Shown here one piece after another: positions 1-64,000 of a stretch of DNA of 64,000 bases. Origin of the DNA: Treponema sp. CETP13 (GTDB taxonomy: Bacteria > Spirochaetota > Spirochaetia > Treponematales > Treponemataceae); NCBI GenBank assembly GCA_001885315.1, contig MLPZ01000005.1, positions 1 to 64,000 on the forward strand. The letters run 5' to 3'. The notes beneath the pieces were generated by a model. The model saw only the letters and a program-made list of their open reading frames with translations. It did not search any database and had not been told where the DNA came from. How positions within the stretch are numbered: the first letter of the stretch is position 1; every line of letters starts with the position of its first letter. A program made the position numbers and the translations under genes.

Positions 1-65
1 TGGATAGGCTATACTAAACTAGACAAAAAAAATAAGGGGTCGTACAATTCCATAGGAGAATAAAA

Positions 66-353
66 ATGGAAGAACGACGAAAAAGAAGAACGTTTGACGA
101 TGATTTCAAAAAAAAGATGGTTGATTTATTCAACGCTGGAAAACCAAGGGCAGAAATAGTACGAGAGTATGAATTAACAGCTTCTGTTTTGGATAGATGG
201 ATAACACGCATAAATAAAACCGGTTCGTCAAAGGAGGCTGACAATCGGAGTGACCTGGAAAATGAGTTATTAAAACTCAAAAAACAAAACAGGCAATTAC
301 AAATAGAAAATGATATTTTAAAGCAAGCCGCGCTGATATTCGCACAAAAGTAG
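66..353 (+). CDS. IS3-family transposase OrfA
   Basis: This 95-residue protein has a basic N-terminal helix-turn-helix of the IS3/IS911 OrfA type, including a KPRAEIVREYEL segment near residues 27-38 followed by a recognition helix. A leucine-rich coiled coil (about residues 60-90) serves for multimerisation in this family. It binds the element ends and regulates transposition. A -1 frameshift near its 3' end would give the OrfAB transposase. The start follows AGGAGAA at 54-60. Family assignment is firm; activity is not known. Confidence 0.9.
   Translation: MEERRKRRTFDDDFKKKMVDLFNAGKPRAEIVREYELTASVLDRWITRINKTGSSKEADNRSDLENELLKLKKQNRQLQIENDILKQAALIFAQK
317..323 (+). promoter_or_regulatory. 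Probable -1 frameshift slippery heptamer
   Basis: T TTA AAG in the OrfA frame fits X XXY YYZ. The -1 frame is open from 314 and continues without a stop into OrfB, so slippage here would fuse OrfA to OrfB. A-rich stretches nearby (345-350) are weaker candidates. Confidence 0.6.
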
Positions 354-406
354 AATTTATCAAAGCTCATTCTACAAAATATGGTATTTCAGCGCTAAGT
401 AAAGCT

Positions 407-1210
407 TTGAAAGTAAACAGAAGTACTGTTTATTATAAGTCCGTAGTAAATAAGGAGGAAAAACAAAGAAACCACCAAGAGGATTTGGATAAAGTCCAAC
501 GGGTATTTGATGAAAACAGGAAAAAATACGGCTCAAGAAAAATAAAGAAGGTTCTCGCAAATGAAGAAACAGTTTTTTCCAGAAGAAAGATACTGAGACT
601 TATGAAAGAGTTGAATATTAGATCCTGTTATAATACAAAGAAATATAGAAACTATAGTAGTAAAAAATGCAATGAAACCAACTGCTCCAATCTACTATCA
701 AGAAATTTTGACGGTTGGAGCGAAAACGAAGTAATAGTAAGTGATTTAACATATGTTGAGGTAAATGGACAATGGAATTACATATGTACTTTAATTGATC
801 TATTCAATCGTGAAATTGTAGGTTTTAGTGTTGGTAAAAATAAAACGGCGGAACTTGTAAAGAAAGCCTTTGATTATTCAAACATTGATTTATCAAAGAT
901 AATGATTTTTCATACCGATCGTGGTTGTGAATTTGAAAACATCAGTATTGATGCTTTTTTGGAAAAAAACTCAATTCTGAGAAGTTTGAGTAGAAAAGGA
1001 TGCCCTTATGACAATGCAGTTGCAGAATCTACATTCAAAATAGTAAAAACTGAGTTTGTTATGGGAAGAAATTTTGGTTCGCTTGAAAATATGGAACTTG
1101 AATTTTCTGATTATGTTCACTGGTATAACAATTGCAGGATTCATGGTTCGTTGAACTACTTGTCTCCTGTCGCATTTAAAAGGCGACCCTTAAAATATTT
1201 GTCCAATTAG
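407..1210 (+). CDS. IS3-family transposase OrfB (DDE integrase domain)
   Basis: An N-terminal HTH_21-like region is followed by an rve integrase core. The DDE triad can be placed at the Asp of VSDLTYVEV, the Asp of [10 protein letters not shown] and the Glu of NAVAESTFK. The C-terminal signature ([15 protein letters not shown]) is typical of the family. The open frame extends upstream to 314, so the natural product is probably the frameshifted OrfAB fusion; the ATG at 407 is only the first ATG in this frame. Residues read in the extension (KVEFIKAHSTKYGIS) also match the family, which supports the fusion. The gene appears full length and undamaged. Confidence 0.9.
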
Positions 1211-1212
1211 GT

Positions 1213-2730
1213 GTTGACAATCCAGATGATAATTTTATAAGAACAACAACGAATATAAAAAAAGAAGATGGTCAACGGATTATCAATACGTCTTTGGATA
1301 AAAATTCGACCGCTTACCAATCTATCGTTAGCAAAAAAGCTTTTTATGGTGATGCTATGGTTCTTGGAATCCCCTATTTAACCGTCTATGATCCTATTTT
1401 TGATACATCAAAAAATGTAATAGGAATTTTATATCTTGGTATTCCGACTAATGAAATTAATGATTTAATAACTGTTGCAGCAAAAAAGATTTTTGCTCTT
1501 CAAATATTTTTATCGATATTTATCTTTATATTTGTAACTATAGTTTCACTTATTTTATCTAAGAGAATTGTTACTCCTATTAAAACTGTTTCTTCAAAAT
1601 TATCTGAATTAGCAGAAGGTGAAGGTGATTTAACTACAAATATTGAAGTCTTATCACAAGATGAGACAGGACAAGTTGCAAAATCTTTTAATACATTTGT
1701 TACTAAGCTAAAAAACTTAATGATAGAAGTTAAATTAGTTATTACAGAAACAGAAAATATTAGAAGTAATGTTAGTTCATCAACCTCAGAAACCTCAGCC
1801 TCTATAGAACAAATTAGTGCAAATTTAAACTCTATTGGAAAACAAATTTATGTACTTGATACGAATATTAGTGATACTGTAGCCTCTATAGAACAAATAA
1901 CACAAAATATAGTTTCGGTAGATGATCAAATTATTGATCAATCAGCAATGGTGCAAGAATCAACAGCAGCTATTACAGAAATGATGGCATCATTAAAAAA
2001 TGTTAATTCAGTTGCTCAAAGTAAAATGCAAACAACACAAGCTCTTGTTGATGTAGCAAATGTAGGGAAAACACGAATAGATAATACTATGGTAACTTTT
2101 AAGAGTGTTGTTGATAGTATTAAACAAATTGATGAAATGGCGTTGACCATAAGTAATATAGCAGCCCAGACTAATTTGTTATCAATGAATGCGGCAATTG
2201 AAGCTGCTCATGCAGGTGATTCAGGAAAGGGCTTTGCAGTTGTTGCAGAAGAAATAAGAAAATTAGCTGATTCTGCAGGTAAATCTTCTCAAATAATTAG
2301 TCAATCTATAAAAGGAATAACAAATTTTGTTTTAGAGACTGATAACAATATTAATTTAACTGCAGAAACATTTTCTCAAATATCCATTGAGGTAACTGAT
2401 ACTGTAAATGCATTTAGTGAAATTGAACAATCTGTTTCGGAACTAAATATAGGTGGAAGGCAAATTCTTGAAGCAACAAATCAGATAAACGATGTAAGTA
2501 TTTCAATTCGGGATGGGTCTAGAGAAATAAAACTAGGTACCGATAATATGCTTAAAAGTGCTGAGCTCATAAAAGATGTTTCTGAAACTGTAAAAAATGG
2601 TATGCTTGAATCTACAAATGGGGCACAAGAAATAGTAAAAGCTATGGAACTCATGCTTGAGTATGCAAAAGATTTAAATACGGTTGTTGCTCAACTTGAA
2701 GAAAATTTTGGTAAGTTTAAAACTGAGTAG
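1213..2730 (+). pseudogene. Methyl-accepting chemotaxis protein, 5' end removed by IS3
   Basis: The frame opens at the IS right end with residues typical of the distal half of a Cache_3/Cache_2-type periplasmic sensor ([12 protein letters not shown], later IGILYLGIP). One membrane helix, a HAMP-like segment and a long methyl-accepting signalling domain follow; its hairpin tip is around 2155-2280 ([19 protein letters not shown]). The start codon, first membrane helix and most of the sensor domain are missing. The TTG at 1294 is only a possible re-start and lacks a Shine-Dalgarno sequence. The remaining frame has no stops, so the insertion is probably recent. Any product would have lost ligand sensing. 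Confidence 0.85.
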
Positions 2731-2859
2731 AATATTTGGAATGAGCTATGAAATTATAGCATTAGTCTAAGAATATAAACTGGCAAACGAATATTAATGA
2801 TAAAATTATAAACAGACAAAAATAGGAGTGGAAGGGAGTGGCAAAATAACTGTGTGAGT

Positions 2860-2911
2860 CATTTTATCACAGCATAGAATTAAGAATATTTTTCTATGCT
2901 GTGATAAAATG
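2860..2911. repeat. 20-bp perfect inverted repeat
   Basis: Arms at 2860-2879 and 2892-2911 are perfectly complementary around a 12-nt loop. It lies 130 bp after the chemoreceptor gene. No U-tract follows on either strand, so it is not a standard terminator; it could still act as a transcript 3' end or be the palindromic end of a lost mobile element. Confidence 0.6.
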
Positions 2912-3002
2912 TTGAATAACAACATTTAGAAAAATTGATTTGACACCTTCTTCTAAATCTAAAACGTAAGCGTCAATCAACCCCCCTCCTTGTAAAAAAA
3001 AA

Positions 3003-3150
3003 TTACTTTTCAAAGGTAGAAACTTTAATATTCCATGGCAGTAGTTTTTCAAACTCAGATTCATTATTGCAAAGAGTGGCTTGCTCAAACAAACACGCTT
3101 TTATGCAATACCAAAAAATAGCAAAACAGAGTTTCATTACTAAAGTTTTC
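3003..3150 (-). pseudogene. Possible IS66-type transposase C-terminal remnant
   Basis: Read on the minus strand, the frame ending at the TAA at 3003-3005 gives CLFEQATLCNNESEFEKLLP and then WNIK. This resembles the C-terminal tail of IS66-family transposases, where a segment ending in LLPWN is typical. Upstream sequence is short and degenerate, and no full gene can be rebuilt. The rest of 2731-3368 holds only inverted repeats and AT-rich sequence with no gene that I can support. Confidence 0.45.
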
Positions 3151-3188
3151 AGGCCTAAAAATCATTTATATCTTTTTTTGAAAATTAC

Positions 3189-3267
3189 GTGATTTGATTA
3201 TTGTTTGAATTGATACGGGGTTCCCTACTTTCAAATTTGCAACAACTTGAAAGTAGGATTATAAAAT
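3189..3267. repeat. Dispersed direct repeat with hairpin, copy 1
   Basis: About 78 bp recur at 5078-5155 with roughly eight mismatches and one gap. The core is a hairpin, with arms CCTACTTTCAA and TTGAAAGTAGG at 3224-3234 and 3247-3257. The two copies flank the island's left end and the AbiE genes, one outside the tRNA-derived repeat and one inside. Confidence 0.65.
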
Positions 3268-3307
3268 AACTTTTACCGATTTTTACATTCTTTTTTGTAC
3301 TTTTACA

Positions 3308-3332
3308 GGCAATAAATTATTTTTTTATTGCC
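3308..3332. repeat. Small inverted repeat
   Basis: GGCAATAAA (3308-3316) pairs with TTTATTGCC (3324-3332). Related TTGCCAT words occur at 3550-3569 just inside the island. They may mark recombination or protein-binding sites at the island end; no function can be assigned. Confidence 0.35.
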
Positions 3333-3368
3333 ATTTAAACTTTTTCAAAGCAAAAACAGTATTGCTTA

Positions 3369-3454
3369 AAACAGCTATAATTCATTATCCTGTAAAGAAA
3401 TAAAATAGTCGGAGAGGTGGGAATTGAACTCACGACCCCCTCGTCCCGAACGAG
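3369..3454. repeat. Left attachment-site repeat (partial tRNA-Pro copy)
   Basis: It matches 15960-16045 with three substitutions, all in the part outside the tRNA. Homology stops at CGAG inside the anticodon stem; beyond 3454 the sequence is unrelated to the tRNA 5' half. This copy cannot encode a functional tRNA. Confidence 0.8.
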
Positions 3455-3466
3455 ATTTTGTCTTTT

Positions 3467-3538
3467 CACAATGTATCACAATCAATCACAATGTATTATA
3501 CACTATATGTAGTGGTTTCGCAACGATTCATAATGTAT
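3467..3538. promoter_or_regulatory. Three iteron-like repeats beside the attachment site
   Basis: CACAATGTAT occurs at 3467-3476 and 3487-3496, and CATAATGTAT at 3529-3538, with starts 20 and 42 bp apart (about two and four helical turns). Placement just inside the left attachment repeat would suit integrase arm-type sites. A related AATGTATCACAAAT lies at 5168-5181. The function is inferred from position only. Confidence 0.4.
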
Positions 3539-3585
3539 CACAAATTTCTATTGCCATTTTATTGCCATAAAAAAAAACTCAAAAG

Positions 3586-4221
3586 TTAGTTAAAAAGTTG
3601 TGCTAATTTTTCATATTGTTCATTAAATTTTGAAACATTAGTTTTTTTAAGTTTTTCGAGATTTTGTATTTACCAACAAACGGCAGGTAATCGTTCAAGA
3701 TTTGGGATTCTTATCGATGAAAAATCAGGTTTAAGTGAAACAAAATCAAGCAGAAATTCTCTGAAAGGTTGTATTTCTGTTTGAATAAATTGTACAAGTG
3801 TATTAAAAACAACATTATAGTCTGCATAGGAAAAGTCTGTTTCTGCTTTTTGGCAAATTCTACACAACTGAGGCTCATACACATATCCTCTAATTATGTA
3901 ATTGGGTTCTATTTTTATTGTAGCAACATGATTTGAAACAATAACTTTCTTTTTATTACTATTGCCTTGGAGAATTGCAGAATAACCTGCCTTTTTTAAA
4001 GCAACAACAATACTATCAAGAGCTTTGTTTATTTTTAAATAAGCTATATCATGGTCATCAAAATTTACATATGTTAAATCTATGTCCACAGAAAGACGAG
4101 GCATATTGCGATAAAACAAATTTATTGCAGTTCCACCCTTCAATGCAAAACAAGTTTCTTTTGCTATAAACGGAAGAACTTCAACAAGAAGAGCTACTTT
4201 ATCTATGTATGATTTTTTCAT
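3586..4221 (-). pseudogene. AbiEii-type nucleotidyltransferase toxin, decayed
   Basis: The N-terminal half has the AbiEii nucleotidyltransferase core (ALKGGTAINLFYR, then the metal-binding DIDLTY). Two defects are visible. A TAA at 3670-3672 follows PAVCW, where the family usually has a Lys, and the same frame then continues with a family-like tail (IQNLEKLKKTNVSKF) to a second TAA at 3586-3588. The middle is also short: NVV runs almost directly into the C-terminal region, so about 90-100 residues usual in the family are missing. Total length without the stop would be about 211 residues against roughly 300 in typical members. The toxin is probably inactive. Its ATG overlaps the end of abiEi by 4 bp. 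Confidence 0.75.
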
Positions 4222-4979
4222 ATTGCCTCTACATTTTCTATAACAATACGATATTTTTTATTGTATTGTCCGCCTTTTGTTATTTCTCTATCTCCAGATC
4301 CTAAATCTATTTTTTGTATATCAATATGCTTAATCCAAGCAAGCCCTGCTTGTTCAGCCATATACAAAAAAAGACGTTTTACTTTTATAGAGCAACAATG
4401 TTCTAAAAGACTTTGAACTAGAGCCGGTTTAGCTGTATTCAATAATTCTAGCACTTGATAGGTTTCTTGTAATGTATGAACAGAAGGTGTTAAATACACC
4501 ATTTCTAAAATAGCTCGTTCAATTGTTGGAATTCTTATTGTAAAATTACCGGTATCATAATTTGTAAATCCCATATCTTTGGGCAAAAAAGATGTCACAA
4601 AAAGCTCGTATTGTGAATGGTATGTAGAACAGAACCAAGCAGGAAGTTTTTCATTTCGATAACAAAACAACTGAGCTTTTCGTTCTAAAGTAAGATTATG
4701 CGTTTTTCCATATTTTTCGTCTAAGGCAGTATAACCAGCCTGATGAACACTTAATCCAAGTTCTTTTTGAAGTGTATATAGTGCACCTTCAAGACTAACC
4801 TCTTCACCAAGTACTGTATACGCACCGTTAGATATACGTGTAAGCCAGCCTGATCGAACTGCTGAACGTTGTAATTCACGAGAAAACCCTTTTTTCAACA
4901 TGCTGTCAGCTGTCAAAATTGTGTTATGTGAATGATTTTTAAGTATATCCTTTATATTTGTACTATTTTTAGTATTCAT
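4218..4979 (-). CDS. AbiEi-family antitoxin / transcriptional repressor
   Basis: This 253-residue protein has an N-terminal winged-helix region (GWLTRISNGAYTVLG, about residues 44-58) and the C-terminal AbiEi domain, which ends in a typical IDLGSGDREITKGGQYNKKY segment. AbiEi proteins repress their own operon and counter the AbiEii nucleotidyltransferase in a type IV-like system linked to phage abortive infection. The 4-bp overlap with the downstream toxin frame is the normal arrangement. This frame is intact although its partner is broken. A small inverted repeat (TTAAAAGA...TCTTTTAA, 5042-5063) upstream could be an operator. Confidence 0.8.
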   Translation of the reverse strand: MNTKNSTNIKDILKNHSHNTILTADSMLKKGFSRELQRSAVRSGWLTRISNGAYTVLGEEVSLEGALYTLQKELGLSVHQAGYTALDEKYGKTHNLTLERKAQLFCYRNEKLPAWFCSTYHSQYELFVTSFLPKDMGFTNYDTGNFTIRIPTIERAILEMVYLTPSVHTLQETYQVLELLNTAKPALVQSLLEHCCSIKVKRLFLYMAEQAGLAWIKHIDIQKIDLGSGDREITKGGQYNKKYRIVIENVEAI

Positions 4980-5077
4980 AATACAAATATTAATACATAA
5001 TTAAAGATAAAGCAAGCCTTATTCTTTATTCTAGCGCCAACTTAAAAGAAAGCCATCTTTTAAAACGCATTAATTAA

Positions 5078-5155
5078 GTAATTTGATTATTGTTTGAATT
5101 AACACGGACTTCCAACTTTCAAATTTGCAACAAATTGAAAGTAGGATTATAAAAG
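5078..5155. repeat. Dispersed direct repeat, copy 2
   Basis: Partner of 3189-3267. The hairpin arm CTTTCAA...TTGAAAG is kept at 5117-5140. It separates the AbiE pair from the regulator gene at 5185. Confidence 0.65.
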
Positions 5156-5184
5156 AATCGGAAAAGAATGTATCACAAATAATG

Positions 5185-5958
5185 TCATGGTCGGCTTTTC
5201 CAAGCTAATAATTCTTCTTCTGTACTTATGACTTTACAACCACTAAATTGAGAAAGAAATCCGATGCGATCAGGTACATTTAATTCTTTATAAATTTTAC
5301 GCATTTGATTTCGTACTGTTCCTTCTTTTAAATTATAGTTTAGGGCAATATAGGTATATTTTAAATCAGAGAGAACTATTTTAATCCATTCTTTGTCACG
5401 TTCTGTTAGGTTAGGATATTTTGTAAGGTTTAAAATTTGGGGCTCTGAAAGTTCCTTCAAATTACGTACTTTTTCAAAAAGAAAAAGAATTATTATTGCA
5501 ATAACTAATAAATAGCCAGTTTTAGTAACTGCTGAATTAATAAAAATGGGTAATCCAAATCTAATTTCTGTGCATAAAAGTGCAATATAAATGAGTATAA
5601 TGCCCGTGATTTTACGTTCTGTATGGGTTTTTAATAAACCACGTACATATAATGTAACAATACACAAAATATACATACAGACACTCATTTGACAAGTTGG
5701 AACATCAATTATGAGTTCGCTCGAATATAAAAAACTAACAAATCCATACAATTCAAATTTAAGAGGATTAAAACAAAGGTATAAAAAAATCAAACACCCT
5801 GTACAATTTAAAATAAAAGCAAAAAGATTGCTAAAAACTTCTTTGTCACCAATTGGTCTAAAATAATCTTGATAAAACAGATGACGAAGAGTACTTGTTA
5901 ACAGAATAAAGAAAGCAACAATTGCAATTCTACGCCAAATTTGTGTCTTACCAACCAC
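5185..5958 (-). CDS. Membrane-bound LuxR-type transcriptional regulator
   Basis: About the first 170 of 257 residues form five or six hydrophobic helices. The C-terminal 65 residues are a LuxR/GerE helix-turn-helix (LTERDKEWIKIVLSDLKY, then NLKEGTVRNQMRKIYKELNV). Proteins with a membrane sensor and LuxR output respond to envelope or extracellular signals. The gene is 14 bp downstream of the 175-residue gene and divergent from the exporter, which suggests it controls the peptide locus. The ligand and direct targets are unknown. Confidence 0.75.
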   Translation of the reverse strand: MVGKTQIWRRIAIVAFFILLTSTLRHLFYQDYFRPIGDKEVFSNLFAFILNCTGCLIFLYLCFNPLKFELYGFVSFLYSSELIIDVPTCQMSVCMYILCIVTLYVRGLLKTHTERKITGIILIYIALLCTEIRFGLPIFINSAVTKTGYLLVIAIIILFLFEKVRNLKELSEPQILNLTKYPNLTERDKEWIKIVLSDLKYTYIALNYNLKEGTVRNQMRKIYKELNVPDRIGFLSQFSGCKVISTEEELLAWKSRP

Positions 5959-5972
5959 TAGAAGCCCCTTGT

Positions 5973-6500
5973 TTAAAAATATCCTAAACTATCAAGTATT
6001 GGGCAATAAACGTTGTTTATTTCTTTTTCTATAGAAGTTTTTAGAAGACAGTAGTTCCAGGTACCTGCATTTAACGGATTGTAGATATCGTTTTTTCTAT
6101 CATGTTCACAGGTTTCATGATAATGTTCTAACATAATATAACTAAGTAAATTCATTCCCTTTTCAATAATAGGTTGTTTTCCACCTTCAAAATTAGAAAT
6201 CAAAGAAAGTCGTTTAAAAAGATTTTTGTCATCAGAAGATATATGTGCACAGTATTTTTGAAATCCTTTAATTTCCGTTAGGTAGATACAAAGATGCGCA
6301 ATGGCGGTTCTGTTTGCATCTTTACAATCTGCAGAAAATGGAATTACTGCTATAATTTTTGCGGTAATACTATTTTTCAACTGTTGTTGTTCAAAGGCAT
6401 TCAATCTAAACACCTTTGTTAGTTCAGATACAAAATAGTTCCAGTCTAAAATTTCTTCAATTGTTTGTAGCGAAGTCTTTGAGTTTAATTTTATCTCCAT
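5973..6500 (-). CDS. Hypothetical protein of peptide locus
   Basis: I do not recognise this 175-residue protein. It is soluble, with no signal peptide or membrane helix, is rich in Ile/Leu/Lys and contains scattered Cys and His residues (for example HYHETCEHD near residues 131-139). It is the first gene of a two-gene unit with the LuxR-type regulator and is read away from the exporter. It could be a regulator, an immunity factor or a signal-handling protein. The start is supported by a GGGGA at 6504-6508 (minus strand) just upstream. Confidence 0.6.
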   Translation of the reverse strand: MEIKLNSKTSLQTIEEILDWNYFVSELTKVFRLNAFEQQQLKNSITAKIIAVIPFSADCKDANRTAIAHLCIYLTEIKGFQKYCAHISSDDKNLFKRLSLISNFEGGKQPIIEKGMNLLSYIMLEHYHETCEHDRKNDIYNPLNAGTWNYCLLKTSIEKEINNVYCPILDSLGYF

Positions 6501-6521
6501 AAAAATCCCCTTTTATTTAAT

Positions 6522-6597
6522 ATTACTAAAGTAATTATAGTATTACTTATGTAATATTTAAAGTTATTTTGGTTCTTTTTTATATTACATATGTAAT
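6522..6597. promoter_or_regulatory. Three phased ATTAC-N4-GTAAT palindromes
   Basis: ATTACTAAAGTAAT (6522-6535), ATTACTTATGTAAT (6542-6555) and ATTACATATGTAAT (6584-6597) lie 20 and 42 bp apart, about two and four helical turns. They are in the divergent promoter region between the regulator unit and the exporter. Such phased palindromes are typical of a dimeric DNA-binding protein acting cooperatively. The LuxR-type protein at 5185 is the obvious candidate, but this is inference. Confidence 0.65.
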
Positions 6598-6634
6598 ATT
6601 TGGAGGTTTTTGAGTTGATTTTTGTAATTTAGGG

Positions 6635-6664
6635 TTGCATACTAAATATAAATTAAAATTATAA
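6635..6664 (+). promoter_or_regulatory. Candidate promoter of the exporter operon
   Basis: TTGCAT (6635-6640) and TTATAA (6659-6664) are separated by 18 bp, upstream of the GTG at 6684 and about 40 bp from the third palindrome. Match quality is moderate. Confidence 0.4.
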
Positions 6665-6683
6665 AAGGGTTGAGACTAAGAAA

Positions 6684-8843
6684 GTGAAGTATTATCAACA
6701 GCTTGATGAAACCGATTGTGGGGCAGCTTGCCTTGCTATGATTGCATCATATTACAAAAAACACAAATCTATCACTTCTATTCGTGAGATTGCAGGTACC
6801 GATAAAAATGGTACTAATCTAGTCGGGATGGTTCAAGCTGCTCAAACAATGGGGTTTTCTACTCATGCCCTCAAGGGCAATAAAGATGCTTTAACAAAGG
6901 AGCTCCCCTTTCCGTTTATTGCTCATGTTGCTATAAAACATAATGATCTTATTTTGCAGCACTTTGTCGTTATAAATAAAATAGCAAATAATAAAATTGA
7001 AATCTGGGATCCAGATGAAACAAAAAAAATATATAAGCTTAATATTGATAAATTTGAAAAAATATGGACTGGTTATGTTCTTTTTCTTTCTCCAAATCAT
7101 AATTTTAAACAAACTAACGAGAAAGGCAATTTACTTATAAAATTTTTACCATTAATGAAGCCGTATAAAAATTTATTAATCATGGCCTGTTTTGCTTCTC
7201 TTATTTTAGTTATTTTTGGCATCCTTTCAGCTTTATACACCCGGTATATTATTGATGAAGTTTTGTTTTCGCAGGCAAAATTTACTCTCGCGGCTATTTC
7301 TGTAGGTATGTTAGTTATTATTGTTTTACAAGCAGTAATGGGAGCTGTTCGTAAAATCTTACTTACTCATTTTGCCTATAAAATAGACTTAAATCTTGTC
7401 TTTTCTTATTTTACTCATGTATTTCATTTACCATTACATTTTTTCGATTCAAGAAAAACAGGAGAAATTCTCTCTCGTATGCAAGATATTGGCAAGATAC
7501 AACAAACTCTTTCTCAGGGCGTAGTCTCCGTTATTATGGATACTGTTATGGTGCTTATTGTAGGTCCTGTTTTGTATGCAACCAATAAAACCTTATTTGG
7601 CATTATTATTGTTACCGTTCCGTTTTCTTCTGTAATATTATATGTCTATTCAAAATTATATAAAAAACAGTATAGAAAACTCATGGAAAATGCAGCTGAT
7701 GTTCAATCTTGTTTAGTCGAATCGGTAAATGGTGCTGCTACGGTTAAAGCTATGACGTGTGAGAGTACAACTATTGCAAATTATGAAAAACAGCAAATGG
7801 AAATGACCCGGACTGGTTGGAAAGCAGCACATTTGCAAATCTACCAGTCAATGTTTACAGAACTTATTAAGCAAATAAGTACAATAGTTATATTTTGGGT
7901 AGGAAGTTTGCTTATTATAAAAGGGAATTTAAGCATAGGAACCCTTATCAGTTTTACTGCTCTTGCAGGGTATTTTACAAACCCATTGCAGAGGCTTGTA
8001 AATTTACAAGCAGAATTACAAGAAGCTTTTGTTGCAGCGGATCGTTTAGGAGAAATCCTAGAATTAGAAGTTGAACAAGATGATAAAAGCAGATTGTTAC
8101 AGCCTGACCATTTTTATGGAAAAATAGAATGTACTGATGTGGCTTTTAGATATGGTACCCGAAGACCGGTATATGAACAGTTAAGCTTTTCTATTAATGC
8201 AGGAGAGCGAGTAGCTTTTGTTGGGCCTTCTGGATGTGGTAAAACAACTCTTGTTAAATTATTGCTAAAATTTTATGAATCAGAAAAAGGGAAAATATCC
8301 TTTGACAATCATGATATACGTGATTTAGATGCATATTACCTTCGCTCTCATGTAGGATACGTACCACAAGAAATATATTTGTTTTCTGGCACCATTGCAG
8401 ATAATATTGCACTTCATAAAGCTGATGCTACTCTCGAGGAAATTGCAACAGCAGCGATAAAAGCAGGGGCTGATGAATTTATAGAAAAACTTCCAGAACG
8501 ATATAATACTGTGATTGGAGAGCGAGGGGCAGATCTTTCTGGTGGAGAGCGCCAACGGTTAGCTTTAGCTCGAGCTATAGTAGGTGATCCAGATATATTA
8601 ATTTTGGATGAAGCAACAAGTAATTTAGATTCTGTTTCAGAGCAACTTATAAAAACTACAATAGAAAATATGAAAGAGAAACAGCTTACAACTATTATTA
8701 TTGCACATAGACTTTCTACGGTTATCGATTGTGACAAAATATTTGTTATGGATAAAGGCTCTATTGTACAAGTTGGAACACATGAAGACTTAAAAAAGGA
8801 AGAAGGTTTGTATCGCCAATTGTGGCAAGGGGTATTAGTATAA
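6684..8843 (+). CDS. C39-peptidase ABC exporter for double-glycine peptides
   Basis: A 719-residue PCAT-type protein. Residues 1-130 are a peptidase C39 domain with Cys12 in DETDCGAACL, His93 in QHFVVI and Asp109 in WDPD, the catalytic triad. Five or six membrane helices follow, then a nucleotide-binding domain with Walker A GPSGCGKTT (about 513), signature LSGGERQRLALARA (about 618) and Walker B ILILDEAT. The family cuts leader peptides after a Gly-Gly motif and exports the core. Two such precursors lie downstream, and HlyD/TolC partners at 13406 and 14574 would carry the product across the outer membrane. The start is GTG; the Shine-Dalgarno match is weak. Confidence 0.92.
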   Translation: MKYYQQLDETDCGAACLAMIASYYKKHKSITSIREIAGTDKNGTNLVGMVQAAQTMGFSTHALKGNKDALTKELPFPFIAHVAIKHNDLILQHFVVINKIANNKIEIWDPDETKKIYKLNIDKFEKIWTGYVLFLSPNHNFKQTNEKGNLLIKFLPLMKPYKNLLIMACFASLILVIFGILSALYTRYIIDEVLFSQAKFTLAAISVGMLVIIVLQAVMGAVRKILLTHFAYKIDLNLVFSYFTHVFHLPLHFFDSRKTGEILSRMQDIGKIQQTLSQGVVSVIMDTVMVLIVGPVLYATNKTLFGIIIVTVPFSSVILYVYSKLYKKQYRKLMENAADVQSCLVESVNGAATVKAMTCESTTIANYEKQQMEMTRTGWKAAHLQIYQSMFTELIKQISTIVIFWVGSLLIIKGNLSIGTLISFTALAGYFTNPLQRLVNLQAELQEAFVAADRLGEILELEVEQDDKSRLLQPDHFYGKIECTDVAFRYGTRRPVYEQLSFSINAGERVAFVGPSGCGKTTLVKLLLKFYESEKGKISFDNHDIRDLDAYYLRSHVGYVPQEIYLFSGTIADNIALHKADATLEEIATAAIKAGADEFIEKLPERYNTVIGERGADLSGGERQRLALARAIVGDPDILILDEATSNLDSVSEQLIKTTIENMKEKQLTTIIIAHRLSTVIDCDKIFVMDKGSIVQVGTHEDLKKEEGLYRQLWQGVLV

Positions 8844-8845
8844 AA

Positions 8846-9050
8846 TTTTTACAAGTTATTATCCGCGGTAGTAGCTTGTTAAAAATATGTCTTCGTCGAA
8901 GGCAAAATGTCAGCATAGTACGCAAATACTACACTGACAGCGGTAATTTGCAGTTACGCAAAGCAACGTACTGTAAATATACTGCATAAATTAAATTCTT
9001 CCAATAAAAAAAGTATTGGAAGAGACTAGGAGTTTGTTATGACAAACGAA
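8846..9050 (+). repeat. Duplicated 205-bp peptide leader, copy A
   Basis: It matches 10791-10995 without gaps and with about six substitutions, and covers the upstream region plus the first four codons (MTNE) of the precursor gene. It begins 3 nt after the exporter stop. Inside are a hairpin at 8908-8939 (TGTCAG and TAGTA pairing with TACTA and CTGACA), another at about 8998-9022 just before the ribosome-binding site, and a possible promoter (TTACGC 8954-8959, TATACT 8978-8983). It may be a regulatory leader RNA, a recombination cassette edge, or both. Confidence 0.8.
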
Positions 9051-9197
9051 ATTGCAAAGAAAGAAGAAAATGGGTTTTCTACACTTAAAAGTGAAGAATT
9101 ATTTGACATTGAAGGTGGCGGAGATATTACTATTGGACCTACTACTGGCCCTGATGGAAATCCTGGTATTAGCATTAAAGGAAAGATTAATAAATAA
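9039..9197 (+). CDS. Double-glycine leader peptide, precursor 1
   Basis: This 52-codon gene has AGGAG ending 7 nt before the ATG. The leader reads LKSEELFDIEGG, the hydrophobic/acidic pattern recognised by C39 peptidases, with cleavage expected after Gly27 (a third Gly follows). The predicted core of about 25 residues is hydrophilic and rich in Gly and Pro (ITIGPTTGPDGNPGISIKG), with no Cys and no aromatic residue. That is unlike pore-forming class II bacteriocins; a signalling peptide or an unusual modified peptide is possible. No lanthionine or other recognised modification enzyme is nearby. The first four codons match precursor 2. Confidence 0.8.
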   Translation: MTNEIAKKEENGFSTLKSEELFDIEGGGDITIGPTTGPDGNPGISIKGKINK

Positions 9198-9202
9198 TTA
9201 AG

Positions 9203-9239
9203 TAAAAGCGATGTATAAAGATTTTATGCATCGCTTTTA
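9203..9239 (+). terminator. Hairpin terminator after precursor 1
   Basis: TAAAAGCGATG (9203-9213) pairs with CATCGCTTTTA (9229-9239), and the inner bases extend the stem to about 17 bp. Four T residues end the stem and AT-rich sequence follows. It would separate abundant precursor transcript from the downstream genes. Confidence 0.65.
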
Positions 9240-9265
9240 TCTAAATAATATGAAGGAATACAATT

Positions 9266-10237
9266 ATGAAGCAAAAAAATTTATACATAGTTAATTTTAT
9301 TGTGATTTTAACTATTTTTATTATGTCATGTAAATCGGCTCCAGAACATACTACTAGTATTGATAAAAACTTTGAACCAACCGGCCTGATTGTAATTCCC
9401 TTTACGTATAATAGTGATGAATATATGCCTGTTTTTACTATGTCGAATAGTGACGGGGTAAAATTGCGTTTGTGTTTTGATAGTGGAAACTCGTGTTGTT
9501 TTATTAGTAAAAAGGGTATTGAAAAAGTTGGTAGTAATGAAAAAGAAATGGAAAGTGGTATATTTAAGCAGTTATTAGAAAAATATCCTGAGCAAAAAGA
9601 ATCTTTTTTAAGAAAAAAAGCAAAAAAAATGATAAAGGAAGGTAAATGTGGATGGACTTTTGACAGTTTAATTAAAGACAATTATAAAGTAGAAAATCGT
9701 TATTTTCAATATAGATCTAATTTTATAAAAGAAACTAATATAGATGGTTTAATTGGTTTGTCTTTTTTTGGAGATTGTAAAAATGTTGTAATAGATTATG
9801 TCCATCAAGTAATAGAAATTGATGCAGAAACTCTTGAAGGAAATAAATGGTCAATGACTAAAGTTCCCGATTTAGATTTATATAAAACACAAATTAGTGT
9901 TAATGGTATTGAACAATATGCTCTGATAGATACCGGTGCTAAACAAATGGCAATTCGAAAAAATTATACTGAGCCTGATACGATGTTGGACAAAGACAAA
10001 GTTGATTTTATTTACAATGGTAGTGCAGGTCTATCTTTTCCTTGGGTTTCTAACACGACTTTTGAATTCGTAAATATTCAAAAAAGATTATCTGCTTATA
10101 AATCAACAAACTTTTTAATGCATGCATCGGGTTTTGGGAAACGATGTGCGTATGTTTATAATTTGCTTGGTTATCCATTTTTTTGTGATACACGTATTCA
10201 ATTTGACTTTAAGAACAGCCAGTTTATTATTGAATAA
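9266..10237 (+). CDS. Two-lobed aspartyl protease-like lipoprotein
   Basis: A 323-residue protein with an N-terminal signal and lipobox IMSC (Cys22). Two retropepsin-like halves are visible. The first has FDSG (Asp72) followed by IDGLIGLSFF (159-168); the second has IDTG (Asp222) followed by LGYPFF (301-306). Each half thus has a catalytic D-S/T-G and the later hydrophobic-Gly turn, the plan of a single-chain pepsin-like enzyme. It should sit on the outer membrane or periplasmic face. Position between two precursor genes suggests peptide maturation, degradation or self-protection, all inferred. Confidence 0.7.
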   Translation: MKQKNLYIVNFIVILTIFIMSCKSAPEHTTSIDKNFEPTGLIVIPFTYNSDEYMPVFTMSNSDGVKLRLCFDSGNSCCFISKKGIEKVGSNEKEMESGIFKQLLEKYPEQKESFLRKKAKKMIKEGKCGWTFDSLIKDNYKVENRYFQYRSNFIKETNIDGLIGLSFFGDCKNVVIDYVHQVIEIDAETLEGNKWSMTKVPDLDLYKTQISVNGIEQYALIDTGAKQMAIRKNYTEPDTMLDKDKVDFIYNGSAGLSFPWVSNTTFEFVNIQKRLSAYKSTNFLMHASGFGKRCAYVYNLLGYPFFCDTRIQFDFKNSQFIIE

Positions 10238-10249
10238 GGAGAGTTTGTT

Positions 10250-10783
10250 ATGAGTTATTCAATAGAACCTGCATTTACCGTAACAAAAGAGTTGTCAAGA
10301 CAATTAATAAAAGTAAGCACGCAAGCTAAAAACCAATGGTTTTTTCCCGAAGGTGGATTTTCAAGTAATAGCCTTGATCATATAGGTGACATGTGGGTAC
10401 ATGAGAATTTTGTGGTTATAAGTGATACTGAAATTATAGCTTATTTTGAAGGCCAATGGGCAAGACCTTTGAATATTCTTCTTAATTTTAGATTAATACT
10501 TTTAGATGAAAAAAAAAGCTTTTTTGCCTGTAAAGCATTTTTTCAATATTTAGAGTATTTATTTGTTTCGCGAGGATGTGATGTTTTTAATTGGAGTGTT
10601 GCGACTGAGAATAGGCATGCTTATTTGTTATATGAAAAATTTGTGAAAAAAAATTGTGGTCACATAGTTGGAAGAAGAACAAGGAGTTTACAAAGTTATT
10701 GCGGGAAGATAAGCGATTCTGTTTTATATGAGATATCAAAAGAAGAATATTTTGATTGGAAAGATAGCAATCAGAGAAAATAA
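10250..10783 (+). CDS. GNAT-like N-acetyltransferase of peptide locus
   Basis: A 177-residue protein with a GNAT-like layout; the best-matching part is NWSVATENRHAYLLYEKFVKK (about 118-138), resembling the conserved motif B and C-terminal helix. The acetyl-CoA loop is not canonical, so the family call is moderate. It lies 12 bp after the protease gene with a good ribosome-binding site (AAGGAGA) and ends 8 bp before leader copy B. Possible substrates are a precursor peptide or an immunity target; nothing in the sequence decides this. Confidence 0.6.
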   Translation: MSYSIEPAFTVTKELSRQLIKVSTQAKNQWFFPEGGFSSNSLDHIGDMWVHENFVVISDTEIIAYFEGQWARPLNILLNFRLILLDEKKSFFACKAFFQYLEYLFVSRGCDVFNWSVATENRHAYLLYEKFVKKNCGHIVGRRTRSLQSYCGKISDSVLYEISKEEYFDWKDSNQRK

Positions 10784-10790
10784 TATAGTT

Positions 10791-10995
10791 TTTTTACTAG
10801 TTATTATCCGCGGTAGTAGCTTGTTAAAAATATGTCTTCGTCGAAGGCAAAATGTCAGCATAGTACGCAAATACTACACTGACAGCGGTAATTTGCAGTT
10901 ACGCAAAACAACGTATTGTAAATATACTGCATAAATTAACTTATTCCAATAAAAAAAGTATTAGAAGAGACTAGGAGTTTGTTATGACAAACGAA
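10791..10995 (+). repeat. Duplicated 205-bp peptide leader, copy B
   Basis: Gapless partner of 8846-9050. The main hairpin is conserved at 10853-10884. The hairpin next to the ribosome-binding site is weakened by two substitutions. The matching segment ends after codon 4 of precursor 2. Confidence 0.8.
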
Positions 10996-11214
10996 TTATG
11001 TATTAATGGATTTTCAGCAGTGTCTGAGGATGAAATGATGGTTATTGATGGTGGTGGTTGGATTTCTTTTGCATGTGGTGTATTAGGTGGAGTAGTTGGT
11101 ATTGTTTGTACTGCAGAAACTGCAAATCCTGTTACTATTATGGGAGCGACATCTGTTGGTGTTCTTGCAGGCATTACGATTGGTGATAATCTCGAAAATG
11201 CTCTTGAAAATTAA
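10984..11214 (+). CDS. Double-glycine leader peptide, precursor 2
   Basis: A 76-residue precursor. The leader ends in VSEDEMMVIDGG (Gly23-Gly24), a standard C39 cleavage site. The core of about 52 residues is hydrophobic and Gly/Ala/Val-rich (WISFACGVLGGVVGIVC, later GVLAGITIGDN), has two Cys ten residues apart that could form a disulfide, and has repeated small-residue spacing. These are features of class II, membrane-active bacteriocins. It shares the 205-bp leader and first codons with precursor 1 but nothing in the core. Ribosome-binding site AGGAG. Confidence 0.82.
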   Translation: MTNELCINGFSAVSEDEMMVIDGGGWISFACGVLGGVVGIVCTAETANPVTIMGATSVGVLAGITIGDNLENALEN

Positions 11215-11240
11215 TTAATATTTATTAGCTTATTCTAGTT

Positions 11241-11278
11241 ACTATGGTAATAGTTTTTTTTATTGCTATTACCATAGT
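11241..11278 (+). terminator. Hairpin after precursor 2
   Basis: ACTATGGTAATAG (11241-11253) pairs perfectly with CTATTACCATAGT (11266-11278) over 13 bp. The loop is T-rich but no T-run follows on the plus strand, so it could be a terminator, an mRNA-stabilising hairpin or an attenuator. Confidence 0.5.
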
Positions 11279-11291
11279 TAAAAAAAGTGAA

Positions 11292-11675
11292 ATGAAAATT
11301 ATGTTCAAAAAGATGGGGCTAAAGTATTTAAATTTGAAATTTTGTCTTTTATCAATAAGCTTGCTGCTTTTTGCTGTTCTTCCAATAGGAGCAACACAGA
11401 TTGCATCGGGAGAGGATGTTCAAGTTATAAAAACTGAACATTTTGATTTTATATTTGAAATAAAATCTAGTAATACGGCACAAGTTCTTGCGAATGTTGC
11501 AGAGGGTTATTATTCTGAAATTACAAATAAACTGAAACAGCCCGATATGGATTTACATCTTCCTGTTGTAATTTCAAATGATACTGATTATCTAAATGGA
11601 TATTTTACATCGAATTTGTATAATCGTATTGAATCTTGGAGTCCAAATTTTTTATTTTCCATTCAAAAAAAATGA
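11292..11675 (+). pseudogene. Truncated exported peptidase-MA-like protein
   Basis: A 127-codon frame (ATG 11292 chosen; earlier codons run through the hairpin) with a signal peptide (CLLSISLLLFAVLPIGA) and then a segment resembling the N-terminal part of peptidase MA-like surface proteins, for example TEHFDFIFE, VAEGYYSEI and LPVVISNDTDYLNGYF followed by YNRI. Known relatives continue to a zinc-binding HExxH and are several hundred residues longer. Here the frame ends soon after, in unrelated residues (FLFSIQKK). It is most likely a 5' fragment left by recombination, but a short functional protein cannot be excluded. Confidence 0.5.
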
Positions 11676-11750
11676 AAACAAATTTGCTATAACGGCTAAA
11701 TTGGGAATCTAACATGTTAGTTTTACGAGTAGATACAAAAGGAGATTCTA

Positions 11751-12884
11751 ATGAAAGTGAGTAAAAATTGTTGTTTTGCAGTAATTGCTATTGCAAGTGT
11801 ATTATTGGGGTTTAGTAGTTGTAGTTCTACAAAACTTATAACAAAAAATGAATTGCCTAAAATGACAGAGACAGATGGATTTCTTGTAGTTCAACTTGAA
11901 TGCAATAAAAAAGATGATTGTAGCCTTGTTTTGTGGAATACGAGTGATATAAAAGAAGAGAGAATTAATTCCTATGCTAAAACAGTTAAAAGTGTGCGAT
12001 TAGATTCTGGCAAAAATTTGTATTTGTATAAAATCCCTGCTGGAGAATATGCATTTAAATATTTTAAAGTAGGAAATAAAATAAATCTTGCAATGGAAAC
12101 AGTTCCTATTAAAGTGGCTGTTGGCGAAATTGTGTATGTGGGTGATTTTAATATAGAAATTATCGATGGAAATTATTTAAAACCAACCGGTAATTATTCT
12201 GTTAAATCTAATTTTGATTCTTGCAAAGTAAGACTACAAAAAGAATTTTCACAAATAGCTGCAAAGTATAAAATTATTGATGGTAGTTGCAATTATACCG
12301 GTGAAAAAAAAGCTATGTCGCGAATCAATTTTATTACAAAAATTATTTCTCCTACCTCTCAAATTTTATCGGATGGACACTTTGCATATCCTTTGCCACC
12401 CAAATATCAGATTTCAGTAGATTATGCAGAAATGGGATATCAGTATGTTGCTAACAAATCGGTAGCTTTCCCTTTGGAAAATCGTTGGCTATTGGATTCT
12501 TTTACTGCATTATGTGTAGGTTTAGAAGCCCTAACATTCGATTCAGATACTCAGAGTGAAACTGAACACAACTTTGATATTCTAATGTCACTCGGTAGTC
12601 GTTATTATAGTCTTCCCTTGAACGAGGACAATTCGTGGGGCTTTTATTCGAGTGGATATCCTTTGTACAAAGAATCGCTTAATGATTGTTTAGATAAAAA
12701 CTTTAAATGGAATATTGCGTATGAGTGTGGGCTTAGTTTTATGCTTTCTCCTGCAAAAATGTTAGATATTGCTATTGGTATGAGTGAAAACGATATTATT
12801 AGTTCGACTAATTCCGAAGACTATTTGGATAATACTAACTTTTTTATAAGTGCTAAAGTTGGTCACGGAAAGGCGCAACAATAA
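11751..12884 (+). CDS. Lipoprotein of peptide locus, unknown function
   Basis: A 377-residue protein with a type II signal peptide (ASVLLGFSSC, lipidated Cys near residue 24). An N-terminal beta-rich module contains a DUF2846-like LYLYKIPAGEYAFKYF stretch (about 88-103). The remainder is not recognised; its C-terminus (NFFISAKVGHG) resembles outer-membrane beta strands. Good ribosome-binding site (AGGAG). Position before the GyrI-like gene and the export genes suggests an envelope role, such as immunity or support of secretion. No enzyme motif is visible. Confidence 0.6.
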   Translation: MKVSKNCCFAVIAIASVLLGFSSCSSTKLITKNELPKMTETDGFLVVQLECNKKDDCSLVLWNTSDIKEERINSYAKTVKSVRLDSGKNLYLYKIPAGEYAFKYFKVGNKINLAMETVPIKVAVGEIVYVGDFNIEIIDGNYLKPTGNYSVKSNFDSCKVRLQKEFSQIAAKYKIIDGSCNYTGEKKAMSRINFITKIISPTSQILSDGHFAYPLPPKYQISVDYAEMGYQYVANKSVAFPLENRWLLDSFTALCVGLEALTFDSDTQSETEHNFDILMSLGSRYYSLPLNEDNSWGFYSSGYPLYKESLNDCLDKNFKWNIAYECGLSFMLSPAKMLDIAIGMSENDIISSTNSEDYLDNTNFFISAKVGHGKAQQ

Positions 12885-12906
12885 AATACAATTTAAAACA
12901 TAAAAA

Positions 12907-12915
12907 GGGGGGGGG
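12907..12915 (+). repeat. G9 homopolymer tract before start codon
   Basis: Nine consecutive G residues end 1 nt before the ATG at 12917, in the place of the ribosome-binding site. In this AT-rich window such a run stands out. Slipped-strand length changes would alter ribosome-binding-site spacing; poly-G tracts upstream of Treponema pallidum tpr genes are known to vary in this way. Confidence 0.6.
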
Positions 12916-12916
12916 C

Positions 12917-13393
12917 ATGCAAATAGTTGCTAATAAAGAGTTACATTTATTAAATGTAATTTCACTACGTAAAAAAATGACACAAATTGAATTAGGGAAA
13001 GAGTCTCAAAATATCAAAAAATTATTTGATGAGAATAATCTTTCTGTAAAAAGTATTACGTCAGTAACTTATAGTGTGACAAAAGGACAAGATGAGAAAC
13101 CCTTACTTGATATAGAGTTACTAGTAGAAGGTGTTGCAAATAAAATACCAGATATTTCTTTGGCTGAATATGTTGTAAAACCTGAAATTAAAATTGTAAA
13201 TGCTCTTTATGTTGACTATGAAGGTTCTGCACGTGAAATTCAAACAGCTTATAACACAATAAATGCATATATAGCTGAACATAAATTACAGCCAATAACA
13301 CCTGCTTATAGTGTTTCGCAAAATCCATTTACAAGTAAACCAGAATCTGTTTGCATGGAAATATATGTTGGAATAAGTCCTAATGTTACATAA
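12917..13393 (+). CDS. GyrI-like / effector-binding domain protein
   Basis: A 158-residue soluble protein. The C-terminal half (YEGSAREIQTAYNTINAYI, then NPFTSKPESVCMEIYVGI) resembles GyrI-like effector-binding domains, which bind small molecules or sequester toxins. The N-terminal part is not recognised. It is encoded 12 bp upstream of the HlyD-like adaptor and is probably co-transcribed. A role in immunity or in binding the exported peptide is conceivable. The G9 tract abutting its start suggests variable translation. Confidence 0.55.
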   Translation: MQIVANKELHLLNVISLRKKMTQIELGKESQNIKKLFDENNLSVKSITSVTYSVTKGQDEKPLLDIELLVEGVANKIPDISLAEYVVKPEIKIVNALYVDYEGSAREIQTAYNTINAYIAEHKLQPITPAYSVSQNPFTSKPESVCMEIYVGISPNVT

Positions 13394-13405
13394 AGGATAG
13401 TTTAA

Positions 13406-14566
13406 ATGAAAGATGAAAAAGAAACGCTAGTGCATTATGAAGATCTAAAGCTACTCCCAAAAACACGTGATTTTTTTGATACGCAGACTTCAAAAGCTAT
13501 CCCTGTGTTTATAATTGTGTTGTTTGCTATTCTTGCAGGGTTTCTTATATGGGCAAGTTTTGCAAAGATGGATGATACGATAAAAGCAAATGCAATTTTA
13601 CGGCCGGTAGATACTATTTCTTCTTTACGATCTTTGGTAAGTGGTGAAATAGTAGAAAAGTACTATACGCAAAATGAACAGGTAAAAAAAGGACATCTTT
13701 TATTGAAAATAGATAATGTTTCTGAATCAATAAACCTTGAAAATTGTAAAATACAATTAAAAAAAATAATTGAAGAAATAGAAGAAGAAAACATATTAAT
13801 TGATTCTATAAATTCCTGTCAAAACAAAGCAGAAAAAAACAGTAATGCATGGGTTAAGGCTGAAACATATCTTGCTGAATATAATAGGCAGCAAAATGTT
13901 TTAGAACAGCAAAAACAGGCATTTCAACAAGAAGACAATATGCCTGAATCACTTCGAATACAACAAAAAATTGATGACTGTAAAGCCACTTTAGAGCAAT
14001 CAACCTTTTCTTTTTCTTCTTGGAAAAATGACCATATGATGCAAGCAACAAATTTGCTCAATAGTTTAAATAAGCAAAAACAATCTTTAGAATTACAAAT
14101 TGTTTCAAGTCAACGAACTATAAAAAATGCCAATTTGTATGCACCAATTGATGGTTATATAAATGAAATCATGCAATTAAACAGCGGAGATTTTGTAATA
14201 GCAGGAAATGAATTACTTCGTATTATTCCAGATGATGATAAAAACTTAAAAGTTGAAATTATTGTTGATGCGGCGCACATTGCTCGTATAAAAACGGGAC
14301 AAGAAGCAAAACTGCGGTTTCCAGGCTTGCCACCATCAACATTTGGGCAACTTTCGTCGTATATTACAATTATTCCTGCTGATATGATTATTGTTTCAAA
14401 TACACCTGTTTTTAATGTAGAAGCTGATGTTCCAAATCCTTATCTTGAATCGTTTAATGGTGAAAAAATACATCTACGATCAGGTATTAGTGCTGAAGCG
14501 CGTATAATTATTTCTCACGATACTGTGTTGCACATGATTCTGCGCAAGTTAGATTTCTTAAATTGA
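13406..14566 (+). CDS. HlyD-family periplasmic adaptor
   Basis: A 386-residue membrane fusion protein. It has a cytoplasmic N-terminus, one membrane helix (about 31-50, FIIVLFAILAGFLIWASF), a biotinyl-lipoyl-like half (LVSGEIVEKYYTQNEQVKKG), a coiled-coil hairpin (about 105-230), the second lipoyl half (LYAPIDGYINEIMQLNSGD) and a beta-barrel region (GQEAKLRFPGLP). It links the C39 exporter to the outer-membrane channel. A typical ribosome-binding site (AAGGA) precedes it and the TolC-like gene follows after 7 bp. Confidence 0.9.
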   Translation: MKDEKETLVHYEDLKLLPKTRDFFDTQTSKAIPVFIIVLFAILAGFLIWASFAKMDDTIKANAILRPVDTISSLRSLVSGEIVEKYYTQNEQVKKGHLLLKIDNVSESINLENCKIQLKKIIEEIEEENILIDSINSCQNKAEKNSNAWVKAETYLAEYNRQQNVLEQQKQAFQQEDNMPESLRIQQKIDDCKATLEQSTFSFSSWKNDHMMQATNLLNSLNKQKQSLELQIVSSQRTIKNANLYAPIDGYINEIMQLNSGDFVIAGNELLRIIPDDDKNLKVEIIVDAAHIARIKTGQEAKLRFPGLPPSTFGQLSSYITIIPADMIIVSNTPVFNVEADVPNPYLESFNGEKIHLRSGISAEARIIISHDTVLHMILRKLDFLN

Positions 14567-14573
14567 GTGGTAT

Positions 14574-15956
14574 ATGAAAAAGAAAGTATTAATAATAATC
14601 GTCTCTATTTTGGCTTTGGAATGGGGTGCTGTTGCACAAGAAACTGAATTAGAGCGCTTGTGGCAAACAACTATGCAAAATAATGGAGATGTATTATCTG
14701 CCCAACATACGTACGAAAGTGCCTGTTTATCTCGTAGAACTTTGGATGCTACCTATGCTCCATCGGTAAGTACCAGTACTTCGTCTTCTTTTCCTGATGA
14801 ATATGAATGGGATGAATGCCCTGCAAGTGTATCTTCTTCTGTAAGCCTTAGCCAGCCGTTGCCGGGTGGTACTACTCTCGGACTAACTGGAACGTATGCG
14901 CTATCAACTGCAGATGTAAACTCTGTGCAATATATTAGTCAAGTTCCTACTATTTCTATTACTTTATCGCAAAGTTTAGCTCCTTTTTGGTCACAAGGGA
15001 CGCTTAAAGATCCGACCAAACTCTCACTCGAACAACAAAAACAGTATTACTATTACCAGCTACTCTATACCAAACAACAAACTTTGCAAACTGTGACGCA
15101 ATATTATGTATTGTGTTTAATTTATAAAAAGAAAATAGATGTATATAATGCGTCTATAGCTTATAAGCAAAAACAAATAGAAGCTTTGACAGAACTAAAA
15201 AAAACAGGTGGGACAAATTTAGCAAAAATAGCAGAATTAAAAACTTCACAATGGTCTGATGAGCAAAGTATGAGTGATGTTCAAATTACGTATCAAGAAT
15301 ATTGTAAATATCTAAAAGATGCTTGTGGAATTGATGCTTTTCAAATCAAAAAGGCTCACTTACCTTCTAATGAAACTAAAATTGCTCTTGCCTATATAAA
15401 TAACGTTTCAGATCCATGTGGCAAAGCTCTTTTATTAAAAATAGATATGCTTACTACTACATCTCAATTAACAAAACAAAACTCGGCTCCGTTACTTGGC
15501 TTGTCATTTACGCCAAGTTGGGGACTAGAAACGTTAGAAACAACGGATTGGAAATCGGCATGGGATAAAGACAAAACCTATTCATGGACAGCAAGTGTTT
15601 CGCTAAATTTTACCCCATTTATTTCATCTTTGTATTCTCATACAAAAGATACAGAAAATATTCAATTACAAACAGCACAAGATGCCTATAGTTATTACGT
15701 TAAACAAAAAAGGTATGTGAAAGACAAATATCAGACACTTTTAGAGTCTTTTAGACAACAGCAAACACAAGCGGAGCAACTTTGTTCCGAATTAGCCCAA
15801 CTTGCAACAGATTCTAAACAGCAACTTGATTTAGGAGCTCTCTCTCAGCTTGATTATGATTCGATTCAACTACAGGTACAAAGTTGTAACGCAACACTGG
15901 ATTATATAAATCTCTATATGTGGCTGTATAACTGGCAGATAGAAATGTTAGAATAA
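14574..15956 (+). CDS. TolC-like outer-membrane channel protein
   Basis: A 460-residue protein with a signal peptide (about 1-21, ending AVAQ) and the long alternating helices and short beta strands of the outer-membrane efflux family. Recognisable elements are LERLWQTTMQNNGDVLSAQH near the mature N-terminus and SVSLSQPLPGGTTLG. With the adaptor and the C39 exporter it would form a type I secretion route across both membranes. It is the last gene of the island and ends 4 bp before the right attachment repeat. Confidence 0.85.
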   Translation: MKKKVLIIIVSILALEWGAVAQETELERLWQTTMQNNGDVLSAQHTYESACLSRRTLDATYAPSVSTSTSSSFPDEYEWDECPASVSSSVSLSQPLPGGTTLGLTGTYALSTADVNSVQYISQVPTISITLSQSLAPFWSQGTLKDPTKLSLEQQKQYYYYQLLYTKQQTLQTVTQYYVLCLIYKKKIDVYNASIAYKQKQIEALTELKKTGGTNLAKIAELKTSQWSDEQSMSDVQITYQEYCKYLKDACGIDAFQIKKAHLPSNETKIALAYINNVSDPCGKALLLKIDMLTTTSQLTKQNSAPLLGLSFTPSWGLETLETTDWKSAWDKDKTYSWTASVSLNFTPFISSLYSHTKDTENIQLQTAQDAYSYYVKQKRYVKDKYQTLLESFRQQQTQAEQLCSELAQLATDSKQQLDLGALSQLDYDSIQLQVQSCNATLDYINLYMWLYNWQIEMLE

Positions 15957-15959
15957 ATG

Positions 15960-16045
15960 AAACAGCTATAATTCACTATCTAGTAAAGAAATAAAATAGT
16001 CGGAGAGGTGGGAATTGAACTCACGACCCCCTCGTCCCGAACGAG
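15960..16045. repeat. Right attachment-site repeat (in intact tRNA-Pro)
   Basis: It matches 3369-3454. This copy joins the complete tRNA, so insertion preserved tRNA function. Confidence 0.8.
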
Positions 16046-16071
16046 GTGCGCTACCCCTGCGCTACTCTCCG
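16000..16071 (-). tRNA. tRNA-Pro (anticodon CGG)
   Basis: Read on the minus strand, a 7-bp acceptor stem CGGAGAG/CTCTCCG, a D arm, anticodon stem CCTCG/CGAGG with loop TTCGGGA (anticodon CGG at 16037-16039) and a T arm with GTTCAATTC are all present, followed by discriminator A. CCA is not encoded. It is the island's integration site. Confidence 0.95.
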
Positions 16072-16253
16072 TAAAATTCTTATAAAAAATTTGTTTTATA
16101 ATACAATATATAAAGATGTAGTGCAATCACTTTTGTATTATTTCTGTCTACATTTATTTTTCAAAATATTGATAAATTTATGGACAGCAACTTTAATATA
16201 ATCTATTCTTATACAAAACTTATTGTTCAAATTGTTAATAATGGAATACAAAT

Positions 16254-17087
16254 ATGATACGAAAAACAAAAGGAATTAGCATTCTTTCTCTTATTCTGTG
16301 TGCTTTTTTATGGAGCTCGGGAGGAATTCTTATAAAACTTGTATCATGGGATGCATTTGCTATATCCGGAGGACGAAGCTTGATAGCTTTTCTTTCCTTG
16401 CTCGTTATAGTCGGCAAACCAAAATTTACCTTTAGTTTTGATCAAATAATGGCATCACTCATGTACAGTGCAACAATGATTTTGTTCGTATTTGCCAACA
16501 AAATGACTACATCGGCGAATGCTGTTCTTTTGCAATATACAGAACCGGTATATATTATTTTATTTAGCACTTTTTTACTAAAAGACGAAAAAACAAGTTT
16601 TTTAGATATTCTTGTAATTGTCGGAGTTTTTGGCGGTATGATACTCTTTTTTCTCGATGATTTGTCTTTTACAACAAATATTGGTAATTTTATAGCACTA
16701 CTTTCAGGAATTTCTTTTGCCCTAACAGCTATTTTTTTACGCAGACAAAAAAAAGCTCGCCCTATAGATTCTTTTATGCTCTCTCATCTTATAACATTTA
16801 TAGTCGCAATCCCGTTTATGATACATGCGGGAATCCCATCAGCAAGTAGTTTTGTAGGCATCATGCTCTTAGGTGTTTTTCAGATGGGTATTCCGTCTAT
16901 TTTATTTGCATGGGGTATTGTCGGTGTTTCAGCTTTAAGTTCTGCACTCATAACTATGCTCGAGCCTATTTTAAATCCTATTTGGGTAGCCATTTTTATT
17001 GATGAATACCCTTCTCCTCGAGCAATGGTTGGTGGTGCAATTATCATTTGTTGTGTAACTGTCCGCTCAATTTTTAAGAAAACATAA
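16254..17087 (+). CDS. EamA/DMT-family transporter
   Basis: A 277-residue protein with about ten hydrophobic helices forming two EamA repeats; the characteristic starts are SLILCAFLWSSGGILIKLVS (repeat 1) and the second repeat from about residue 140 (IALLSGISFALTAIFLRRQKK). The second repeat ends in the usual EPILNPIWVAIFIDEYPS. The family exports metabolites such as amino acids or purines; the substrate cannot be read here. It lies just outside the island and is convergent with the GNAT gene. Confidence 0.88.
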   Translation: MIRKTKGISILSLILCAFLWSSGGILIKLVSWDAFAISGGRSLIAFLSLLVIVGKPKFTFSFDQIMASLMYSATMILFVFANKMTTSANAVLLQYTEPVYIILFSTFLLKDEKTSFLDILVIVGVFGGMILFFLDDLSFTTNIGNFIALLSGISFALTAIFLRRQKKARPIDSFMLSHLITFIVAIPFMIHAGIPSASSFVGIMLLGVFQMGIPSILFAWGIVGVSALSSALITMLEPILNPIWVAIFIDEYPSPRAMVGGAIIICCVTVRSIFKKT

Positions 17088-17089
17088 AA

Positions 17090-17734
17090 CTACAATTGTT
17101 TTCCCATTACATATCCCCAAGAAAGTTCTTCTAAAACAGCAAATCCCATTGCTTCATAAAATCCAACAGCGTTACTGTTTTCTTTAGATACCCCTAAATG
17201 AACACCACAGATGTGATTTTCTTTGAGTTGATGTAAGAGCGTTTCTATTAATATTTTACCGCATCCCTTTTTTTGCAATTCAGGTAATATATCAATATGA
17301 AACTGTGCTGGATAATTTTTTAGAATAGAAGCATTCTTGGTACAAAACCCAGGATGAGTATTGTCTAAAATAAGTTCTTGAATTTTTTCTTCCATCGAAG
17401 ATTTTGGTAAAAACACCGTTTTAGCATAATGAGGCTGTAAAATAGGTAACCACTGGGATACCATCCATCTAGAAAATGCTACTGTATCAGAACAAGCAAT
17501 AATATACCCTAAAGGAGCACTTACAGATTTTTTAGGCCCTTGTAATACGGCTGAATAACACAGTTGTGGAGAATAAAAAAAATATGGTGCTGCATAATAG
17601 TGGCCAACAAGCAGTGAATCAGAAAATAGAGCAGACGCATCTACTCCATTATTAGCTGTTAATAAACAAATGCGATATAAAGAAGGAACATCACTCATGT
17701 GAGTTGGGCGAATGAAAAAATCTTGTAATGCCAT
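17090..17734 (-). CDS. GNAT acetyltransferase near amino-sugar cluster
   Basis: A 214-residue protein starting at MALQDFFIRP (ATG 17734; an upstream TTG has no support). The N-terminal region (RICLLTANNGVDASALFSD, then GHYYAAPY) resembles the acetyltransferase-like domain found at the C-terminus of animal O-GlcNAcases and their bacterial stand-alone homologues. The acetyl-CoA site is ELQKKGCGKILIETLLHQL, followed by NSNAVGFYEAMGF. It sits beside GH20/nagA/nagB genes, so an amino-sugar-related substrate is plausible but unproven. Confidence 0.78.
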   Translation of the reverse strand: MALQDFFIRPTHMSDVPSLYRICLLTANNGVDASALFSDSLLVGHYYAAPYFFYSPQLCYSAVLQGPKKSVSAPLGYIIACSDTVAFSRWMVSQWLPILQPHYAKTVFLPKSSMEEKIQELILDNTHPGFCTKNASILKNYPAQFHIDILPELQKKGCGKILIETLLHQLKENHICGVHLGVSKENSNAVGFYEAMGFAVLEELSWGYVMGKQL

Positions 17735-17782
17735 AATTCTCGTAAACCACAAAAAATAGTATTTTTTTTATTACATATATTT

Positions 17783-19015
17783 CTAAAACTTTACCAAAGA
17801 TGCCTTTGTTCGCTCTCGGTGTGCAAGTTTAAAAATATCATCCCAATCAAAAGCAGAAACTGAATCAATTTGCTTAAGATCTGTTATACAAAATAATTTC
17901 TGTAACATCATATTAGCAGCACCCTGTGCAATCTCAAATGGACTTTCAGGAATTATTTTAAAAGTAGTCCCTGTTTTTTTTAAGGCCCCTCTAAACTGAG
18001 GTACATCATGTTCAATTACATAATTTATAAGTTGTTGTTTATTAGTATTTTGGCCATGCAAAAATACCATACTGGGAGAGAGTACAGGAATAAGTAAAGT
18101 AAGACTAGCAAAAAAATCACGAAGCCAAATTGTATATGCGGCTTTATCATTTAATTCACAATTAAGAACTTGTTGATTTAATCCTGTTTGTCCTTTATTT
18201 TCTGGACGCCATGAAGCAGACAAATATTCTCCCACCGAAAATTTACTTCCATACTGTATTCGCCCTTCTAGAACAACAGCAATCCCTATTCCAATACCAT
18301 TTAATTTCGTTTTATCTGTATTTTTATGATTTGCATCACCATAATTACGTGCCAACACAGCAAGAAAATCTTGTGCTACATCATTTTTATTTTGAGCAAG
18401 TTGAAGCCAACCACAACAGTTAGCGTCATTTTCTGCTATAAAAGGAACCCCATATCGCATATCAAAGACTTCTGAAAAGTTAAAATCTTCTAGCCCAAAA
18501 GGATCAGAACGGATTATAATCCCTTTATTGGTATCTATAATTCCTGGCATACCACAGCTTATTCCTATCACAGGAAGAGAAAGCTCCGAGATAAAAGGCT
18601 GAATATCTTTCATCACTTCATCTACAAAACAAATAAAATCTTTTTCTGGATTACTTGTCATAACAAGACAATTTGGAGTTTTAAGCTCTCTAGAAAATAA
18701 TTCAGTTCCTTCAAAATCTATAACAAATATTCTATACTGATTTGGATATAACTCTAATCCTATAATGCATCCAAATTTGGGATTTATCGAGAGCGAAACT
18801 GGTTTCCGCCCTCCCTGAGCCATAGATTCTCCAGGCTTACCCTCTAGGATAACACCCTTCTCGACCAAAATTCCAACAATGTTTGAAACCGTCGAGCGAT
18901 ATAGATTTATCGTACGCGCTATATCTATTCGGCTAATACCTGGATTGCGCCACACAGTTTCTACCACACGTGATAAATTAGAATTTTTTTGAAAATTATT
19001 ATTGGTTAATCCCAT
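17783..19015 (-). CDS. ROK-family transcriptional regulator of amino-sugar genes
   Basis: A 410-residue NagC/XylR-type ROK protein. The N-terminal winged helix-turn-helix is ISRIDIARTINLYRSTVSNIV (about 27-47) and the sugar-kinase-like ROK domain follows (GCIIGLELYPNQYRIFVIDF, then IGISCGMPGIID and IAENDANCCGW). The usual ROK zinc cluster CxCGxxGC is not evident. It is divergent from the GH20-nagA-nagB operon, and the shared 86-bp gap must hold its operator; the likely inducer is a GlcNAc derivative. No Shine-Dalgarno is seen: a -10-like TAGTAT or TATATT lies within 10 nt of the ATG. Confidence 0.85.
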   Translation of the reverse strand: MGLTNNNFQKNSNLSRVVETVWRNPGISRIDIARTINLYRSTVSNIVGILVEKGVILEGKPGESMAQGGRKPVSLSINPKFGCIIGLELYPNQYRIFVIDFEGTELFSRELKTPNCLVMTSNPEKDFICFVDEVMKDIQPFISELSLPVIGISCGMPGIIDTNKGIIIRSDPFGLEDFNFSEVFDMRYGVPFIAENDANCCGWLQLAQNKNDVAQDFLAVLARNYGDANHKNTDKTKLNGIGIGIAVVLEGRIQYGSKFSVGEYLSASWRPENKGQTGLNQQVLNCELNDKAAYTIWLRDFFASLTLLIPVLSPSMVFLHGQNTNKQQLINYVIEHDVPQFRGALKKTGTTFKIIPESPFEIAQGAANMMLQKLFCITDLKQIDSVSAFDWDDIFKLAHRERTKASLVKF

Positions 19016-19066
19016 AGCAAGAATATACTAGCTTTTAACAGTCTTTTTAACAATAGTACTATAATG

Positions 19067-19095
19067 TTGACAAATTAACCACTTTTAAGTATGTT
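19067..19095 (+). promoter_or_regulatory. Promoter of hexosaminidase operon, probably leaderless
   Basis: TTGACA (19067-19072), a 17-bp spacer, then TATGTT (19090-19095). The ATG begins 6 nt after the -10, at the expected transcription start, and no Shine-Dalgarno is present. Confidence 0.55.
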
Positions 19096-19101
19096 CAACC
19101 T

Positions 19102-20541
19102 ATGGACAAACATATAAACCTTATTCCATTCCCTCATTCGATAATAGAAAGAGAAGGATTTTTTGAATCAAATAACTACAAGAACCACATAAAAAATAAT
19201 ACTGATAGTTCAATCCTCGCAGAAGGATACAGGTTAGAAATTGGTCCGACAAATATTAAGATTAGCGCGTCAGATAATGCTGGTTTTTTCTATGCACAAC
19301 AAACACTAAAACAACTTGAAACAGAAAAAAACGACACAAATACAGACAAAACAGTTCGTTTCCCTAATTGTATAATAGAGGATAGCCCTGCCTATTCATG
19401 GAGAGGGTTTATGATAGACTGTAGTCGCTCTTTTTATCCAGCTTCCTGGCTCGAAAAAATAATCGACGTAGCAGCATTTTATAAACTAAACAGATTTCAC
19501 TGGCATTTAACAGATGACCAAGGATGGCGATTACCTATCCCAGAATATCCACTTCTAACAGAAATAGGAGCATGGAAATATGATCGCCGTTTTACCGATC
19601 GAACCACAAAGATTGGTGGTTATACCTGTTCTAGAGCTTACTACACAGAAAAAGAAATACGCCATCTGGTTGCGTATGCTGCAGAACGTCATATAACTGT
19701 AGTGCCCGAAATAGAAATGCCTGGACACGTTTCTGCTTTACTTGCAGCTTATCCAGGGCTCGGTTGCACCGGAGGACCATACAAAGTTGAAGATCGATAT
19801 GGCATCTTCGATAATGTACTCTGTGCTGGGAATGATGATGTATTAAAACTCTATGAAACGATATTTGATAGAGTATGTAACCTTTTCCCAGGTGACTGGA
19901 TACATATTGGTGGAGATGAATGCCCACATACTGCATGGAAATCCTGCAATAAATGCAAAAAAAGAATTCAAGATGAAGGTCTCCAAAGCGTAGATCAATT
20001 GCAACCATGGCTTACCGTAAAAATAGCATCGATGCTAGAAAAACGAAGAAAGATTCCAATAGGATGGGATGAAGTGCTTGATGGAACTCAAAATATGCCA
20101 TTACCTAAAAGTATGACAGTCCAGTCTTGGAGAGGAATAGAGGGTGGTAAAAAAGCAGCAGCGCTTGGTCATTTTGTTATTATGTCACCACAATATGATG
20201 GTTGTTATTTTGATTTTAAAAATTACGATGATGAATATGAACCTGGAGGTCGAGCAACAAATACAGTTTATAACAGTTATAATTTTTCACCAGTTACTCA
20301 AGAGTTGACTCCAAGAGAAGCAAAATACGTTCTAGGTGGACAGGGAAACTTGTGGACAGAAATAATTCCGTCTCCAAAGCTGGCCGAGTACATGTTATTT
20401 CCAAGGCTTTGTGCACTTTCAGAAGCATTGTGGCTTTCAGTAGACAAAAAAAACTTTAAAAGCTTTTCTACATCGCTTACAGTACATAAAAAACGTCTTC
20501 GTAGTATGGATATTCTTTATTATGATGGTAAACTTGAATAA
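19102..20541 (+). CDS. GH20 beta-N-acetylhexosaminidase
   Basis: A 479-residue enzyme without a signal peptide, so probably cytoplasmic. It has an N-terminal GH20b-like domain (to about 95) and a catalytic TIM barrel: FHWHLTDDQGWRLPI, then the catalytic Asp-Glu pair in WIHIGGDECPHTAW, and WTEIIPSPKLAEYMLFPR near the end. It releases terminal GlcNAc or GalNAc from oligosaccharides such as chitobiose by substrate-assisted catalysis. It heads an operon with nagA and nagB, so GlcNAc would flow to fructose-6-phosphate after phosphorylation. Confidence 0.93.
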   Translation: MDKHINLIPFPHSIIEREGFFESNNYKNHIKNNTDSSILAEGYRLEIGPTNIKISASDNAGFFYAQQTLKQLETEKNDTNTDKTVRFPNCIIEDSPAYSWRGFMIDCSRSFYPASWLEKIIDVAAFYKLNRFHWHLTDDQGWRLPIPEYPLLTEIGAWKYDRRFTDRTTKIGGYTCSRAYYTEKEIRHLVAYAAERHITVVPEIEMPGHVSALLAAYPGLGCTGGPYKVEDRYGIFDNVLCAGNDDVLKLYETIFDRVCNLFPGDWIHIGGDECPHTAWKSCNKCKKRIQDEGLQSVDQLQPWLTVKIASMLEKRRKIPIGWDEVLDGTQNMPLPKSMTVQSWRGIEGGKKAAALGHFVIMSPQYDGCYFDFKNYDDEYEPGGRATNTVYNSYNFSPVTQELTPREAKYVLGGQGNLWTEIIPSPKLAEYMLFPRLCALSEALWLSVDKKNFKSFSTSLTVHKKRLRSMDILYYDGKLE

Positions 20542-20635
20542 AAGTCTGGTATAAGAGCTTAGAATAAATTTGCATAGGTAATAAACTGGTGTTAAAGTTA
20601 TGGCACCTTGCATTTTAATGATAAGGAGAAAGTCT

Positions 20636-21844
20636 ATGAAAGTTTGTTTGCATAACGGAACAATTTTAAACGGTATCTCTCAAATGGAAAACTGTGCAGT
20701 ATATTTTGACGGTGATACCATAACTGACGTTTTTAGTGAAAAACGTTTTGAAGAAAAAAAATTTGATTCAGACACACAGATTATTGACGTACATGGTAGT
20801 TTCATTGCACCTGGACTCATTGATACACACATTCATGGTTTTATGGGTCATGGTACCGATAAATGTAGTACAGATGGAATTCTTTCTATGGCTCGAGACC
20901 TTGCACAATATGGGGTAACTGCATTTAACCCAACTATTTATCCAGCACCAGAAGAAGAAATGCTAAAAACTATACGTCAGATAGTAGCAGCAAAAAAAGA
21001 ACAAGAGCATTGTCACAATAAAGAAGGCAAGTCTGTGGCACGTGCAGTTTGTGGAGCACACATAATGGGAATTCACCTTGAAGGTCCCTTTATTTCTCCA
21101 GAAAAACTTGGAGTTCAGCGCCCCGAAACCGTAAAACCGGTTGATCTTGATTTAATGGATCGTCTTTGGGAAGCCTCTGAAGGAACAATTGTTAATATGA
21201 CTGTTGCGCCTGAATTAAAACACATGAGACACCTAGCCCTTAATTGCATACAGAAAGGTATTGTTCTACAAGCAGGGCATACTAACGCACGCTATGAAAA
21301 CATGGTAGAAGGTATGCAAGCAGGCATTTTGCATACAACACATTTTTTTAATGCGATGTCACAAATGCATCATCGCGATCCAGGCGCTGTCGGCGCCGTA
21401 CTAATTCACAATGAAATGACCTGTGAAATAATTGCAGATGGAAAGCACGTTCATCCAGACTTATTTAAACTACTTATAAAAGATAAAACTCCAGACAATA
21501 TTATACTTATAACCGATGCTCTAACTCCGACAGAACAAAAAAATGGACCTTTATTTGCAAATGGAGAGGAAGTTCTCTTTAAAGATGGCTGTTTCCATCG
21601 TAAAGAAGATGATGTAATAGCAGGCTCTGCACTTACCATGATTCAAGGAGTAAAAAATCTAATTAATTTTGGTATGAATCGAAGTGAAGCAATAAAATGT
21701 GCAACAGTGAACCCCGCAAAAATTATGAATTACAGAAAAAAAGGCCTTCTTATTCCAGGATATGACAGTGATATTATAGTATTTGATAATAATTTTAATT
21801 TACAGATTACCGCAATTTCAGGGAATCTAGTAAAAAGGATATAA
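20636..21844 (+). CDS. nagA: N-acetylglucosamine-6-phosphate deacetylase
   Basis: A 402-residue amidohydrolase. The start at 20636 is chosen for its AAGGAGA box; an in-frame upstream ATG at 20600 is poor. Motifs are [16 protein letters not shown] (metal-site His-x-His), [39 protein letters not shown] and LITDAL, all expected for NagA. It removes the acetyl group from GlcNAc-6-P. nagB starts 2 bp after its stop codon, which suggests translational coupling. Confidence 0.95.
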
Positions 21845-21846
21845 TA

Positions 21847-22650
21847 ATGAGACTAATAATTAAGAATACGTACAAAGATTGTTCTTTCTGGGCTGCACAG
21901 TACATTATGGATTCAATTAACAAATTTGAGCCAACGGCACAAAAGCCCTTTGTTCTTGGACTTCCTACAGGAAGCACAGCAATAGGCATTTATGAAACAT
22001 TAATTGATTTTTATAAAGCCGGTAAAGTAAGCTTTAAACATGTGATAACCTTTAATATGGATGAGTATGTAGGGTTGCCTGCTAACGATATTCACAGTTA
22101 TCACTATTTTATGCACGACAATTTTTTTGATCACATAGACATAAATCCTGCAAATATACACATACTAAATGGAATGGCTAAAGACTTAGACTTAGAATGT
22201 GCTTCCTATGAAGCTGCAATTCAAAAAGCTGGTGGTATAAATCTCTTTCTTGGAGGAACAGGATGTGATGGACATATCGCATTTAATGAACCAGGCTCAT
22301 CATTAACCAGCCGTACAAGAGCTAAAACATTAACTCAAGATACTATTCTTGCCAATTCACGATTTTTTGGAGGAGATATTAATAAAGTTCCTAAAAAAGC
22401 TTTAACAGTCGGAGTTGGAACGGTTTGTGACTCTAATGAAGTACTTATTTTAATGAGCGGACATAACAAAGCTCGAGCTCTTAAGCATGCAATAGAAGGA
22501 TCAATCTCTCAAATGTGGACAATAAGTATTCTTCAAATGCACAAAAAAGCAATCATCATCGCTGACGAAGATGCAACAGATGAATTAAAAGTCGGAACAG
22601 TAAAATATTTTAAAAATATTGAAGGAGCAATTACAGCTCAGTCTGTTTAA
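21847..22650 (+). CDS. nagB: Glucosamine-6-phosphate deaminase
   Basis: A 267-residue protein, the normal length. It shows [16 protein letters not shown], the catalytic [27 protein letters not shown] and the C-terminal [18 protein letters not shown]. It converts glucosamine-6-phosphate to fructose-6-phosphate plus ammonia. It is the third gene of the GH20-nagA-nagB operon. No clear terminator follows before the convergent flavoprotein gene. Confidence 0.95.
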
Positions 22651-22669
22651 GATACTTTAGCTTTATAAC

Positions 22670-23272
22670 TTATAAATTTCTATCTAATTTTAATGTTTTA
22701 AGTAATTTTTGACCATTATTGTAGGCTATTTCTAACTGATTTTTATCTTCTAATATTTTTCCGGCTTTAAAAACATGTAGTACTTTTTGATTAAATACTA
22801 TTCTATACCCTAAAGAAGAAAAGGCTGCATTAAGCGCAGCAGGAGTAAATCCCATATCCTCAGCAGAATTCTGCTCACAAATAGAAACAATACCAGCAAA
22901 TCTTGTTTTATTTTTTGTAAGACGACTCACCCATACAGATCTATCGGTCTTATCAAAAGAAAAAAAGCAGTAACAGCGGTCTATAAACTTTTTCATATCT
23001 GATGTCATATTATAAAAATAGGTTGGTGAACCTGCTATTATAGCATCTGCTTCTATAATTTTTGGATAGAGATCTTGCATATCATCTTTTACAATACATT
23101 TGCCAGTTTTAGCACAGCCTTCACAGCCACTACATCCTGCAATATTTAAATTCCCAGGGTAAATAGTTTCTGTATCATGTCCCTCTTCTATAAATGGCTC
23201 AAGTATTTTATTAATTATTGATGCAGTATTTCCCTGTTTTCTTCGGCTACCAGATACAGCAATTATTTTCAT
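22670..23272 (-). CDS. Flavodoxin-fold NAD(P)H-dependent oxidoreductase
   Basis: A 200-residue flavoprotein with the FMN phosphate loop SGSRRKQGNT (residues 7-16) and a ferredoxin-like Cys cluster CSGCEGCAKTGKC (about 48-60) as in archaeal-type iron-sulfur flavoproteins, then the flavin-binding AGSPTYFYNMTSDMKKFIDR. It probably transfers electrons in the cytoplasm. A strongly deleted relative lies at 26721-26892. The encapsulin unit ends about 100 bp upstream. Confidence 0.85.
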   Translation of the reverse strand: MKIIAVSGSRRKQGNTASIINKILEPFIEEGHDTETIYPGNLNIAGCSGCEGCAKTGKCIVKDDMQDLYPKIIEADAIIAGSPTYFYNMTSDMKKFIDRCYCFFSFDKTDRSVWVSRLTKNKTRFAGIVSICEQNSAEDMGFTPAALNAAFSSLGYRIVFNQKVLHVFKAGKILEDKNQLEIAYNNGQKLLKTLKLDRNL

Positions 23273-23374
23273 TTTTCATCCTTGTTGAGGTTCTTAAAAT
23301 TGAGGGTTTGAATTGATAAAAAAATCAGGGCTGTCAATTATATATTCTTTGACAGTCCTGAACTTGTATGTAGG

Positions 23375-24172
23375 TTACAGTTTAAAACTTACTATTGCTT
23401 CAGGAGCAATAACACGGAACGTAAAAGACTCTGTCAAGAAAAGTGATACTTCTTCTGAGGTATGATGATCATACCCAATCGCCATATCTTGTCCAACAAC
23501 CAGTTCTGCATCACCACCTCGAGCCGAAATAAGAATTGCACCATTTACAGCTTCTGAATAGATGACACTTCCACCAATTTGTCTTTCAACTAACGACTTA
23601 AGTGTTCCTCCTGGACTTATACGTCCCATAAATTTCCAAATTTCAGGATTTACAACAAAATTACAGTTACCATTAACTCCTTCGGAATGCATACGAGTTT
23701 GCGCTTCTGCTAAAGAATCGAGAATTGAATCATTGTTCAATTTTAAAGTAATTTCTTCGCTACTTGCTTTAGAATGCAAACCTTCTATATTTCCAGCTTT
23801 AAATCCGTTAAAGATTGCATTTTCTTCAAATACAGCCATTTTTTTTGCCGCAGCCACTAAGGAATCTAAAGAAATGTCTCGAGCTCCTCGCTCAATATTA
23901 TCTAACTCCCACGTTTTTAGTGAAAAATTTATTCGAGACTCGACTAATGGCTGAACATTATAAATGCCATATTTTACACCATTTTTATCTGGACCTTCTC
24001 CCATAGAGAGCCGACCTAAATTTATACTTGTATAATTAATCCCGTGAGGACCATCAAAATCAAGAACCTTACGACCCGAAAGGTTTGCTACCAAAGTATT
24101 TCGAGCCATCTCATCAATCTCACTCCATGCAGTATCACTTATTGGAGCTAAATTCTTTTTTAATATATCCAT
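23375..24172 (-). CDS. Encapsulin nanocompartment shell protein
   Basis: A 265-residue family 1 encapsulin (linocin M18/HK97 fold) of normal length. It begins ILKKNLAPISDTAWSEID and ends VSLFLTESFTFRVIAPEAIV, both diagnostic. It self-assembles into a closed shell. The ferritin-like cargo gene lies 17 bp upstream on the same strand and ends in a docking peptide, so the pair forms an iron-mineralising compartment. Confidence 0.95.
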   Translation of the reverse strand: MDILKKNLAPISDTAWSEIDEMARNTLVANLSGRKVLDFDGPHGINYTSINLGRLSMGEGPDKNGVKYGIYNVQPLVESRINFSLKTWELDNIERGARDISLDSLVAAAKKMAVFEENAIFNGFKAGNIEGLHSKASSEEITLKLNNDSILDSLAEAQTRMHSEGVNGNCNFVVNPEIWKFMGRISPGGTLKSLVERQIGGSVIYSEAVNGAILISARGGDAELVVGQDMAIGYDHHTSEEVSLFLTESFTFRVIAPEAIVSFKL

Positions 24173-24189
24173 TTAAAAACTCCTTAGTT

Positions 24190-24576
24190 TTATTTTTTAA
24201 GACTTCCAATCCCTAACCCACCAGTAGTGGAAGAATCGTTATTTTGTGATATTTCAGAGTTCTCTTCGTTAGGAGGTTGAGCTCCAAGAAATTCTTCTTC
24301 AACTTCCTGAGCCCCTTGGTTATAAAAACCTTGTTCTTTTGGATCAAGTTCTCGAAGCAATCTTAAAAACTCTCCAGCATGCACTTTTTCCTCATCGGCT
24401 ACGTCGATAAGTACATTTGCTGCAAGAGTATTATCAGTAGAAGCTGCAAGTTGCTCATATAGTTGAACAGCTTCATATTCAGCAGCAACCATCATTCTAA
24501 TAGCTCTCACCAACTCTCCCTCATTTAGCTTTCTGTCACTATCCATTCCACTAAATGGATTCCCAAATTCTGGCAT
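24190..24576 (-). CDS. Encapsulated ferritin-like cargo protein
   Basis: A 128-residue protein. The four-helix ferroxidase half is carried by AEYEAVQLYEQL and ADEEKVHAGEF, whose Glu and His residues are the EncFtn metal ligands. A disordered acidic linker (EENSEISQNNDSSTTG) follows, then the C-terminal targeting peptide GGLGIGSLKK, which matches family 1 encapsulin cargo-loading peptides. It oxidises Fe(II) for storage inside the shell. AGGAGG precedes the ATG. It is the first gene of the encapsulin operon. Confidence 0.93.
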   Translation of the reverse strand: MPEFGNPFSGMDSDRKLNEGELVRAIRMMVAAEYEAVQLYEQLAASTDNTLAANVLIDVADEEKVHAGEFLRLLRELDPKEQGFYNQGAQEVEEEFLGAQPPNEENSEISQNNDSSTTGGLGIGSLKK

Positions 24577-24651
24577 TTTTTCCTCCTATTTTATTTTAGA
24601 AACTCTTTTATAGAGAATATAAATTTACTATTTAAATGTTTCGTATAATTT

Positions 24652-24680
24652 AAGCTACCACTGAAAATCTTAACCGTCAA
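24652..24680 (-). promoter_or_regulatory. Candidate promoter of encapsulin operon
   Basis: On the minus strand, TTGACG (24675-24680), a 17-bp spacer and TAGCTT (24652-24657) lie about 75 bp upstream of the cargo start. The -10 match is moderate. I could not identify a clear iron-responsive operator. Confidence 0.4.
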
Positions 24681-24721
24681 GGTTATTGCACACTATATTC
24701 TTTCTATCCACCGATATAAAC

Positions 24722-24771
24722 AAAAAACACCCCATAAAATTGAATTTTATTTGTCCAACTTTAGAGGGTGT
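24722..24771 (-). terminator. Terminator of alcohol dehydrogenase gene
   Basis: On the minus strand, ACACCC (24766-24771) pairs with GGGTGT (24727-24732) around an inner ATAAAAT/ATTTTAT hairpin, and a T6 run follows directly. It lies about 45 bp after the stop at 24814. Confidence 0.55.
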
Positions 24772-24813
24772 ACTTCTGAAATTTACTTTTTAACTTTTAT
24801 TACAAAAAAACTA

Positions 24814-25962
24814 TTACAGTAATGATTTATAAATGTCTACAATGTCTTGTTTTGTGCAGTCTCTTGGATTACCAGGTCGACAAGCATCATTAAAAGCACT
24901 TTCACTTAAGAAATCTATATCTTCTTCTTTTAGAATACCTTTTAGATTCTGAGGAATTCCAACATCAATAGATAGTTTTTTTACTGCATTGATTGCTGCA
25001 TCACGATATTCATCCTGACTCATAGAATCAACATTTTTTACGCCCATGACTCTTGCAATTTCGCGATACTTAGTTCCGGTAAAATCTCTATTAAATTCCA
25101 TAATTGTTGGCAGTAAAATGGCACAAGCTACTCCATGTGGGGTATCATAAAAAGCACTTAAAGGATGAGCCATTGAGTGATCAACGCCAAGCCCTACATT
25201 TGAAAAGCCCATTCCAGCAACATATTGCCCTAATGCCATTCCTTCTCGGCCTTCTTTTTCATTATTGACTGCAGCTCGTAATGATCTACTTATAATTTCA
25301 ATAGCTTTAATATGGAACATATCGGATAATTCCCAGGCACCCTTAGTAATATACCCTTCTATGGCATGAGTTAGCGCATCCATTCCTGTTGCAGCAGTTA
25401 AACCTTTTGGCATACTACTCATCATCTCAGAATCTACAACAGCAATCACAGGGATGTCTTTAGGGTCTACACAAACAAATTTTCGTTGTTTTTCAGGATC
25501 AGTAATAACATAGTTTATTGTAACTTCTGCAGCTGTTCCAGCTGTTGTAGGAACAGCAATAATTGGAACACATTTTTTGGTTGTAGGAGAAACGCCTTCT
25601 AGAGATCTAACATCTTTATTTTCTGGATTATTAATAATAATACCAATAGCTTTTGCTGTATCCATAGATGATCCACCACCAATTGCAACAATACAATCTG
25701 TTTTATTGTCTATAAAAGCTTTAACGCCTGTTTGAACATTCTCAATAGTTGGATTAGGTTTTACATTAGAATAAAGAAAATAGTCAATATTTGCCTTTTC
25801 TAGTAGATCTGTAACTTTAGTAGCCACTTTAAACTTTAATAAACTAGGATCAGTACAGACGAATACTTTATTAAAACCTCTAGCTTTTATTTCATCAGCT
25901 ATAACAGAAATAGAACCTGCACCATGATATGATGTTTCATTTAATACAAATCTTTGTACCAT
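24814..25962 (-). CDS. Iron-containing alcohol dehydrogenase (FucO-like)
   Basis: A 382-residue type III alcohol dehydrogenase. The ATG at 25962 is chosen for the GGAGG 9 nt upstream. NAD-binding AIGGGSSMDTAKAIG (about 95-109) and metal-binding residues in GMDALTHAIEGY, VDHSMAHPLSAFYDTPHG and following His are visible. The overall pattern fits lactaldehyde/1,2-propanediol oxidoreductases or butanol dehydrogenases, so a fermentative aldehyde reduction is likely. The divergent TetR-type gene is its probable regulator. Confidence 0.9.
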   Translation of the reverse strand: MVQRFVLNETSYHGAGSISVIADEIKARGFNKVFVCTDPSLLKFKVATKVTDLLEKANIDYFLYSNVKPNPTIENVQTGVKAFIDNKTDCIVAIGGGSSMDTAKAIGIIINNPENKDVRSLEGVSPTTKKCVPIIAVPTTAGTAAEVTINYVITDPEKQRKFVCVDPKDIPVIAVVDSEMMSSMPKGLTAATGMDALTHAIEGYITKGAWELSDMFHIKAIEIISRSLRAAVNNEKEGREGMALGQYVAGMGFSNVGLGVDHSMAHPLSAFYDTPHGVACAILLPTIMEFNRDFTGTKYREIARVMGVKNVDSMSQDEYRDAAINAVKKLSIDVGIPQNLKGILKEEDIDFLSESAFNDACRPGNPRDCTKQDIVDIYKSLL

Positions 25963-26149
25963 TACAATACCTCCATAAAATTTTATCGATATATTATTAT
26001 AGGTTTTAATTTCTTTAAAAAGCAAGTTACAGTTTTAGCAATTTGTAACTCTACAATATAGAATAAATTAACAAGGTATCTTTGCTTTTTTTACATATTG
26101 GTAATATTATTGAGTTTAGATTTGACTGTTAGACATAAAGGAGGCTTTT

Positions 26150-26704
26150 ATGGAGACAAAATTAGAATTCTCATTAGCGGTTAAAGAACTTATGAAAACA
26201 AAAAGTTTAGACAAAATTTCTGTTTCTTCTATTTGTAAAAAAACCAATTTAACTCGACAGACTTTTTATAGAAATTTTCAAGATAAATATGACTTGGTTA
26301 ATTGGTATTTTCAGCAATTGTGTGATAAAAGTTTTTTCTTAATGGGTGTCAAATTAGACTTGCATGAAGCTTTATATGAAAAATTTAAATTTATTGAAGA
26401 TGAAAAGATATTCTTTTCACAAGCTTTTAAAAGTGACGACTATAATAATCTTAAAAATTATGATTTTGAAATGATTTATAAATTTTATGAAAAATCAATA
26501 GTAAATCAAACTAAAAAACCATTAAGCCAAGACTTTTCTTTTTTGCTTGAGATGTATTGCAAAGGCTCTATATATATGACGTCTGAATGGGCAACCGGAT
26601 ATCTAGAAATTTCTAAGGAAAAAATGGTTGATTTACTAATTAAAAGCATCCCAGAACCTTTAAAGCAATATCTTATGAATTGGCAAAATACTAATATTAA
26701 TTAA
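26150..26704 (+). CDS. TetR-family transcriptional regulator
   Basis: A 184-residue protein. The N-terminal TetR helix-turn-helix is KISVSSICKKTNLTRQTFYRNF (first residues about 23-30, recognition helix to about 44). The C-terminal domain is all-helical and resembles those of the DhaS-type group. It has an AAGGAGG box and is divergent from the alcohol dehydrogenase gene across a 187-bp gap, the usual position for a local repressor. The ligand is unknown. Confidence 0.85.
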   Translation: METKLEFSLAVKELMKTKSLDKISVSSICKKTNLTRQTFYRNFQDKYDLVNWYFQQLCDKSFFLMGVKLDLHEALYEKFKFIEDEKIFFSQAFKSDDYNNLKNYDFEMIYKFYEKSIVNQTKKPLSQDFSFLLEMYCKGSIYMTSEWATGYLEISKEKMVDLLIKSIPEPLKQYLMNWQNTNIN

Positions 26705-26720
26705 CAATTAGAATTATTCC

Positions 26721-26892
26721 TTATATTAGTTTTTCTGCTTCCAAAAGATGTAAAACTTTTTGATGAAATACTATTCGGTAACCTAAAACAGAAAAGATTG
26801 CTTAAGATGCACAGAGAAAAATGCCAATCACATCTTTAAATAACATACTTCCTCTGTCGACTACCAAATATTGCAATTCTTTTATTTTTCAT
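26721..26892 (-). pseudogene. Deleted flavodoxin-family oxidoreductase remnant
   Basis: The minus strand starts MKNKRIAIFGSRQRK, like the FMN loop of the gene at 22670. It then jumps, with stops and frame changes, to LGYRIVFHQKVLHLLEA, which matches LGYRIVFNQKVLHVFKA in that gene. The central two thirds are missing. It is a degraded paralogue. Confidence 0.75.
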
Positions 26893-26925
26893 TCTTCTTT
26901 AATGCCATTAAAAATTTTACAACCT

Positions 26926-27543
26926 TCAATTTTGATTTTTTTTAAAAATATATGAGTAAGCTATGTTTTTGTACTTTGGGCCTTTCATATCTGTAAGAAC
27001 TTTTTCTATATCTATTTCTTTTTTTCTGCTAAACAAAAAATAGGTATCTAGATTATCATATTCAATTTTCATATCATCTGTTATAACAGCAATTAATTCA
27101 TAGTCTCCCGATACATATGCATAGGTTGCATCACCATGACTATCATTTGCCAATAAAATACCATCTTTTTTTAAATACTTTGTGCAATACTTTGATATAA
27201 ACCCCGAATATTGTGAAATAAGCAAATCAAAATATTCAGGTGTTTCATCTATTTCTTTTGTAAAATCTGTTTCATGAAATTGTATGCTAGGTATCCCTGT
27301 ATATTTTTTGTTTTTTTTAACAAACTCGATAGTTTCTGAATTAGAAAAAAAAGATTTGCAACGTTTATCTGTATCTAGATAAACGACTTCCTGAAAATAG
27401 AAAGAAGGAGCAATATGGGTAAAACTCCCTGGATATAACACTTTCTTACTTTGATACTCTTGTTGTATCAATGCAAACAATTCTTTTCGTTCATTATTAT
27501 TGTCAACAAAGAATTTCTTATATAATTTTGGCATAGTACTCAT
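26926..27543 (-). CDS. Methyltransferase-fold-like hypothetical protein
   Basis: A 205-residue soluble protein. A Rossmann-like pattern is suggested by KKVLYPGSFTHIAPSFYF, VVYLDTDKRC, FDLLISQYSGF and LKKDGILLANDSHGDA, in the order seen in class I SAM-dependent methyltransferases. The glycine-rich SAM loop is not canonical, so activity is uncertain. Upstream there is only a weak AAGGGAA. Neighbours give no functional hint. Confidence 0.55.
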   Translation of the reverse strand: MSTMPKLYKKFFVDNNNERKELFALIQQEYQSKKVLYPGSFTHIAPSFYFQEVVYLDTDKRCKSFFSNSETIEFVKKNKKYTGIPSIQFHETDFTKEIDETPEYFDLLISQYSGFISKYCTKYLKKDGILLANDSHGDATYAYVSGDYELIAVITDDMKIEYDNLDTYFLFSRKKEIDIEKVLTDMKGPKYKNIAYSYIFKKNQN

Positions 27544-27602
27544 AGCATTATATTCCCTTTAAAATCATTTTTATACTGAAATGCTTATTAGCCAGTTTTA
27601 TA

Positions 27603-28040
27603 TTACTTATGCAGATTTTGAGATACCTCAATTAAAATTGTATTATTATTCATTGGAATCTCTTTACCATTATAATAACAATTGATTTCAAATTTTAATT
27701 GACCAACATCGTCAATTCGCATTCTTTCCTGCATTATCGCAATTGAAAGACTTTTATTTCTTGTAGGATTTTTTGTTAAATCGATTTTACCTTCTCCTAT
27801 TTTATTTTTAATTGAATTTAATTCAGTATGAAGGGTAAAGGTAATATAATCGTAATCAATTCCATCATCATCCATAGAAAGTTTTATAAAAATCCCAAGT
27901 CTTAGAGCCTTTGGCCATCTATCAGCTGCATTTTCAGGAACTTCAAAAATAATATTATCACCATAGACACCCATTAAAGATTTTTTTCCACCAATTTCAT
28001 TTCGTATATCATCACACAACAGAAATGACTCAACATTCAT
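27603..28040 (-). CDS. DUF6941-like hypothetical protein
   Basis: A 145-residue protein; the ATG at 28040 is preferred because GGAGGA lies correctly upstream (an ATG at 28055 overlaps that box). The N-terminal pattern SFLLCDDIRNEIGGKKSLMGVYGD is like small beta-rich proteins of the DUF6941 type. There is no signal peptide or membrane helix, and no function is known. It may share a transcript with the downstream methyltransferase-like gene, 59 bp away. Confidence 0.55.
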   Translation of the reverse strand: MNVESFLLCDDIRNEIGGKKSLMGVYGDNIIFEVPENAADRWPKALRLGIFIKLSMDDDGIDYDYITFTLHTELNSIKNKIGEGKIDLTKNPTRNKSLSIAIMQERMRIDDVGQLKFEINCYYNGKEIPMNNNTILIEVSQNLHK

Positions 28041-28200
28041 ACTTTCTTCCTCCATTTAATTTTATTAGTTTGATTAGAATCAATTAGTTTCATTCTAACA
28101 CAAGATTAGAATAAAGCTAGTATATGAATTCTTTTCGTATATTAGCTTTAAAGTAGTATATTGTAATAAATACTTAACCAGTAAGGTAAGGAGAATGTCA

Positions 28201-29007
28201 ATGAAACGATTATTATTAACACTTTTATTAATATATACTACGAGTCTTTATGCACAATCTATTAGTTATGGCAGAGCTCAGCAAGGAAAAACAGTGATTT
28301 GGGGCATTATAGAAAATGAAAATTTTATCGAAATAGAAAAAGCCCCTTGGATAAGCACTAAAAAAACAGGAAAAGTTTTTAAAACTTTATCACTAAAGCT
28401 TTTGGCTCCCGTTAACCCTTCTAAAGTTCTTGCAATAGGTTTGAATTACAGAAGCCACAGTGGAGAATCAGGAGCAAAAAAACCAGAATTATTTGCAAAA
28501 TTTCCATCTTCAATCCAAACTTCAGGTGATATATCTATCCCTTCGGTTGCAACCAATATTCACTATGAAGGAGAACTTGTTATAGTTATTGGCAAAAAAC
28601 TAAAAAATGCAACTATAGAAGAAGCTCGAAACGCTATCTTTGGAATTACGATTGGTAATGATATTTCAGAACGAAACTGGCAATCTGAAGATCTTCAATG
28701 GATTAGAGCAAAAGCAAGCGATGGATTTGCACCTGTTGGACCTTATCTTATAACTGGAGTAGATTGGTCAGATTTACTGATTAGCACCTATGTAAATGGA
28801 AAACTCAGACAGAATGAAAGCACAGCAATGTTAATCCATTCTCCAGAAGAAATTGTTTCTTGGACAAGCAAGTATCTAACGCTAGAACCAGGAGATGTTA
28901 TTTTTACTGGAACGCCAGGAAGAACACAAGCTATTAAAAATGGTGATATTGTTGAAGTTAAAATTGAAGAGCTTGGCAGTTTAGTTAATCGTTTTGTCTG
29001 GGAATAG
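28201..29007 (+). CDS. Exported FAH-family hydrolase/isomerase
   Basis: A 268-residue protein. The ATG at 28201 has AAGGAGA at the right distance; the one at 28195 is too close. The catalytic domain has family motifs VLAIGLNYRSHSGE, the metal-binding Glu pair in HYEGELVIVIGKKL, GITIGNDISERNWQ, the RAKASDGFAPVGP loop and LEPGDVIFTGTPG. Unusually, it begins with an apparent signal peptide (MKRLLLTLLLIYTTSLYAQS, cleavage after YAQ or thereabouts), although FAH proteins are normally cytoplasmic. The substrate is unknown, possibly a 2-oxo acid such as acylpyruvate. Confidence 0.85.
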   Translation: MKRLLLTLLLIYTTSLYAQSISYGRAQQGKTVIWGIIENENFIEIEKAPWISTKKTGKVFKTLSLKLLAPVNPSKVLAIGLNYRSHSGESGAKKPELFAKFPSSIQTSGDISIPSVATNIHYEGELVIVIGKKLKNATIEEARNAIFGITIGNDISERNWQSEDLQWIRAKASDGFAPVGPYLITGVDWSDLLISTYVNGKLRQNESTAMLIHSPEEIVSWTSKYLTLEPGDVIFTGTPGRTQAIKNGDIVEVKIEELGSLVNRFVWE

Positions 29008-29042
29008 CTATACGTTTTTAATAAACTTATTTAAAATAAATA

Positions 29043-29065
29043 AAGCTCATCAAATTGATGAGCTT
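29043..29065 (-). terminator. Terminator for tRNA-Asp (possibly bidirectional)
   Basis: A perfect 11-bp inverted repeat AAGCTCATCAA/TTGATGAGCTT around one base. On the minus strand it is followed by TATTTATTTT, just after the tRNA 3' end; it could also stop the FAH gene on the plus strand. Confidence 0.65.
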
Positions 29066-29068
29066 ATG

Positions 29069-29142
29069 CGGGAGCGACGGGCATCGAACCCGCGATCTTC
29101 GGCTTGACAGGCCGACGCGATAACCAGCTTCGCTACGCCCCC
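29069..29142 (-). tRNA. tRNA-Asp (anticodon GTC)
   Basis: On the minus strand, acceptor GGGGGCG pairs with CGCTCCC (one G-T), anticodon stem TCGGC/GCCGA holds loop CTGTCAA (anticodon GTC), and the T arm contains GGTTCGATGCC. The discriminator is G. CCA is not encoded. Confidence 0.95.
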
Positions 29143-29307
29143 GTGATGTTTGATATATTATACAAACTAAAAACTTTTGTCAATATGTAAAATCGGTTTT
29201 TTTCAAAAATATTTGAAAAGTGTTTACTGTAACATTGACAGCCCCCAAACATGATGATAAAATTGGCTATTGTCTTCAAATCAAAGCTAATTAAGGATGT
29301 ATATATC

Positions 29308-30858
29308 ATGAGCGAGAAAAAAGAAAATGTAGTTAATTTTAAAAAAGGAAAGAAAGTAAAATCACATCATAATCATACACTTTTTATGACAGTAGGTGGC
29401 ATTATTATATTTGTTATGGCTACAGTTGCTTTTATTGTTGCACCAGCCTTAGTTGGAAATGCACAAGGTCAAGATATCCCACCACTCGGTGAATATAATG
29501 GACATAAAATAGAATACAAACAAAACAGTTATTTTGCAAATATGGTTTCTTCTATTGGTACTCAGTATCAAAGCCAGGGTCAAACTTTAAATAATCAAAC
29601 GTATTATCAAATTTTTAATCAAGCGTTTAATTCAACAGTTGTCTATTATGAAGCCCAGGATCAGCTAGAAAATGCAAAATACGTAGTACCTGAATCAGAA
29701 ATTGGACGAGGAATGCTCCCTTATTTTCAGGATCAAAATGGTAAATTTTCTAACAAAATATATAGCGATACTTCTGACAGCGATAAAATTGCAATTCGCA
29801 ATGAAGTAGAAACAAGCTTAAGTTACCAGCGTTATATTTCAGATTTATTTGGAACAAACTTGTACGACCAAGAATCTAGCAAATATGGTCTAAAGACATC
29901 TGCAGCAGAAACAGATTTTATTTCTAATATGAACAATAAACAACGTTCTTTTACAATGGCTAGTTTTAATACTGCAGATTACCCAAAAACAGAAGCTGCG
30001 AAATATGGTAAAGAAAATAGCGATAAATTTATAAAATATAATTTATTGATTGTTACTTTAAAAACACAAGAAGATGCAGAGAGTATTGCAAGTCAAATAA
30101 CAAATGGAACTCTGTCATTTGAAGATGCAGTTTCAGAAAACTCTACTAAAAATTTCAGTGATGATAAAGGTAAACTTACTAATAATTATGCTTATCAATT
30201 AGACTCACTTATTACATCAGAGACCGCAGATGATGATATCGCTTCATTAAAAAGCCTTAAGGTTAATGCAACAACTGGTGCTATAAAAACATCACAGGGT
30301 TATTCAGTATTTAAATGCGAAGCTGAACCAGAAGAATCAGATATGTCAGATTCAATTGTTATCGATGATGTATATACGTACATGACTTCTTATGAACGTG
30401 GTGAAATTGAGGATTACTTTATAAATAAAGCAAAAGATGTTGCTGCAGAAGCACTTTCTGGAACTCTTGCTAATGCTGCAAAAAAAGAAGGGGCAACAAT
30501 GTCTGAAATTTCTGCTTTCCCATTAAATTATGGAAACAACAGTCTAATTTCGCCAGTTCCAACAGATTCTGTCCCTGAGCTAGCTAACGCAGAATCAAAC
30601 GAAACTTTCCTAGAAACAGCCTTTGCTCTTTCTGATGGTGAAATTTCTAAACCAATAACTCTAAATGATTATATAGTTGTATTACAACTCGACGAAGAAA
30701 AAACAGTTGAATCAAATAAGGATCAAGTTGCTTATATGTATCCTTATTATACTTCACAATTTGATCAACAATCACTTTCTAGTTATGTTATGAATAGTGA
30801 TAAACTTGAAAACAACCTGTTCAGTGTTTATTTACAATATTTTATGAATAATAACTAG
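29308..30858 (+). CDS. Membrane-anchored parvulin/SurA-like protein
   Basis: A 516-residue protein; the ATG at 29308 follows AAGGA. A basic cytoplasmic tail is followed by one membrane helix (about residues 29-50). The large periplasmic part has a SurA/PpiD-like N-terminal region (YYQIFNQAFNSTVVYYEAQDQ) and a parvulin-like domain (LLIVTLKTQEDAESIASQI, then SFEDAVSENSTKNFSDDKGKL). It probably acts as a chaperone or peptidyl-prolyl isomerase for envelope proteins. Conservation of isomerase residues is not certain. The DUF115 gene follows 13 bp later. Confidence 0.8.
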   Translation: MSEKKENVVNFKKGKKVKSHHNHTLFMTVGGIIIFVMATVAFIVAPALVGNAQGQDIPPLGEYNGHKIEYKQNSYFANMVSSIGTQYQSQGQTLNNQTYYQIFNQAFNSTVVYYEAQDQLENAKYVVPESEIGRGMLPYFQDQNGKFSNKIYSDTSDSDKIAIRNEVETSLSYQRYISDLFGTNLYDQESSKYGLKTSAAETDFISNMNNKQRSFTMASFNTADYPKTEAAKYGKENSDKFIKYNLLIVTLKTQEDAESIASQITNGTLSFEDAVSENSTKNFSDDKGKLTNNYAYQLDSLITSETADDDIASLKSLKVNATTGAIKTSQGYSVFKCEAEPEESDMSDSIVIDDVYTYMTSYERGEIEDYFINKAKDVAAEALSGTLANAAKKEGATMSEISAFPLNYGNNSLISPVPTDSVPELANAESNETFLETAFALSDGEISKPITLNDYIVVLQLDEEKTVESNKDQVAYMYPYYTSQFDQQSLSSYVMNSDKLENNLFSVYLQYFMNNN

Positions 30859-30871
30859 AAGGCATTCTATA

Positions 30872-32614
30872 ATGGTAACTAAGAAAGAACCCTGTCTGGT
30901 ACCTGCCGGTCAGGGTTTTTCTGTTGTATACAATAATAAGTTTCTCTTTTCAAAATATGATCCGCAAAGAGCACTAAAAAAAATTATAGATAATCTTGAA
31001 GTTAGAGAAAAAACGTTGTTTTTACTTTGTTCACCGGTTCTTTTTTTCCCAATTGAATTATTACAGCAAAAGCTTTTACAAGCCTCACATACTATTCAAA
31101 AATCTTGCTGCATCTTAGCTGTTGAACATGATAAAACATTATATGATTTTAGCAAAAAATATATTAACTTTACACAAGAAAAAAAGAAGATACCCGTCGC
31201 ATATTTGTTTGTTAAAAATTCAAACAGCGCTACTTCTTTTATACACACAGCACAAATAAATAATTTTTTTCCAAAACAAGGAGAATTAAGAAGAATCGTT
31301 AAAATTGACTGTTCTGCTGCTGCTCAACAAGACTCTCTCTTTTATGCCAAGCTTTTACATTATGCTGATGATTTAATCGCTGTTTTTTGGAAAAATAGAG
31401 TTACCATAAGCCATTTAGGAAAGCTATTTTCTAGTAACTTGTTAAAGAATGTTTCTTTGCTTGATAAAAGCACACCTCTTATACCCCATTCAATAAAAAA
31501 ATCAATTCTGATTTGTGGGGCTGGATGTAGTTTGGATGATATTATGAACAAGTTAACTTTAACGTTTACTTTAAAATCAGCAAAAATTAATCATGCAACT
31601 TCAAATAATATTCATCCACTAAAACGAGAAAATCTATATATTATAGCTGTTGATGTAACTGTAATTCCTCTATTAAAGCGAGGTATTATACCTGATGCAA
31701 TTATCTCTATGGAAAGCCAACTTGCAATTGAACAGTCTTATGTTGGAATGTTAGATTTATTAGAAAAATGTAAGTCAGAAAATAAGATACCTGGAAATCC
31801 AAACCAAATTCACTATATATGTGACATTAGCTCAAGAAATGCTGTAGCTCGCAAATTTTGTAATTTACACTTTACTATTTCATTCTTCATGTCACAATAC
31901 TGTGACGAGCCTTTTATGACCCGTGTAGCACAAACTAAAATAGTATCACCACTCATTCAACCACTTGGATCTGTTGGATTAGCAGCTGTAGAAATTGCGA
32001 CATTTTTAAGAGCAAAAGAAACCTGTATTTATCTTATGGGTTTGGATTTTTCATATCCAGCTGGGATTACACATTGCAAAGAAACCCCTGCTGTACTAAA
32101 AAGTTTTTATACACAAACACGATTAAGACCTTTAGGATTTCCCTCTACAGCTTACAAAAAAGGTGCTAGACAAATTACGAATACTTATTTTACTGATGCA
32201 GCACTAGCTAGTTATGGACAATTGTTTGTCGAACATTTCTCTTCTACTAAAAATATTTATAATCTATCAAGTAATGGATATCCACTAAACATCCCATTTG
32301 TACATTTTTATAATATACAAAACACAAATTTTGAGAAAGAAACCAACAAAATAATTTTTTCTGTTAAAAACGTTGATAACATCGCACAAAGATTTTATGC
32401 TGATGAAAAAGAGCGCTTAGTTTTAATAAAAAAAATTCTAACAGGAAAAATACCTTGTAAAACAGACAAATTGCTTACTCTTATTGATGAAAGTAGCTAT
32501 TTGTATTTTCATTTTCCTGATGGATATAAAAAAGCCCGGAACGAACAAGGATTTTTAAATCGAGTTCGAGCCGGGATTGATTATTACCTAAAAATTTGTG
32601 ATAAAATAAATTAA
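30872..32614 (+). CDS. DUF115/MptE-like protein
   Basis: A 580-residue protein with an N-terminal glycosyltransferase-like region and the DUF115 domain: SILICGAGCSLDDIM (about 209-223), IIAVDVTVIPLLKRGIIPDAI, and YLMGLDFSYPAGITH further on. DUF115 proteins include archaeal 6-hydroxymethylpterin diphosphokinase MptE and bacterial motility-associated factors that glycosylate flagellins. In a spirochaete the latter role is attractive but not shown. It ends 1 bp before the convergent pgk gene. Confidence 0.8.
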   Translation: MVTKKEPCLVPAGQGFSVVYNNKFLFSKYDPQRALKKIIDNLEVREKTLFLLCSPVLFFPIELLQQKLLQASHTIQKSCCILAVEHDKTLYDFSKKYINFTQEKKKIPVAYLFVKNSNSATSFIHTAQINNFFPKQGELRRIVKIDCSAAAQQDSLFYAKLLHYADDLIAVFWKNRVTISHLGKLFSSNLLKNVSLLDKSTPLIPHSIKKSILICGAGCSLDDIMNKLTLTFTLKSAKINHATSNNIHPLKRENLYIIAVDVTVIPLLKRGIIPDAIISMESQLAIEQSYVGMLDLLEKCKSENKIPGNPNQIHYICDISSRNAVARKFCNLHFTISFFMSQYCDEPFMTRVAQTKIVSPLIQPLGSVGLAAVEIATFLRAKETCIYLMGLDFSYPAGITHCKETPAVLKSFYTQTRLRPLGFPSTAYKKGARQITNTYFTDAALASYGQLFVEHFSSTKNIYNLSSNGYPLNIPFVHFYNIQNTNFEKETNKIIFSVKNVDNIAQRFYADEKERLVLIKKILTGKIPCKTDKLLTLIDESSYLYFHFPDGYKKARNEQGFLNRVRAGIDYYLKICDKIN

Positions 32615-32615
32615 A

Positions 32616-33875
32616 TTATTTTGTCTGTAAGGCTGCAATACCTGGAAGAGTTTTACCTTCAAGATATTCTAATGAAGCTCCACCGCCTGTAGACACGTGG
32701 CTCATTTTATCTGCAAGATTAAACTTGTTAACAGCAGCTACAGAATCTCCTCCACCAACAACTGATATTGCTCCATTTGTCGTAGCATCAGCTACCATGT
32801 GTGCAACCGCTTCTGTTCCTTTTGCAAATGCATCGAACTCAAATACACCAACAGGACCATTCCATACGATTGATTTTGCATTGCTAAGAACTTCTTTGTA
32901 TAGTTTTATAGTTTTTGGTCCAACATCCATTGCCATTAGATTAGCAGGGATATCTAAACTATCAACTGCAACAGCAGGGGCGTTAGGACCAAATTCTTCT
33001 GCTCCAATATGGTCTACAGGAAGAACAATCTTTACATTTTTTGCAGCTGCAGATGATAAAAGTTTTTTCGCTGTTTCGATATAATCATCTTCTACAAGTG
33101 ATTTACCAATTGTATGTCCTTGTGCTTTTAGAAAAGTATAAGCCATACCACCACCAATAATAAGAGCAGAGGCATTTTTAAGAAGACTTTCAAGAACGGC
33201 AATCTTAGAAGATACTTTTGCACCACCAATAATTGCTACTTGTGGTTTAGGTGGATTTGAAACCATTGGATCAAGATATTTAACTTCTTTTTCCATTAAA
33301 AAACCACCAACTTTTACGTCCATATATTTTGCAATAGCAGCTGTAGAAGCATGTGCACGATGGGCAGTACCAAAAGCGTCGTTTACATATACATCACCAT
33401 ACGTAGAAAGTTCTTTAGCCATTGCATCCATTTCAGCAGCATCTTTGCTTTTTTCACCTTTTTCAAAACGAGTGTTTTCAAGCATCATGACTCCACCTGC
33501 TGGAAGAGCATCTACCTTGTCCTTACAACCAAGTACAGCACCCGCAAATATTACTTCCTTATTAAGAAGTTTAGCAAGATATTCTGCAACTGGTTTCATT
33601 CTGTTTTTGCCATTGATAAAAGCTTCTTCATCAAAAGGCTTACCCGCATCTTCTGCTTTTGCTTTGGCTTTTTTTACATCTTTTGCAGGATCCCCAAGAT
33701 GGCTCATAAGAACCAATGAGCGTGGATTATGTTCGACAATGTATTTAATTGTTGGAAGTGCTTTTTGGATACGTGTGTCATCTTGGACAACACCGTCTTT
33801 CATAGGAACATTAAAATCAACACGCATAATAATGCGTTTACCTTCTAAGTCAATATCTTTGACTGTTTGAATCAT
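32616..33875 (-). CDS. pgk: Phosphoglycerate kinase
   Basis: A 419-residue enzyme of normal length. It shows the substrate-binding RVDFNVPMKDG, SHLGDP, the hinge GGAKVSSKIAVLESLL, FLKAQGHTIGKSLVEDD and the ATP-binding GGGDSVAAVNKF near the end. It catalyses ATP formation from 1,3-bisphosphoglycerate in glycolysis; gpmI lies at 49137. A Shine-Dalgarno (GGAGG) precedes the ATG. It stands alone here, convergent with the DUF115 gene. Confidence 0.97.
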   Translation of the reverse strand: MIQTVKDIDLEGKRIIMRVDFNVPMKDGVVQDDTRIQKALPTIKYIVEHNPRSLVLMSHLGDPAKDVKKAKAKAEDAGKPFDEEAFINGKNRMKPVAEYLAKLLNKEVIFAGAVLGCKDKVDALPAGGVMMLENTRFEKGEKSKDAAEMDAMAKELSTYGDVYVNDAFGTAHRAHASTAAIAKYMDVKVGGFLMEKEVKYLDPMVSNPPKPQVAIIGGAKVSSKIAVLESLLKNASALIIGGGMAYTFLKAQGHTIGKSLVEDDYIETAKKLLSSAAAKNVKIVLPVDHIGAEEFGPNAPAVAVDSLDIPANLMAMDVGPKTIKLYKEVLSNAKSIVWNGPVGVFEFDAFAKGTEAVAHMVADATTNGAISVVGGGDSVAAVNKFNLADKMSHVSTGGGASLEYLEGKTLPGIAALQTK

Positions 33876-34014
33876 AAGAAATCCTCCATAGGAATTATAT
33901 AGTTGTTATTAGACTTTATATATAATAATTTATCAATTATTTATTTTAAAGTAAAGCTGATACTTGACAGATTTTATGCTATACTTATTTCATATAAAAG
34001 TTGGAGAATAGATT

Positions 34015-35340
34015 ATGAAAAAGTTATTAATTGCATCTACAGATGAAAATATAACTGACACCGTAAAACAAGCCTGTAAACTTTATTCATCTTATTTTGA
34101 TCCTGAATACTTTACTAACACTGATAAAATTATAAGTTACATTAATTATGAAATCCCAGAAATAAAAGTAATCGATTTTCGATCAACAGAATTTGACAGC
34201 GAACTAATTATGAGCAAAATAGACGAAGACCCTTGGCTTCATTATGGAGGTATAATAGCTATTGTAAAAGGTCCTAAGGAACAAAAAAAATTAGAAGATC
34301 TCAAAAACCCTAATTTCTTAATTATACAAACACCAAGTGCCTTTAAAATGCACTTTACTCGTCTATTAAAAATACTTTGGAAAAATCAACAATTCTTATT
34401 TAATCGCGGAATGCAAGAACAATTAGGAGTTAGCGAATCAGGTTCTTTTATTAGTGAAAACAACCCTCTTGATTTAAAAGTATATACAAAATTTTTAGTA
34501 AGTTATTTATATAACACAAACCGCATTACCTCAGACTCTCAATATGCCATACAAACATCACTCATGGAAATGTTATTTAATGCTCTCGAACACGGCAACC
34601 TTGAAATTAGTTATGAAGAAAAAACAATTTGGCTTGAAGAGGGAAAAGATATTCTCGAATTAATTGCACAAAAGAATAAAAATCCTGAAATTGCAAAACG
34701 ACGCATTTATATTTCATACAATATTGGAAAAACAAGATCAAAATTTACCATTAAAGATGACGGAGCTGGATTTGACTGGAAAAGTCATTTAGAAGCAGAC
34801 CTTTCAGTCGGAACACATGGGATGGGTATGAAAATGTCGCAAAGTCTTGTCGAAGATTTGCGTTACAACGAAAAAGGAAATGAAGTTTCTTTTTCTATAG
34901 AAAATAAGGTAAACGATACAAACAGCATTCCAGAAATTATGAATCCATTTGAAATCATAAAATACAATAAAAAACAAATTGTTTGCCATGAAGGAGAGCG
35001 CACTAATGACTTATTTTTTATTGTTTCTGGTAGATTTGCTGTTTATTCGGGCAAAAAACTTGCTACTGTTCTGACTCCAAATGATATGTTTATAGGAGAA
35101 ATGTCATTTTTACTTAATGATCGGCGCTCTGCAACTATCATGAGTGCCGATAATGGTAAACTTATAAAAATACCGAAAGGAGCTTTTATGGGACTAATCA
35201 GACAAAACCCTCATTACGGTATTTTCTTGTCAAAACTACTTGCACAAAGGCTCCTTACACAAACACATAAGACAATGAAACTAAGTGAAAATCTAAAAAA
35301 GATACAATCCATTGAGAAAGCAGAAGTTGAAACACAGTAA
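34015..35340 (+). CDS. Signalling protein: receiver-like, RsbW-type ATPase, cNMP-binding
   Basis: A 441-residue protein with three parts. Residues 1-120 look like a degenerate response-receiver fold. Residues 165-300 are an HATPase domain with EMLFNALEHGN (N box), IKDDGAGFDW (G1) and GTHGMGMKMSQSL. The C-terminal part is a cyclic-nucleotide-binding fold (GERTNDLFFIVSGRFAVYSG, then GEMSFLLNDRRSATI). No histidine phosphotransfer domain is visible, so it resembles anti-sigma or switch kinases more than a normal sensor kinase. The related ATPase domain at 52278 shares an unusual insert after the N box. Signals and targets are unknown. Confidence 0.75.
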   Translation: MKKLLIASTDENITDTVKQACKLYSSYFDPEYFTNTDKIISYINYEIPEIKVIDFRSTEFDSELIMSKIDEDPWLHYGGIIAIVKGPKEQKKLEDLKNPNFLIIQTPSAFKMHFTRLLKILWKNQQFLFNRGMQEQLGVSESGSFISENNPLDLKVYTKFLVSYLYNTNRITSDSQYAIQTSLMEMLFNALEHGNLEISYEEKTIWLEEGKDILELIAQKNKNPEIAKRRIYISYNIGKTRSKFTIKDDGAGFDWKSHLEADLSVGTHGMGMKMSQSLVEDLRYNEKGNEVSFSIENKVNDTNSIPEIMNPFEIIKYNKKQIVCHEGERTNDLFFIVSGRFAVYSGKKLATVLTPNDMFIGEMSFLLNDRRSATIMSADNGKLIKIPKGAFMGLIRQNPHYGIFLSKLLAQRLLTQTHKTMKLSENLKKIQSIEKAEVETQ

Positions 35341-35355
35341 AAAAACACCAATTAA

Positions 35356-36909
35356 TTATCTTGTTTGCAATTGGTACATCGGATCTTTTCCAGGTTGTAA
35401 TTGAACAACATGATGCTCACAATCCAAAAACTCGGTTGGATCATGAGTGACATGCAAAAGTGTTGTTGTCCCTGTAGCTGCAATAGTTTCAAGTAACGCT
35501 AAAATTTTAATACGATTTTCTTCATCTAGTCCATGGCATGGTTCGTCCAAAATCAATAAAGGTGGACATTTTACAGCTGCACGAATAATTAAAATTGCAC
35601 GTTGTTCTCCATAGCTAAGTGAACTAAAGCTTTCGTGCTCACGACCTGCGAATCCAGCCAAATGAAGCCATTTTTTAGCTGCAATTTGCTCAACCGGAGA
35701 ACGCTGTTCATATAAACCTATCGAATCATGAAATCCGGACAAAATTACTGCCTCTAAATCTGTTCCTCCCACCATACGGTATTCTATATGCAATCTGTAT
35801 GATACAATCCCCATTTTAGCTTTTAATTGCCAGATTGTTTCTCCTGTACCACGTCTTCGTCCAAATAAACTGACATCGTTTGCAAAAACTTGCATATTAT
35901 CACCTGTAATTAATTCTAGTAATGTAGTTTTACCACTTCCATTTGGGCCTCTTAAAAGTGTGTGTTCACCAGACTCTAATTTCCAAGTTAAGTTTTTTAA
36001 TACTTTTTTATCATCCCAACCTACATTTACATTATTCATCTCTATAAGTGTCTGTGGTTCAAGTCCAAACATGGTTCTTCCAGCATATAATTTTTGACCA
36101 CTTTCATTTTCTAGACTCATAAGTTCTTTAATAAAATCTTTACGAGCTTGTTCTCGTTGTAATCGTGTACTTTCATTTTTTTTTGATAAATACGCTTCAT
36201 AATCTGTTCGAGTACCACAGAAAGATTCAATCCCATGTTCGTATGCTATAACGTGATCAACAGCATCTGGAACTTCGACATAGCGTTCAAGAGACAATAA
36301 AATATGGGGAACTCCTTCTCCATGTTTTGCAGCAATATCACTAAAAAAATCAAATAAAATCTTACGTGATGCAGTATCGAGGCCTGCAAAAGGATCTGAT
36401 AAAATAAGCATACGGCACCCAGACAATAAAGCACGACACAGTAAAGTACGTCTAATTTCACCAGTTGATAGATATTTTATTCCCCGATTTAATAGATACC
36501 CTATTCCACAAAGCTTTACTTCAGGAAAATCTTGCATTTTACTAAATTGACTTTCTGAAACCAAACCATGTACAGCTTTTCCGTGTTTGTTTACTTTTGT
36601 AAAAGAATCTCTTTGCAATTCTGGTAGAACTTCTGCTATAAAAGCTCCGGCAGTTCGTCCTATATCTTTACCACTTTCAACATAATCACCTTCATCTTCG
36701 TCACGCTCTTCTTTTATAAGTTTTGCAGCTACTTCGAGTGACACAACTGAAACTGCATTGCCAGGTTTTGCCTTTTTTGCGGCTATAGACGCAGCAGAAA
36801 AAGTTTCTGCAAACTGTTCTAGTTTTTTAGCTTTTCCTCCACCATTGGGACCAGTTAAAAGCCAAGTATGTCCTTCATCGATTGAATTAATAAGTTCGTT
36901 GTTTTCCAT
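35356..36909 (-). CDS. ModF-like double-NBD ABC ATPase
   Basis: A 517-residue protein with two ABC ATPase domains and no membrane part. The second is canonical: Walker A GPNGSGKTTL, signature LSYGEQRAIL, Walker B LLILDEPCHGLD. The first is weakened: Walker A reads GPNGGGKA (Ala for Ser/Thr), signature LSTGEIRR, Walker B LILSDPFAGLD (Ser-Asp-Pro in place of Asp-Glu-Pro). The layout matches ModF/PhrA-type proteins linked to molybdate genes, but no mod genes are nearby. Its partner or role cannot be fixed. It is downstream of the TauE-type gene on the same strand. Confidence 0.75.
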   Translation of the reverse strand: MENNELINSIDEGHTWLLTGPNGGGKAKKLEQFAETFSAASIAAKKAKPGNAVSVVSLEVAAKLIKEERDEDEGDYVESGKDIGRTAGAFIAEVLPELQRDSFTKVNKHGKAVHGLVSESQFSKMQDFPEVKLCGIGYLLNRGIKYLSTGEIRRTLLCRALLSGCRMLILSDPFAGLDTASRKILFDFFSDIAAKHGEGVPHILLSLERYVEVPDAVDHVIAYEHGIESFCGTRTDYEAYLSKKNESTRLQREQARKDFIKELMSLENESGQKLYAGRTMFGLEPQTLIEMNNVNVGWDDKKVLKNLTWKLESGEHTLLRGPNGSGKTTLLELITGDNMQVFANDVSLFGRRRGTGETIWQLKAKMGIVSYRLHIEYRMVGGTDLEAVILSGFHDSIGLYEQRSPVEQIAAKKWLHLAGFAGREHESFSSLSYGEQRAILIIRAAVKCPPLLILDEPCHGLDEENRIKILALLETIAATGTTTLLHVTHDPTEFLDCEHHVVQLQPGKDPMYQLQTR

Positions 36910-36937
36910 TTTTATAGTATTTCCTTTATTTTTGTCT

Positions 36938-37693
36938 CTACGACAAATAATGATTTATAATTGTAAGAACAATTCCAAGTAAGATTAAAAATATCCCTAC
37001 AACTTTGTTAGATTTTTCTTCTGAAATCACATTCGCAAATTTAGATGCTACAAGTGCTCCTACAGTTGCACTAAATACACTCACTACAAGAAATAATAAA
37101 TTTGTTCCACCAAGCGCAATATGACTAATAGCACCTGTTAAAGCCGCAAATCCCATAATAAAAACACTTGTTCCTACTGCTTTTTTAGTATCGTACCCTA
37201 AAATACGCACTAAAATAACTAGCAACATAAGTCCCCCACCAGCACCTATATACCCACAAATACATCCAATAATAGAACCCCACAATACCGATTGAATAAT
37301 AGGATGTTTTATTTTAAGTATTTTTTTTGATTCTTCATTTTTCCTAAAATAAAATCTAAACCCTAAAAAGAGAGCAAAAACATTCATTAAACTGCCAAGA
37401 TGTCCTGTATCCATAAACGAAGAGCCATAAGAAGAAACAAAAGTAAAAAATAAGACAGCTCCAAGCATAAAAATACCATTTTTTATATCGATATTTCCAT
37501 ACTTATGATACATTTTTGCTGAAAGAAGACTTGCCAGAACATCACTTGATAATGCTATGCCTACTGCTATGTAGGCATCTACTCCAAGTAAAGTTGTCAA
37601 AAGAGGTACGATAATTGCTGCTGCAGAAAGACCTACCAACCCGGTTGCAATACCAGCAAATAAACCACCAAGACAGACAACTATTAATACCAT
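36938..37693 (-). CDS. TauE/SafE-family sulfite exporter-like permease
   Basis: A 251-residue protein with seven or eight hydrophobic helices in two repeats, including GIATGLVGLSAAAIIVPLL at the start of repeat 1 and GCICGYIGAGGGLMLLVILV at the start of repeat 2. The family moves sulfur oxyanions or organosulfonates. AGGAG lies upstream. It is probably co-transcribed with the ABC ATPase gene 28 bp downstream, though a functional link is not evident. Confidence 0.88.
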   Translation of the reverse strand: MVLIVVCLGGLFAGIATGLVGLSAAAIIVPLLTTLLGVDAYIAVGIALSSDVLASLLSAKMYHKYGNIDIKNGIFMLGAVLFFTFVSSYGSSFMDTGHLGSLMNVFALFLGFRFYFRKNEESKKILKIKHPIIQSVLWGSIIGCICGYIGAGGGLMLLVILVRILGYDTKKAVGTSVFIMGFAALTGAISHIALGGTNLLFLVVSVFSATVGALVASKFANVISEEKSNKVVGIFLILLGIVLTIINHYLS

Positions 37694-37806
37694 AAAAGAC
37701 TCCTCAAAATTGTAAAAATAATAGTAGACTGCACAGTATACTACAAAAATGATATCACTTCAAATCATTTAAACTTGCACAAATAGCAGACTTTGTTTTC
37801 TAAAAC

Positions 37807-37835
37807 TTGCTCCCTCTCTAGTTTCAGAGTATACT
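37807..37835 (+). promoter_or_regulatory. Promoter of NFACT gene, leaderless layout
   Basis: TTGCTC (37807-37812), a 17-bp spacer and TATACT (37830-37835). The ATG at 37843 is 7 nt beyond the -10, and no Shine-Dalgarno lies between. Confidence 0.6.
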
Positions 37836-37842
37836 TTAAACC

Positions 37843-39255
37843 ATGTCACTTAATTGGAAAGAAATTAACAAAGTTATAGAAGAACTCGATTTGCCCGGTA
37901 GTTTTATTCAACAAATAATCCAGCCAGGATATGATACGATTGCACTGTACACATACAACGCCACTCAAGGATCTCGCACTATTTTAATTTGTCTGGCTCC
38001 TGGCGCATGTCGCTTTCATGAAACTCAAAAAAAAATTCCTAAGAACGATAAACCTTTACGCTTTAATGAATTTTTAAAAAAACGAATAAAAGGAACTCGC
38101 ATACAAAGCTGTGAACAAGTAGGTCAGGAACGAGTTATAAAAATAAAACTTACTAATAGTACTGAAACTTTTTATATGTTTATTCGTTTATGGAGCGGAG
38201 CTGCAAATGTAATTGTAACAGATCCAGACTTAAAAATACTTGATGTGTTTTATCGCCGGCCAAAACGGAACGAAGTTACCGGTGGAACTTTCGAGTTACC
38301 AAAGTTACGAGAGCCAGTAAAAGATTTTACAATAAGATCTTTTGACGAAATAAATAAGCCAGAATACACCTTTAATCAAAAAGTAGATTATTGGTACAGT
38401 GAACATGGCGCAAACCTTTCTAGAGAAGCATTACTTGAACAAGCAGAACGTGAGTATAATACACACAAAAGTCGCTTAGAAGCGGCAATAAACCGATTAG
38501 AAACAAAACGCAAAGGTTTTTTAACAGCAGACCAATGGAAACACCAGGGTGATTTAATCTTAACATATGGCCATCTAATTGATGGTGAAAACAAATATCT
38601 TGAATGCATAGATTACGATACAAATGCAACAGTCCAAATAGAAATTAATCCTACGAAAAATGCACAAGAGAATGCTGCACTTTATTATGAAAAATATAAA
38701 AAAGCAGTTTCTGGTTTAAGCGAACTGGAAGAGGACATTCAAAAAACAAAAAAAGCACTTCTCGATTTAGAAACAAACTATGAGACTATTGTTAGACAGC
38801 AAAATCCAATAAAAATGCAACAAATGCTTCGAAAACAAACGAAGCCCCGTCAACAAATAAAAAAATTGCACCCAGGATTAAGTTTTGATATTAAAGGATG
38901 GCATATAATTGTTGGCCGTACAGCCGCCGAGAATGATGACTTACTGCGCCATTATGTAAAAGGTCGTGATATGTGGCTACATACTCGTGACTGGCCAGGA
39001 GGCTATGTATTTATTAAACAGATTCGGAACAAATCGATTCCTTTAGATATACTACTCTATGCTGGTAATTTAGCTATCTTTTATTCTAAGGGGCGCAAAG
39101 CTCGAACTTGTGATTTATACTATACAGAAGTAAAATATTTAAGAAGAGCAAAAAATGGTCCTAAAGGACTTGTTTTGCCAACACATGAAAAAAACTTAAC
39201 TGTTTCTCTCGACGATAAAAAGCTTAAAGAAATGGAAAGCTTACAAAATATATAG
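37843..39255 (+). CDS. NFACT-family protein (RqcH-related)
   Basis: A 470-residue protein. It has an NFACT-N-like region (residues 1-180, with FNEFLKKRIKGTRI), a coiled-coil middle (about 195-340) and the NFACT-R domain (GWHIIVGRTAAENDDLL, then KGRDMWLHTRDWPGGYVFI). RqcH-type proteins bind stalled 50S-nascent chain complexes and add alanine tails; others act as fibronectin-binding proteins. It is about 100 residues shorter than typical RqcH, so function may be partial or different. The NAD(P)HX repair gene follows after 9 bp with AGGAGG. Confidence 0.8.
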   Translation: MSLNWKEINKVIEELDLPGSFIQQIIQPGYDTIALYTYNATQGSRTILICLAPGACRFHETQKKIPKNDKPLRFNEFLKKRIKGTRIQSCEQVGQERVIKIKLTNSTETFYMFIRLWSGAANVIVTDPDLKILDVFYRRPKRNEVTGGTFELPKLREPVKDFTIRSFDEINKPEYTFNQKVDYWYSEHGANLSREALLEQAEREYNTHKSRLEAAINRLETKRKGFLTADQWKHQGDLILTYGHLIDGENKYLECIDYDTNATVQIEINPTKNAQENAALYYEKYKKAVSGLSELEEDIQKTKKALLDLETNYETIVRQQNPIKMQQMLRKQTKPRQQIKKLHPGLSFDIKGWHIIVGRTAAENDDLLRHYVKGRDMWLHTRDWPGGYVFIKQIRNKSIPLDILLYAGNLAIFYSKGRKARTCDLYYTEVKYLRRAKNGPKGLVLPTHEKNLTVSLDDKKLKEMESLQNI

Positions 39256-39264
39256 GAGGGAAAG

Positions 39265-40857
39265 ATGGAAAACTTATATCATGATACGCGTAATCTCGAT
39301 AAAATCGCTATTAATGAATATGGACTTACAGAAGATATTATGATGGAAAATGCAGCAGAAGCCCTAGAAAAATCTGTTTTCGAGGCTATTTTGCAAAAAA
39401 AAATGCATACTATCTGTTACCCTATCCCTATTTTAATTGTCTGTGGTGGGGGAAATAATGGAGGCGATGGATACACTCTTGCTCGAAGATTAGCAGGAAA
39501 TAAAGATCTTAAGATACTATTATGGATTGCAAAACAACCCAAAAGCCCTCAGTGTATTTTACAAGCAGAACGAGCAAAAAAAAATAATGCGATACAAGCT
39601 TTTACCCAATTAGATATAGCCACTTATAACTTTGACGCTCATACTTCTCACCTATTAATTGTTGACTGCTTTATTGGAAGTGGATTTACCGGAACAATAA
39701 GAGCCCCTTCCGATGCAATAATTAAACAGATAAATATTTTGCATGATGACGGGGCTTATACAATTGCTTGTGATGTTCCAAGTGGACTCCCTGCAGATTG
39801 TAGTTACTCCAATGTTGTTGTTTGTGCCGACAAGACAGTAACAATGGGAGCTTTAAAAACATCTCTTTATTGTGAATGTGCAAAAGAGTTTGCTGGAAAA
39901 ATAGAGTGTGCAAATCTAGGTATACAATCTACGGTATTTGAAAACTCAGATTTTGAAGCACAACTAGTAGAGCTCAACGATACACAGCTACCTCATCGCA
40001 ATAATCCAAACACTCACAAAGGATCTTTTGGTCACGTAGCAATATTTGCTGGAGAAAAACCCGGAGCAGCGATTATTGCAGGCACAGCAGCATTCTCTTT
40101 TGGAACAGGCTTAACAACTCTTGTTTTAAAGCCTACTGACTCATCTGATTTTCATGGCATACCAAACTGTCCGTTTACCCTTATGCAATCGCAGAGTGTC
40201 CCTACAAATGTAACAGCTGTTTGTGCAGGCCCCGGTCTTGGTCGTAATTTTGAAGAAAAAAAATCTTTCATAAATCAATTTGCAATATGGTTTTCAAAAC
40301 ATACTAACACACCTTGTGTTCTCGATGCTGATATGTGTTACTATCCCCAACTTAAAGACCTTTTACATGATTGTTCTCTAGCACAAACAGTTATTACCCC
40401 ACATCCAAAAGAATTTGCTTCTATTTTACATCTCTGCAATTTAGCAACAGAAGAAGAATGTTCTATACCATTTATAAAAAATCACAGTATCAAACTTGTA
40501 CAACGTTTTTGTAAAGCTTTTCCGAGAATCACTCTTATTTTAAAAGGATCAACTCAGATTATTGGATATTATGAACCACAAATAAATAATGCAAAACAAG
40601 AAGACGAGAACCAAAGAGTGCAAATATACCTAAATCCATGGGGAAATCCATGCCTTGCTAAAGGAGGGACAGGAGATGTATTAGCAGGTCTAATTGCCGC
40701 ACTTCTTGCACAAAACTACTCAGCTCTAGAGGCTGCCATTTGCGCCAGTCTTGCCCTTACTTTGGCAGCTAAACAAGGATTAGACACTGGGATTATAAAA
40801 AGTGATTACAGCATGAGTCCTTTTGATTTAATAGACGCAGTTAAAGAATTAAAATAG
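39265..40857 (+). CDS. Bifunctional NAD(P)H-hydrate epimerase/dehydratase
   Basis: A 530-residue fusion. The N-terminal YjeF domain (about 1-225) has MMENAAEAL, CGGGNNGGDGYTLARRL and the catalytic region IVDCFIGSGFTG. The C-terminal ribokinase-like dehydratase has KGSFGHVAIFAGEKPGAAI, CVLDADMCYY, VITPHPKEF and LAKGGTGDVLAGLIAALL. It repairs hydrated NADH and NADPH; the dehydratase step uses ADP or ATP. Its length matches E. coli YjeF/NnrDE fusions. Confidence 0.92.
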   Translation: MENLYHDTRNLDKIAINEYGLTEDIMMENAAEALEKSVFEAILQKKMHTICYPIPILIVCGGGNNGGDGYTLARRLAGNKDLKILLWIAKQPKSPQCILQAERAKKNNAIQAFTQLDIATYNFDAHTSHLLIVDCFIGSGFTGTIRAPSDAIIKQINILHDDGAYTIACDVPSGLPADCSYSNVVVCADKTVTMGALKTSLYCECAKEFAGKIECANLGIQSTVFENSDFEAQLVELNDTQLPHRNNPNTHKGSFGHVAIFAGEKPGAAIIAGTAAFSFGTGLTTLVLKPTDSSDFHGIPNCPFTLMQSQSVPTNVTAVCAGPGLGRNFEEKKSFINQFAIWFSKHTNTPCVLDADMCYYPQLKDLLHDCSLAQTVITPHPKEFASILHLCNLATEEECSIPFIKNHSIKLVQRFCKAFPRITLILKGSTQIIGYYEPQINNAKQEDENQRVQIYLNPWGNPCLAKGGTGDVLAGLIAALLAQNYSALEAAICASLALTLAAKQGLDTGIIKSDYSMSPFDLIDAVKELK

Positions 40858-41048
40858 ATAGACTCAAAGAAACAACTTATACTCTTTGACAAGTTGCTGT
40901 TGAATTATACAAAGAAACTTGTTATAATAAACTAAATAATTTCAATATTAAATACGAGCTTTCATTTAATCTATGAGAGCTTATGAGATAAGCATCCCGC
41001 TTACCCTCGTCAGATATAATGCTTTAACAAGCACTATCAAACAGCATA

Positions 41049-41107
41049 CTATTTACTAATATAAATATACGATATCTCAAATGCAAAAAGCTAATATTAG
41101 TAAATAG
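41049..41107. promoter_or_regulatory. 14-bp inverted repeat upstream of opuC genes
   Basis: CTATTTACTAATAT (41049-41062) is exactly repeated inverted at 41094-41107, about 45 bp before the transporter start. It may be an operator or a hairpin in the 5' leader. The rest of 40858-41149 shows no gene and no riboswitch that I can recognise. Confidence 0.5.
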
Positions 41108-41149
41108 ATTTACTATTCTGGTAACATTTTATATTTAACAGGAGGCTAA

Positions 41150-42286
41150 ATGATAGAATACAAAAATGTTTACAAATCGTATAAGGGAAGTCAAAATGTA
41201 ATAAAAGATTTAAGCTTTACAATTTCTAAAGGCGAAATTATTGTATTAGTTGGAGAAAGTGGTTGCGGAAAAACAACCACCATGAGAATGCTTAACCGAC
41301 TAATTGACCTAACAAGTGGTACTATTTTAATAAACAACAAAGATATTAGTACCATAAACCCAATTCAGCTTAGACGACGAATTGGCTATGTTATCCAAGA
41401 TGTTGGTTTATTTCCTCATTGGACGATAGAAGAAAACATTGCAACTTTATAAACACTAAAAAAAGTAAGCGAAGAAGAAAAAGAAGAAAAGGTAAAACAG
41501 TACATGGAACTGGTTAACCTTGATTATGACGAATTTGCAGAAAGATACCCTAAACAGCTTTCTGGAGGCCAGCAACAGAGAGTCGGAGTTGCAAGAGCTC
41601 TTATAGATGAACCTGATATTTTACTAATGGATGAGCCTTTTTCGGCTTTAGACCCGATTACTCGTGAACAATTACAAGATGAACTTATTAGAATCCATGA
41701 CGAATTGCATAAAACTATAATTTTTGTCACTCACGACATTGATGAAGCAATTAAAATTGGAGATAGAATTGCCGTTATGCAAAACGGTTCTATTGCACAG
41801 TTAGCAACCCCTGAAGATATTTTAAAAAATCCTGCAAATGAATTTGTAGAACAATTTGTTGGATCTAATAGACTTTGGAAAACACCCGATATGCTAACAG
41901 CACGCGATATTATGGAAACAGATTTCCCAGTTATAAATCAGGATAAAAATATTGCTCAAGCAATTGAATTAATGAAGATTCATAAAACACCGTTTCTATG
42001 CGTAGCTGATAAAGGACCTAAAAATCATATAAAACTTTTTGGAATTCTCGGACGGAATAGACTTTACGGACAAGATAGTAAAGCTAAGATTAAAGACATT
42101 ATGAAAACAGATTTTAAACCTATTAATCCTGATACAAGTCTTACGGATGTTATGAACGAGAGACAAGAAAATCAAATAACATACAATCCTGTTATAGATA
42201 AAGACGGCTATTTACTAGGGCTTATAACAGACACTTCAATTCTTAATGTTTTACACGACATAATGCCTGGTAAGGAGGATTATTAA
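41150..42286 (+). pseudogene. opuCA: Osmolyte ABC transporter ATPase with in-frame stop
   Basis: One continuous frame of 378 codons interrupted only by TAA at 41450-41452 (codon 101), after ENIATL and before TLKKVSEEEKEEK. The first part has Walker A GESGCGKTTT and the Q-loop QDVGLFPHW. The second has LSGGQQQRVGVARAL, LLMDEPFSALD and a pair of C-terminal CBS domains (DIMETDFPVINQD and DIMKTDFKPINPD). This is the OpuCA architecture and length. Apart from the stop nothing is damaged, which points to a recent mutation or a sequence error. Ribosome-binding site AGGAGG. Confidence 0.8.
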
Positions 42287-43842
42287 TGTTAGACTTTATA
42301 CTAACGCATCACACTGAAGTTATACAAAAAACCTTACAACACATTTCTCTTTCGTTATAAGCTGTACTTATAGCTTGTATAGTAGGAATACCAATCGGAT
42401 TTTTAATTGTAAACAAAAAAAAGGTTTCAAATATTGTTATTAACATTGCAAATGTAATACAGACAATTCCTTCTCTAGCAATGTTTGCATTTGCACTTCC
42501 TGTCTTTGGAATTGGAGCAAAACCTGCTATTTTTGCTTTATTTTTATATGCCTTATTGCCTATATTAAAAAATACACTTCTTGGTATAAAAAGCGTAAAG
42601 CCTGCTGTAATTCAAGCTGGACGAGGTATTGGAATGTCAAAACGACAAATAATGTTTAAGATAGAAATTCCATTATCTATTTCTATTATTATGGGCGGAA
42701 TTAGAATTGCAACAGTAACAAGTATTGGTGTTACAACCATTGCCACATTAATTGCTGCTGGAGGTTTAGGGGACTTTATTTATAGAGGCCTTTCTACTTT
42801 TAATATGCCAATGATTTTAACAGGGGCTGTCCTATCGGCAATATTAGCACTTATTGCTGACTTTTTCTTAGGACTTTTAGAAAAAAAACTCACTTCAGAA
42901 GGATTAAAAGACATTACACGTAAACGAAAAAAAACAAAAAACATACAAAATATTATTATTGGGATTGCAATAATAATTATCGCAATTATGGGGTATTCTT
43001 TATTTAAAAAAAGTGACTCACAAACAGCAAATTCTAAAGAAAAAATCACTATTGTTCATAAAAATTATACCGAACAAAGACTTTTAGGAGCAACAATTGG
43101 GCTCTATCTTGATAGTATCGGGTATGAAACCGAAGTAAAAGAACTTGGTGGTACAATGCTTTGCTTTAACGCAATCAAATCGGGAGAAGCCGATCTTTAC
43201 CCTGAATATACCGGAACTCTTTATGCAAATATGCTGAATCGCAAAACAATTTTGAGTCCAGAAGAAACCTATGAAATTGTAAAAAAAGAAATTGACGAGC
43301 AATTTGATATTTATGCCGGCTCTCTCCTTGGATTTAATGACACCTATGTTATTTCTGTAACAGAAGAGACAGCAAAAAAATATAACCTAAAAACTATCTC
43401 TGATATCGAACCATATGCAGGAGATATGCTTCTTGGTGGTGACAGTGAATTTGGAACACGCGAATTAGACGGGTATCCAGCTCTACAACGAAAATACGGA
43501 TTTGAATTTGAAGCATACAAAAGCATGGATCAAGGTATTACCTATAAAGCATTAGTTGATGGCATAATAGATGTTAATGCTTCATACGCAACAGATGGTA
43601 GATTAAAAAAATATAATCTTGTTAGTTTAGAAGATGATAAAAACGTCTTCCCTCCTTTTACTTGTTTTCCTATTATGAAAAATGGATTTGCAGACTCTCA
43701 TCCAGACATAACTAAAACTCTCGACAAACTTAAAAACGTTTGGGACGACAAAGATATGCAAAAATACAATTTAATGGTTGATGAAGGCGGTGATATTAAT
43801 GATGTTGCTCGACTAATGCTAACAGACAAAGGATTATTGTAA
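42286..43842 (+). pseudogene. opuCB: Osmolyte permease/substrate-binding fusion with in-frame stop
   Basis: The frame starts at ATG 42286 (AAGGAGG upstream, TAATG overlap with the ATPase gene) and is broken only by TAA at 42358-42360 (codon 25, after HISLSL). The rest encodes a permease domain of about five more helices (with GRGIGMSKRQIMFKIEIPL, the ATPase contact loop), one extra membrane helix, then a periplasmic glycine betaine/choline-binding domain (VHKNYTEQRLLGATIGLYL, PEYTGTLYANML). Such fusions are known in OpuC/OsmoF-type systems. Translation could restart at ATG 42481, but the first helix would be lost. It overlaps convergent folA by 9 bp. Confidence 0.8.
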
Positions 43843-44337
43843 AGTCAGTTTTTTTGTATATGTAACATACTTATATGAAAAACTAGAGTTGAGCTTGTTG
43901 GTACTATTGATATTTTTTTCAACTTTAAAAGTATACAAACTTTTGTCAAAAAGAGGAAAGTATCGATCACCAACAATATCAGCATCTACTTCGGTGATGT
44001 ATAACCTATCGCACAAAGGAAGTACTTCTTTGTAAACACGCGATCCTCCAGCAATAAAAACATCACCAGTTTTTTGAGAGGCCATTGAAATAGCTTCTTG
44101 TAAATTTGCAGCAGTTGTGCAATTAACTGCTGCAAACTTTTTAGTAGTAGAAATAACAATTGTATAACGATTAGGCAACGGGTGTCCTATTTCTTCGTAT
44201 GTATGACGACCCATTATGACAATGTTATCAGTTGTAAGTTTTTTAAAACGACTTTGCTCTCCTGGAATATTCCAAGGAATTTTACCTTTATTACCAATAA
44301 CGCCGTTTTTAGATACGGCAACAATTAAAGCTATCAT
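43834..44337 (-). CDS. folA: Dihydrofolate reductase
   Basis: A 167-residue enzyme of usual length. It shows IALIVAVSKNGVIGNKGKIPW, the NADPH-binding IVIMGRHTYEEIG and VFIAGGSRVYKEVLP, and a YITEVDADIVGDRYFP segment. The usual active-site acid after IPW appears replaced within NIPGEQSRFKKLT (Glu or later), which may shift inhibitor sensitivity. It reduces dihydrofolate to tetrahydrofolate. It is the last gene of the lrp-MFS-MFS unit and its ATG overlaps the end of the preceding MFS gene by 4 bp. Confidence 0.93.
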   Translation of the reverse strand: MIALIVAVSKNGVIGNKGKIPWNIPGEQSRFKKLTTDNIVIMGRHTYEEIGHPLPNRYTIVISTTKKFAAVNCTTAANLQEAISMASQKTGDVFIAGGSRVYKEVLPLCDRLYITEVDADIVGDRYFPLFDKSLYTFKVEKNINSTNKLNSSFSYKYVTYTKKLTLQ

Positions 44338-45608
44338 TCTTCATCCTTATTAATTGGAAGATCTTCTTCTATTTCTTGCCGTGCTCTTGCTCGCATAATA
44401 TATAAATATCTAAGAAATAAAAACATACCAAAACAGGCAAATAACATTATACTACTAAAAGTAAAAAGCATTGTATAGTTTACATTATGTATGATTAAGC
44501 CACCAATAAAAGGAGCAATAGCATACCCTGAACCTTGTACTATAGAAAACAAAGACGAAAAACGTGCTCGATGCCCAAGTGGAGTATGATTTATAACAAA
44601 ATAATCCCTATTTGTTGCAGAAAAAGCCTCTCCCAACGTAAACAAAACAGTTAATACAATTAAAAGAGCAAAACTTGTTGTATGCCCCATAAACAAATAA
44701 CTGAGAGCATATAAAAAAACAGCAATGCAAATCATACTAAGTGGTCGGTGTTTTTTAGAAAAACGAACTACTGTCGTCGTAAAGATAATTACAACCACTG
44801 CATTTATAGTCATTAAAAGCCCATAGCGAGAAGCGCCTTGTAGGCCAAAGATGCTAACAGAATATAAAGGGAGCCCAAATGTTACTAAGGAGATGCAAAA
44901 ACCAAATATGGAACTAATAACTATGTAAATTACTAAAAGAGGGCGAGCTGCAAGGGCTTTAAACACATTTCCCGAAACAGCTTTATCGGTACCACGACTT
45001 TTCATGCTTTTTTTAATCATCGCTTTTGTAGGTCGCTTATCACTAACAGCAAAAAACATAATCGTAGTTGCAACTAAGGTTATTAAACCTGTTCCAAAAA
45101 AAAGCCAATCTAGATACGAATTAAAAAGAAACCCTGCAATTGCCGGGCCAATTGCAAAACCTATATTCATGCATAGATAAAAAAAAGACAAAACCTCTTG
45201 CCTATTTTCTGGTGTAGTATAATCAGCATGCAAAGCATTACGAGCAGGATCTGTAGCACCATCAAAAAGCAGAGCAATTAAAATAAGATACGGTACCATT
45301 TTAGGATTTATATGGATAAAAAAGCCACACGAAATCATGATAAGTGCATAAAATATTTCTGTAACAATGACAATCTTTTTTCTAGAAAATCTATCTGCAA
45401 GCCAACTAGTAAACAGAGCTCCAGGAACATATACTACCATTGAAAACATTATAAAAAAACCCGTTTGTGCAATAGTATATCCGAGTTTTTGAGTAAGAAA
45501 AAGTTCTAAAAAGGGAAACAGAAAGTTCCCCACCTCATTTATAAATGTAACTAAACCAAGAACATATACACCTTTAGAAAGATCCGTATACATTAATTTA
45601 CGCTTCAT
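44334..45608 (-). CDS. MFS transporter (second tandem copy)
   Basis: A 424-residue protein with 12 hydrophobic helices and the MFS motif A-like GALFTSWLADRFSRKK (about 62-77). It is a clear paralogue of the upstream gene: both start MKRKL(M/L)YT and share FPFL-LFLTQKLGY and INHTPLGHRARFSS-type segments. Together they may form alternative drug or metabolite exporters under Lrp-type control. The 83-bp gap to the previous gene holds an ATATCGC/GCGATAT hairpin. Confidence 0.85.
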   Translation of the reverse strand: MKRKLMYTDLSKGVYVLGLVTFINEVGNFLFPFLELFLTQKLGYTIAQTGFFIMFSMVVYVPGALFTSWLADRFSRKKIVIVTEIFYALIMISCGFFIHINPKMVPYLILIALLFDGATDPARNALHADYTTPENRQEVLSFFYLCMNIGFAIGPAIAGFLFNSYLDWLFFGTGLITLVATTIMFFAVSDKRPTKAMIKKSMKSRGTDKAVSGNVFKALAARPLLVIYIVISSIFGFCISLVTFGLPLYSVSIFGLQGASRYGLLMTINAVVVIIFTTTVVRFSKKHRPLSMICIAVFLYALSYLFMGHTTSFALLIVLTVLFTLGEAFSATNRDYFVINHTPLGHRARFSSLFSIVQGSGYAIAPFIGGLIIHNVNYTMLFTFSSIMLFACFGMFLFLRYLYIMRARARQEIEEDLPINKDEE

Positions 45609-45691
45609 AAAAAGCTTCCTTAATCTGACACTTTAGCAGAATATCATATATCGCATATTAGCGATATTTTAACTAGATAGCAAGAAGATTT

Positions 45692-46936
45692 TTAAATACT
45701 TTTATGATCTTTTTTCTCTTTATTTATATAGAGTTTTCTCAAAACAAGAATTAGAAAACAACAAACAAAAAGCAATACACTACTTGTTGTAAAAAGTGTT
45801 TTAAAATTATGAGCATCTAAAATTATCCCTGCAATAAAAGGAGCTATTGCAAAACCTGTACCCTGAATAATTGTTAAGATTGAAGAAAACCGCGCTCTGT
45901 GCCCAAGAGGTGTATGATTCATAACAAAATAATTACTGTTAGTAGCGGAAAAAACTTCACCTATAGAAAAGAGTATCGTTAATATAATCAAAATTACAAA
46001 GCTTGTTACTCTTCCCATGAAAAAAAAGCTAATTGCATATAAAAAAACAGCCAAACTTATCATTGTAAGGGATCTGTGTTTTTTAGAAAATCCTACAATA
46101 ATGGCTGTACAAGAAACAACAAGAATTGCATTAGCACTCATTAAAAACCCATATTTAGAAGGACCATCATTAGCAAAAATATTTGACACATAAAGTGGAA
46201 GTCCAAAAATAGATAGAGAGCGCGCAAATCCAAAAAACGAAACTATTAGAATGTACATACACAAAAGAGGACGTGACAACAACGCTTTAAGAACAGTACC
46301 ATTTACAGCTTTATCATCAGACTCACTTTTAAGACTTTCTTGTAACATCTCTTTTGTAGGACTTTTATCACGAACAACCCCAATCATTATTGCAAGAGTC
46401 AAAACACCTGCAATCCCTTGCCCTATAAATATCCAACTAGGATACGAATTAAAAAGAAACCCAGCTATAGCAGGACCAAAAGCAAATCCAATATTCATAC
46501 ACAAATAGAAGAATGAAAAAGCTTCTTGTCTATTTTCTAACGTTGTATGATCGGTATATAAGGCTTGTCGAGCAGGGTCTGTAGCCCCATCAAAAAACAA
46601 AGCAATTATAACAAGCAACGGAACTAATGTAGGATTTAATTTTACAAAAACTCCAGCAATAATTATACTTACAGAAAAGCAAAATTGGGTAAGTACAACT
46701 ATTTTTTTTCGAGAAATTTTATCTGCAATATGACTTGTTATTAACGAACCTGGAACATATATTGCAGATATTAGCAACATATAATAACCTGTCTTAGTCG
46801 CCGAATATCCGAGCTTCTGTGTTAAAAATAGAGCCAAAAAAGGAAAAACAAAGCTTCCTAAGCCATTGATAAACTCTATAAGCCCAAGAATATACAAATC
46901 TTTAGAAAAATTTGTATATAATAATTTACGCTTCAT
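45692..46936 (-). CDS. MFS transporter (first tandem copy)
   Basis: A 414-residue protein; the ATG at 46936 is chosen because AAGAAGG lies upstream and MKRKLLYT aligns with its tandem paralogue. It has 12 predicted helices, GSLITSHIADKISRKKIVVL as motif A, and ATDPARQALYTDHT in the central part. It starts 10 bp after the Lrp-type gene, so the two are co-transcribed. The substrate is unknown; amino-acid-related efflux would fit an Lrp regulator. Confidence 0.86.
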   Translation of the reverse strand: MKRKLLYTNFSKDLYILGLIEFINGLGSFVFPFLALFLTQKLGYSATKTGYYMLLISAIYVPGSLITSHIADKISRKKIVVLTQFCFSVSIIIAGVFVKLNPTLVPLLVIIALFFDGATDPARQALYTDHTTLENRQEAFSFFYLCMNIGFAFGPAIAGFLFNSYPSWIFIGQGIAGVLTLAIMIGVVRDKSPTKEMLQESLKSESDDKAVNGTVLKALLSRPLLCMYILIVSFFGFARSLSIFGLPLYVSNIFANDGPSKYGFLMSANAILVVSCTAIIVGFSKKHRSLTMISLAVFLYAISFFFMGRVTSFVILIILTILFSIGEVFSATNSNYFVMNHTPLGHRARFSSILTIIQGTGFAIAPFIAGIILDAHNFKTLFTTSSVLLFVCCFLILVLRKLYINKEKKDHKSI

Positions 46937-46946
46937 AAAACCTTCT

Positions 46947-47396
46947 TTAATCACTTGGTAAGATGTTTCTATGTTCAACAGCCGTAGAAAATACCATTTC
47001 AGTACGTGTTTTGCCAAATTTTTGCAATTCATTTATAAATTTATCTAGCTCCTCAGTTTTTTGAAAAGCAACTTCTATGAGCATAGAAAAATCCCCTGTA
47101 ACACAATTACATTCGATAACATTCGGAATAGATTTTATATATGGATAAAACTCCGATTTTTGTTTTGGATCTACCTCTAAATTTATAAAAGCTTTTATAA
47201 AGTACCCAAATTGTTGATAGTTTATTTTTACCTGATACCCACTAATAAGGTTAGTTTCCTCCATGTGCGTAATTCGTGCAGAAACAGCTGGAGAAGAAAG
47301 ACAAACCTCTTCAGCTATTTTTTTAACAGGGGTTCTTGCATTTTTCTGCAAAATAGTAAGTATTTTAAGATTTGTTTCATCTAGTATCTTTTCCAT
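46947..47396 (-). CDS. Lrp/AsnC-family transcriptional regulator
   Basis: A 149-residue protein. The AsnC-type helix-turn-helix is TPVKKIAEEVCLSSPAVSARI (about 22-42), followed by the RAM ligand-binding domain (FINLEVDPKQKSEFYPYI, CVTGDFSMLIEVAF). Such proteins sense amino acids and often control divergent and adjacent genes; here those are aspA and two MFS exporters. It has no Shine-Dalgarno: a perfect TATAAT (47403-47408) sits 6 nt before the ATG, so the mRNA is probably leaderless. Confidence 0.9.
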   Translation of the reverse strand: MEKILDETNLKILTILQKNARTPVKKIAEEVCLSSPAVSARITHMEETNLISGYQVKINYQQFGYFIKAFINLEVDPKQKSEFYPYIKSIPNVIECNCVTGDFSMLIEVAFQKTEELDKFINELQKFGKTRTEMVFSTAVEHRNILPSD

Positions 47397-47592
47397 AGCA
47401 AAATTATATCAAATTATAAATAAAAATGTAAGAACTTAACAATATATTGTATACGCTAATAAAACTTTATTTTATTAATAAATAATCAAAATAAACTATA
47501 CAATAGTTGTAATTTTCTAAAAAATATTTACACTTTTACTAAATAAACATACACTCCGTTACATATTTTATTGCAAAGGGAGTTTTTTCATT

Positions 47593-49017
47593 ATGATAAA
47601 CAAAGACGAAAAACGTATCGAGTCAGATTCTATTGGATCTATGGAAGTACCTACAACAGCCTATTATGGGGTTCAGAGTTTACGCGCACAACAAAATTTT
47701 CCAATAACAGGAATTGCTTTACATCCTGCTTTTATCCAGAATCTTGCCTTTGTAAAAAAAGCAGCAGCTTATGCAAATAACACAGCTCATGTTATTTCTG
47801 AAAAGAAATTAAAAGCTATTATTCAAGCTTGTGACGAAATTATAGAAGGAAAATTTCAAAGCGAATTTATTGTTGATGCCATTCAAGGTGGAGCAGGAAC
47901 AAGCGCTAATATGAATATAAATGAAGTTATTGCCAATAGAGCTAATGAACTTCTTGGGGGAAAACGTGGTGGCTATGAATTTATTCACCCAAATGATGAT
48001 GTAAATACATCACAATCAACAAATGATGTTATTCCAACCGCGGGAAAACTTGCAACTCTAGAACTTTTACAACCATTAGAAGACGAACTACTTCGCCTCC
48101 AAAAAGCTCTAAGCAAAAAAGCATGTGAGTTTAAAGATGTCATCAAAATGGGGCGAACTCAATTGCAAGATGCTGTGCCAATGACTTTAGGCCAAAGTTT
48201 TGCTGCATATAGTAGCATGATAAAACGAAGCATTAAAATAATTAGAACAGCTAAAAAAGAAATGAATACCGTAAACTTAGGAGCTACTGCAATTGGAAGT
48301 GCTATAAATGTATCAGATATTTATTTGCAAAATGTTGTTCCAATTTTATCTGAAATAACCGGATATAAACTCGAACAGGCAGAAGATTTATTTGATGGGA
48401 CTCAAAATATTGATGGGTTTACAGTTGTTTCATCAGCTCTAAAAACGTGTGCTATTAATCTTTCTAAAATGTGCAATGATTTACGATTGCTTTCTAGTGG
48501 TCCTCGTGCAGGAATTAATGAAATCTGTCTTCCTGCAAAACAAAATGGTTCTTCGATAATGCCTGGAAAAGTAAACCCTGTTATTCCAGAAGTAGTTTCA
48601 CAAGTAGCCTTTAGTGTTATTGGAAACGATACAACCATTAGTATGGCAGCAGAAGCTGGTCAAATGGAATTAAATGCCTTTGAACCTATTGTATTTTTTA
48701 AGTTATTTGAATCTATTACAACGCTTACTTCTGCTATAACAACATTAATTGATAATTGTATAACAGGTATTTTAGCTAACAAAGAAGAGTGTAAAAATTA
48801 TGTTGAACAAAGTGTAGGTATTGCTACAGCACTCTGCCCTTTCATTGGTTATAAAAAATCTGCTGAAATTGCAAAACACGCTTTAAAAATACATGTTCCT
48901 GTTCGAGATTTAGTTTTAGAACAACATCTTATGAAAGAAGTCGATATAGATTCTATCTTAAATCCGCGGATTCTTGCAAAGGAAGATAACAACCAGCTTA
49001 AATTAAAAAGAGCATAA
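47593..49017 (+). CDS. aspA: Aspartate ammonia-lyase
   Basis: A 474-residue protein. It shows AIQGGAGTSANMNINEVIANRA, HPNDDVNTSQSTNDV, GRTQLQDAVPMTLGQ and the superfamily signature GSSIMPGKVNPV (about 318-329). The lysine-rich C-terminal tail fits aspartase more than fumarase. It releases ammonia from aspartate to form fumarate. It has a GGGAG box and is divergent from the Lrp-type gene, which probably controls it in response to an amino acid. Confidence 0.93.
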   Translation: MINKDEKRIESDSIGSMEVPTTAYYGVQSLRAQQNFPITGIALHPAFIQNLAFVKKAAAYANNTAHVISEKKLKAIIQACDEIIEGKFQSEFIVDAIQGGAGTSANMNINEVIANRANELLGGKRGGYEFIHPNDDVNTSQSTNDVIPTAGKLATLELLQPLEDELLRLQKALSKKACEFKDVIKMGRTQLQDAVPMTLGQSFAAYSSMIKRSIKIIRTAKKEMNTVNLGATAIGSAINVSDIYLQNVVPILSEITGYKLEQAEDLFDGTQNIDGFTVVSSALKTCAINLSKMCNDLRLLSSGPRAGINEICLPAKQNGSSIMPGKVNPVIPEVVSQVAFSVIGNDTTISMAAEAGQMELNAFEPIVFFKLFESITTLTSAITTLIDNCITGILANKEECKNYVEQSVGIATALCPFIGYKKSAEIAKHALKIHVPVRDLVLEQHLMKEVDIDSILNPRILAKEDNNQLKLKRA

Positions 49018-49136
49018 TTCTATTATATTGAATAAATCGTTAAAAAACTATATATTGAAAAGCAATAATTAGTATACAAAGCATCAAATTACATAGTTTT
49101 TTTGATGGTTAATTCAATAGTTTGCAGGAGATATTC

Positions 49137-50801
49137 ATGGCAGTTGAAGCTTTAAAGAAAATTCCATCATGGAAAGGCCGAAAAGGTCCAGTCGTTTTTG
49201 TTATCATGGACGGAGTTGGATACGGAAAATACAAAGAAGGTGATGCAGTAGCTGCAAGCCGAATGAAAAACTTAGATTCTATTCACAATGCTGGATTGTC
49301 TACGCAACTTAAGGCACATGGGAAAGCTGTTGGACTTCCTTCTGACGCTGACATGGGTAATTCTGAAGTTGGACACAACGCCATTGGGTGTGGCCGAGTT
49401 TTTGCTCAAGGAGCAAAACTTGTTTCTAATTCGATTGATTCAGGAGCTATGTTTGAAGGTAAAACTTGGAAAACAGTAACTTCAAATGTAACTGGCAAGA
49501 ATAGTACTCTTCATTTTATAGGTCTCTTATCAGACGGTAACGTTCATTCTCATATAGACCATCTAAAAGCTATGATAGAAAGAGCAAAAAAAGACGGTGT
49601 AAAAAAGATTCGTGTTCATGCTCTAATTGATGGAAGAGATGTAGGAGAAACTTCTGCCCTAGAGTATATTACTCCCTTCGAAAAATTTTTAGCCGACCTA
49701 AGTTCAGACGGATATGATTATCGCATTGCTTCCGGTGGTGGACGTATGTGGATTACTATGGATCGCTATAATGCTGACTGGTCAATGGTTGAACGCGGTT
49801 GGCATTGTCATGTGTTGGGTGAAAGTCGTCAATTTGCAAGTGCTACTGAAGCTGTCGAAACATATCGAAAAGAAAATCCAGGTATGATTGATCAGGACTT
49901 AAAAGATTTTTGCATTGCAGAAAATGGCAAAGCTATTGGAACTATCGAAGATGGTGACAGTGTAATTTACTTTAATTTTCGAGGTGACCGAGCACTTGAA
50001 ATGACTGCTGCTTTTGAAACTCCAGAAGGTCAATTTGATCGCTTTGATCGAGTCCGCTTACCTAAAGTTGAATACGCAGGAATGATGGAATATGACGGAG
50101 ACTTACACATACCAGCCCAATATTTAGTTCAACCACCAGCAATAGATCGCACAAGTGGTGAATATTTAGCCAAAACAGGTATTAGAACTCTGGCTATTTC
50201 AGAAACTCAAAAATATGGTCATGTTACTTATTTTTACAATGGTAATAAACTTGGTAAATTTGATGATGAACTCGAAACATACGTAGAAGTACCATCTGAT
50301 GTTGTTCCTTTTGAACAACGCCCTTGGATGAAATGTGCTGAAATTACCGATAAAGTAATCGAAGCAATTGAAAGTGGCAAATATGATCATATTAGACTAA
50401 ACTTTCCTAACGGTGATATGGTTGGACACACCGGTGTTTTTAACGCAGTTGTTTGTTCTATGGAAGCAATGGACTTACAAATTGGACGTATTCGTAAAGC
50501 TGTAGAAGCTGCTGGTGGTATTTTATTACTTACAGCTGATCATGGTAATTCTGACGATATGTATGAACATGATAAAAAAACTGGTGAAGTAAAACACAAA
50601 GATGATTGTTCGCCAAAAGCAAAAACATCACACAGTTTAAATCCTGTTCCAGGCATAATCTATGATCCTGCAGGCAAAGGTGAATATGAATCTAAATTAA
50701 ACGAAGGACTTGGTATTAGCTCTTGGGCAGCAACTATTATGAATTTGCTCGGCTATGAAGCACCAAGTGACTATGACAAAAGTTTAATAAACATAAAGTA
50801 A
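49137..50801 (+). CDS. gpmI: 2,3-bisphosphoglycerate-independent phosphoglycerate mutase
   Basis: A 554-residue alkaline-phosphatase-superfamily enzyme; the ATG at 49137 follows AGGAGA. It has VFVIMDGVGYG (metal Asp), the phosphoserine nucleophile in DADMGNSEVGHNAIG, HIDHL, LIDGRDVGETSALEYI, and late metal sites PNGDMVGHTG, LLTADHGNSDDM and KTSHSLNPVP. It interconverts 3- and 2-phosphoglycerate. With pgk it shows a complete lower glycolysis segment. A bidirectional terminator follows. Confidence 0.96.
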   Translation: MAVEALKKIPSWKGRKGPVVFVIMDGVGYGKYKEGDAVAASRMKNLDSIHNAGLSTQLKAHGKAVGLPSDADMGNSEVGHNAIGCGRVFAQGAKLVSNSIDSGAMFEGKTWKTVTSNVTGKNSTLHFIGLLSDGNVHSHIDHLKAMIERAKKDGVKKIRVHALIDGRDVGETSALEYITPFEKFLADLSSDGYDYRIASGGGRMWITMDRYNADWSMVERGWHCHVLGESRQFASATEAVETYRKENPGMIDQDLKDFCIAENGKAIGTIEDGDSVIYFNFRGDRALEMTAAFETPEGQFDRFDRVRLPKVEYAGMMEYDGDLHIPAQYLVQPPAIDRTSGEYLAKTGIRTLAISETQKYGHVTYFYNGNKLGKFDDELETYVEVPSDVVPFEQRPWMKCAEITDKVIEAIESGKYDHIRLNFPNGDMVGHTGVFNAVVCSMEAMDLQIGRIRKAVEAAGGILLLTADHGNSDDMYEHDKKTGEVKHKDDCSPKAKTSHSLNPVPGIIYDPAGKGEYESKLNEGLGISSWAATIMNLLGYEAPSDYDKSLINIK

Positions 50802-50833
50802 ATTTTTTATAACATATTGTCTTTAAAACACAC

Positions 50834-50867
50834 AAAAAAAGGAGTGATATAAATAACTCCTTTTTTT
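50834..50867. terminator. Bidirectional rho-independent terminator
   Basis: AAAAAAAGGAGT (50834-50845) pairs with ACTCCTTTTTTT (50856-50867) around a 10-nt loop. It serves convergent gpmI and the ferredoxin gene. Confidence 0.85.
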
Positions 50868-50891
50868 ATCGAACTTTTTTTTAAAGTCTAC

Positions 50892-51089
<198 letters not shown>

Positions 51090-51184
51090 CTAGAGCTATA
51101 ATGAAGATCTTATTCAAATAAAATATAAGCCCATAATTCATTTCTGACAAGAAAAATTTAATTTTTTTATACAAGAAATATCTT

Positions 51185-52171
51185 TTATGTTAAGATTTCT
51201 TCTATCTCATCCAATTCTGTGTCCGTAAAATCAAGATGTTCAACAATACCACAATTATCTAGTATTTGAGAAGAATTACTAGCTCCAATAAGAACTGATG
51301 TCACTCTATTTTTACGTAATACCCAAGACAAGGCTAACTGTGCCAAAGTTTGTCCACGTGCCTGTGCTAATTTATTAAGTCGTGTTATTTTCGACAAAAG
51401 ATCTTGTGTTACGTCACTCTCATGTAAAAACTTATTTAACGAGGCTCTACTTCCAGCAGGGATTCCCTGTAAATATTTAGTTGTTAATAGTCCTTGCGCT
51501 AAAGGGCTAAAACAGATACAACCAGCACCAAGTCCTGATAAAGTATCCAAAAGTCCATCTTTTTCTATCCAACGATCAAGCATATTATATCTTACCTGAT
51601 TTATAAGTAGAGGTGTCCCATTTGCTTTTAATATTCTCGCCGCTTCCAAGGATTGTTCTGCATTATAATTCGATATTCCAACATATAAAGCCTTTCCACT
51701 TTTTACTATATCTGATAATGCATTCATAGTTTCTTCGAGTGGAGTATCAGAATCCGGACGATGATGATAAAAGATATCAACATAATCTAAATTTAAACGT
51801 TTTAAACTTTGATCACAACTTGCCATCAAATATTTTCTAGAACCATGGTCTCCATAAGGCCCTGGCCACATATAATAACCTGCTTTAGAAGAAATTATCA
51901 TTTCATCTCTATAAGGTTTCATATCTGTAGACATTATTTTACCAAAATTTTCTTCGGCAGAACCTGCTTCAGGACCATAATTATTGGCCAAATCAAAGTG
52001 TGTAATTCCTGCATCAAAGGCAGTATGCACCATTTTTTTTTGATTTTCAAAATTATCGTTAGTCCCAAAATTGTGCCATAATCCGAGAGAAACTCTAGGC
52101 AATTTTAGTCCGCTTTTACCACAATTTTGATATTGCATAGTATTGTACCGTGACTCATTTGCTTTAAACAT
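51185..52171 (-). CDS. Aldo/keto reductase (YghZ-like)
   Basis: A 328-residue protein; ATG 52171 is chosen for GGAGG upstream. The AKR tetrad is visible: Asp in HFDLANNYGPEAG, Tyr in the same loop, Lys in IISSKAGYYMWPGPYG and His in DIFYHHRPDSDTP. The MWPGPYG loop is characteristic of L-glyceraldehyde-3-phosphate reductase-like YghZ proteins. It would reduce small aldehydes with NADPH. Not in an obvious operon. Confidence 0.9.
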   Translation of the reverse strand: MFKANESRYNTMQYQNCGKSGLKLPRVSLGLWHNFGTNDNFENQKKMVHTAFDAGITHFDLANNYGPEAGSAEENFGKIMSTDMKPYRDEMIISSKAGYYMWPGPYGDHGSRKYLMASCDQSLKRLNLDYVDIFYHHRPDSDTPLEETMNALSDIVKSGKALYVGISNYNAEQSLEAARILKANGTPLLINQVRYNMLDRWIEKDGLLDTLSGLGAGCICFSPLAQGLLTTKYLQGIPAGSRASLNKFLHESDVTQDLLSKITRLNKLAQARGQTLAQLALSWVLRKNRVTSVLIGASNSSQILDNCGIVEHLDFTDTELDEIEEILT

Positions 52172-52277
52172 ACCACAACCTCCTCGATTACAATAAAACA
52201 CTAACTCTAATACGTCAAGAAAAATATTGATTCTGTCCAAAACATGTGCTATAGTTTTAAGCTAGGAGAATTGAATT

Positions 52278-53930
52278 ATGTATAAAGGTGGGTTAACAGA
52301 CGCATTGCAATTAACAATTTCCATGAATTGTTTTACCTTGCTCTTAATAATTACGATTACTTATTTTACGTATTTTTTTCAAACAAAAGAAAAAACATTT
52401 TTAGCAGGCGGATTGGTTACTGGAAACATAATGCTTTTTATTCTAGCAGAAGTTCTTATCATTATAGCAGGTTGGAAGAACTCTATTCTTTTTGGAAGAT
52501 ATCTGTATAGAGCGGAACAAATTCCCATTTTTCTTTTCTTAGCAAGTCTGTTGTTTTTTATTCAAAACCTTTTACATTTAGAAGGATTAGTAAAAAAACT
52601 CTTTAAATATTTAATCTACATTGGTATTTCTATAACAATAATAACAGGAATTCTATCTATTATTTCCCCAGAATCCTTTATTTCGGTTATTTATCCATCA
52701 ATGACACCTCAAGTTTCTCCAGGTGATTTTGCAAGGGGTTTAGAAGGGCCTCTTTATAGAGTTCGAGATATAATGCTCTGTATCTATATAGTAATTTCAC
52801 TAGGATACGCAATTTTTCATGTTATTAAAAAAAGTACAGACTTTCAAAGTGTTACTTTATTAGTAGGATTAATAATTTCAGTTCTCGGTGGCTTCGATGA
52901 TATGCAGTATGTATATAGTGGTAAAAATTACCTACTAAATAACATACGATTCTCTCGGTTTGCATTAGGAACAACTATAATGTTGTTATTTTTCTTTGCA
53001 TCAGTTTTTAAAAAATATTTTACAGCACACACAATGTTAAAGAAAACTACGCAAGAATTAGAGAATTTCGAAAATAAATATTCCCTTTTATTAGATTCTA
53101 CAAAAGAATTAATTTTTTCACTTTCTAAAGATATGACTATTCTTTCTGCAAATGCTAAAGCTAAACAAATTCTTAAACTAACAGGAAAAATAAAAAACTT
53201 TAGTGAATGTATTTATCATAATGAATTTGAATCTACTATTGATACGAGTGTTTTAAAAGAACAATTTGCAGCTTTGCAAAAATCAGGAGAAGTGCTTACT
53301 ACTAACTTTTATATTTTAGATCCAATAACAAAAGAACCTGTCGAATACCAATTTAGATTTGACAGCTTTTCTGCTGATGGCAATATCGAAATTTTTGGGA
53401 GAGGATGGCCACTAAAACAATCAAAACTAAACAAATATGTTAAAGCTGAAAGAATTTCTCTTGATGTCGAAAATCATATTGTTATGGTCGATGATATTGT
53501 AACAAGAATTACATCTAATATTAGCAAATGCTTAGATGATGGTGATATAATGATGATAAAAATGGCTCTTCAGGAAATGGTTGTAAACGCAATGGAACAT
53601 GGTAATTTAAATATTAGTTTCGACGAAAAAACAAAAGCTCAAGAAGAGGGACGTTTATTTGATTTCATGAAAGAAAGAAGAGAGAATCCTAAATATCGAA
53701 ATCGAAAAGTTAGTATTGATTATTACTTTGATGAGCACAAAATAGCTTACCGAATTACCGATATGGGAAACGGCTTTAATTATAAAGAAATGATGTCTAG
53801 AATAAATAAAGAGGTAAATAAACAATCGATGTCACATGGGCGAGGAATACTCATGACAAAAGCTGTTTTTGATAAAGTAAAATATAATGATAAAGGAAAC
53901 CAAGTCTTACTAATTAAACACCTTGCTTAA
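52278..53930 (+). CDS. 7TM sensor with PAS-like and RsbW-type ATPase domains
   Basis: A 550-residue protein. Residues 1-265 form about seven membrane helices of the 7TM histidine-kinase N-terminal type. A PAS-like domain follows (about 270-385), then an HATPase domain with EMVVNAMEHGN, RITDMGNGFNYKEMM and MSHGRGILMTKAVFD. No phospho-acceptor histidine domain is seen, so it resembles serine switch kinases of the RsbW/SpoIIAB group fused to a membrane sensor. The ATPase is a close relative of that at 34015, including the DEKTKAQEEGRLFDF insert. The partner is unknown. AGGAGA precedes the ATG. Confidence 0.78.
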   Translation: MYKGGLTDALQLTISMNCFTLLLIITITYFTYFFQTKEKTFLAGGLVTGNIMLFILAEVLIIIAGWKNSILFGRYLYRAEQIPIFLFLASLLFFIQNLLHLEGLVKKLFKYLIYIGISITIITGILSIISPESFISVIYPSMTPQVSPGDFARGLEGPLYRVRDIMLCIYIVISLGYAIFHVIKKSTDFQSVTLLVGLIISVLGGFDDMQYVYSGKNYLLNNIRFSRFALGTTIMLLFFFASVFKKYFTAHTMLKKTTQELENFENKYSLLLDSTKELIFSLSKDMTILSANAKAKQILKLTGKIKNFSECIYHNEFESTIDTSVLKEQFAALQKSGEVLTTNFYILDPITKEPVEYQFRFDSFSADGNIEIFGRGWPLKQSKLNKYVKAERISLDVENHIVMVDDIVTRITSNISKCLDDGDIMMIKMALQEMVVNAMEHGNLNISFDEKTKAQEEGRLFDFMKERRENPKYRNRKVSIDYYFDEHKIAYRITDMGNGFNYKEMMSRINKEVNKQSMSHGRGILMTKAVFDKVKYNDKGNQVLLIKHLA

Positions 53931-53955
53931 AACTCTTGGAAACCGATAAGAAATT

Positions 53956-54849
53956 CTATTTATACGTGCGTTCAATAAGAGTAGTCAAGGTATCGTATAA
54001 AAACTGTTTTCGTGTATCTGGTTTCATGACAAACCCTATATCATAATGTCCTAAAAAGGATCCTGCATCATAAATAACTAGGCCATCGGCAAAAGGACTA
54101 TTTTCTAAAATAATACGAGGAACTAGTCCTACGCCTAAATCAAGACGTGCAAGCGCAAAGGCAGCTTCATTCCCTTCTGTTTCAGCAGCAATTTGTGGTT
54201 TTATATTCATCAAACGAACCCATTTATCGTAGCGCTCACGCGCAAGCCCAATTTTAGGCAATATTAGGGGAACCGAACTAAAAAGAATCTCTGGCTTATA
54301 GCAGTCCTGTAAAGCGGCGGCATATTTCCCTGTTTTTTCGGCTACAAAAACCAACGGTGATTTTGTAATAGAATAATATTTTAAACCTTGTAAATCAGTA
54401 TCTGGAATTGCATCTACCGCAATTTCTGCTCGTCCTTCTTGTACTGCAGGAGTAGCCTCAGCAGGGTCTCCACTTTCTACACTTAAACGTAAATCAGGTT
54501 GTTCAACAGATAAAGCTTTTACAAACCTGGGTAAAATTGAATAACAAGCAGTAACTGAAGCATACATACGCAATATGCCATGTAATTTATCATCATTTTT
54601 ACCAAGTCTTAAACGTAAGTCATCTCTTCTATGAATTGAATCTCGTGCAAAATCTAAAAATGCGTCTCCAGCTTCTGTAAGCATTGTTCGTCGTGTATCG
54701 CGAATAACAAGTTGTACACCTAATTCTTCTTCGACACGCTGAACCATGCGACTAAAGGCAGACGGACTTACATGAACAATCTCGGCAGCACGAGCAAAGT
54801 TAAGAGTATCGGCAAGAGCAATAAAAGCTTCTAATTCATGAAATTGCAT
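53956..54849 (-). CDS. LysR-family regulator (IlvY-like)
   Basis: A 297-residue LysR protein starting at MQFHELEAFIALADTLNF (ATG 54849; the frame extends upstream but without homology). The helix-turn-helix is FARAAEIVHVSPSAFSRMVQ and the effector domain resembles IlvY (LRMYASVTACYSILPRF, ETEGNEAAFALARLDLGVGL). No Shine-Dalgarno: TATACT (54856-54861, minus strand) lies 6 nt upstream, another leaderless layout. It is divergent from the DNA methyltransferase gene; ilv genes are not in the window. Confidence 0.85.
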   Translation of the reverse strand: MQFHELEAFIALADTLNFARAAEIVHVSPSAFSRMVQRVEEELGVQLVIRDTRRTMLTEAGDAFLDFARDSIHRRDDLRLRLGKNDDKLHGILRMYASVTACYSILPRFVKALSVEQPDLRLSVESGDPAEATPAVQEGRAEIAVDAIPDTDLQGLKYYSITKSPLVFVAEKTGKYAAALQDCYKPEILFSSVPLILPKIGLARERYDKWVRLMNIKPQIAAETEGNEAAFALARLDLGVGLVPRIILENSPFADGLVIYDAGSFLGHYDIGFVMKPDTRKQFLYDTLTTLIERTYK

Positions 54850-54919
54850 ATTCTTAGTATAACAGATTAAAATATTTATGCTATACTTTAAAATACAACA
54901 ATTAAGTTTAGGAAAAATC

Positions 54920-55852
54920 ATGAAAACAAAATCTTCATTAAACAAAACCATTGACTTTTCTCTTGAAGAAGGACAAAGATACTTAGAAAAATGTGTAAAA
55001 TTTGATAACACATTAACTGATATTTTAGTAGAAAAAATACTAGATAAAACAGTGCATGCTGACACCTTTATGCTATTACCTAAAATACAAAAAAATAGTA
55101 TTGACTTAATAATAGCCGATCCTCCATATAATTTGACCAAAAATTACCATGGCAAAAAGTTTAAGGCAACTGCATCTAGAGAATACGAGGCTTACACACG
55201 CAAGTGGCTTTCCCTTGTAATTCCACTTTTAAAACCCACAGGAACTTTGTATGTATGTTGTGATTGGAAATCGAGTCTAATAATTGGTAAAGTACTTGAA
55301 GAAATGTTAACGGTACAAAACCGTATTACCTGGCAAAGAGAAAAAGGTCGCGGAACTACAACAAACTGGAAAAACAGTATGGAAGATATTTGGTTTGCTA
55401 CAAAAAATAAGGATGTTTATACCTTTAATATAGAAGCTGTTAAAATTCTAAAAAAAGTAATCGCTCCCTATCGGGATAAAAACGGTAAAGCAAAAGACTG
55501 GAAAAACACTGATAACGGCAATGAACGACTTACTTGTCCTTCAAATTTTTGGGATGATATTACAATTCCATTTTGGAGCATGGCAGAAAATACAGCACAT
55601 CCAACACAAAAAAGCGAAAAACTTTTGGCAAAACTCATTTTAGCTAGTTCTAATAAAAACGATATAGTACTAGATCCATTTGCAGGATCCGGTTCAACAG
55701 CTGTCACGGCTAAAAAACTTGGACGACACTACATTGGCATTGAACAAAACCCACTCTACTGCGCATGGGGTGAATACAGACTAGAAATGGCAGAAAAAAA
55801 CCCCATAATCCAAGGAATGGAAAACGGGGTTTTTCGTGCTAGAAACACATAA
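54920..55852 (+). CDS. Orphan beta-class DNA methyltransferase
   Basis: A 310-residue enzyme; ATG 54920 follows AGGA. Motif IV DPPY is at residues 67-70 and the SAM-binding motif I (DPFAGSGSTAV) is near residue 253, the beta-class order of N6-adenine or N4-cytosine methyltransferases; a target-recognition region lies between them. No restriction endonuclease or vsr gene is nearby, so it looks solitary. Solitary enzymes may regulate gene expression or protect from other systems. Specificity cannot be predicted from this sequence. Confidence 0.88.
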   Translation: MKTKSSLNKTIDFSLEEGQRYLEKCVKFDNTLTDILVEKILDKTVHADTFMLLPKIQKNSIDLIIADPPYNLTKNYHGKKFKATASREYEAYTRKWLSLVIPLLKPTGTLYVCCDWKSSLIIGKVLEEMLTVQNRITWQREKGRGTTTNWKNSMEDIWFATKNKDVYTFNIEAVKILKKVIAPYRDKNGKAKDWKNTDNGNERLTCPSNFWDDITIPFWSMAENTAHPTQKSEKLLAKLILASSNKNDIVLDPFAGSGSTAVTAKKLGRHYIGIEQNPLYCAWGEYRLEMAEKNPIIQGMENGVFRARNT

Positions 55853-55855
55853 GTT

Positions 55856-56485
55856 TTATTCAGCTTTTATATTAGCCTGTGCACTTGTATTAGCTGTTTC
55901 ACTTTTGTTTGTGCCAGAAGTTGTTGAGTCATCATCCTCTGCAGGAGGAGGTGGCAATAAATCTTCTGCAGTTAGAGGGAAATTAGTACCTGGGGTTCCA
56001 GCAATTAACACAATATCAGAATCTCCATCTATTTGAGAATACGTCTGAGAACCTGTCGATGATTCTTTGCCAAGAACAAGCGTACGCACTATCTTGTCGT
56101 CATGTTTTGCTGTAATAGTTACTGCATTATTTTCGTCAAGTTCATACGTAGAAAGATCATTTGCAGATGATACAGTTCCTAATACTTTTATAGATTCCAT
56201 AGCTTTTTTGATCATATCTATTTTTTCAGTTGCAGCAACATCTTTGCCATTAATCAGCCATTGCTCAACTTGTTCCCCATCTGGATCATCACTATTTGCA
56301 GGAACAGATTTACTAAAAGTAAGAACAATAGGATCAACATCTGGTTGTTCAATAATAAACTCAGTTGCATCCTCTTTAAGTTTAAGAACAGTAATTCCAT
56401 TTCCAGAATTTTGAACAAGTTGAACTATCCAAACAATTGCGAGAATAACAATTCCACATAATAATGCAATTCTTTTTTTACTCAT
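55856..56485 (-). CDS. DUF4340-domain protein of Gld-type ABC operon
   Basis: A 209-residue protein; ATG 56485 follows GGAGGA. It has one N-terminal membrane helix (IALLCGIVILAIVWIVQLV) and a periplasmic part with the DUF4340 pattern (LKEDATEFIIEQ, then EQWLINGKDVAATEKIDMIKK and SQIDGDSDIVLI). Its C-terminus is acidic and low complexity. It is the last gene of a four-gene unit and overlaps the GldG-like gene by 8 bp. DUF4340 partners of Gld-like exporters are frequent in spirochaetes; the substrate is unknown. Confidence 0.82.
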   Translation of the reverse strand: MSKKRIALLCGIVILAIVWIVQLVQNSGNGITVLKLKEDATEFIIEQPDVDPIVLTFSKSVPANSDDPDGEQVEQWLINGKDVAATEKIDMIKKAMESIKVLGTVSSANDLSTYELDENNAVTITAKHDDKIVRTLVLGKESSTGSQTYSQIDGDSDIVLIAGTPGTNFPLTAEDLLPPPPAEDDDSTTSGTNKSETANTSAQANIKAE

Positions 56486-58688
56486 TGGTATCCTCCTCGG
56501 TTGAGTCATTTTTATCTTTTTTTGATTTTTTAGTAGCTTTTTGAGTCTTCTCAATCTTTATTTTAAGAGGTTTTTCACCAAGTCGTTCACTCATTCCTTC
56601 TGGATAATATCTAAGCTGAATCTTCTTTCGACGAGCAATTCTAAGACGCCACATGATAAACCCAAAAATTACGATAAGTAGTGGTAATCCATATTGGTTA
56701 AATAATTTTGAAAGAGAAGCTCCAACAGGATTTTCAATAGTAAAAGTACTAGAAGCAATACCTTTTGTACGCATAGAACATAAATCGGCATTACCATTTA
56801 AGTAATCGATAGCATTACGCAAGAAAGTTGCAGTTGCAGATGTTCCATTCTCATCGATTACAGATGAGGTAGTAATTTTAGATGAACCACAAACAATAAT
56901 AGTGCTTTTTTGAACACCAGAAGAAAGTCTTGTATTCGCATTAAGAACAGTAGAACTCGAATGTACAGAATTCTCTTTTGACTCTGAAACTTCTCCCTCT
57001 GTATATCCTTCTGGAATACTATCAAAGGCACTCGTAAATTTACCATTAAGTAAAACAGACAAACTTTCTTTTTTCAATGATGTTTTAGCTGGGGGTTGAA
57101 TAGCCATAGGACTTAATACAATATTTTTACTTAAATTCCAGGCATTATCAGATGAAGAAAGCAAAACTTGGGCCATTCGGCCATTTGCATCTTCATCGGT
57201 AAAGTTTGGAGTTACAGAAGCAGTATTAAACAGTACTATATAAGGGATATTTGCCGTAATTACAGAATCTTGATTTATTGTTTGTTGTTTAACTAATGGA
57301 ACAAAATAATAATTTAATTTTCCATACTGGTTATCGGTTTGAGTATAGCATTCTTCGTCCATAATATAACTAGAACTAATATCAACACCATAAGTAGATA
57401 ATAGTTTTGATATGTTAGAAGGATTAGGCTCATATGTTGGTGGCATTCCATAGGCTGCATATTGTTGATTTTGAACTTCTATAAAAGGATCTGCCATAAC
57501 AAGTAGGTTACCACCCTTCATTACAAACTGATCTATCTTATACAATTCAACATCGCTAAGTTCTTGAGAAGGACCATTTATTATCAAGGTTTTTACACCG
57601 GTAGGAATAGAATCCGTTTCGAGATCAACCCCAATAAAATTATACCAATCTTTAGAAATACTACGTAAATTTGCAGCTCCATTTTGTTTATCAGCAAGAC
57701 TTAATTCCCCATTTCCTGTAAGATAAGCAACATCAACTTGTTTAGAAACCAAAGAATCTAAAGAATCACTAATCGATGTAGAAAGATCATCAAGTCCAGA
57801 AACAGCATATCCAAAGAGACTTCGAACCAAGGTTACTGGGACAATACGAAAAGCATCTTTATACTCTAAAACTAGACCAATTGTACCTGTTCCAGTTGTC
57901 CCGTCTTTATTATTCCAATTAACACCAGGAAGACCATACTTATCGACTAACTCTGATATTTCATCCTCGGATGGAACAACTCTGTTAAAAGTAATACGAT
58001 TATTATTCTGTGCATTTACAGAAGCAATTGCGTCAACAACAGCAGAATCAACTTTGTCAAAATTAGCAATATTAAAATCACTAAGTTCTGGCGTGATATA
58101 CAATGTCATCTTTACAGAACCACTTAAACCAGCTAAGGATGAAGTACTAGAAATCATCTTGCTCATTGCAGAAGTAAGTTTGTATTCCATACCACTCGAT
58201 TCGGTAAGTCCATCTACTGTTTCTATGCGATCTGCATACACAAGAACTAGCCCCATGTATGCCTGTTTTACACCTACCTCAGTATCTGTAACCTGTTGAA
58301 CCTGAACCTGTCGCAAATTATATTCAGCAGCCATGCTTTTATTTTCAGAATCAGACATATCAAAAAATGTATAAGAAAACTTATCATTTGAATTATTCTT
58401 GTATTCTAAAAGAATATCTTTTAGATATTGTTCTGTTGTATTGTATGGAGAAGGTAAATTATCTGTAAAAAAAACTTTAACAGCTAATGGTTGTTCTAAA
58501 GTAGAAACTAGAGTCTTTGAACTTTCCGAAAGTGAGTATGATTTAGTTTTTGTTAAATCAATACGAAAATATGCATTTGTGCAAACTAAATTTAACAATA
58601 TTAAAAAGAGTACAACAAGAAATGTCGTATTTTTGTTACTTGCAATCCAGTTTAAAAATTTATTACTGTTCTTTTTTGATCCATTCAT
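56478..58688 (-). CDS. GldG-like auxiliary protein of ABC exporter
   Basis: A 736-residue protein. An N-terminal membrane helix (about 18-38) is followed by a GldG-type extracellular region (YSLSESSKTLVSTLEQPLAVKVFF, first 20 residues typical) and a DUF4350-like module with GGNLLVMADPFIE, and a C-terminal membrane helix (LPLLIVIFGFIMWRLRIARR) with a Lys/Glu-rich cytoplasmic tail. In Bacteroidetes GldG joins GldA and GldF in gliding; in spirochaetes related systems are uncharacterised. Its ATG overlaps the permease stop codon. Confidence 0.82.
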   Translation of the reverse strand: MNGSKKNSNKFLNWIASNKNTTFLVVLFLILLNLVCTNAYFRIDLTKTKSYSLSESSKTLVSTLEQPLAVKVFFTDNLPSPYNTTEQYLKDILLEYKNNSNDKFSYTFFDMSDSENKSMAAEYNLRQVQVQQVTDTEVGVKQAYMGLVLVYADRIETVDGLTESSGMEYKLTSAMSKMISSTSSLAGLSGSVKMTLYITPELSDFNIANFDKVDSAVVDAIASVNAQNNNRITFNRVVPSEDEISELVDKYGLPGVNWNNKDGTTGTGTIGLVLEYKDAFRIVPVTLVRSLFGYAVSGLDDLSTSISDSLDSLVSKQVDVAYLTGNGELSLADKQNGAANLRSISKDWYNFIGVDLETDSIPTGVKTLIINGPSQELSDVELYKIDQFVMKGGNLLVMADPFIEVQNQQYAAYGMPPTYEPNPSNISKLLSTYGVDISSSYIMDEECYTQTDNQYGKLNYYFVPLVKQQTINQDSVITANIPYIVLFNTASVTPNFTDEDANGRMAQVLLSSSDNAWNLSKNIVLSPMAIQPPAKTSLKKESLSVLLNGKFTSAFDSIPEGYTEGEVSESKENSVHSSSTVLNANTRLSSGVQKSTIIVCGSSKITTSSVIDENGTSATATFLRNAIDYLNGNADLCSMRTKGIASSTFTIENPVGASLSKLFNQYGLPLLIVIFGFIMWRLRIARRKKIQLRYYPEGMSERLGEKPLKIKIEKTQKATKKSKKDKNDSTEEDTNE

Positions 58689-59425
58689 TATGCTGTTCTC
58701 CTCTGTTCAAGACTTTGCCAAGCAAATAATAAAAAGAGTGCAGTTACCGAAAGAAAATACACAATATCTCGAGAATCAAGAATTCCTCTTGAAATAGATG
58801 TAAAGTGTGCTCCTGCAGAAATAAATTCAAAAAAACTTACTGCACCAGTAGGTAGAAACACCAAAAATTGATCAATCAATGCAAGTAATATACAAATTGT
58901 AAACGCTACAAAAAAAGCAATAATTTGATTTTTCGTCATTGTAGAAGCCCACAACCCAATTGCACAATACGTTGCAATAAGAAAGATTGCTCCAAGATAC
59001 CCAGCGATTATTGGTCCCATGTCTGGATCTCCATATACGGCACAGGTTATCACATATGAAATTGTTGGAACTAACATAAGAACACAAAAAATAAGAACCG
59101 ATAAAAATTTTGCCCAAATAACATCTGTAGAATTAACAGGTAGTGTTATAAGAGTTTCAAGGCTACCACTTTTGCTTTCTTCAGATATCAATCGCATTGT
59201 AAGAGCGGGAATAAAAAAAGCAAATAATACAGGAAGCCATTGAAAAAATTGTCGCATTTCTGCTCTTCCCTGTAAAAAAAATACATTAAAAAATAAAAAT
59301 CCAGAAAAGATTAAAAACAGTGCACCAACTATATATGCTATTGGACTTGCAAAAAAAGCACCAATCTCACGTTTTACCATAACCCAAATTAGATTTTGTG
59401 GTTTTGTTTTAGTTAGAGTTTTCAT
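58688..59425 (-). CDS. ABC-2 permease (GldF-like)
   Basis: A 245-residue protein with six hydrophobic helices. The N-terminal REIGAFFASPIAYIVGALFL is typical of ABC-2/GldF permeases, and EESKSGSLETLITLPVN is the conserved cytoplasmic coupling region. It overlaps the ATPase gene by 4 bp and abuts the GldG-like gene, so the three are translated together. The transported molecule is unknown. Confidence 0.9.
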   Translation of the reverse strand: MKTLTKTKPQNLIWVMVKREIGAFFASPIAYIVGALFLIFSGFLFFNVFFLQGRAEMRQFFQWLPVLFAFFIPALTMRLISEESKSGSLETLITLPVNSTDVIWAKFLSVLIFCVLMLVPTISYVITCAVYGDPDMGPIIAGYLGAIFLIATYCAIGLWASTMTKNQIIAFFVAFTICILLALIDQFLVFLPTGAVSFFEFISAGAHFTSISRGILDSRDIVYFLSVTALFLLFAWQSLEQRRTA

Positions 59426-60390
59426 TCTTCTTCACCACCTTTTGTTGTAACTGTTCGGAATACGTCTTCTAAGCTGTTGCGTTTAAGAACGAGTTCGTAT
59501 AAATCCCACTTATTTTCATTTATCAATTTTGTAATTGAGGTACGAATCTCTTTACCGGCAGCAACGCTTACAACAGCGCCAGCTGCTTCTTGGACTCTGT
59601 TTGGGACACTCCACTCCTCGCTTGTAGAATCCATCGAAGTTACAGCCTCTGCTCCTTCAATTTTTTTAAGGGCAGTAACAAGTTCGTCGTTAGTGCATCC
59701 TCCAACTTGGACTTGAACACTTGCACTACCACCAAAACGAACCCTTAGTTCATTAGTTGGACTATCTGCTACAAGTTTACCTTGAGCAATGATTATAACC
59801 CTGTCGCAAAGCATTTCAACCTCGCTTAAAATATGGGTAGAAATAATAACGGTACGTGTTTTACCAATTTCTTTTATAAGATTACGAACATCTCGAATTT
59901 GGTTAGGATCTAGCCCACTTGTTGGTTCATCTAATATTAAGATTTCGGGATCATTCAAAAGAGCATGAGCTAAACCAACACGTTGGCGATACCCACGTGA
60001 TAAATCGGAAATATTTTTGTGCATAACTTCGGCAAGGCCACAAATTTCACAAAGATATGGAACTTTTTCTTTGGGATTTTGTCCCTGCATTTTTGCAACA
60101 TAGGCAATATAGTCTGCTACAATCATGTCTGCATAAAGAGGGGCTGCCTCCGGCATATAGCCAATTTTTTGTTTTGCAAGCTTTTCATTTTCAGTAATAT
60201 CTTTACCATCAATACTAATTTTACCAGCACTAGTACCCAGATACCCTGTAATCATACGCATTGTAGTCGTTTTCCCTGCTCCATTTGGTCCTAACAAGCC
60301 TATGATTTCACCAGTTTTAATAGAAAAACTAATGTCATCTACTGCTTTAAAAGATCCAAATGAACGAGAAATATGCGAAACTTCAATCAT
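59422..60390 (-). CDS. ABC transporter ATPase (GldA-like)
   Basis: A 322-residue ATPase; ATG 60390 is chosen because GGAGG precedes it at the right distance (the in-frame ATG at 60402 lies before that box). Walker A GPNGAGKTTT, signature LSRGYRQRVGLAHAL and Walker B ILILDEPTSGLDP are intact. The C-terminal 90 residues form an extra domain as in GldA/CcmA-type proteins. First gene of the unit. Confidence 0.92.
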   Translation of the reverse strand: MIEVSHISRSFGSFKAVDDISFSIKTGEIIGLLGPNGAGKTTTMRMITGYLGTSAGKISIDGKDITENEKLAKQKIGYMPEAAPLYADMIVADYIAYVAKMQGQNPKEKVPYLCEICGLAEVMHKNISDLSRGYRQRVGLAHALLNDPEILILDEPTSGLDPNQIRDVRNLIKEIGKTRTVIISTHILSEVEMLCDRVIIIAQGKLVADSPTNELRVRFGGSASVQVQVGGCTNDELVTALKKIEGAEAVTSMDSTSEEWSVPNRVQEAAGAVVSVAAGKEIRTSITKLINENKWDLYELVLKRNSLEDVFRTVTTKGGEEE

Positions 60391-60506
60391 ATTTTCCTCC
60401 ATAACAATTTAAAATAGTACACTAAATATAATATTTTTTTTAATATTAGACTATTTCTCTTAAGTTATCCTTAAAAAAAATTTTTTTCTTTACTTTCACA
60501 TCTTTC

Positions 60507-60535
60507 TTGTTTTATGAAACGTATCATGATACACT
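60507..60535 (+). promoter_or_regulatory. Promoter of EAL-domain gene with palindrome
   Basis: TTGTTT (60507-60512), 17 bp, TACACT (60530-60535). A perfect 12-bp palindrome GTATCATGATAC (60521-60532) covers the spacer and -10, suitable for a repressor. The ATG is 6 nt after the -10, with no Shine-Dalgarno. Confidence 0.5.
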
Positions 60536-60541
60536 TTAATT

Positions 60542-62023
60542 ATGCCAAAAATATTTATTTTTGTAATTTCTCTGTGTTTTCTTGTTTTTATTCATTTTAT
60601 AACCATAAAAAGGCTACATTATAAAAATAAGACAACACGTTTGTGGAATAATACAAAATTTCTTACAGAATCAGCTCATTTATTAAAATCAAAAACTCAA
60701 AATTATGCAATGATACAATTTAATATTGCTAATTTTAGATACTTTAATAATTCGTATGGGCATGACAAAGGTGATGAATTGCTTTTTTGTCTTGCTCAAT
60801 GCATAAAAAGGAATATTTCAAAAAAAAATGAACTGTGTGGATACATTTGGGGCGATTACTTTGCTGTTTTACTTAGGTACACTTCTACCCAAGAATTAGA
60901 AAATCGTATACATATTATTGCAGATATGTTCAAAAAAAATGCCGAATCTATTTGTAATTTTCGTTATGTTTTAAAATGTGGTGTAGCTATTTCTCTTAGC
61001 ACTTCAGAAGGCTTATTAGAAGAATGTCGCATTTCTCGTAATCTATTAGAACGAACAAACCATGTTCTTAATGAAATGCCAGAACCTTATACAACAGCTA
61101 TACAATATTATACTGTTGAAAACGAAAAAAATATTTTGTTTTTTAAACAAAATACTCAAACAGTTTCTTTAGCATTAGAAAATCACGAATTTCATGCATT
61201 TTATCAACCAAAATATAACATACATACAGGAAGAATCTGTGGTGCAGAGGCTCTTGTTAGATGGATTAATGCAGAAAACATGATAATTCGCCCTGACAAT
61301 TTTATTCCTTATTGTGAAAACACTGGTTTAGTTATAGAAATAGACAGAACTATTTTCGAACAAGCTTGCATTTTTCTTCACAACAGATTAAAAGAAAATA
61401 GAACCGTTGTTCCTATTTCAACAAATTTTTCTCGACTACATGCACAAGATCCCAAGTTAGTTGAATATATTACTAGCGTGATGAAAAAATATGAAGTTCC
61501 ATCTAATCTTATCGAGATAGAACTTACTGAAACTACCGTGGGAGAACATCAAGATATTGTTTTTAATAATTTTAAGCGATTACGCAAAGAAGGTTTTTTA
61601 GTTGCAATTGATGATTTTGGCTCAGGATATTCTTCTCTTGGAATTCTTGATCATTTAGATATAGATGTTATAAAAATGGATCAATCATTTATGGGCCGAA
61701 AAAAAATTACAACACGCCGATTCCAAGTGCTTTCATCCATGATTCATTTGGCAAAAAAACTTGGATTAACAGTCGTTTGCGAAGGGATTGAGACTCCTGA
61801 ACATGTCTTAACATTGGATAAAGCAGGAGGAGAAATTGCGCAAGGATTCTTTTATTCTCAACCTATCTCCTTAAGCTTATTTCATGAAGAATTAGACAAA
61901 AGAGATTCATCAGAAGGATTAAAAGAAAATGTTGATAGTTTAAAAAATCATTTTTCTCTTTCATTTTCTGAAAAAATTGACATTGTCGATATCAAAGAAT
62001 TAGAAACCATTGAAGAAATATAA
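60542..62023 (+). CDS. EAL phosphodiesterase with degenerate GGDEF domain
   Basis: A 493-residue protein with one N-terminal membrane helix. The GGDEF domain is degenerate: residues 103-107 read WGDYF in place of GGDEF, so cyclase activity is unlikely. The EAL domain is well kept (GAEALVRW, ELTETTVG, AIDDFGSGYSSL, VIKMDQSF, VCEGIET, QGFFYSQP), predicting cyclic-di-GMP hydrolysis. The C-terminal 60 residues are unusual and acidic. It may link to motility or envelope control, by analogy with other spirochaetes. Confidence 0.9.
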   Translation: MPKIFIFVISLCFLVFIHFITIKRLHYKNKTTRLWNNTKFLTESAHLLKSKTQNYAMIQFNIANFRYFNNSYGHDKGDELLFCLAQCIKRNISKKNELCGYIWGDYFAVLLRYTSTQELENRIHIIADMFKKNAESICNFRYVLKCGVAISLSTSEGLLEECRISRNLLERTNHVLNEMPEPYTTAIQYYTVENEKNILFFKQNTQTVSLALENHEFHAFYQPKYNIHTGRICGAEALVRWINAENMIIRPDNFIPYCENTGLVIEIDRTIFEQACIFLHNRLKENRTVVPISTNFSRLHAQDPKLVEYITSVMKKYEVPSNLIEIELTETTVGEHQDIVFNNFKRLRKEGFLVAIDDFGSGYSSLGILDHLDIDVIKMDQSFMGRKKITTRRFQVLSSMIHLAKKLGLTVVCEGIETPEHVLTLDKAGGEIAQGFFYSQPISLSLFHEELDKRDSSEGLKENVDSLKNHFSLSFSEKIDIVDIKELETIEEI

Positions 62024-62935
62024 TTAGAGTTCTTCATAACTAGAAATTTGCCAAGGTTCACGCAATAAATACAGCTCTCTCTCGAGTAAAATGCCATTTC
62101 TGCGAGGATAATCATACCCTCGGCTAGCATTTATACATTGTGATATAAAATGAACAGAACGATCTATCGATACAGGTAAACTTTCCCCTTTTAACAATGA
62201 ACCTATCATAACGCTTGCAAAGGTATCTCCTGTTCCTGGATACGAACCAGGAAGTCGATTTGCAGATATTTTCCAATAACTATCTGTATCACGTTGATAT
62301 GCTGCAGTACATAAGAAATCAGAATTATGTGCATCGGGTAAACTTGTAATTACAACAGTATTTGGTCCCATATCTGAAAGTGATTTTAAGAAAAACTTCA
62401 TATCTTCATTATGAAAAGCATGTGGTATTTTTTTATCTAAAAGCAAAGAAGCCTCGGTAACATTAGGCACAATGATATCTGCTTTTGCAATAAGATGTCG
62501 CATTTGCGGAACCATTGCAGGATCTATTGACTGATATAAACTACCATCATCTCCCATCACAGGATCTACCACAACAAGGGTATCAGAAAGTCCTGTAACC
62601 ACTTTCCCATTTTGCTTTCCTTTTTTAATCGCAAATTCATCAATAATATTTAATACTATATCTGCTTGTTTAGGAGACCCTAAAAAGCCAGAATAAATTG
62701 CATCAAAGGTTAATCCTAATTTCTTCCAATGAGCTACATATTCTAACATGGTATCTGTTAGATCATGGAATGAATAATTAGAAAAACCACCAGAATGTGT
62801 CGATAAAATAGCTGTCGGAATAGGACATACTTGTACACCCATACTCGATAAAGTAGGAATAATTGCGGTTAATGAAGCACGACCAAAACCTGATAAATCA
62901 TGAATTGCTGCTACTTTCTTTACATTAGGTTGCAT
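62024..62935 (-). CDS. Pyridoxamine/pyridoxal kinase
   Basis: A 303-residue ribokinase-fold enzyme. It starts VAAIHDLSGFGRASLTAIIP, then has PTAILSTHSGGF, DAIYSGFLGSP, VVVDPVMGDDGSLY and the late catalytic region LPGSYPGTGDTFASVMIG, in which Asp is the base. This pattern is typical of PdxY-like pyridoxamine kinases. It salvages vitamin B6. AGAGG precedes the ATG. It abuts the end of the EAL gene and lies 8 bp after the radical SAM gene, likely co-transcribed with that gene. Confidence 0.92.
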   Translation of the reverse strand: MQPNVKKVAAIHDLSGFGRASLTAIIPTLSSMGVQVCPIPTAILSTHSGGFSNYSFHDLTDTMLEYVAHWKKLGLTFDAIYSGFLGSPKQADIVLNIIDEFAIKKGKQNGKVVTGLSDTLVVVDPVMGDDGSLYQSIDPAMVPQMRHLIAKADIIVPNVTEASLLLDKKIPHAFHNEDMKFFLKSLSDMGPNTVVITSLPDAHNSDFLCTAAYQRDTDSYWKISANRLPGSYPGTGDTFASVMIGSLLKGESLPVSIDRSVHFISQCINASRGYDYPRRNGILLERELYLLREPWQISSYEEL

Positions 62936-62943
62936 AATACCTC

Positions 62944-63876
62944 TTAATTTGCTCTATATGTTATAATTCCTTTATATTCTGTTGCTGTGACAGTTTTGTC
63001 GGAATTAAGTTGAGTAAAAACTATTGCTTTTTTTTTGCCTGAAACGTTGCGCGTATCAAGGAAATTTTCAACTTCAAATTTATTCATTGGATGACGCAAA
63101 ATTATACTATGTAAGGCTTCGAAATCATCTACAATATCACTCGCAAATCCAGTCGAAACAAGTGCATCAATAGCAGTTCCTCCTAGAGCTTCTGCAAATT
63201 TTGCAACAACAGCATGTGAAGTAGGTTCAACAAAAGATTCTGCAGGAGGTCTCACCGGAGTATTCACATAGAGACGGTTGTGTTTTATATTTGATATAAT
63301 ACTCGAAAAAGCAGACAAGGCCTCATCTGAATCGTTTTGGCCATGTACTAGCATAATTTCAATCCAGTGTTGTCCTTTGTATTCTTGTCCAAATTTAATA
63401 AGACCATCTAATACTGTATCAAAAGCTAACCTCCCATAGGGACGATCAATAGATTTCCAGCTTTTTTTATTATAGCCATCTAATGACGGCAACACAATAT
63501 CTGCCTTAGCGCTTTCTTTTCTTACCTGGTCATCATAAAAAAGGGCTGCATTTGTAATAAGTGCAACAGGTTTATCTGTAAAAGTTTTTATTAAATCTAT
63601 TAATTCACCTAATCCAGCATAAAGAGTAGGCTCGCCCTCCCCGACAATGCTTACAACATCAATCGCTTTATTTTTTTCTAAGGCTTTTTTTACTTGATCT
63701 GCTATTTCTTTTACCGGATAGAACAGTTCCCGTTTATTAGTCATGCAGTTTGTCCGACCCAACTGACAATATGTACAACTATAATTACAAGTTTTTTCAG
63801 GAATGGGACTTACTCCTAAAGATAATCCCAGTCTTCTAGATGGCACTGGTCCAAAAACATGTGTGTTATTACTCAT
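62944..63876 (-). CDS. Radical SAM protein
   Basis: A 310-residue protein. The cluster motif is CNYSCTYCQLG (residues 30-40), preceded by FGPVPSRRLGLSLGVSP. The SAM-binding region is VSIVGEGEPTLYAGLGELI. This corresponds to the COG0731-type group related to wyosine-synthesis and glycyl-radical-activating enzymes. The C-terminal domain is not recognised. AAGGAAG lies before the ATG. The substrate is unknown. Confidence 0.87.
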   Translation of the reverse strand: MSNNTHVFGPVPSRRLGLSLGVSPIPEKTCNYSCTYCQLGRTNCMTNKRELFYPVKEIADQVKKALEKNKAIDVVSIVGEGEPTLYAGLGELIDLIKTFTDKPVALITNAALFYDDQVRKESAKADIVLPSLDGYNKKSWKSIDRPYGRLAFDTVLDGLIKFGQEYKGQHWIEIMLVHGQNDSDEALSAFSSIISNIKHNRLYVNTPVRPPAESFVEPTSHAVVAKFAEALGGTAIDALVSTGFASDIVDDFEALHSIILRHPMNKFEVENFLDTRNVSGKKKAIVFTQLNSDKTVTATEYKGIITYRAN

Positions 63877-63904
63877 AAACTGAACTTCCTTAGCTTTATA
63901 TACT

Positions 63905-64000
63905 TTACGTATTATCTTTATTTTTTAATCTCATACGAATAGTTAAAAACAATTGATCTAAAAGTTTTTTTGTGTTTTCAGTTGTAATAGAATATAAAAT
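63905..64000 (-). CDS. C-terminal end of an unidentified gene
   Basis: An open frame enters from beyond 64000 on the minus strand and gives the residues LLDQLFLTIRMRLKNKDNT before a TAA at 63905-63907. It would be the gene upstream of the radical SAM gene, with a 28-bp gap. Too little remains to identify it. Confidence 0.45.
   Translation of the reverse strand: MLYSITTENTKKLLDQLFLTIRMRLKNKDNT

Follow-up and report, generated by a model that had tools for sequence, protein, structure and literature searches.

A repeated leader before two unlike peptide genes

Why should two neighboring genes for small double-glycine peptide precursors with unrelated cores be preceded by nearly the same 205 bp of DNA? 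The question is raised by a locus in the 64,000-nucleotide stretch of Treponema sp. CETP13 DNA analyzed here (hereinafter the window), in which co-directional genes are arrayed in the order: exporter, precursor 1, lipoprotein, 177-aa protein, precursor 2, further genes, HlyD-like adaptor and outer-membrane protein. The relevant features are as follows:

6684-8843, +: C39-peptidase ABC exporter of the double-glycine-cleaving kind (TIGR01193, 636.9 bits; cut-off 523.9)
8846-9050, +: leader copy 1, comprising a hairpin array, Shine-Dalgarno and codons 1-4 of precursor 1 (repeat, fold and covariance match)
9039-9197, +: double-glycine precursor 1, 52 aa, MTNEIAKKEENGFSTLKSEELFDIEGG/G..., with a weak ComC/Bacteriocin_IIc match
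9202-9240, +: hairpin behind precursor 1, 18 bp
9266-10237, +: lipoprotein with a retropepsin-like motif
10250-10783, +: GNAT-fold acetyltransferase-like protein, 177 aa
10791-10995, +: leader copy 2 (covariance-model match at 10832-10985, 42.2 bits)
10984-11214, +: double-glycine precursor 2, 76 aa, core unrelated to precursor 1
11242-11277, +: hairpin behind precursor 2, 13 bp
13406-14566, +: HlyD-like adaptor (profile match)
14574-15956, +: outer-membrane efflux protein (profile match)

The exporter carries a PF03412 peptidase domain (E 1.5e-39) and both precursors have Gly-Gly leaders, ending respectively in ...IEGG/G and ...IDGG/G, which curated family models match below cut-off only. No Pfam family matches the 177-aa protein, which is predicted to adopt the GNAT acetyltransferase fold (pLDDT 81), the best PDB matches being SpeG and other GNATs, and the match list also includes a lasso-peptide acetyltransferase. 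The combination of a C39 exporter and Gly-Gly precursors marks the locus, as judged from its sequence, as a putative bacteriocin-type double-glycine peptide export operon.

In a pairwise alignment, the two leader copies match over 205 nt without a gap and differ by exactly six substitutions (97% identity), at 8853, 8963, 8971, 8995, 8998 and 9018 in the coordinates of copy 1, in agreement with the approximately six counted in a preliminary description of this DNA. That description also had each copy beginning within 8 nt of the preceding stop codon, and the measured distances are indeed 2-8 nt, from the stops of the exporter (8843) and the 177-aa gene (10783). The repeat spans the Shine-Dalgarno sequence and stops after the fourth codon of the precursor (MTNE). 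The further claim that the peptides have nothing in common is true of the cores, but the leader peptides are recognizably alike (NGFS...GGG). The promoter assigned to each copy was not recovered: neither leader contains a sigma-70-like site on the + strand, nor are such sites in excess across the scanned region. A small ORF, 55 and 68 aa long, runs through the leader in a frame common to both copies; it was set aside because the differences between species keep the pairing intact. As for the further copies that the preliminary description proposed to look for, neither DNA search nor covariance model found a third one in the 2.54-Mb genome. The sequence likewise lacks BLAST-level relatives in 274 genomes of the family, and DNA searches found nothing similar in phages or plasmids. 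Small DNA matches in three loci (L004-L006) sit in unrelated genes and were rejected as chance.

Genomic setting of the locus

The bacteriocin region lies between direct repeats of 86 bp (97% identity; 3369-3454 and 15960-16045) that cover the 3' part of tRNA-Pro(CGG), the intact gene of which occupies 15999-16071, and it has the appearance of a 12.6-kb island inserted at this tRNA. The island's contig yielded no tyrosine integrase; at G000:C7:22358-24756 (L161, L162, L164) three adjacent tyrosine recombinases form a recombinase-in-trio-like arrangement. Near the left end of the island, positions 3670-4979 encode an AbiEi antitoxin and an AbiEii toxin, of which the toxin aligns to no more than roughly the first half of its model. 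These genes are flanked, at 3183-3269 and 5072-5157, by two imperfect direct repeats that contain an inverted repeat (CCTACTTTCAA...TTGAAAGTAGG). Upstream of the island, two adjacent ORFs (66-1210) resemble an IS3-type transposase pair. A run of G at 12905-12914, directly before the start of a 158-aa gene, is a possible phase-variable tract, and at locus L076 a 10-G run stands behind TTGACA in a repeated 5' block.

Fold of the window leader

RNA folding yields minimum free energies of -67.9 kcal/mol for copy 1 (z -8.0) and -51.4 kcal/mol for copy 2 (z -4.3), and when the whole window is scanned in tiles (205 nt, 100-nt steps, both strands), no segment is more stable for its GC content than copy 1. 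Strong structure had been noted at the outset; however, it does not take the form of a single long hairpin, but of five hairpins in series (h1-h5) followed by a small one (h6) around the start codon. In copy 1 these are:

8846-8884, +: h1, long hairpin directly past the exporter stop, from the fold; not seen in relatives
8888-8904, +: h2, CUUC-GUC-GAAG hairpin, the sole sequence-conserved part (family consensus CCUUCGUUGAAGG)
8908-8939, +: h3, stem kept through compensatory change only
8940-8985, +: h4, long bulged stem, kept through compensatory change
8996-9024, +: h5, just 5' of the Shine-Dalgarno sequence; weaker in copy 2
9029-9047, +: Shine-Dalgarno GGAG and h6, the start-codon hairpin GUUUGU-UAUG-ACAAAC

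The differences between the copies do not spare this structure: stems contain four of the six substitutions, three of which disrupt a pair, which is consistent with recent copying of the window leaders. Given that the genome has just two copies and that these are 97% identical, this pattern would fit an alternative in which one 205-bp stretch was recently duplicated or gene-converted and has no function as a leader beyond ribosome binding. Comparison with other species makes this account very unlikely.

A family of structured leaders in Treponemataceae

Loci surrounding exporter homologs were retrieved from relatives, and RNA folding was applied to the 5' region of each double-glycine precursor there. 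Several of these regions share a common plan: a CCUUC-GUU-GAAGG hairpin (h2), an h3 of 10-13 bp, a long bulged h4, h5 and the Shine-Dalgarno sequence. A covariance model (R1) built from seven leaders of other Treponemataceae, with no sequence from the window, was run over 854 kb and matches each window copy along its entire length, with 43.6 bits for copy 1 (8887-9040; E 1.5e-5) and E 2.9e-5 for copy 2. Across the family R1 detects elements in 13 other genomes, which with the window makes 21 elements from 14 genomes and four genera. In the alignment of these (A5), 92.0% of the cells at paired positions are paired, a percentage inflated by the fitting of the rows to the structure model, and both sides have changed at 29 of the 30 pairs; the 14 rows outside the model training alone give 91.8%, and once more 29 of the 30 pairs carry double changes. 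Covariation scores 0.764, compared with 0.231 for shuffles (none of 500 reaching the observed value) and 0.07-0.11 when the partners are slid. Copy 1 differs from the majority of the training set on both sides of 16 of its 28 formed pairs, and model-free folding returns a serial hairpin array with h2 for all 13 elements so treated.

The preliminary description had recommended a covariation analysis and considered that just two copies, with no compensatory changes in stems across species, would point to a simple recent duplication. At the level of sequence there are indeed no further copies, yet compensatory changes across species are abundant. Copying can account for the identity between the window's two copies but not for this conservation.

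Rfam holds no relevant match for the leaders of the window or its relatives, even with relaxed E-values. When the exact h2 pattern was sought over 84,980 species, all true matches were in Treponema, as named in the records of the matching contigs; the seven matches in other taxa, the best of which reaches only 28 bits, accord with chance expectation. In a sample of 296 genomes from the phylum the element occurs in Treponemataceae only, and searches of genomes from other families that encode related exporters did not find it. A second model (R2) did not find it in genomes G048 and G041, whose precursors have another leader with a promoter-like sequence. The window leader is a member of a previously uncatalogued multi-hairpin family that precedes genes for secreted, bacteriocin-like peptides in gut and rumen Treponema.

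Two divergent instances were also observed. At L106 (5735-5903, -) a full hairpin element precedes a double-glycine frame (KNELSIKGFSEITEKEQMNCNGGG) with an ATA start, which suggests a dead gene or an unusual start. At L142 (1303-1425, -) of Treponema sp. RGIG8719, a decayed copy lacks h3-h5, and h2 leads straight into the Shine-Dalgarno sequence and a double-glycine frame.

Position of the elements and their level of action

Seventeen of the 21 elements directly precede double-glycine precursors (one of them with Gly-Ala), two precede aspartyl-protease lipoproteins homologous to that of the window (9266-10237), other homologs of which are found at related loci, and the remaining two stand before a radical SAM enzyme and an unclear ORF, respectively. 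The elements lie in sense orientation between the upstream stop codon and the Shine-Dalgarno sequence, with every regular-expression match to h2 in the fetched loci 101-210 nt before the script-called precursor start. Where an upstream gene is close by, they begin anywhere from 56 nt inside it to 48 nt past its stop. This upstream gene varies, being an exporter, a GNAT-like protein (homologs of the 177-aa protein directly precede the element in relatives), an HlyD or a radical SAM enzyme; hence, the element goes with the downstream gene. Stable folds flank the precursors on both sides: the z-score of the 5' fold averages -5.1 there versus -1.4 at other genes (p=9e-9), and the 75 nt 3' of precursors have a median minimum free energy of -18.2 versus -9.6 (p=4e-4).

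Covariation together with consistent position and strand strongly supports these elements as cis-acting structured leaders, most likely of mRNAs. The earlier suggestion of a regulatory RNA is upheld to the extent that a conserved, covarying cis element precedes the precursor genes; its regulatory effect is presumed from sequence.

The strand preference of the pairing is, however, slight: G-U cells outnumber A-C cells by 39 to 23, and the sense fold is more stable than the antisense fold in nine of 13 elements. This leaves some room for an action of the structure at the level of DNA, whereby the element would be a recombination or integration site, akin to the attC sites of integrons or otherwise folded as a single strand, into which peptide cassettes are inserted. 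As with attC, the elements are folded, start at the upstream stop codon or close to it and are followed by diverse cassettes, and the genome does encode a true integron integrase (C11:61933-62811; TIGR02249, 389 bits, cut-off 265). Yet a bounding RYYYAAC...GTTRRRY pair of core sites is seen in none of the 21 elements, there is no repeat array in the 23 kb around the integrase locus (L165/L166), and the fold consists of four to five serial hairpins rather than a single imperfect one, and on these grounds identity with attC is rejected. Orientation and spacing relative to the Shine-Dalgarno sequence and start codon are also fixed, and contig C4 yielded no tyrosine recombinase. We consider a DNA site of any kind improbable and favor action as RNA on account of the position and orientation of the element.

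The start-codon hairpin

In h6 of the window the start codon occupies the loop, while the 3' arm is formed by codons 2-3. Related leaders (MKNEL, MINGL and MSEF types) have other paired sequences in the same place, namely UUCGU/ACGAA, UUCAUU/AAUGAA, AAUCAUUA/UAAUGGUU and GCUCA/UGAGC. Measured against 151 control genes, nine starts of the MTNE/MKNE/MINGL type, grouped post hoc, reach the top 0-7% for such a hairpin, whereas in the other subfamily (MLAEK and MLALT types) it is mostly absent or weak by the same comparison. In the subfamily of the window, the use of codons 2-3 by h6 explains why the repeat reaches into the coding sequence.

A hairpin that could open or close at the start codon, an h5 close to the Shine-Dalgarno sequence and a conserved h2 loop would all suit a metabolite- or peptide-sensing riboswitch or an attenuator of the precursor genes. 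Sequence conservation is nevertheless confined to h2, with no conserved junction or pocket, no mutually exclusive helix was noticed, and we regard this interpretation as unlikely.

A constant module before variable cores

The combination of a constant 5' block and a variable core recurs in other genomes, in sequences entirely different from those of the window but with 5' region and leader peptide similarly alike. The paralogous precursors of G107 are 98% identical from -217 to +53, with the Gly-Gly codons ending at +54, and diverge thereafter; those of G048 are 91% identical from -131 to +68, with Gly-Gly ending at +69, and then diverge likewise. In G137 the paralogs are 98% identical from -132, and in G237 they are 91% identical over a stretch that opens shortly ahead of h2 and closes at the Gly-Gly codon; G214, G099 and G312 provide weaker cases. 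The recurrence of this layout in other species and with other sequences means that the window does not hold a one-off duplication, which further weakens the account in terms of plain copying of a functionless stretch. At the same time, since other species preserve structure rather than sequence and the window copies are nonetheless 97% identical even in their linkers, the likeness points to recent copying and not to selection acting on the RNA alone. Ordinary duplication or gene conversion suffices as the process; no recombinase or site-specific mechanism behind the copying was found. The proposal that the leader is a recombination handle is thus borne out with respect to the constant module and variable core, but not with respect to a dedicated recombination machinery.

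A broader, tentative possibility, to which we give less than even weight, is that this new RNA family, restricted to Treponemataceae of gut and rumen, makes up the 5' half of a mobile module for expression and secretion, in which one RNA and one exporter would serve an open-ended set of swappable cores. The module would consist of the hairpin array, the start-codon hairpin and the leader peptide, and would be duplicated whole, ending sharply on its 3' side at the Gly-Gly cleavage codon.

Proposed mechanism and significance

We propose that each copy is probably a cis-acting structured RNA leader within a bacteriocin-type export operon, which would set the precursor off from the preceding gene and control its expression. 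Briefly, we envisage the following. Within a long mRNA, the hairpin array would most likely stabilize the short segment that encodes the precursor, by processing or protection, and thereby allow more peptide than transporter to be made; we infer stabilization from the lack of an apparent promoter and from the stable hairpin found behind most precursors as well, though these 3' hairpins could be partial terminators. The h2 loop is a likely recognition site for a protein or small RNA that tunes translation, and h6 is a likely translation gate. The element and the leader peptide would form a constant expression-and-export module behind which duplication or gene conversion places new cores, the two copies of the window probably stemming from one recent copying event.

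These observations add a structured RNA family without Rfam counterpart, with strong covariation and tied to one biological role. The family also furnishes a search handle for spirochaete double-glycine peptides that curated protein models miss or score below cut-off, and provides a natural example of a secreted core that varies behind an unchanging RNA element and leader peptide.

Comparison with known systems

The closest counterpart in the genus is the tepA1-tepB1 system of Treponema denticola, with TDE_0416, TDE_0422 and TDE_0424 as its double-glycine proteins (PMC4947327). Like the window, it combines a C39-ABC exporter, an HlyD-type partner and small double-glycine precursors with near-identical paralogs; unlike here, the available account of that system describes no leader RNA (PMC4947327). 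A survey of RNAs from the human microbiome lists Treponema candidates before ribosomal-protein genes, with bacteriocin genes absent from its main text (PMC8040213).

The elements share some features with integron attC sites, as discussed above, but lack their core sites, differ in fold and have a fixed relation to the start codon. Intercistronic hairpins that stabilize or process polycistronic mRNAs are well known, as in puf and REP/BIME. Like those, the present elements lie between cistrons as stable hairpins that bracket one segment; in contrast to them, they have a conserved multi-hairpin architecture and a conserved loop sequence and are tied to one gene class, with their function predicted from sequence. 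Finally, in the prochlorosins and cyanobactins, as here, a constant leader peptide is joined to a diverged core with the boundary at the cleavage site. What sets the present family apart is that the constant part extends into a 5' untranslated hairpin array and that, in the window, the array and four codons are all that is constant.

Follow-up and report, generated by a model that had tools for sequence, protein, structure and literature searches.

The window, a stretch of 64,000 nucleotides from Treponema sp. CETP13, holds an export locus for small peptides in which the gene for an exported aspartic protease sits between two peptide genes (Table 1). All the parts of a C39-ABC (PCAT) export system are present: an ABC exporter with a C39 domain, an HlyD-type protein, a TolC-type protein and peptides with Gly-Gly (GG) leaders. 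A preliminary description of this DNA had placed the protease within a peptide export locus, and the gene content bears this out. Loci of this kind were known in the genus beforehand. For example, the TepA and TepB loci of T. denticola also combine a C39-ABC transporter with an HlyD protein and GG-leader proteins (PMC4947327); the word 'aspartyl' is absent from the main text of that paper.

The protease gene starts 69 bp past the stop codon of peptide 1, which is likely its partner. No such protease follows peptide 2. The product of the next gene has a GNAT fold: a relative in another locus (L034:7276-7821) passes PF00583, and the AlphaFold2 model of the window protein (pLDDT 66) matches GNAT structures, a lasso-peptide acetyltransferase among them. 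A gene for a GNAT-fold protein also adjoins the protease gene in L048, L057, L059 and L072, and short pieces of it are found in L063, L064 and L080. The two copies of a 215-nt direct repeat are 95% identical. Since the repeat stands before both peptide genes, peptide 1, the protease and the GNAT-fold gene together form a cassette of 1945 bp.

The divergent minus-strand regulators (5185-6500) recur in sister loci. Between them and the transporter gene lie two 42-nt repeats (6541-6624), the second of which contains the perfect palindrome TATTACATATGTAATA and the first a near-palindromic version of it; these repeats are a possible operator. The locus is adjoined by an AbiEii/AbiEi type IV toxin-antitoxin pair (3670-4979, minus strand), whose AbiEii protein (183 aa) matches only positions 2-127 of the 238 in the model and looks truncated. 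A pair of IS3-like transposase genes (66-1210) is also found near the locus.

Table 1. Features of the peptide export locus, with positions in the window.
Feature	Position	Strand	Basis or remark
LuxR-type (GerE) regulator with membrane segments	5185..5958	-	PF00196, 20.9 bits, below cut-off
175-aa protein, divergent from transporter	5973..6500	-	Kept together with the LuxR-type gene in sister loci
Peptidase-containing ABC transporter (C39, TM, ATPase)	6684..8843	+	PF03412, PF00664, PF00005
215-nt direct repeat, copy 1	8836..9050	+	Covers first codons of peptide 1 and the sequence before them
GG-leader peptide 1, 52 aa, leader ...FSTLKSEELFDIEGG, core GDITIGPTTGPDGNPGISIKGKINK	9039..9197	+	Directly upstream of protease
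Two-lobed aspartic protease (predicted), exported, probable lipoprotein, 323 aa	9266..10237	+	Pfam, homologue conservation, AlphaFold2 model
Lipobox I-M-S-C22 (putative)	9320..9331	+	Sequence; Cys22 invariant in 18-sequence alignment
Lobe-1 catalytic motif D72-S-G	9479..9487	+	D72 in 49/49, G74 in 43/49 homologues
Lobe-1 psi-loop turn L-I-G164	9749..9757	+	G164 in 48/49 homologues
Lobe-2 catalytic motif D222-T-G, then Ala	9929..9937	+	D222 in 48/49, G224 in 47/49 homologues
Lobe-2 psi-loop turn L-L-G302	10163..10171	+	G302 in 48/49 homologues
GNAT-fold protein, 177 aa	10250..10783	+	12 bp past protease stop
215-nt direct repeat, copy 2	10781..10995	+	Precedes peptide 2 and covers its first codons
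GG-leader peptide 2, 76 aa, hydrophobic Gly-rich core	10984..11214	+	Weakly like class IIb bacteriocins
Truncated ORF, 143 aa	11244..11675	+	Behind peptide 2; no family match
Lipoprotein, 377 aa, no assigned family	11751..12884	+	Within export locus
HlyD-type membrane fusion protein	13406..14566	+	PF13437
TolC-type outer membrane protein	14574..15956	+	PF02321

Export Signal and Catalytic Motifs of the Protease

The reading frame of the protease begins with ATG and is open throughout. Its N-terminus, MKQKNLYIVNFIVILTIFIMSC-K, consists of a hydrophobic signal followed by a lax lipobox, and the protein is likely, from these sequence features, to be a lipoprotein. With a pattern that allows M at -2, the lipobox is found in 31 of 49 family members, including the window protein; a stricter pattern matches 30 of the 49 and excludes it.

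Both D-S/T-G motifs, with their hydrophobic-Gly turns, lie where the preliminary description had put them, behind a lipobox, and the conservation of the two aspartates on which it had made its case depend is found in 49 (Asp72) and 48 (Asp222) of the 49 full-length homologues aligned. Identity in at least 46 of these 49 sequences occurs at only seven of 284 positions (residues 40-323), namely D72, G164, D222, T223, G224, G302 and D314, six of which fall in the catalytic or turn motifs. Chance occurrence of the motifs is ruled out by this conservation. Both aspartates are kept in 22 of the 23 family members from peptide loci. In one family member beside a C39-ABC gene (L079:6249-7385) the second catalytic Asp has been lost.

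Fold and Relation to Known Aspartic Proteases

Pfam family Asp_protease_2 (PF13650) matches the window protein in two stretches with 24.2 bits, just short of the cut-off of 24.3 (E 5.7e-5). The scores of relatives fall on both sides of that value: 34.4 (L073) and 24.4 (L059) above it, and 22.9 (L071), 20.6 (L060), 19.6 (L036) and 15.2 (L107) below it, with no PF13650 match for the L045 relative in the Pfam scan. Among NCBIfam models the protein is weakly near TIGR02281. Membership of pepsin family A1 by sequence was rejected because PF00026 gave no match up to E 10, in a search where HMMER filters drop weak matches. A phmmer search of the PDB with the single window protein returned chance matches only, and the best PDB match to a sequence profile was ApRick (E 0.008). 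The profiles of lobe 1 and lobe 2 can be aligned with each other (hhalign probability 97, E 2.3e-11).

An AlphaFold2 model built from an 18-sequence alignment (pLDDT 73.4, pTM 0.71) was compared with known structures. Foldseek placed a putative endopeptidase of Bacteroides fragilis (PDB 9iy9) first (E 1.2e-9), with plasmepsins and renin as the next matches. By VIA-align, 9iy9 superposes with Z 18.3 over 231 residues and covers both lobes, while rhizopuspepsin, endothiapepsin and pepsin give Z of about 16 over residues 40-323; for human pepsin (1pso) the values are Z 15.7 and rmsd 3.1 for 210 residues. The xylanase inhibitor 1t6e is also among the structural matches. In the model, each lobe is retropepsin-like and the whole is a two-lobed, pepsin-like chain, as had been proposed from the sequence. 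A single-lobe, dimeric retropepsin (A2-like) is ruled out, since one chain carries both motifs and both lobes. The structure prediction that the preliminary description had called for thus returns the two lobes directly; that Asp72 and Asp222 face each other as one active site is implied by the superposition over both lobes.

Two-lobed aspartic proteases are already known in bacteria (PMC2761423; PDB 9iy9). The hallmarks of bilobed pepsins described by Rawlings and Bateman (PMC2761423), two D-T/S-G and two hydrophobic-hydrophobic-Gly motifs, are shared by the window protease with family A1 and the shewasins, as are the two lobes. In most bacterial A1 homologues Ala stands behind the second D-T-G and has been linked to activity at neutral pH (PMC2761423), and lobe 2 of the window protease has the same D-T-G-A. 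In contrast to the bacterial A1 homologues, for which an intracellular location has been predicted (PMC2761423), the window protease is exported. The retropepsin-like proteins APRc/ApRick, Asp_protease_2 and TIGR02281 resemble each of its lobes, but retropepsin-like bacterial proteases have one lobe and dimerise, whereas here two lobes are joined in one chain. The B. fragilis protein 9iy9 is, like the window protease, an exported, bacterial, bilobed aspartic protease; it differs in its longer chain (420 residues, matched part 157-437) and is 15% identical. No paper on 9IY9 was found among open-licence PubMed Central papers.

Distribution and Pairing with GG Peptides

A profile search found relatives of the protease in 51 of 274 genomes of the same bacterial family. 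In a public genome collection 14 loci were found, with titles that name Treponema, Spirochaetaceae or Spirochaetales. Spread on plasmids was considered and rejected, since tblastn gave no plasmid match to the window protease at E 0.01.

The link to exported peptides, claimed earlier from this one locus, recurs across genomes of the Treponema family. For 12 of 52 protease ORFs a GG-peptide gene precedes on the same strand at a distance of at most 600 bp. Of the other ORFs of 120 aa or more in those fetched stretches, 20 of 927 have such a neighbour (Fisher 1.4e-8, a test that ignores relatedness). A C39-ABC gene is found within 10 kb of 17 of 58 protease ORFs. By genome, the transporter (counted at E at most 1e-100) is present in 24 of the 51 with the protease and in 43 of the 223 without it (Fisher 1e-4, relatedness again ignored).

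The protease does not accompany every such transporter. Among loci whose transporter shares 47% identity or more with that of the window, 8 of 25 have it and 17 lack it, these 25 being all the loci listed at that identity, several on short contigs. Below 47% it occurs in 2 of 23, which is not a frequency, because those loci were hand-picked and L079 and L107 were chosen for a protease hit already seen; loci L048-L087 were likewise selected for holding the protease. With 8 of 25 related transporter loci having it, the protease is accessory to certain peptides and not to export as such, and a role needed for export itself was discarded on the same count.

On the protease tree the label 'peptide locus', set by hand for 18 loci and partly from GNAT or small-peptide neighbours, changes 9 times against a shuffled mean of 16.6, so the association is recurrent and not confined to a single clade. 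Recognised peptide genes are, by the same hand-set label, missing from the stretches around 26 of the 49 aligned proteases, and the family therefore also has other or orphan uses. For example, the proteases of a T. vincentii and T. bryantii clade sit beside ordinary genes.

The gene order recurs in sister loci. Examples are L073, with peptide, protease, transporter, HlyD and TolC, as well as L071, L057, and L107, where peptide and protease genes alternate. Several divergent protease copies share one locus with several peptides in L048, L072 and L107. Between the window and sister loci the protease is 24-26% identical, while the transporter is 50-54% and the GNAT-fold protein 51-55% identical; this is as for a peptide-specific part, but the low value could reflect paralogy. 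The partner peptides are polar and rich in Ser, Thr and Gly rather than pore-former-like. Their highest 15-residue hydropathy is lower than that of peptides from loci without the protease (p 0.0496, an exploratory hint, with a spurious ORF in L088 and 13 'ASPlocus' peptides left out).

Other Proteases Behind GG-Peptide Genes

A listing of the 41 genes directly behind GG-peptide genes shows that this slot can hold proteases of other types. It is taken by S41 peptidases in L100 and, two times, in L109, by a protein of the CPBP/Rce1 type in L057 (PF02517, E 7e-7), by an M23 protein in L116 and, in L097, by a second kind of two-lobed aspartic protease, one whose tail is PDZ-like; many of the 41 genes belong to no known family. 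Among PCAT-selected loci, proteases fill 5 of 23 slots against 12 of 491 controls (Fisher 5e-4, relatedness ignored), a count that is 4 of 23 by profile search alone, L097 having been added afterwards by motif, and that includes L107, a biased pick. Over all loci the proportions are 16 of 41 and 59 of 955; here L097 was added to the slot genes by motif, and the controls gained L048:16016 and L069:2730. These tests leave aside the CPBP protein of L057, the M23 protein of L116 and, in L093, a weak papain-like match.

Exported S41 proteases also form arrays in C39-ABC peptide loci, with four genes in L109:2114-12191, four in L100:4268-18298 and two in L048:1313-13736; some of these genes are directly behind GG-peptide genes, in parallel to the aspartic proteases. 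The second aspartic type was found by motif (L097:11367-12629, L069:2730-4094 and L048:16016-17035) and is missed by the family profile and the Pfam aspartic models. Its L097 member has the PDZ-like C-terminus; for the aspartic-PDZ protein of L069, phmmer gave nothing useful and the Pfam scan no match. Three members of the window protease family occur together in L048, along with two S41 genes and a protein that has the L097-type motifs.

Proteases have been tied to antimicrobial peptides before, and proteolytic bacteriocin resistance is established. The S41 protein NSR degrades nisin and so confers resistance (PMC4828448), and it has been suggested that immunity proteins of the CPBP/Abi type act by degrading their bacteriocins (PMC8538875). 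S41 and CPBP genes occupy the same slot as the window protease, from which NSR and CPBP proteins differ in having unrelated folds and catalytic types; NSR, moreover, is the resistance gene of a non-producer.

Genes for modifying enzymes have been detected in sister loci with the protease. These are radical SAM genes (L048:3677-4993, L057:13049-14368 and L091:5679-7046) and family-2 glycosyltransferase genes (L071:3945-6335, L072:10269-12614 and L073:11729-14038), and they adjoin Thr/Ser/Gly-rich GG peptides, which are possibly new modified peptides of Treponema. In the window export locus neither a radical SAM nor a family-2 glycosyltransferase gene was seen.

Possible Functions of the Protease

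The window protease may be an exported, single-chain aspartic endopeptidase that is dedicated to peptide 1 and degrades returning or leaked peptide for self-protection; this reading is a tentative one, given somewhat less than an even chance. Peptide 1 would be made with its leader, the C39 domain would cut behind Gly-Gly, and the core would leave through the ABC-HlyD-TolC channel. A signal of its own would take the protease out of the cytoplasm, a lipid anchor would tether it to the envelope, and, as in pepsin, Asp72 and Asp222 would build a single active site within one chain. Copies of peptide 1 that return or leak into the periplasm would then be its substrate, and their cleavage would protect the producer from a presumably toxic peptide.

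Immunity genes of class II bacteriocins are usually found directly behind the peptide gene, and the window protease gene has that position. This place, the absence of the protease from 17 of 25 related loci and the presence of S41 and CPBP genes in the same slot favour peptide-specific neutralisation, and the low identity of the protease suits such a part. In a T1SS the exported peptide bypasses the periplasm, so a protease for returning peptide fits better than a periplasmic maturase. There are also points against self-protection. The partner peptides are not visibly toxin-like, and none of the peptides here has a known killing activity; more than half of the aligned proteases (26 of 49) lie outside recognised peptide loci, and peptide 2 has no such protease behind it; paralogy could explain the low identity, and the L079 protein is without its second Asp.

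Self-immunity by degradation is judged more likely for the window protease than maturation, which would have the protease trim or open the exported peptide after leader removal, with the cut peptide as the active product. Maturation, rated unlikely but the chief rival, draws on the same pairing of peptide and protease genes; the radical SAM or glycosyltransferase genes of six sister loci make multi-step processing plausible, and the long low-complexity cores in L048, L057 and L073 could hold cleavable parts. However, the leader is already removed by the C39 domain, and an enzyme missing from most closely related transporter loci (some on short contigs) is outside the core pathway. The bypass of the periplasm means that the protease would need to be exposed at the surface. 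In addition, passages of a review of leader-removing proteases name no aspartic protease (PMC10885120).

It is somewhat less likely still that the gene encodes a general envelope or nutrient protease, used for peptide recycling or for cleavage of another envelope protein, whose place in mobile peptide loci is a coincidence. A pairing with peptides far above the control, the clustering of the peptide-locus label on the tree and the several divergent copies that share a locus with several peptides all argue against this, whereas the many members with no recognised peptide genes nearby, the T. vincentii/T. bryantii clade included, would agree with it. The retropepsin-like RloA of Pseudomonas offers a precedent, with envelope roles that have no bacteriocin connection (PMC12239564). 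A dead pepsin fold, acting as a non-catalytic, peptide-binding lipoprotein like the sequestering immunity protein NisI, is very improbable. Inactive bilobed folds such as 1t6e do exist, and the L079 protein has lost its second Asp, but nearly all members from peptide loci keep both aspartates, and no part of the protein is better conserved than the motifs.

Self-protection by degradation could also be more general. In the peptide-export loci of the Treponema family, the slot behind each GG-peptide gene would then be an exchangeable protease module (two-lobed aspartic, aspartic-PDZ, S41 or CPBP), each protease matched to its own peptide, in a Gram-negative phylum with a double membrane. This extension is doubtful, and it is equally doubtful that the window protease is the pepsin-like version of such a module.

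Implications

No report of a bilobed aspartic protease paired with a GG peptide was found in open-licence PubMed Central papers, and passages of PMC10885120 and PMC6411480 contain no such pairing. In the passages of a Bacteroides paper that deals with an aspartyl protease, the protease belongs to a different operon. In bacteria the pepsin-like fold has been characterised mainly in a few enzymes, and A1 members are predicted to be intracellular. If the reading given here is correct, this fold would work outside the cytoplasm, partnered with ribosomal exported peptides, and aspartic proteases would be a further entry in the small set of protease types linked with bacteriocin immunity or with the processing of peptides. 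A simple test system would then need just a small peptide, a soluble enzyme and a known inhibitor. A peptide gene immediately before a bilobed aspartic or S41 protease would also be a search handle for unrecognised peptides of gut and oral Treponema.
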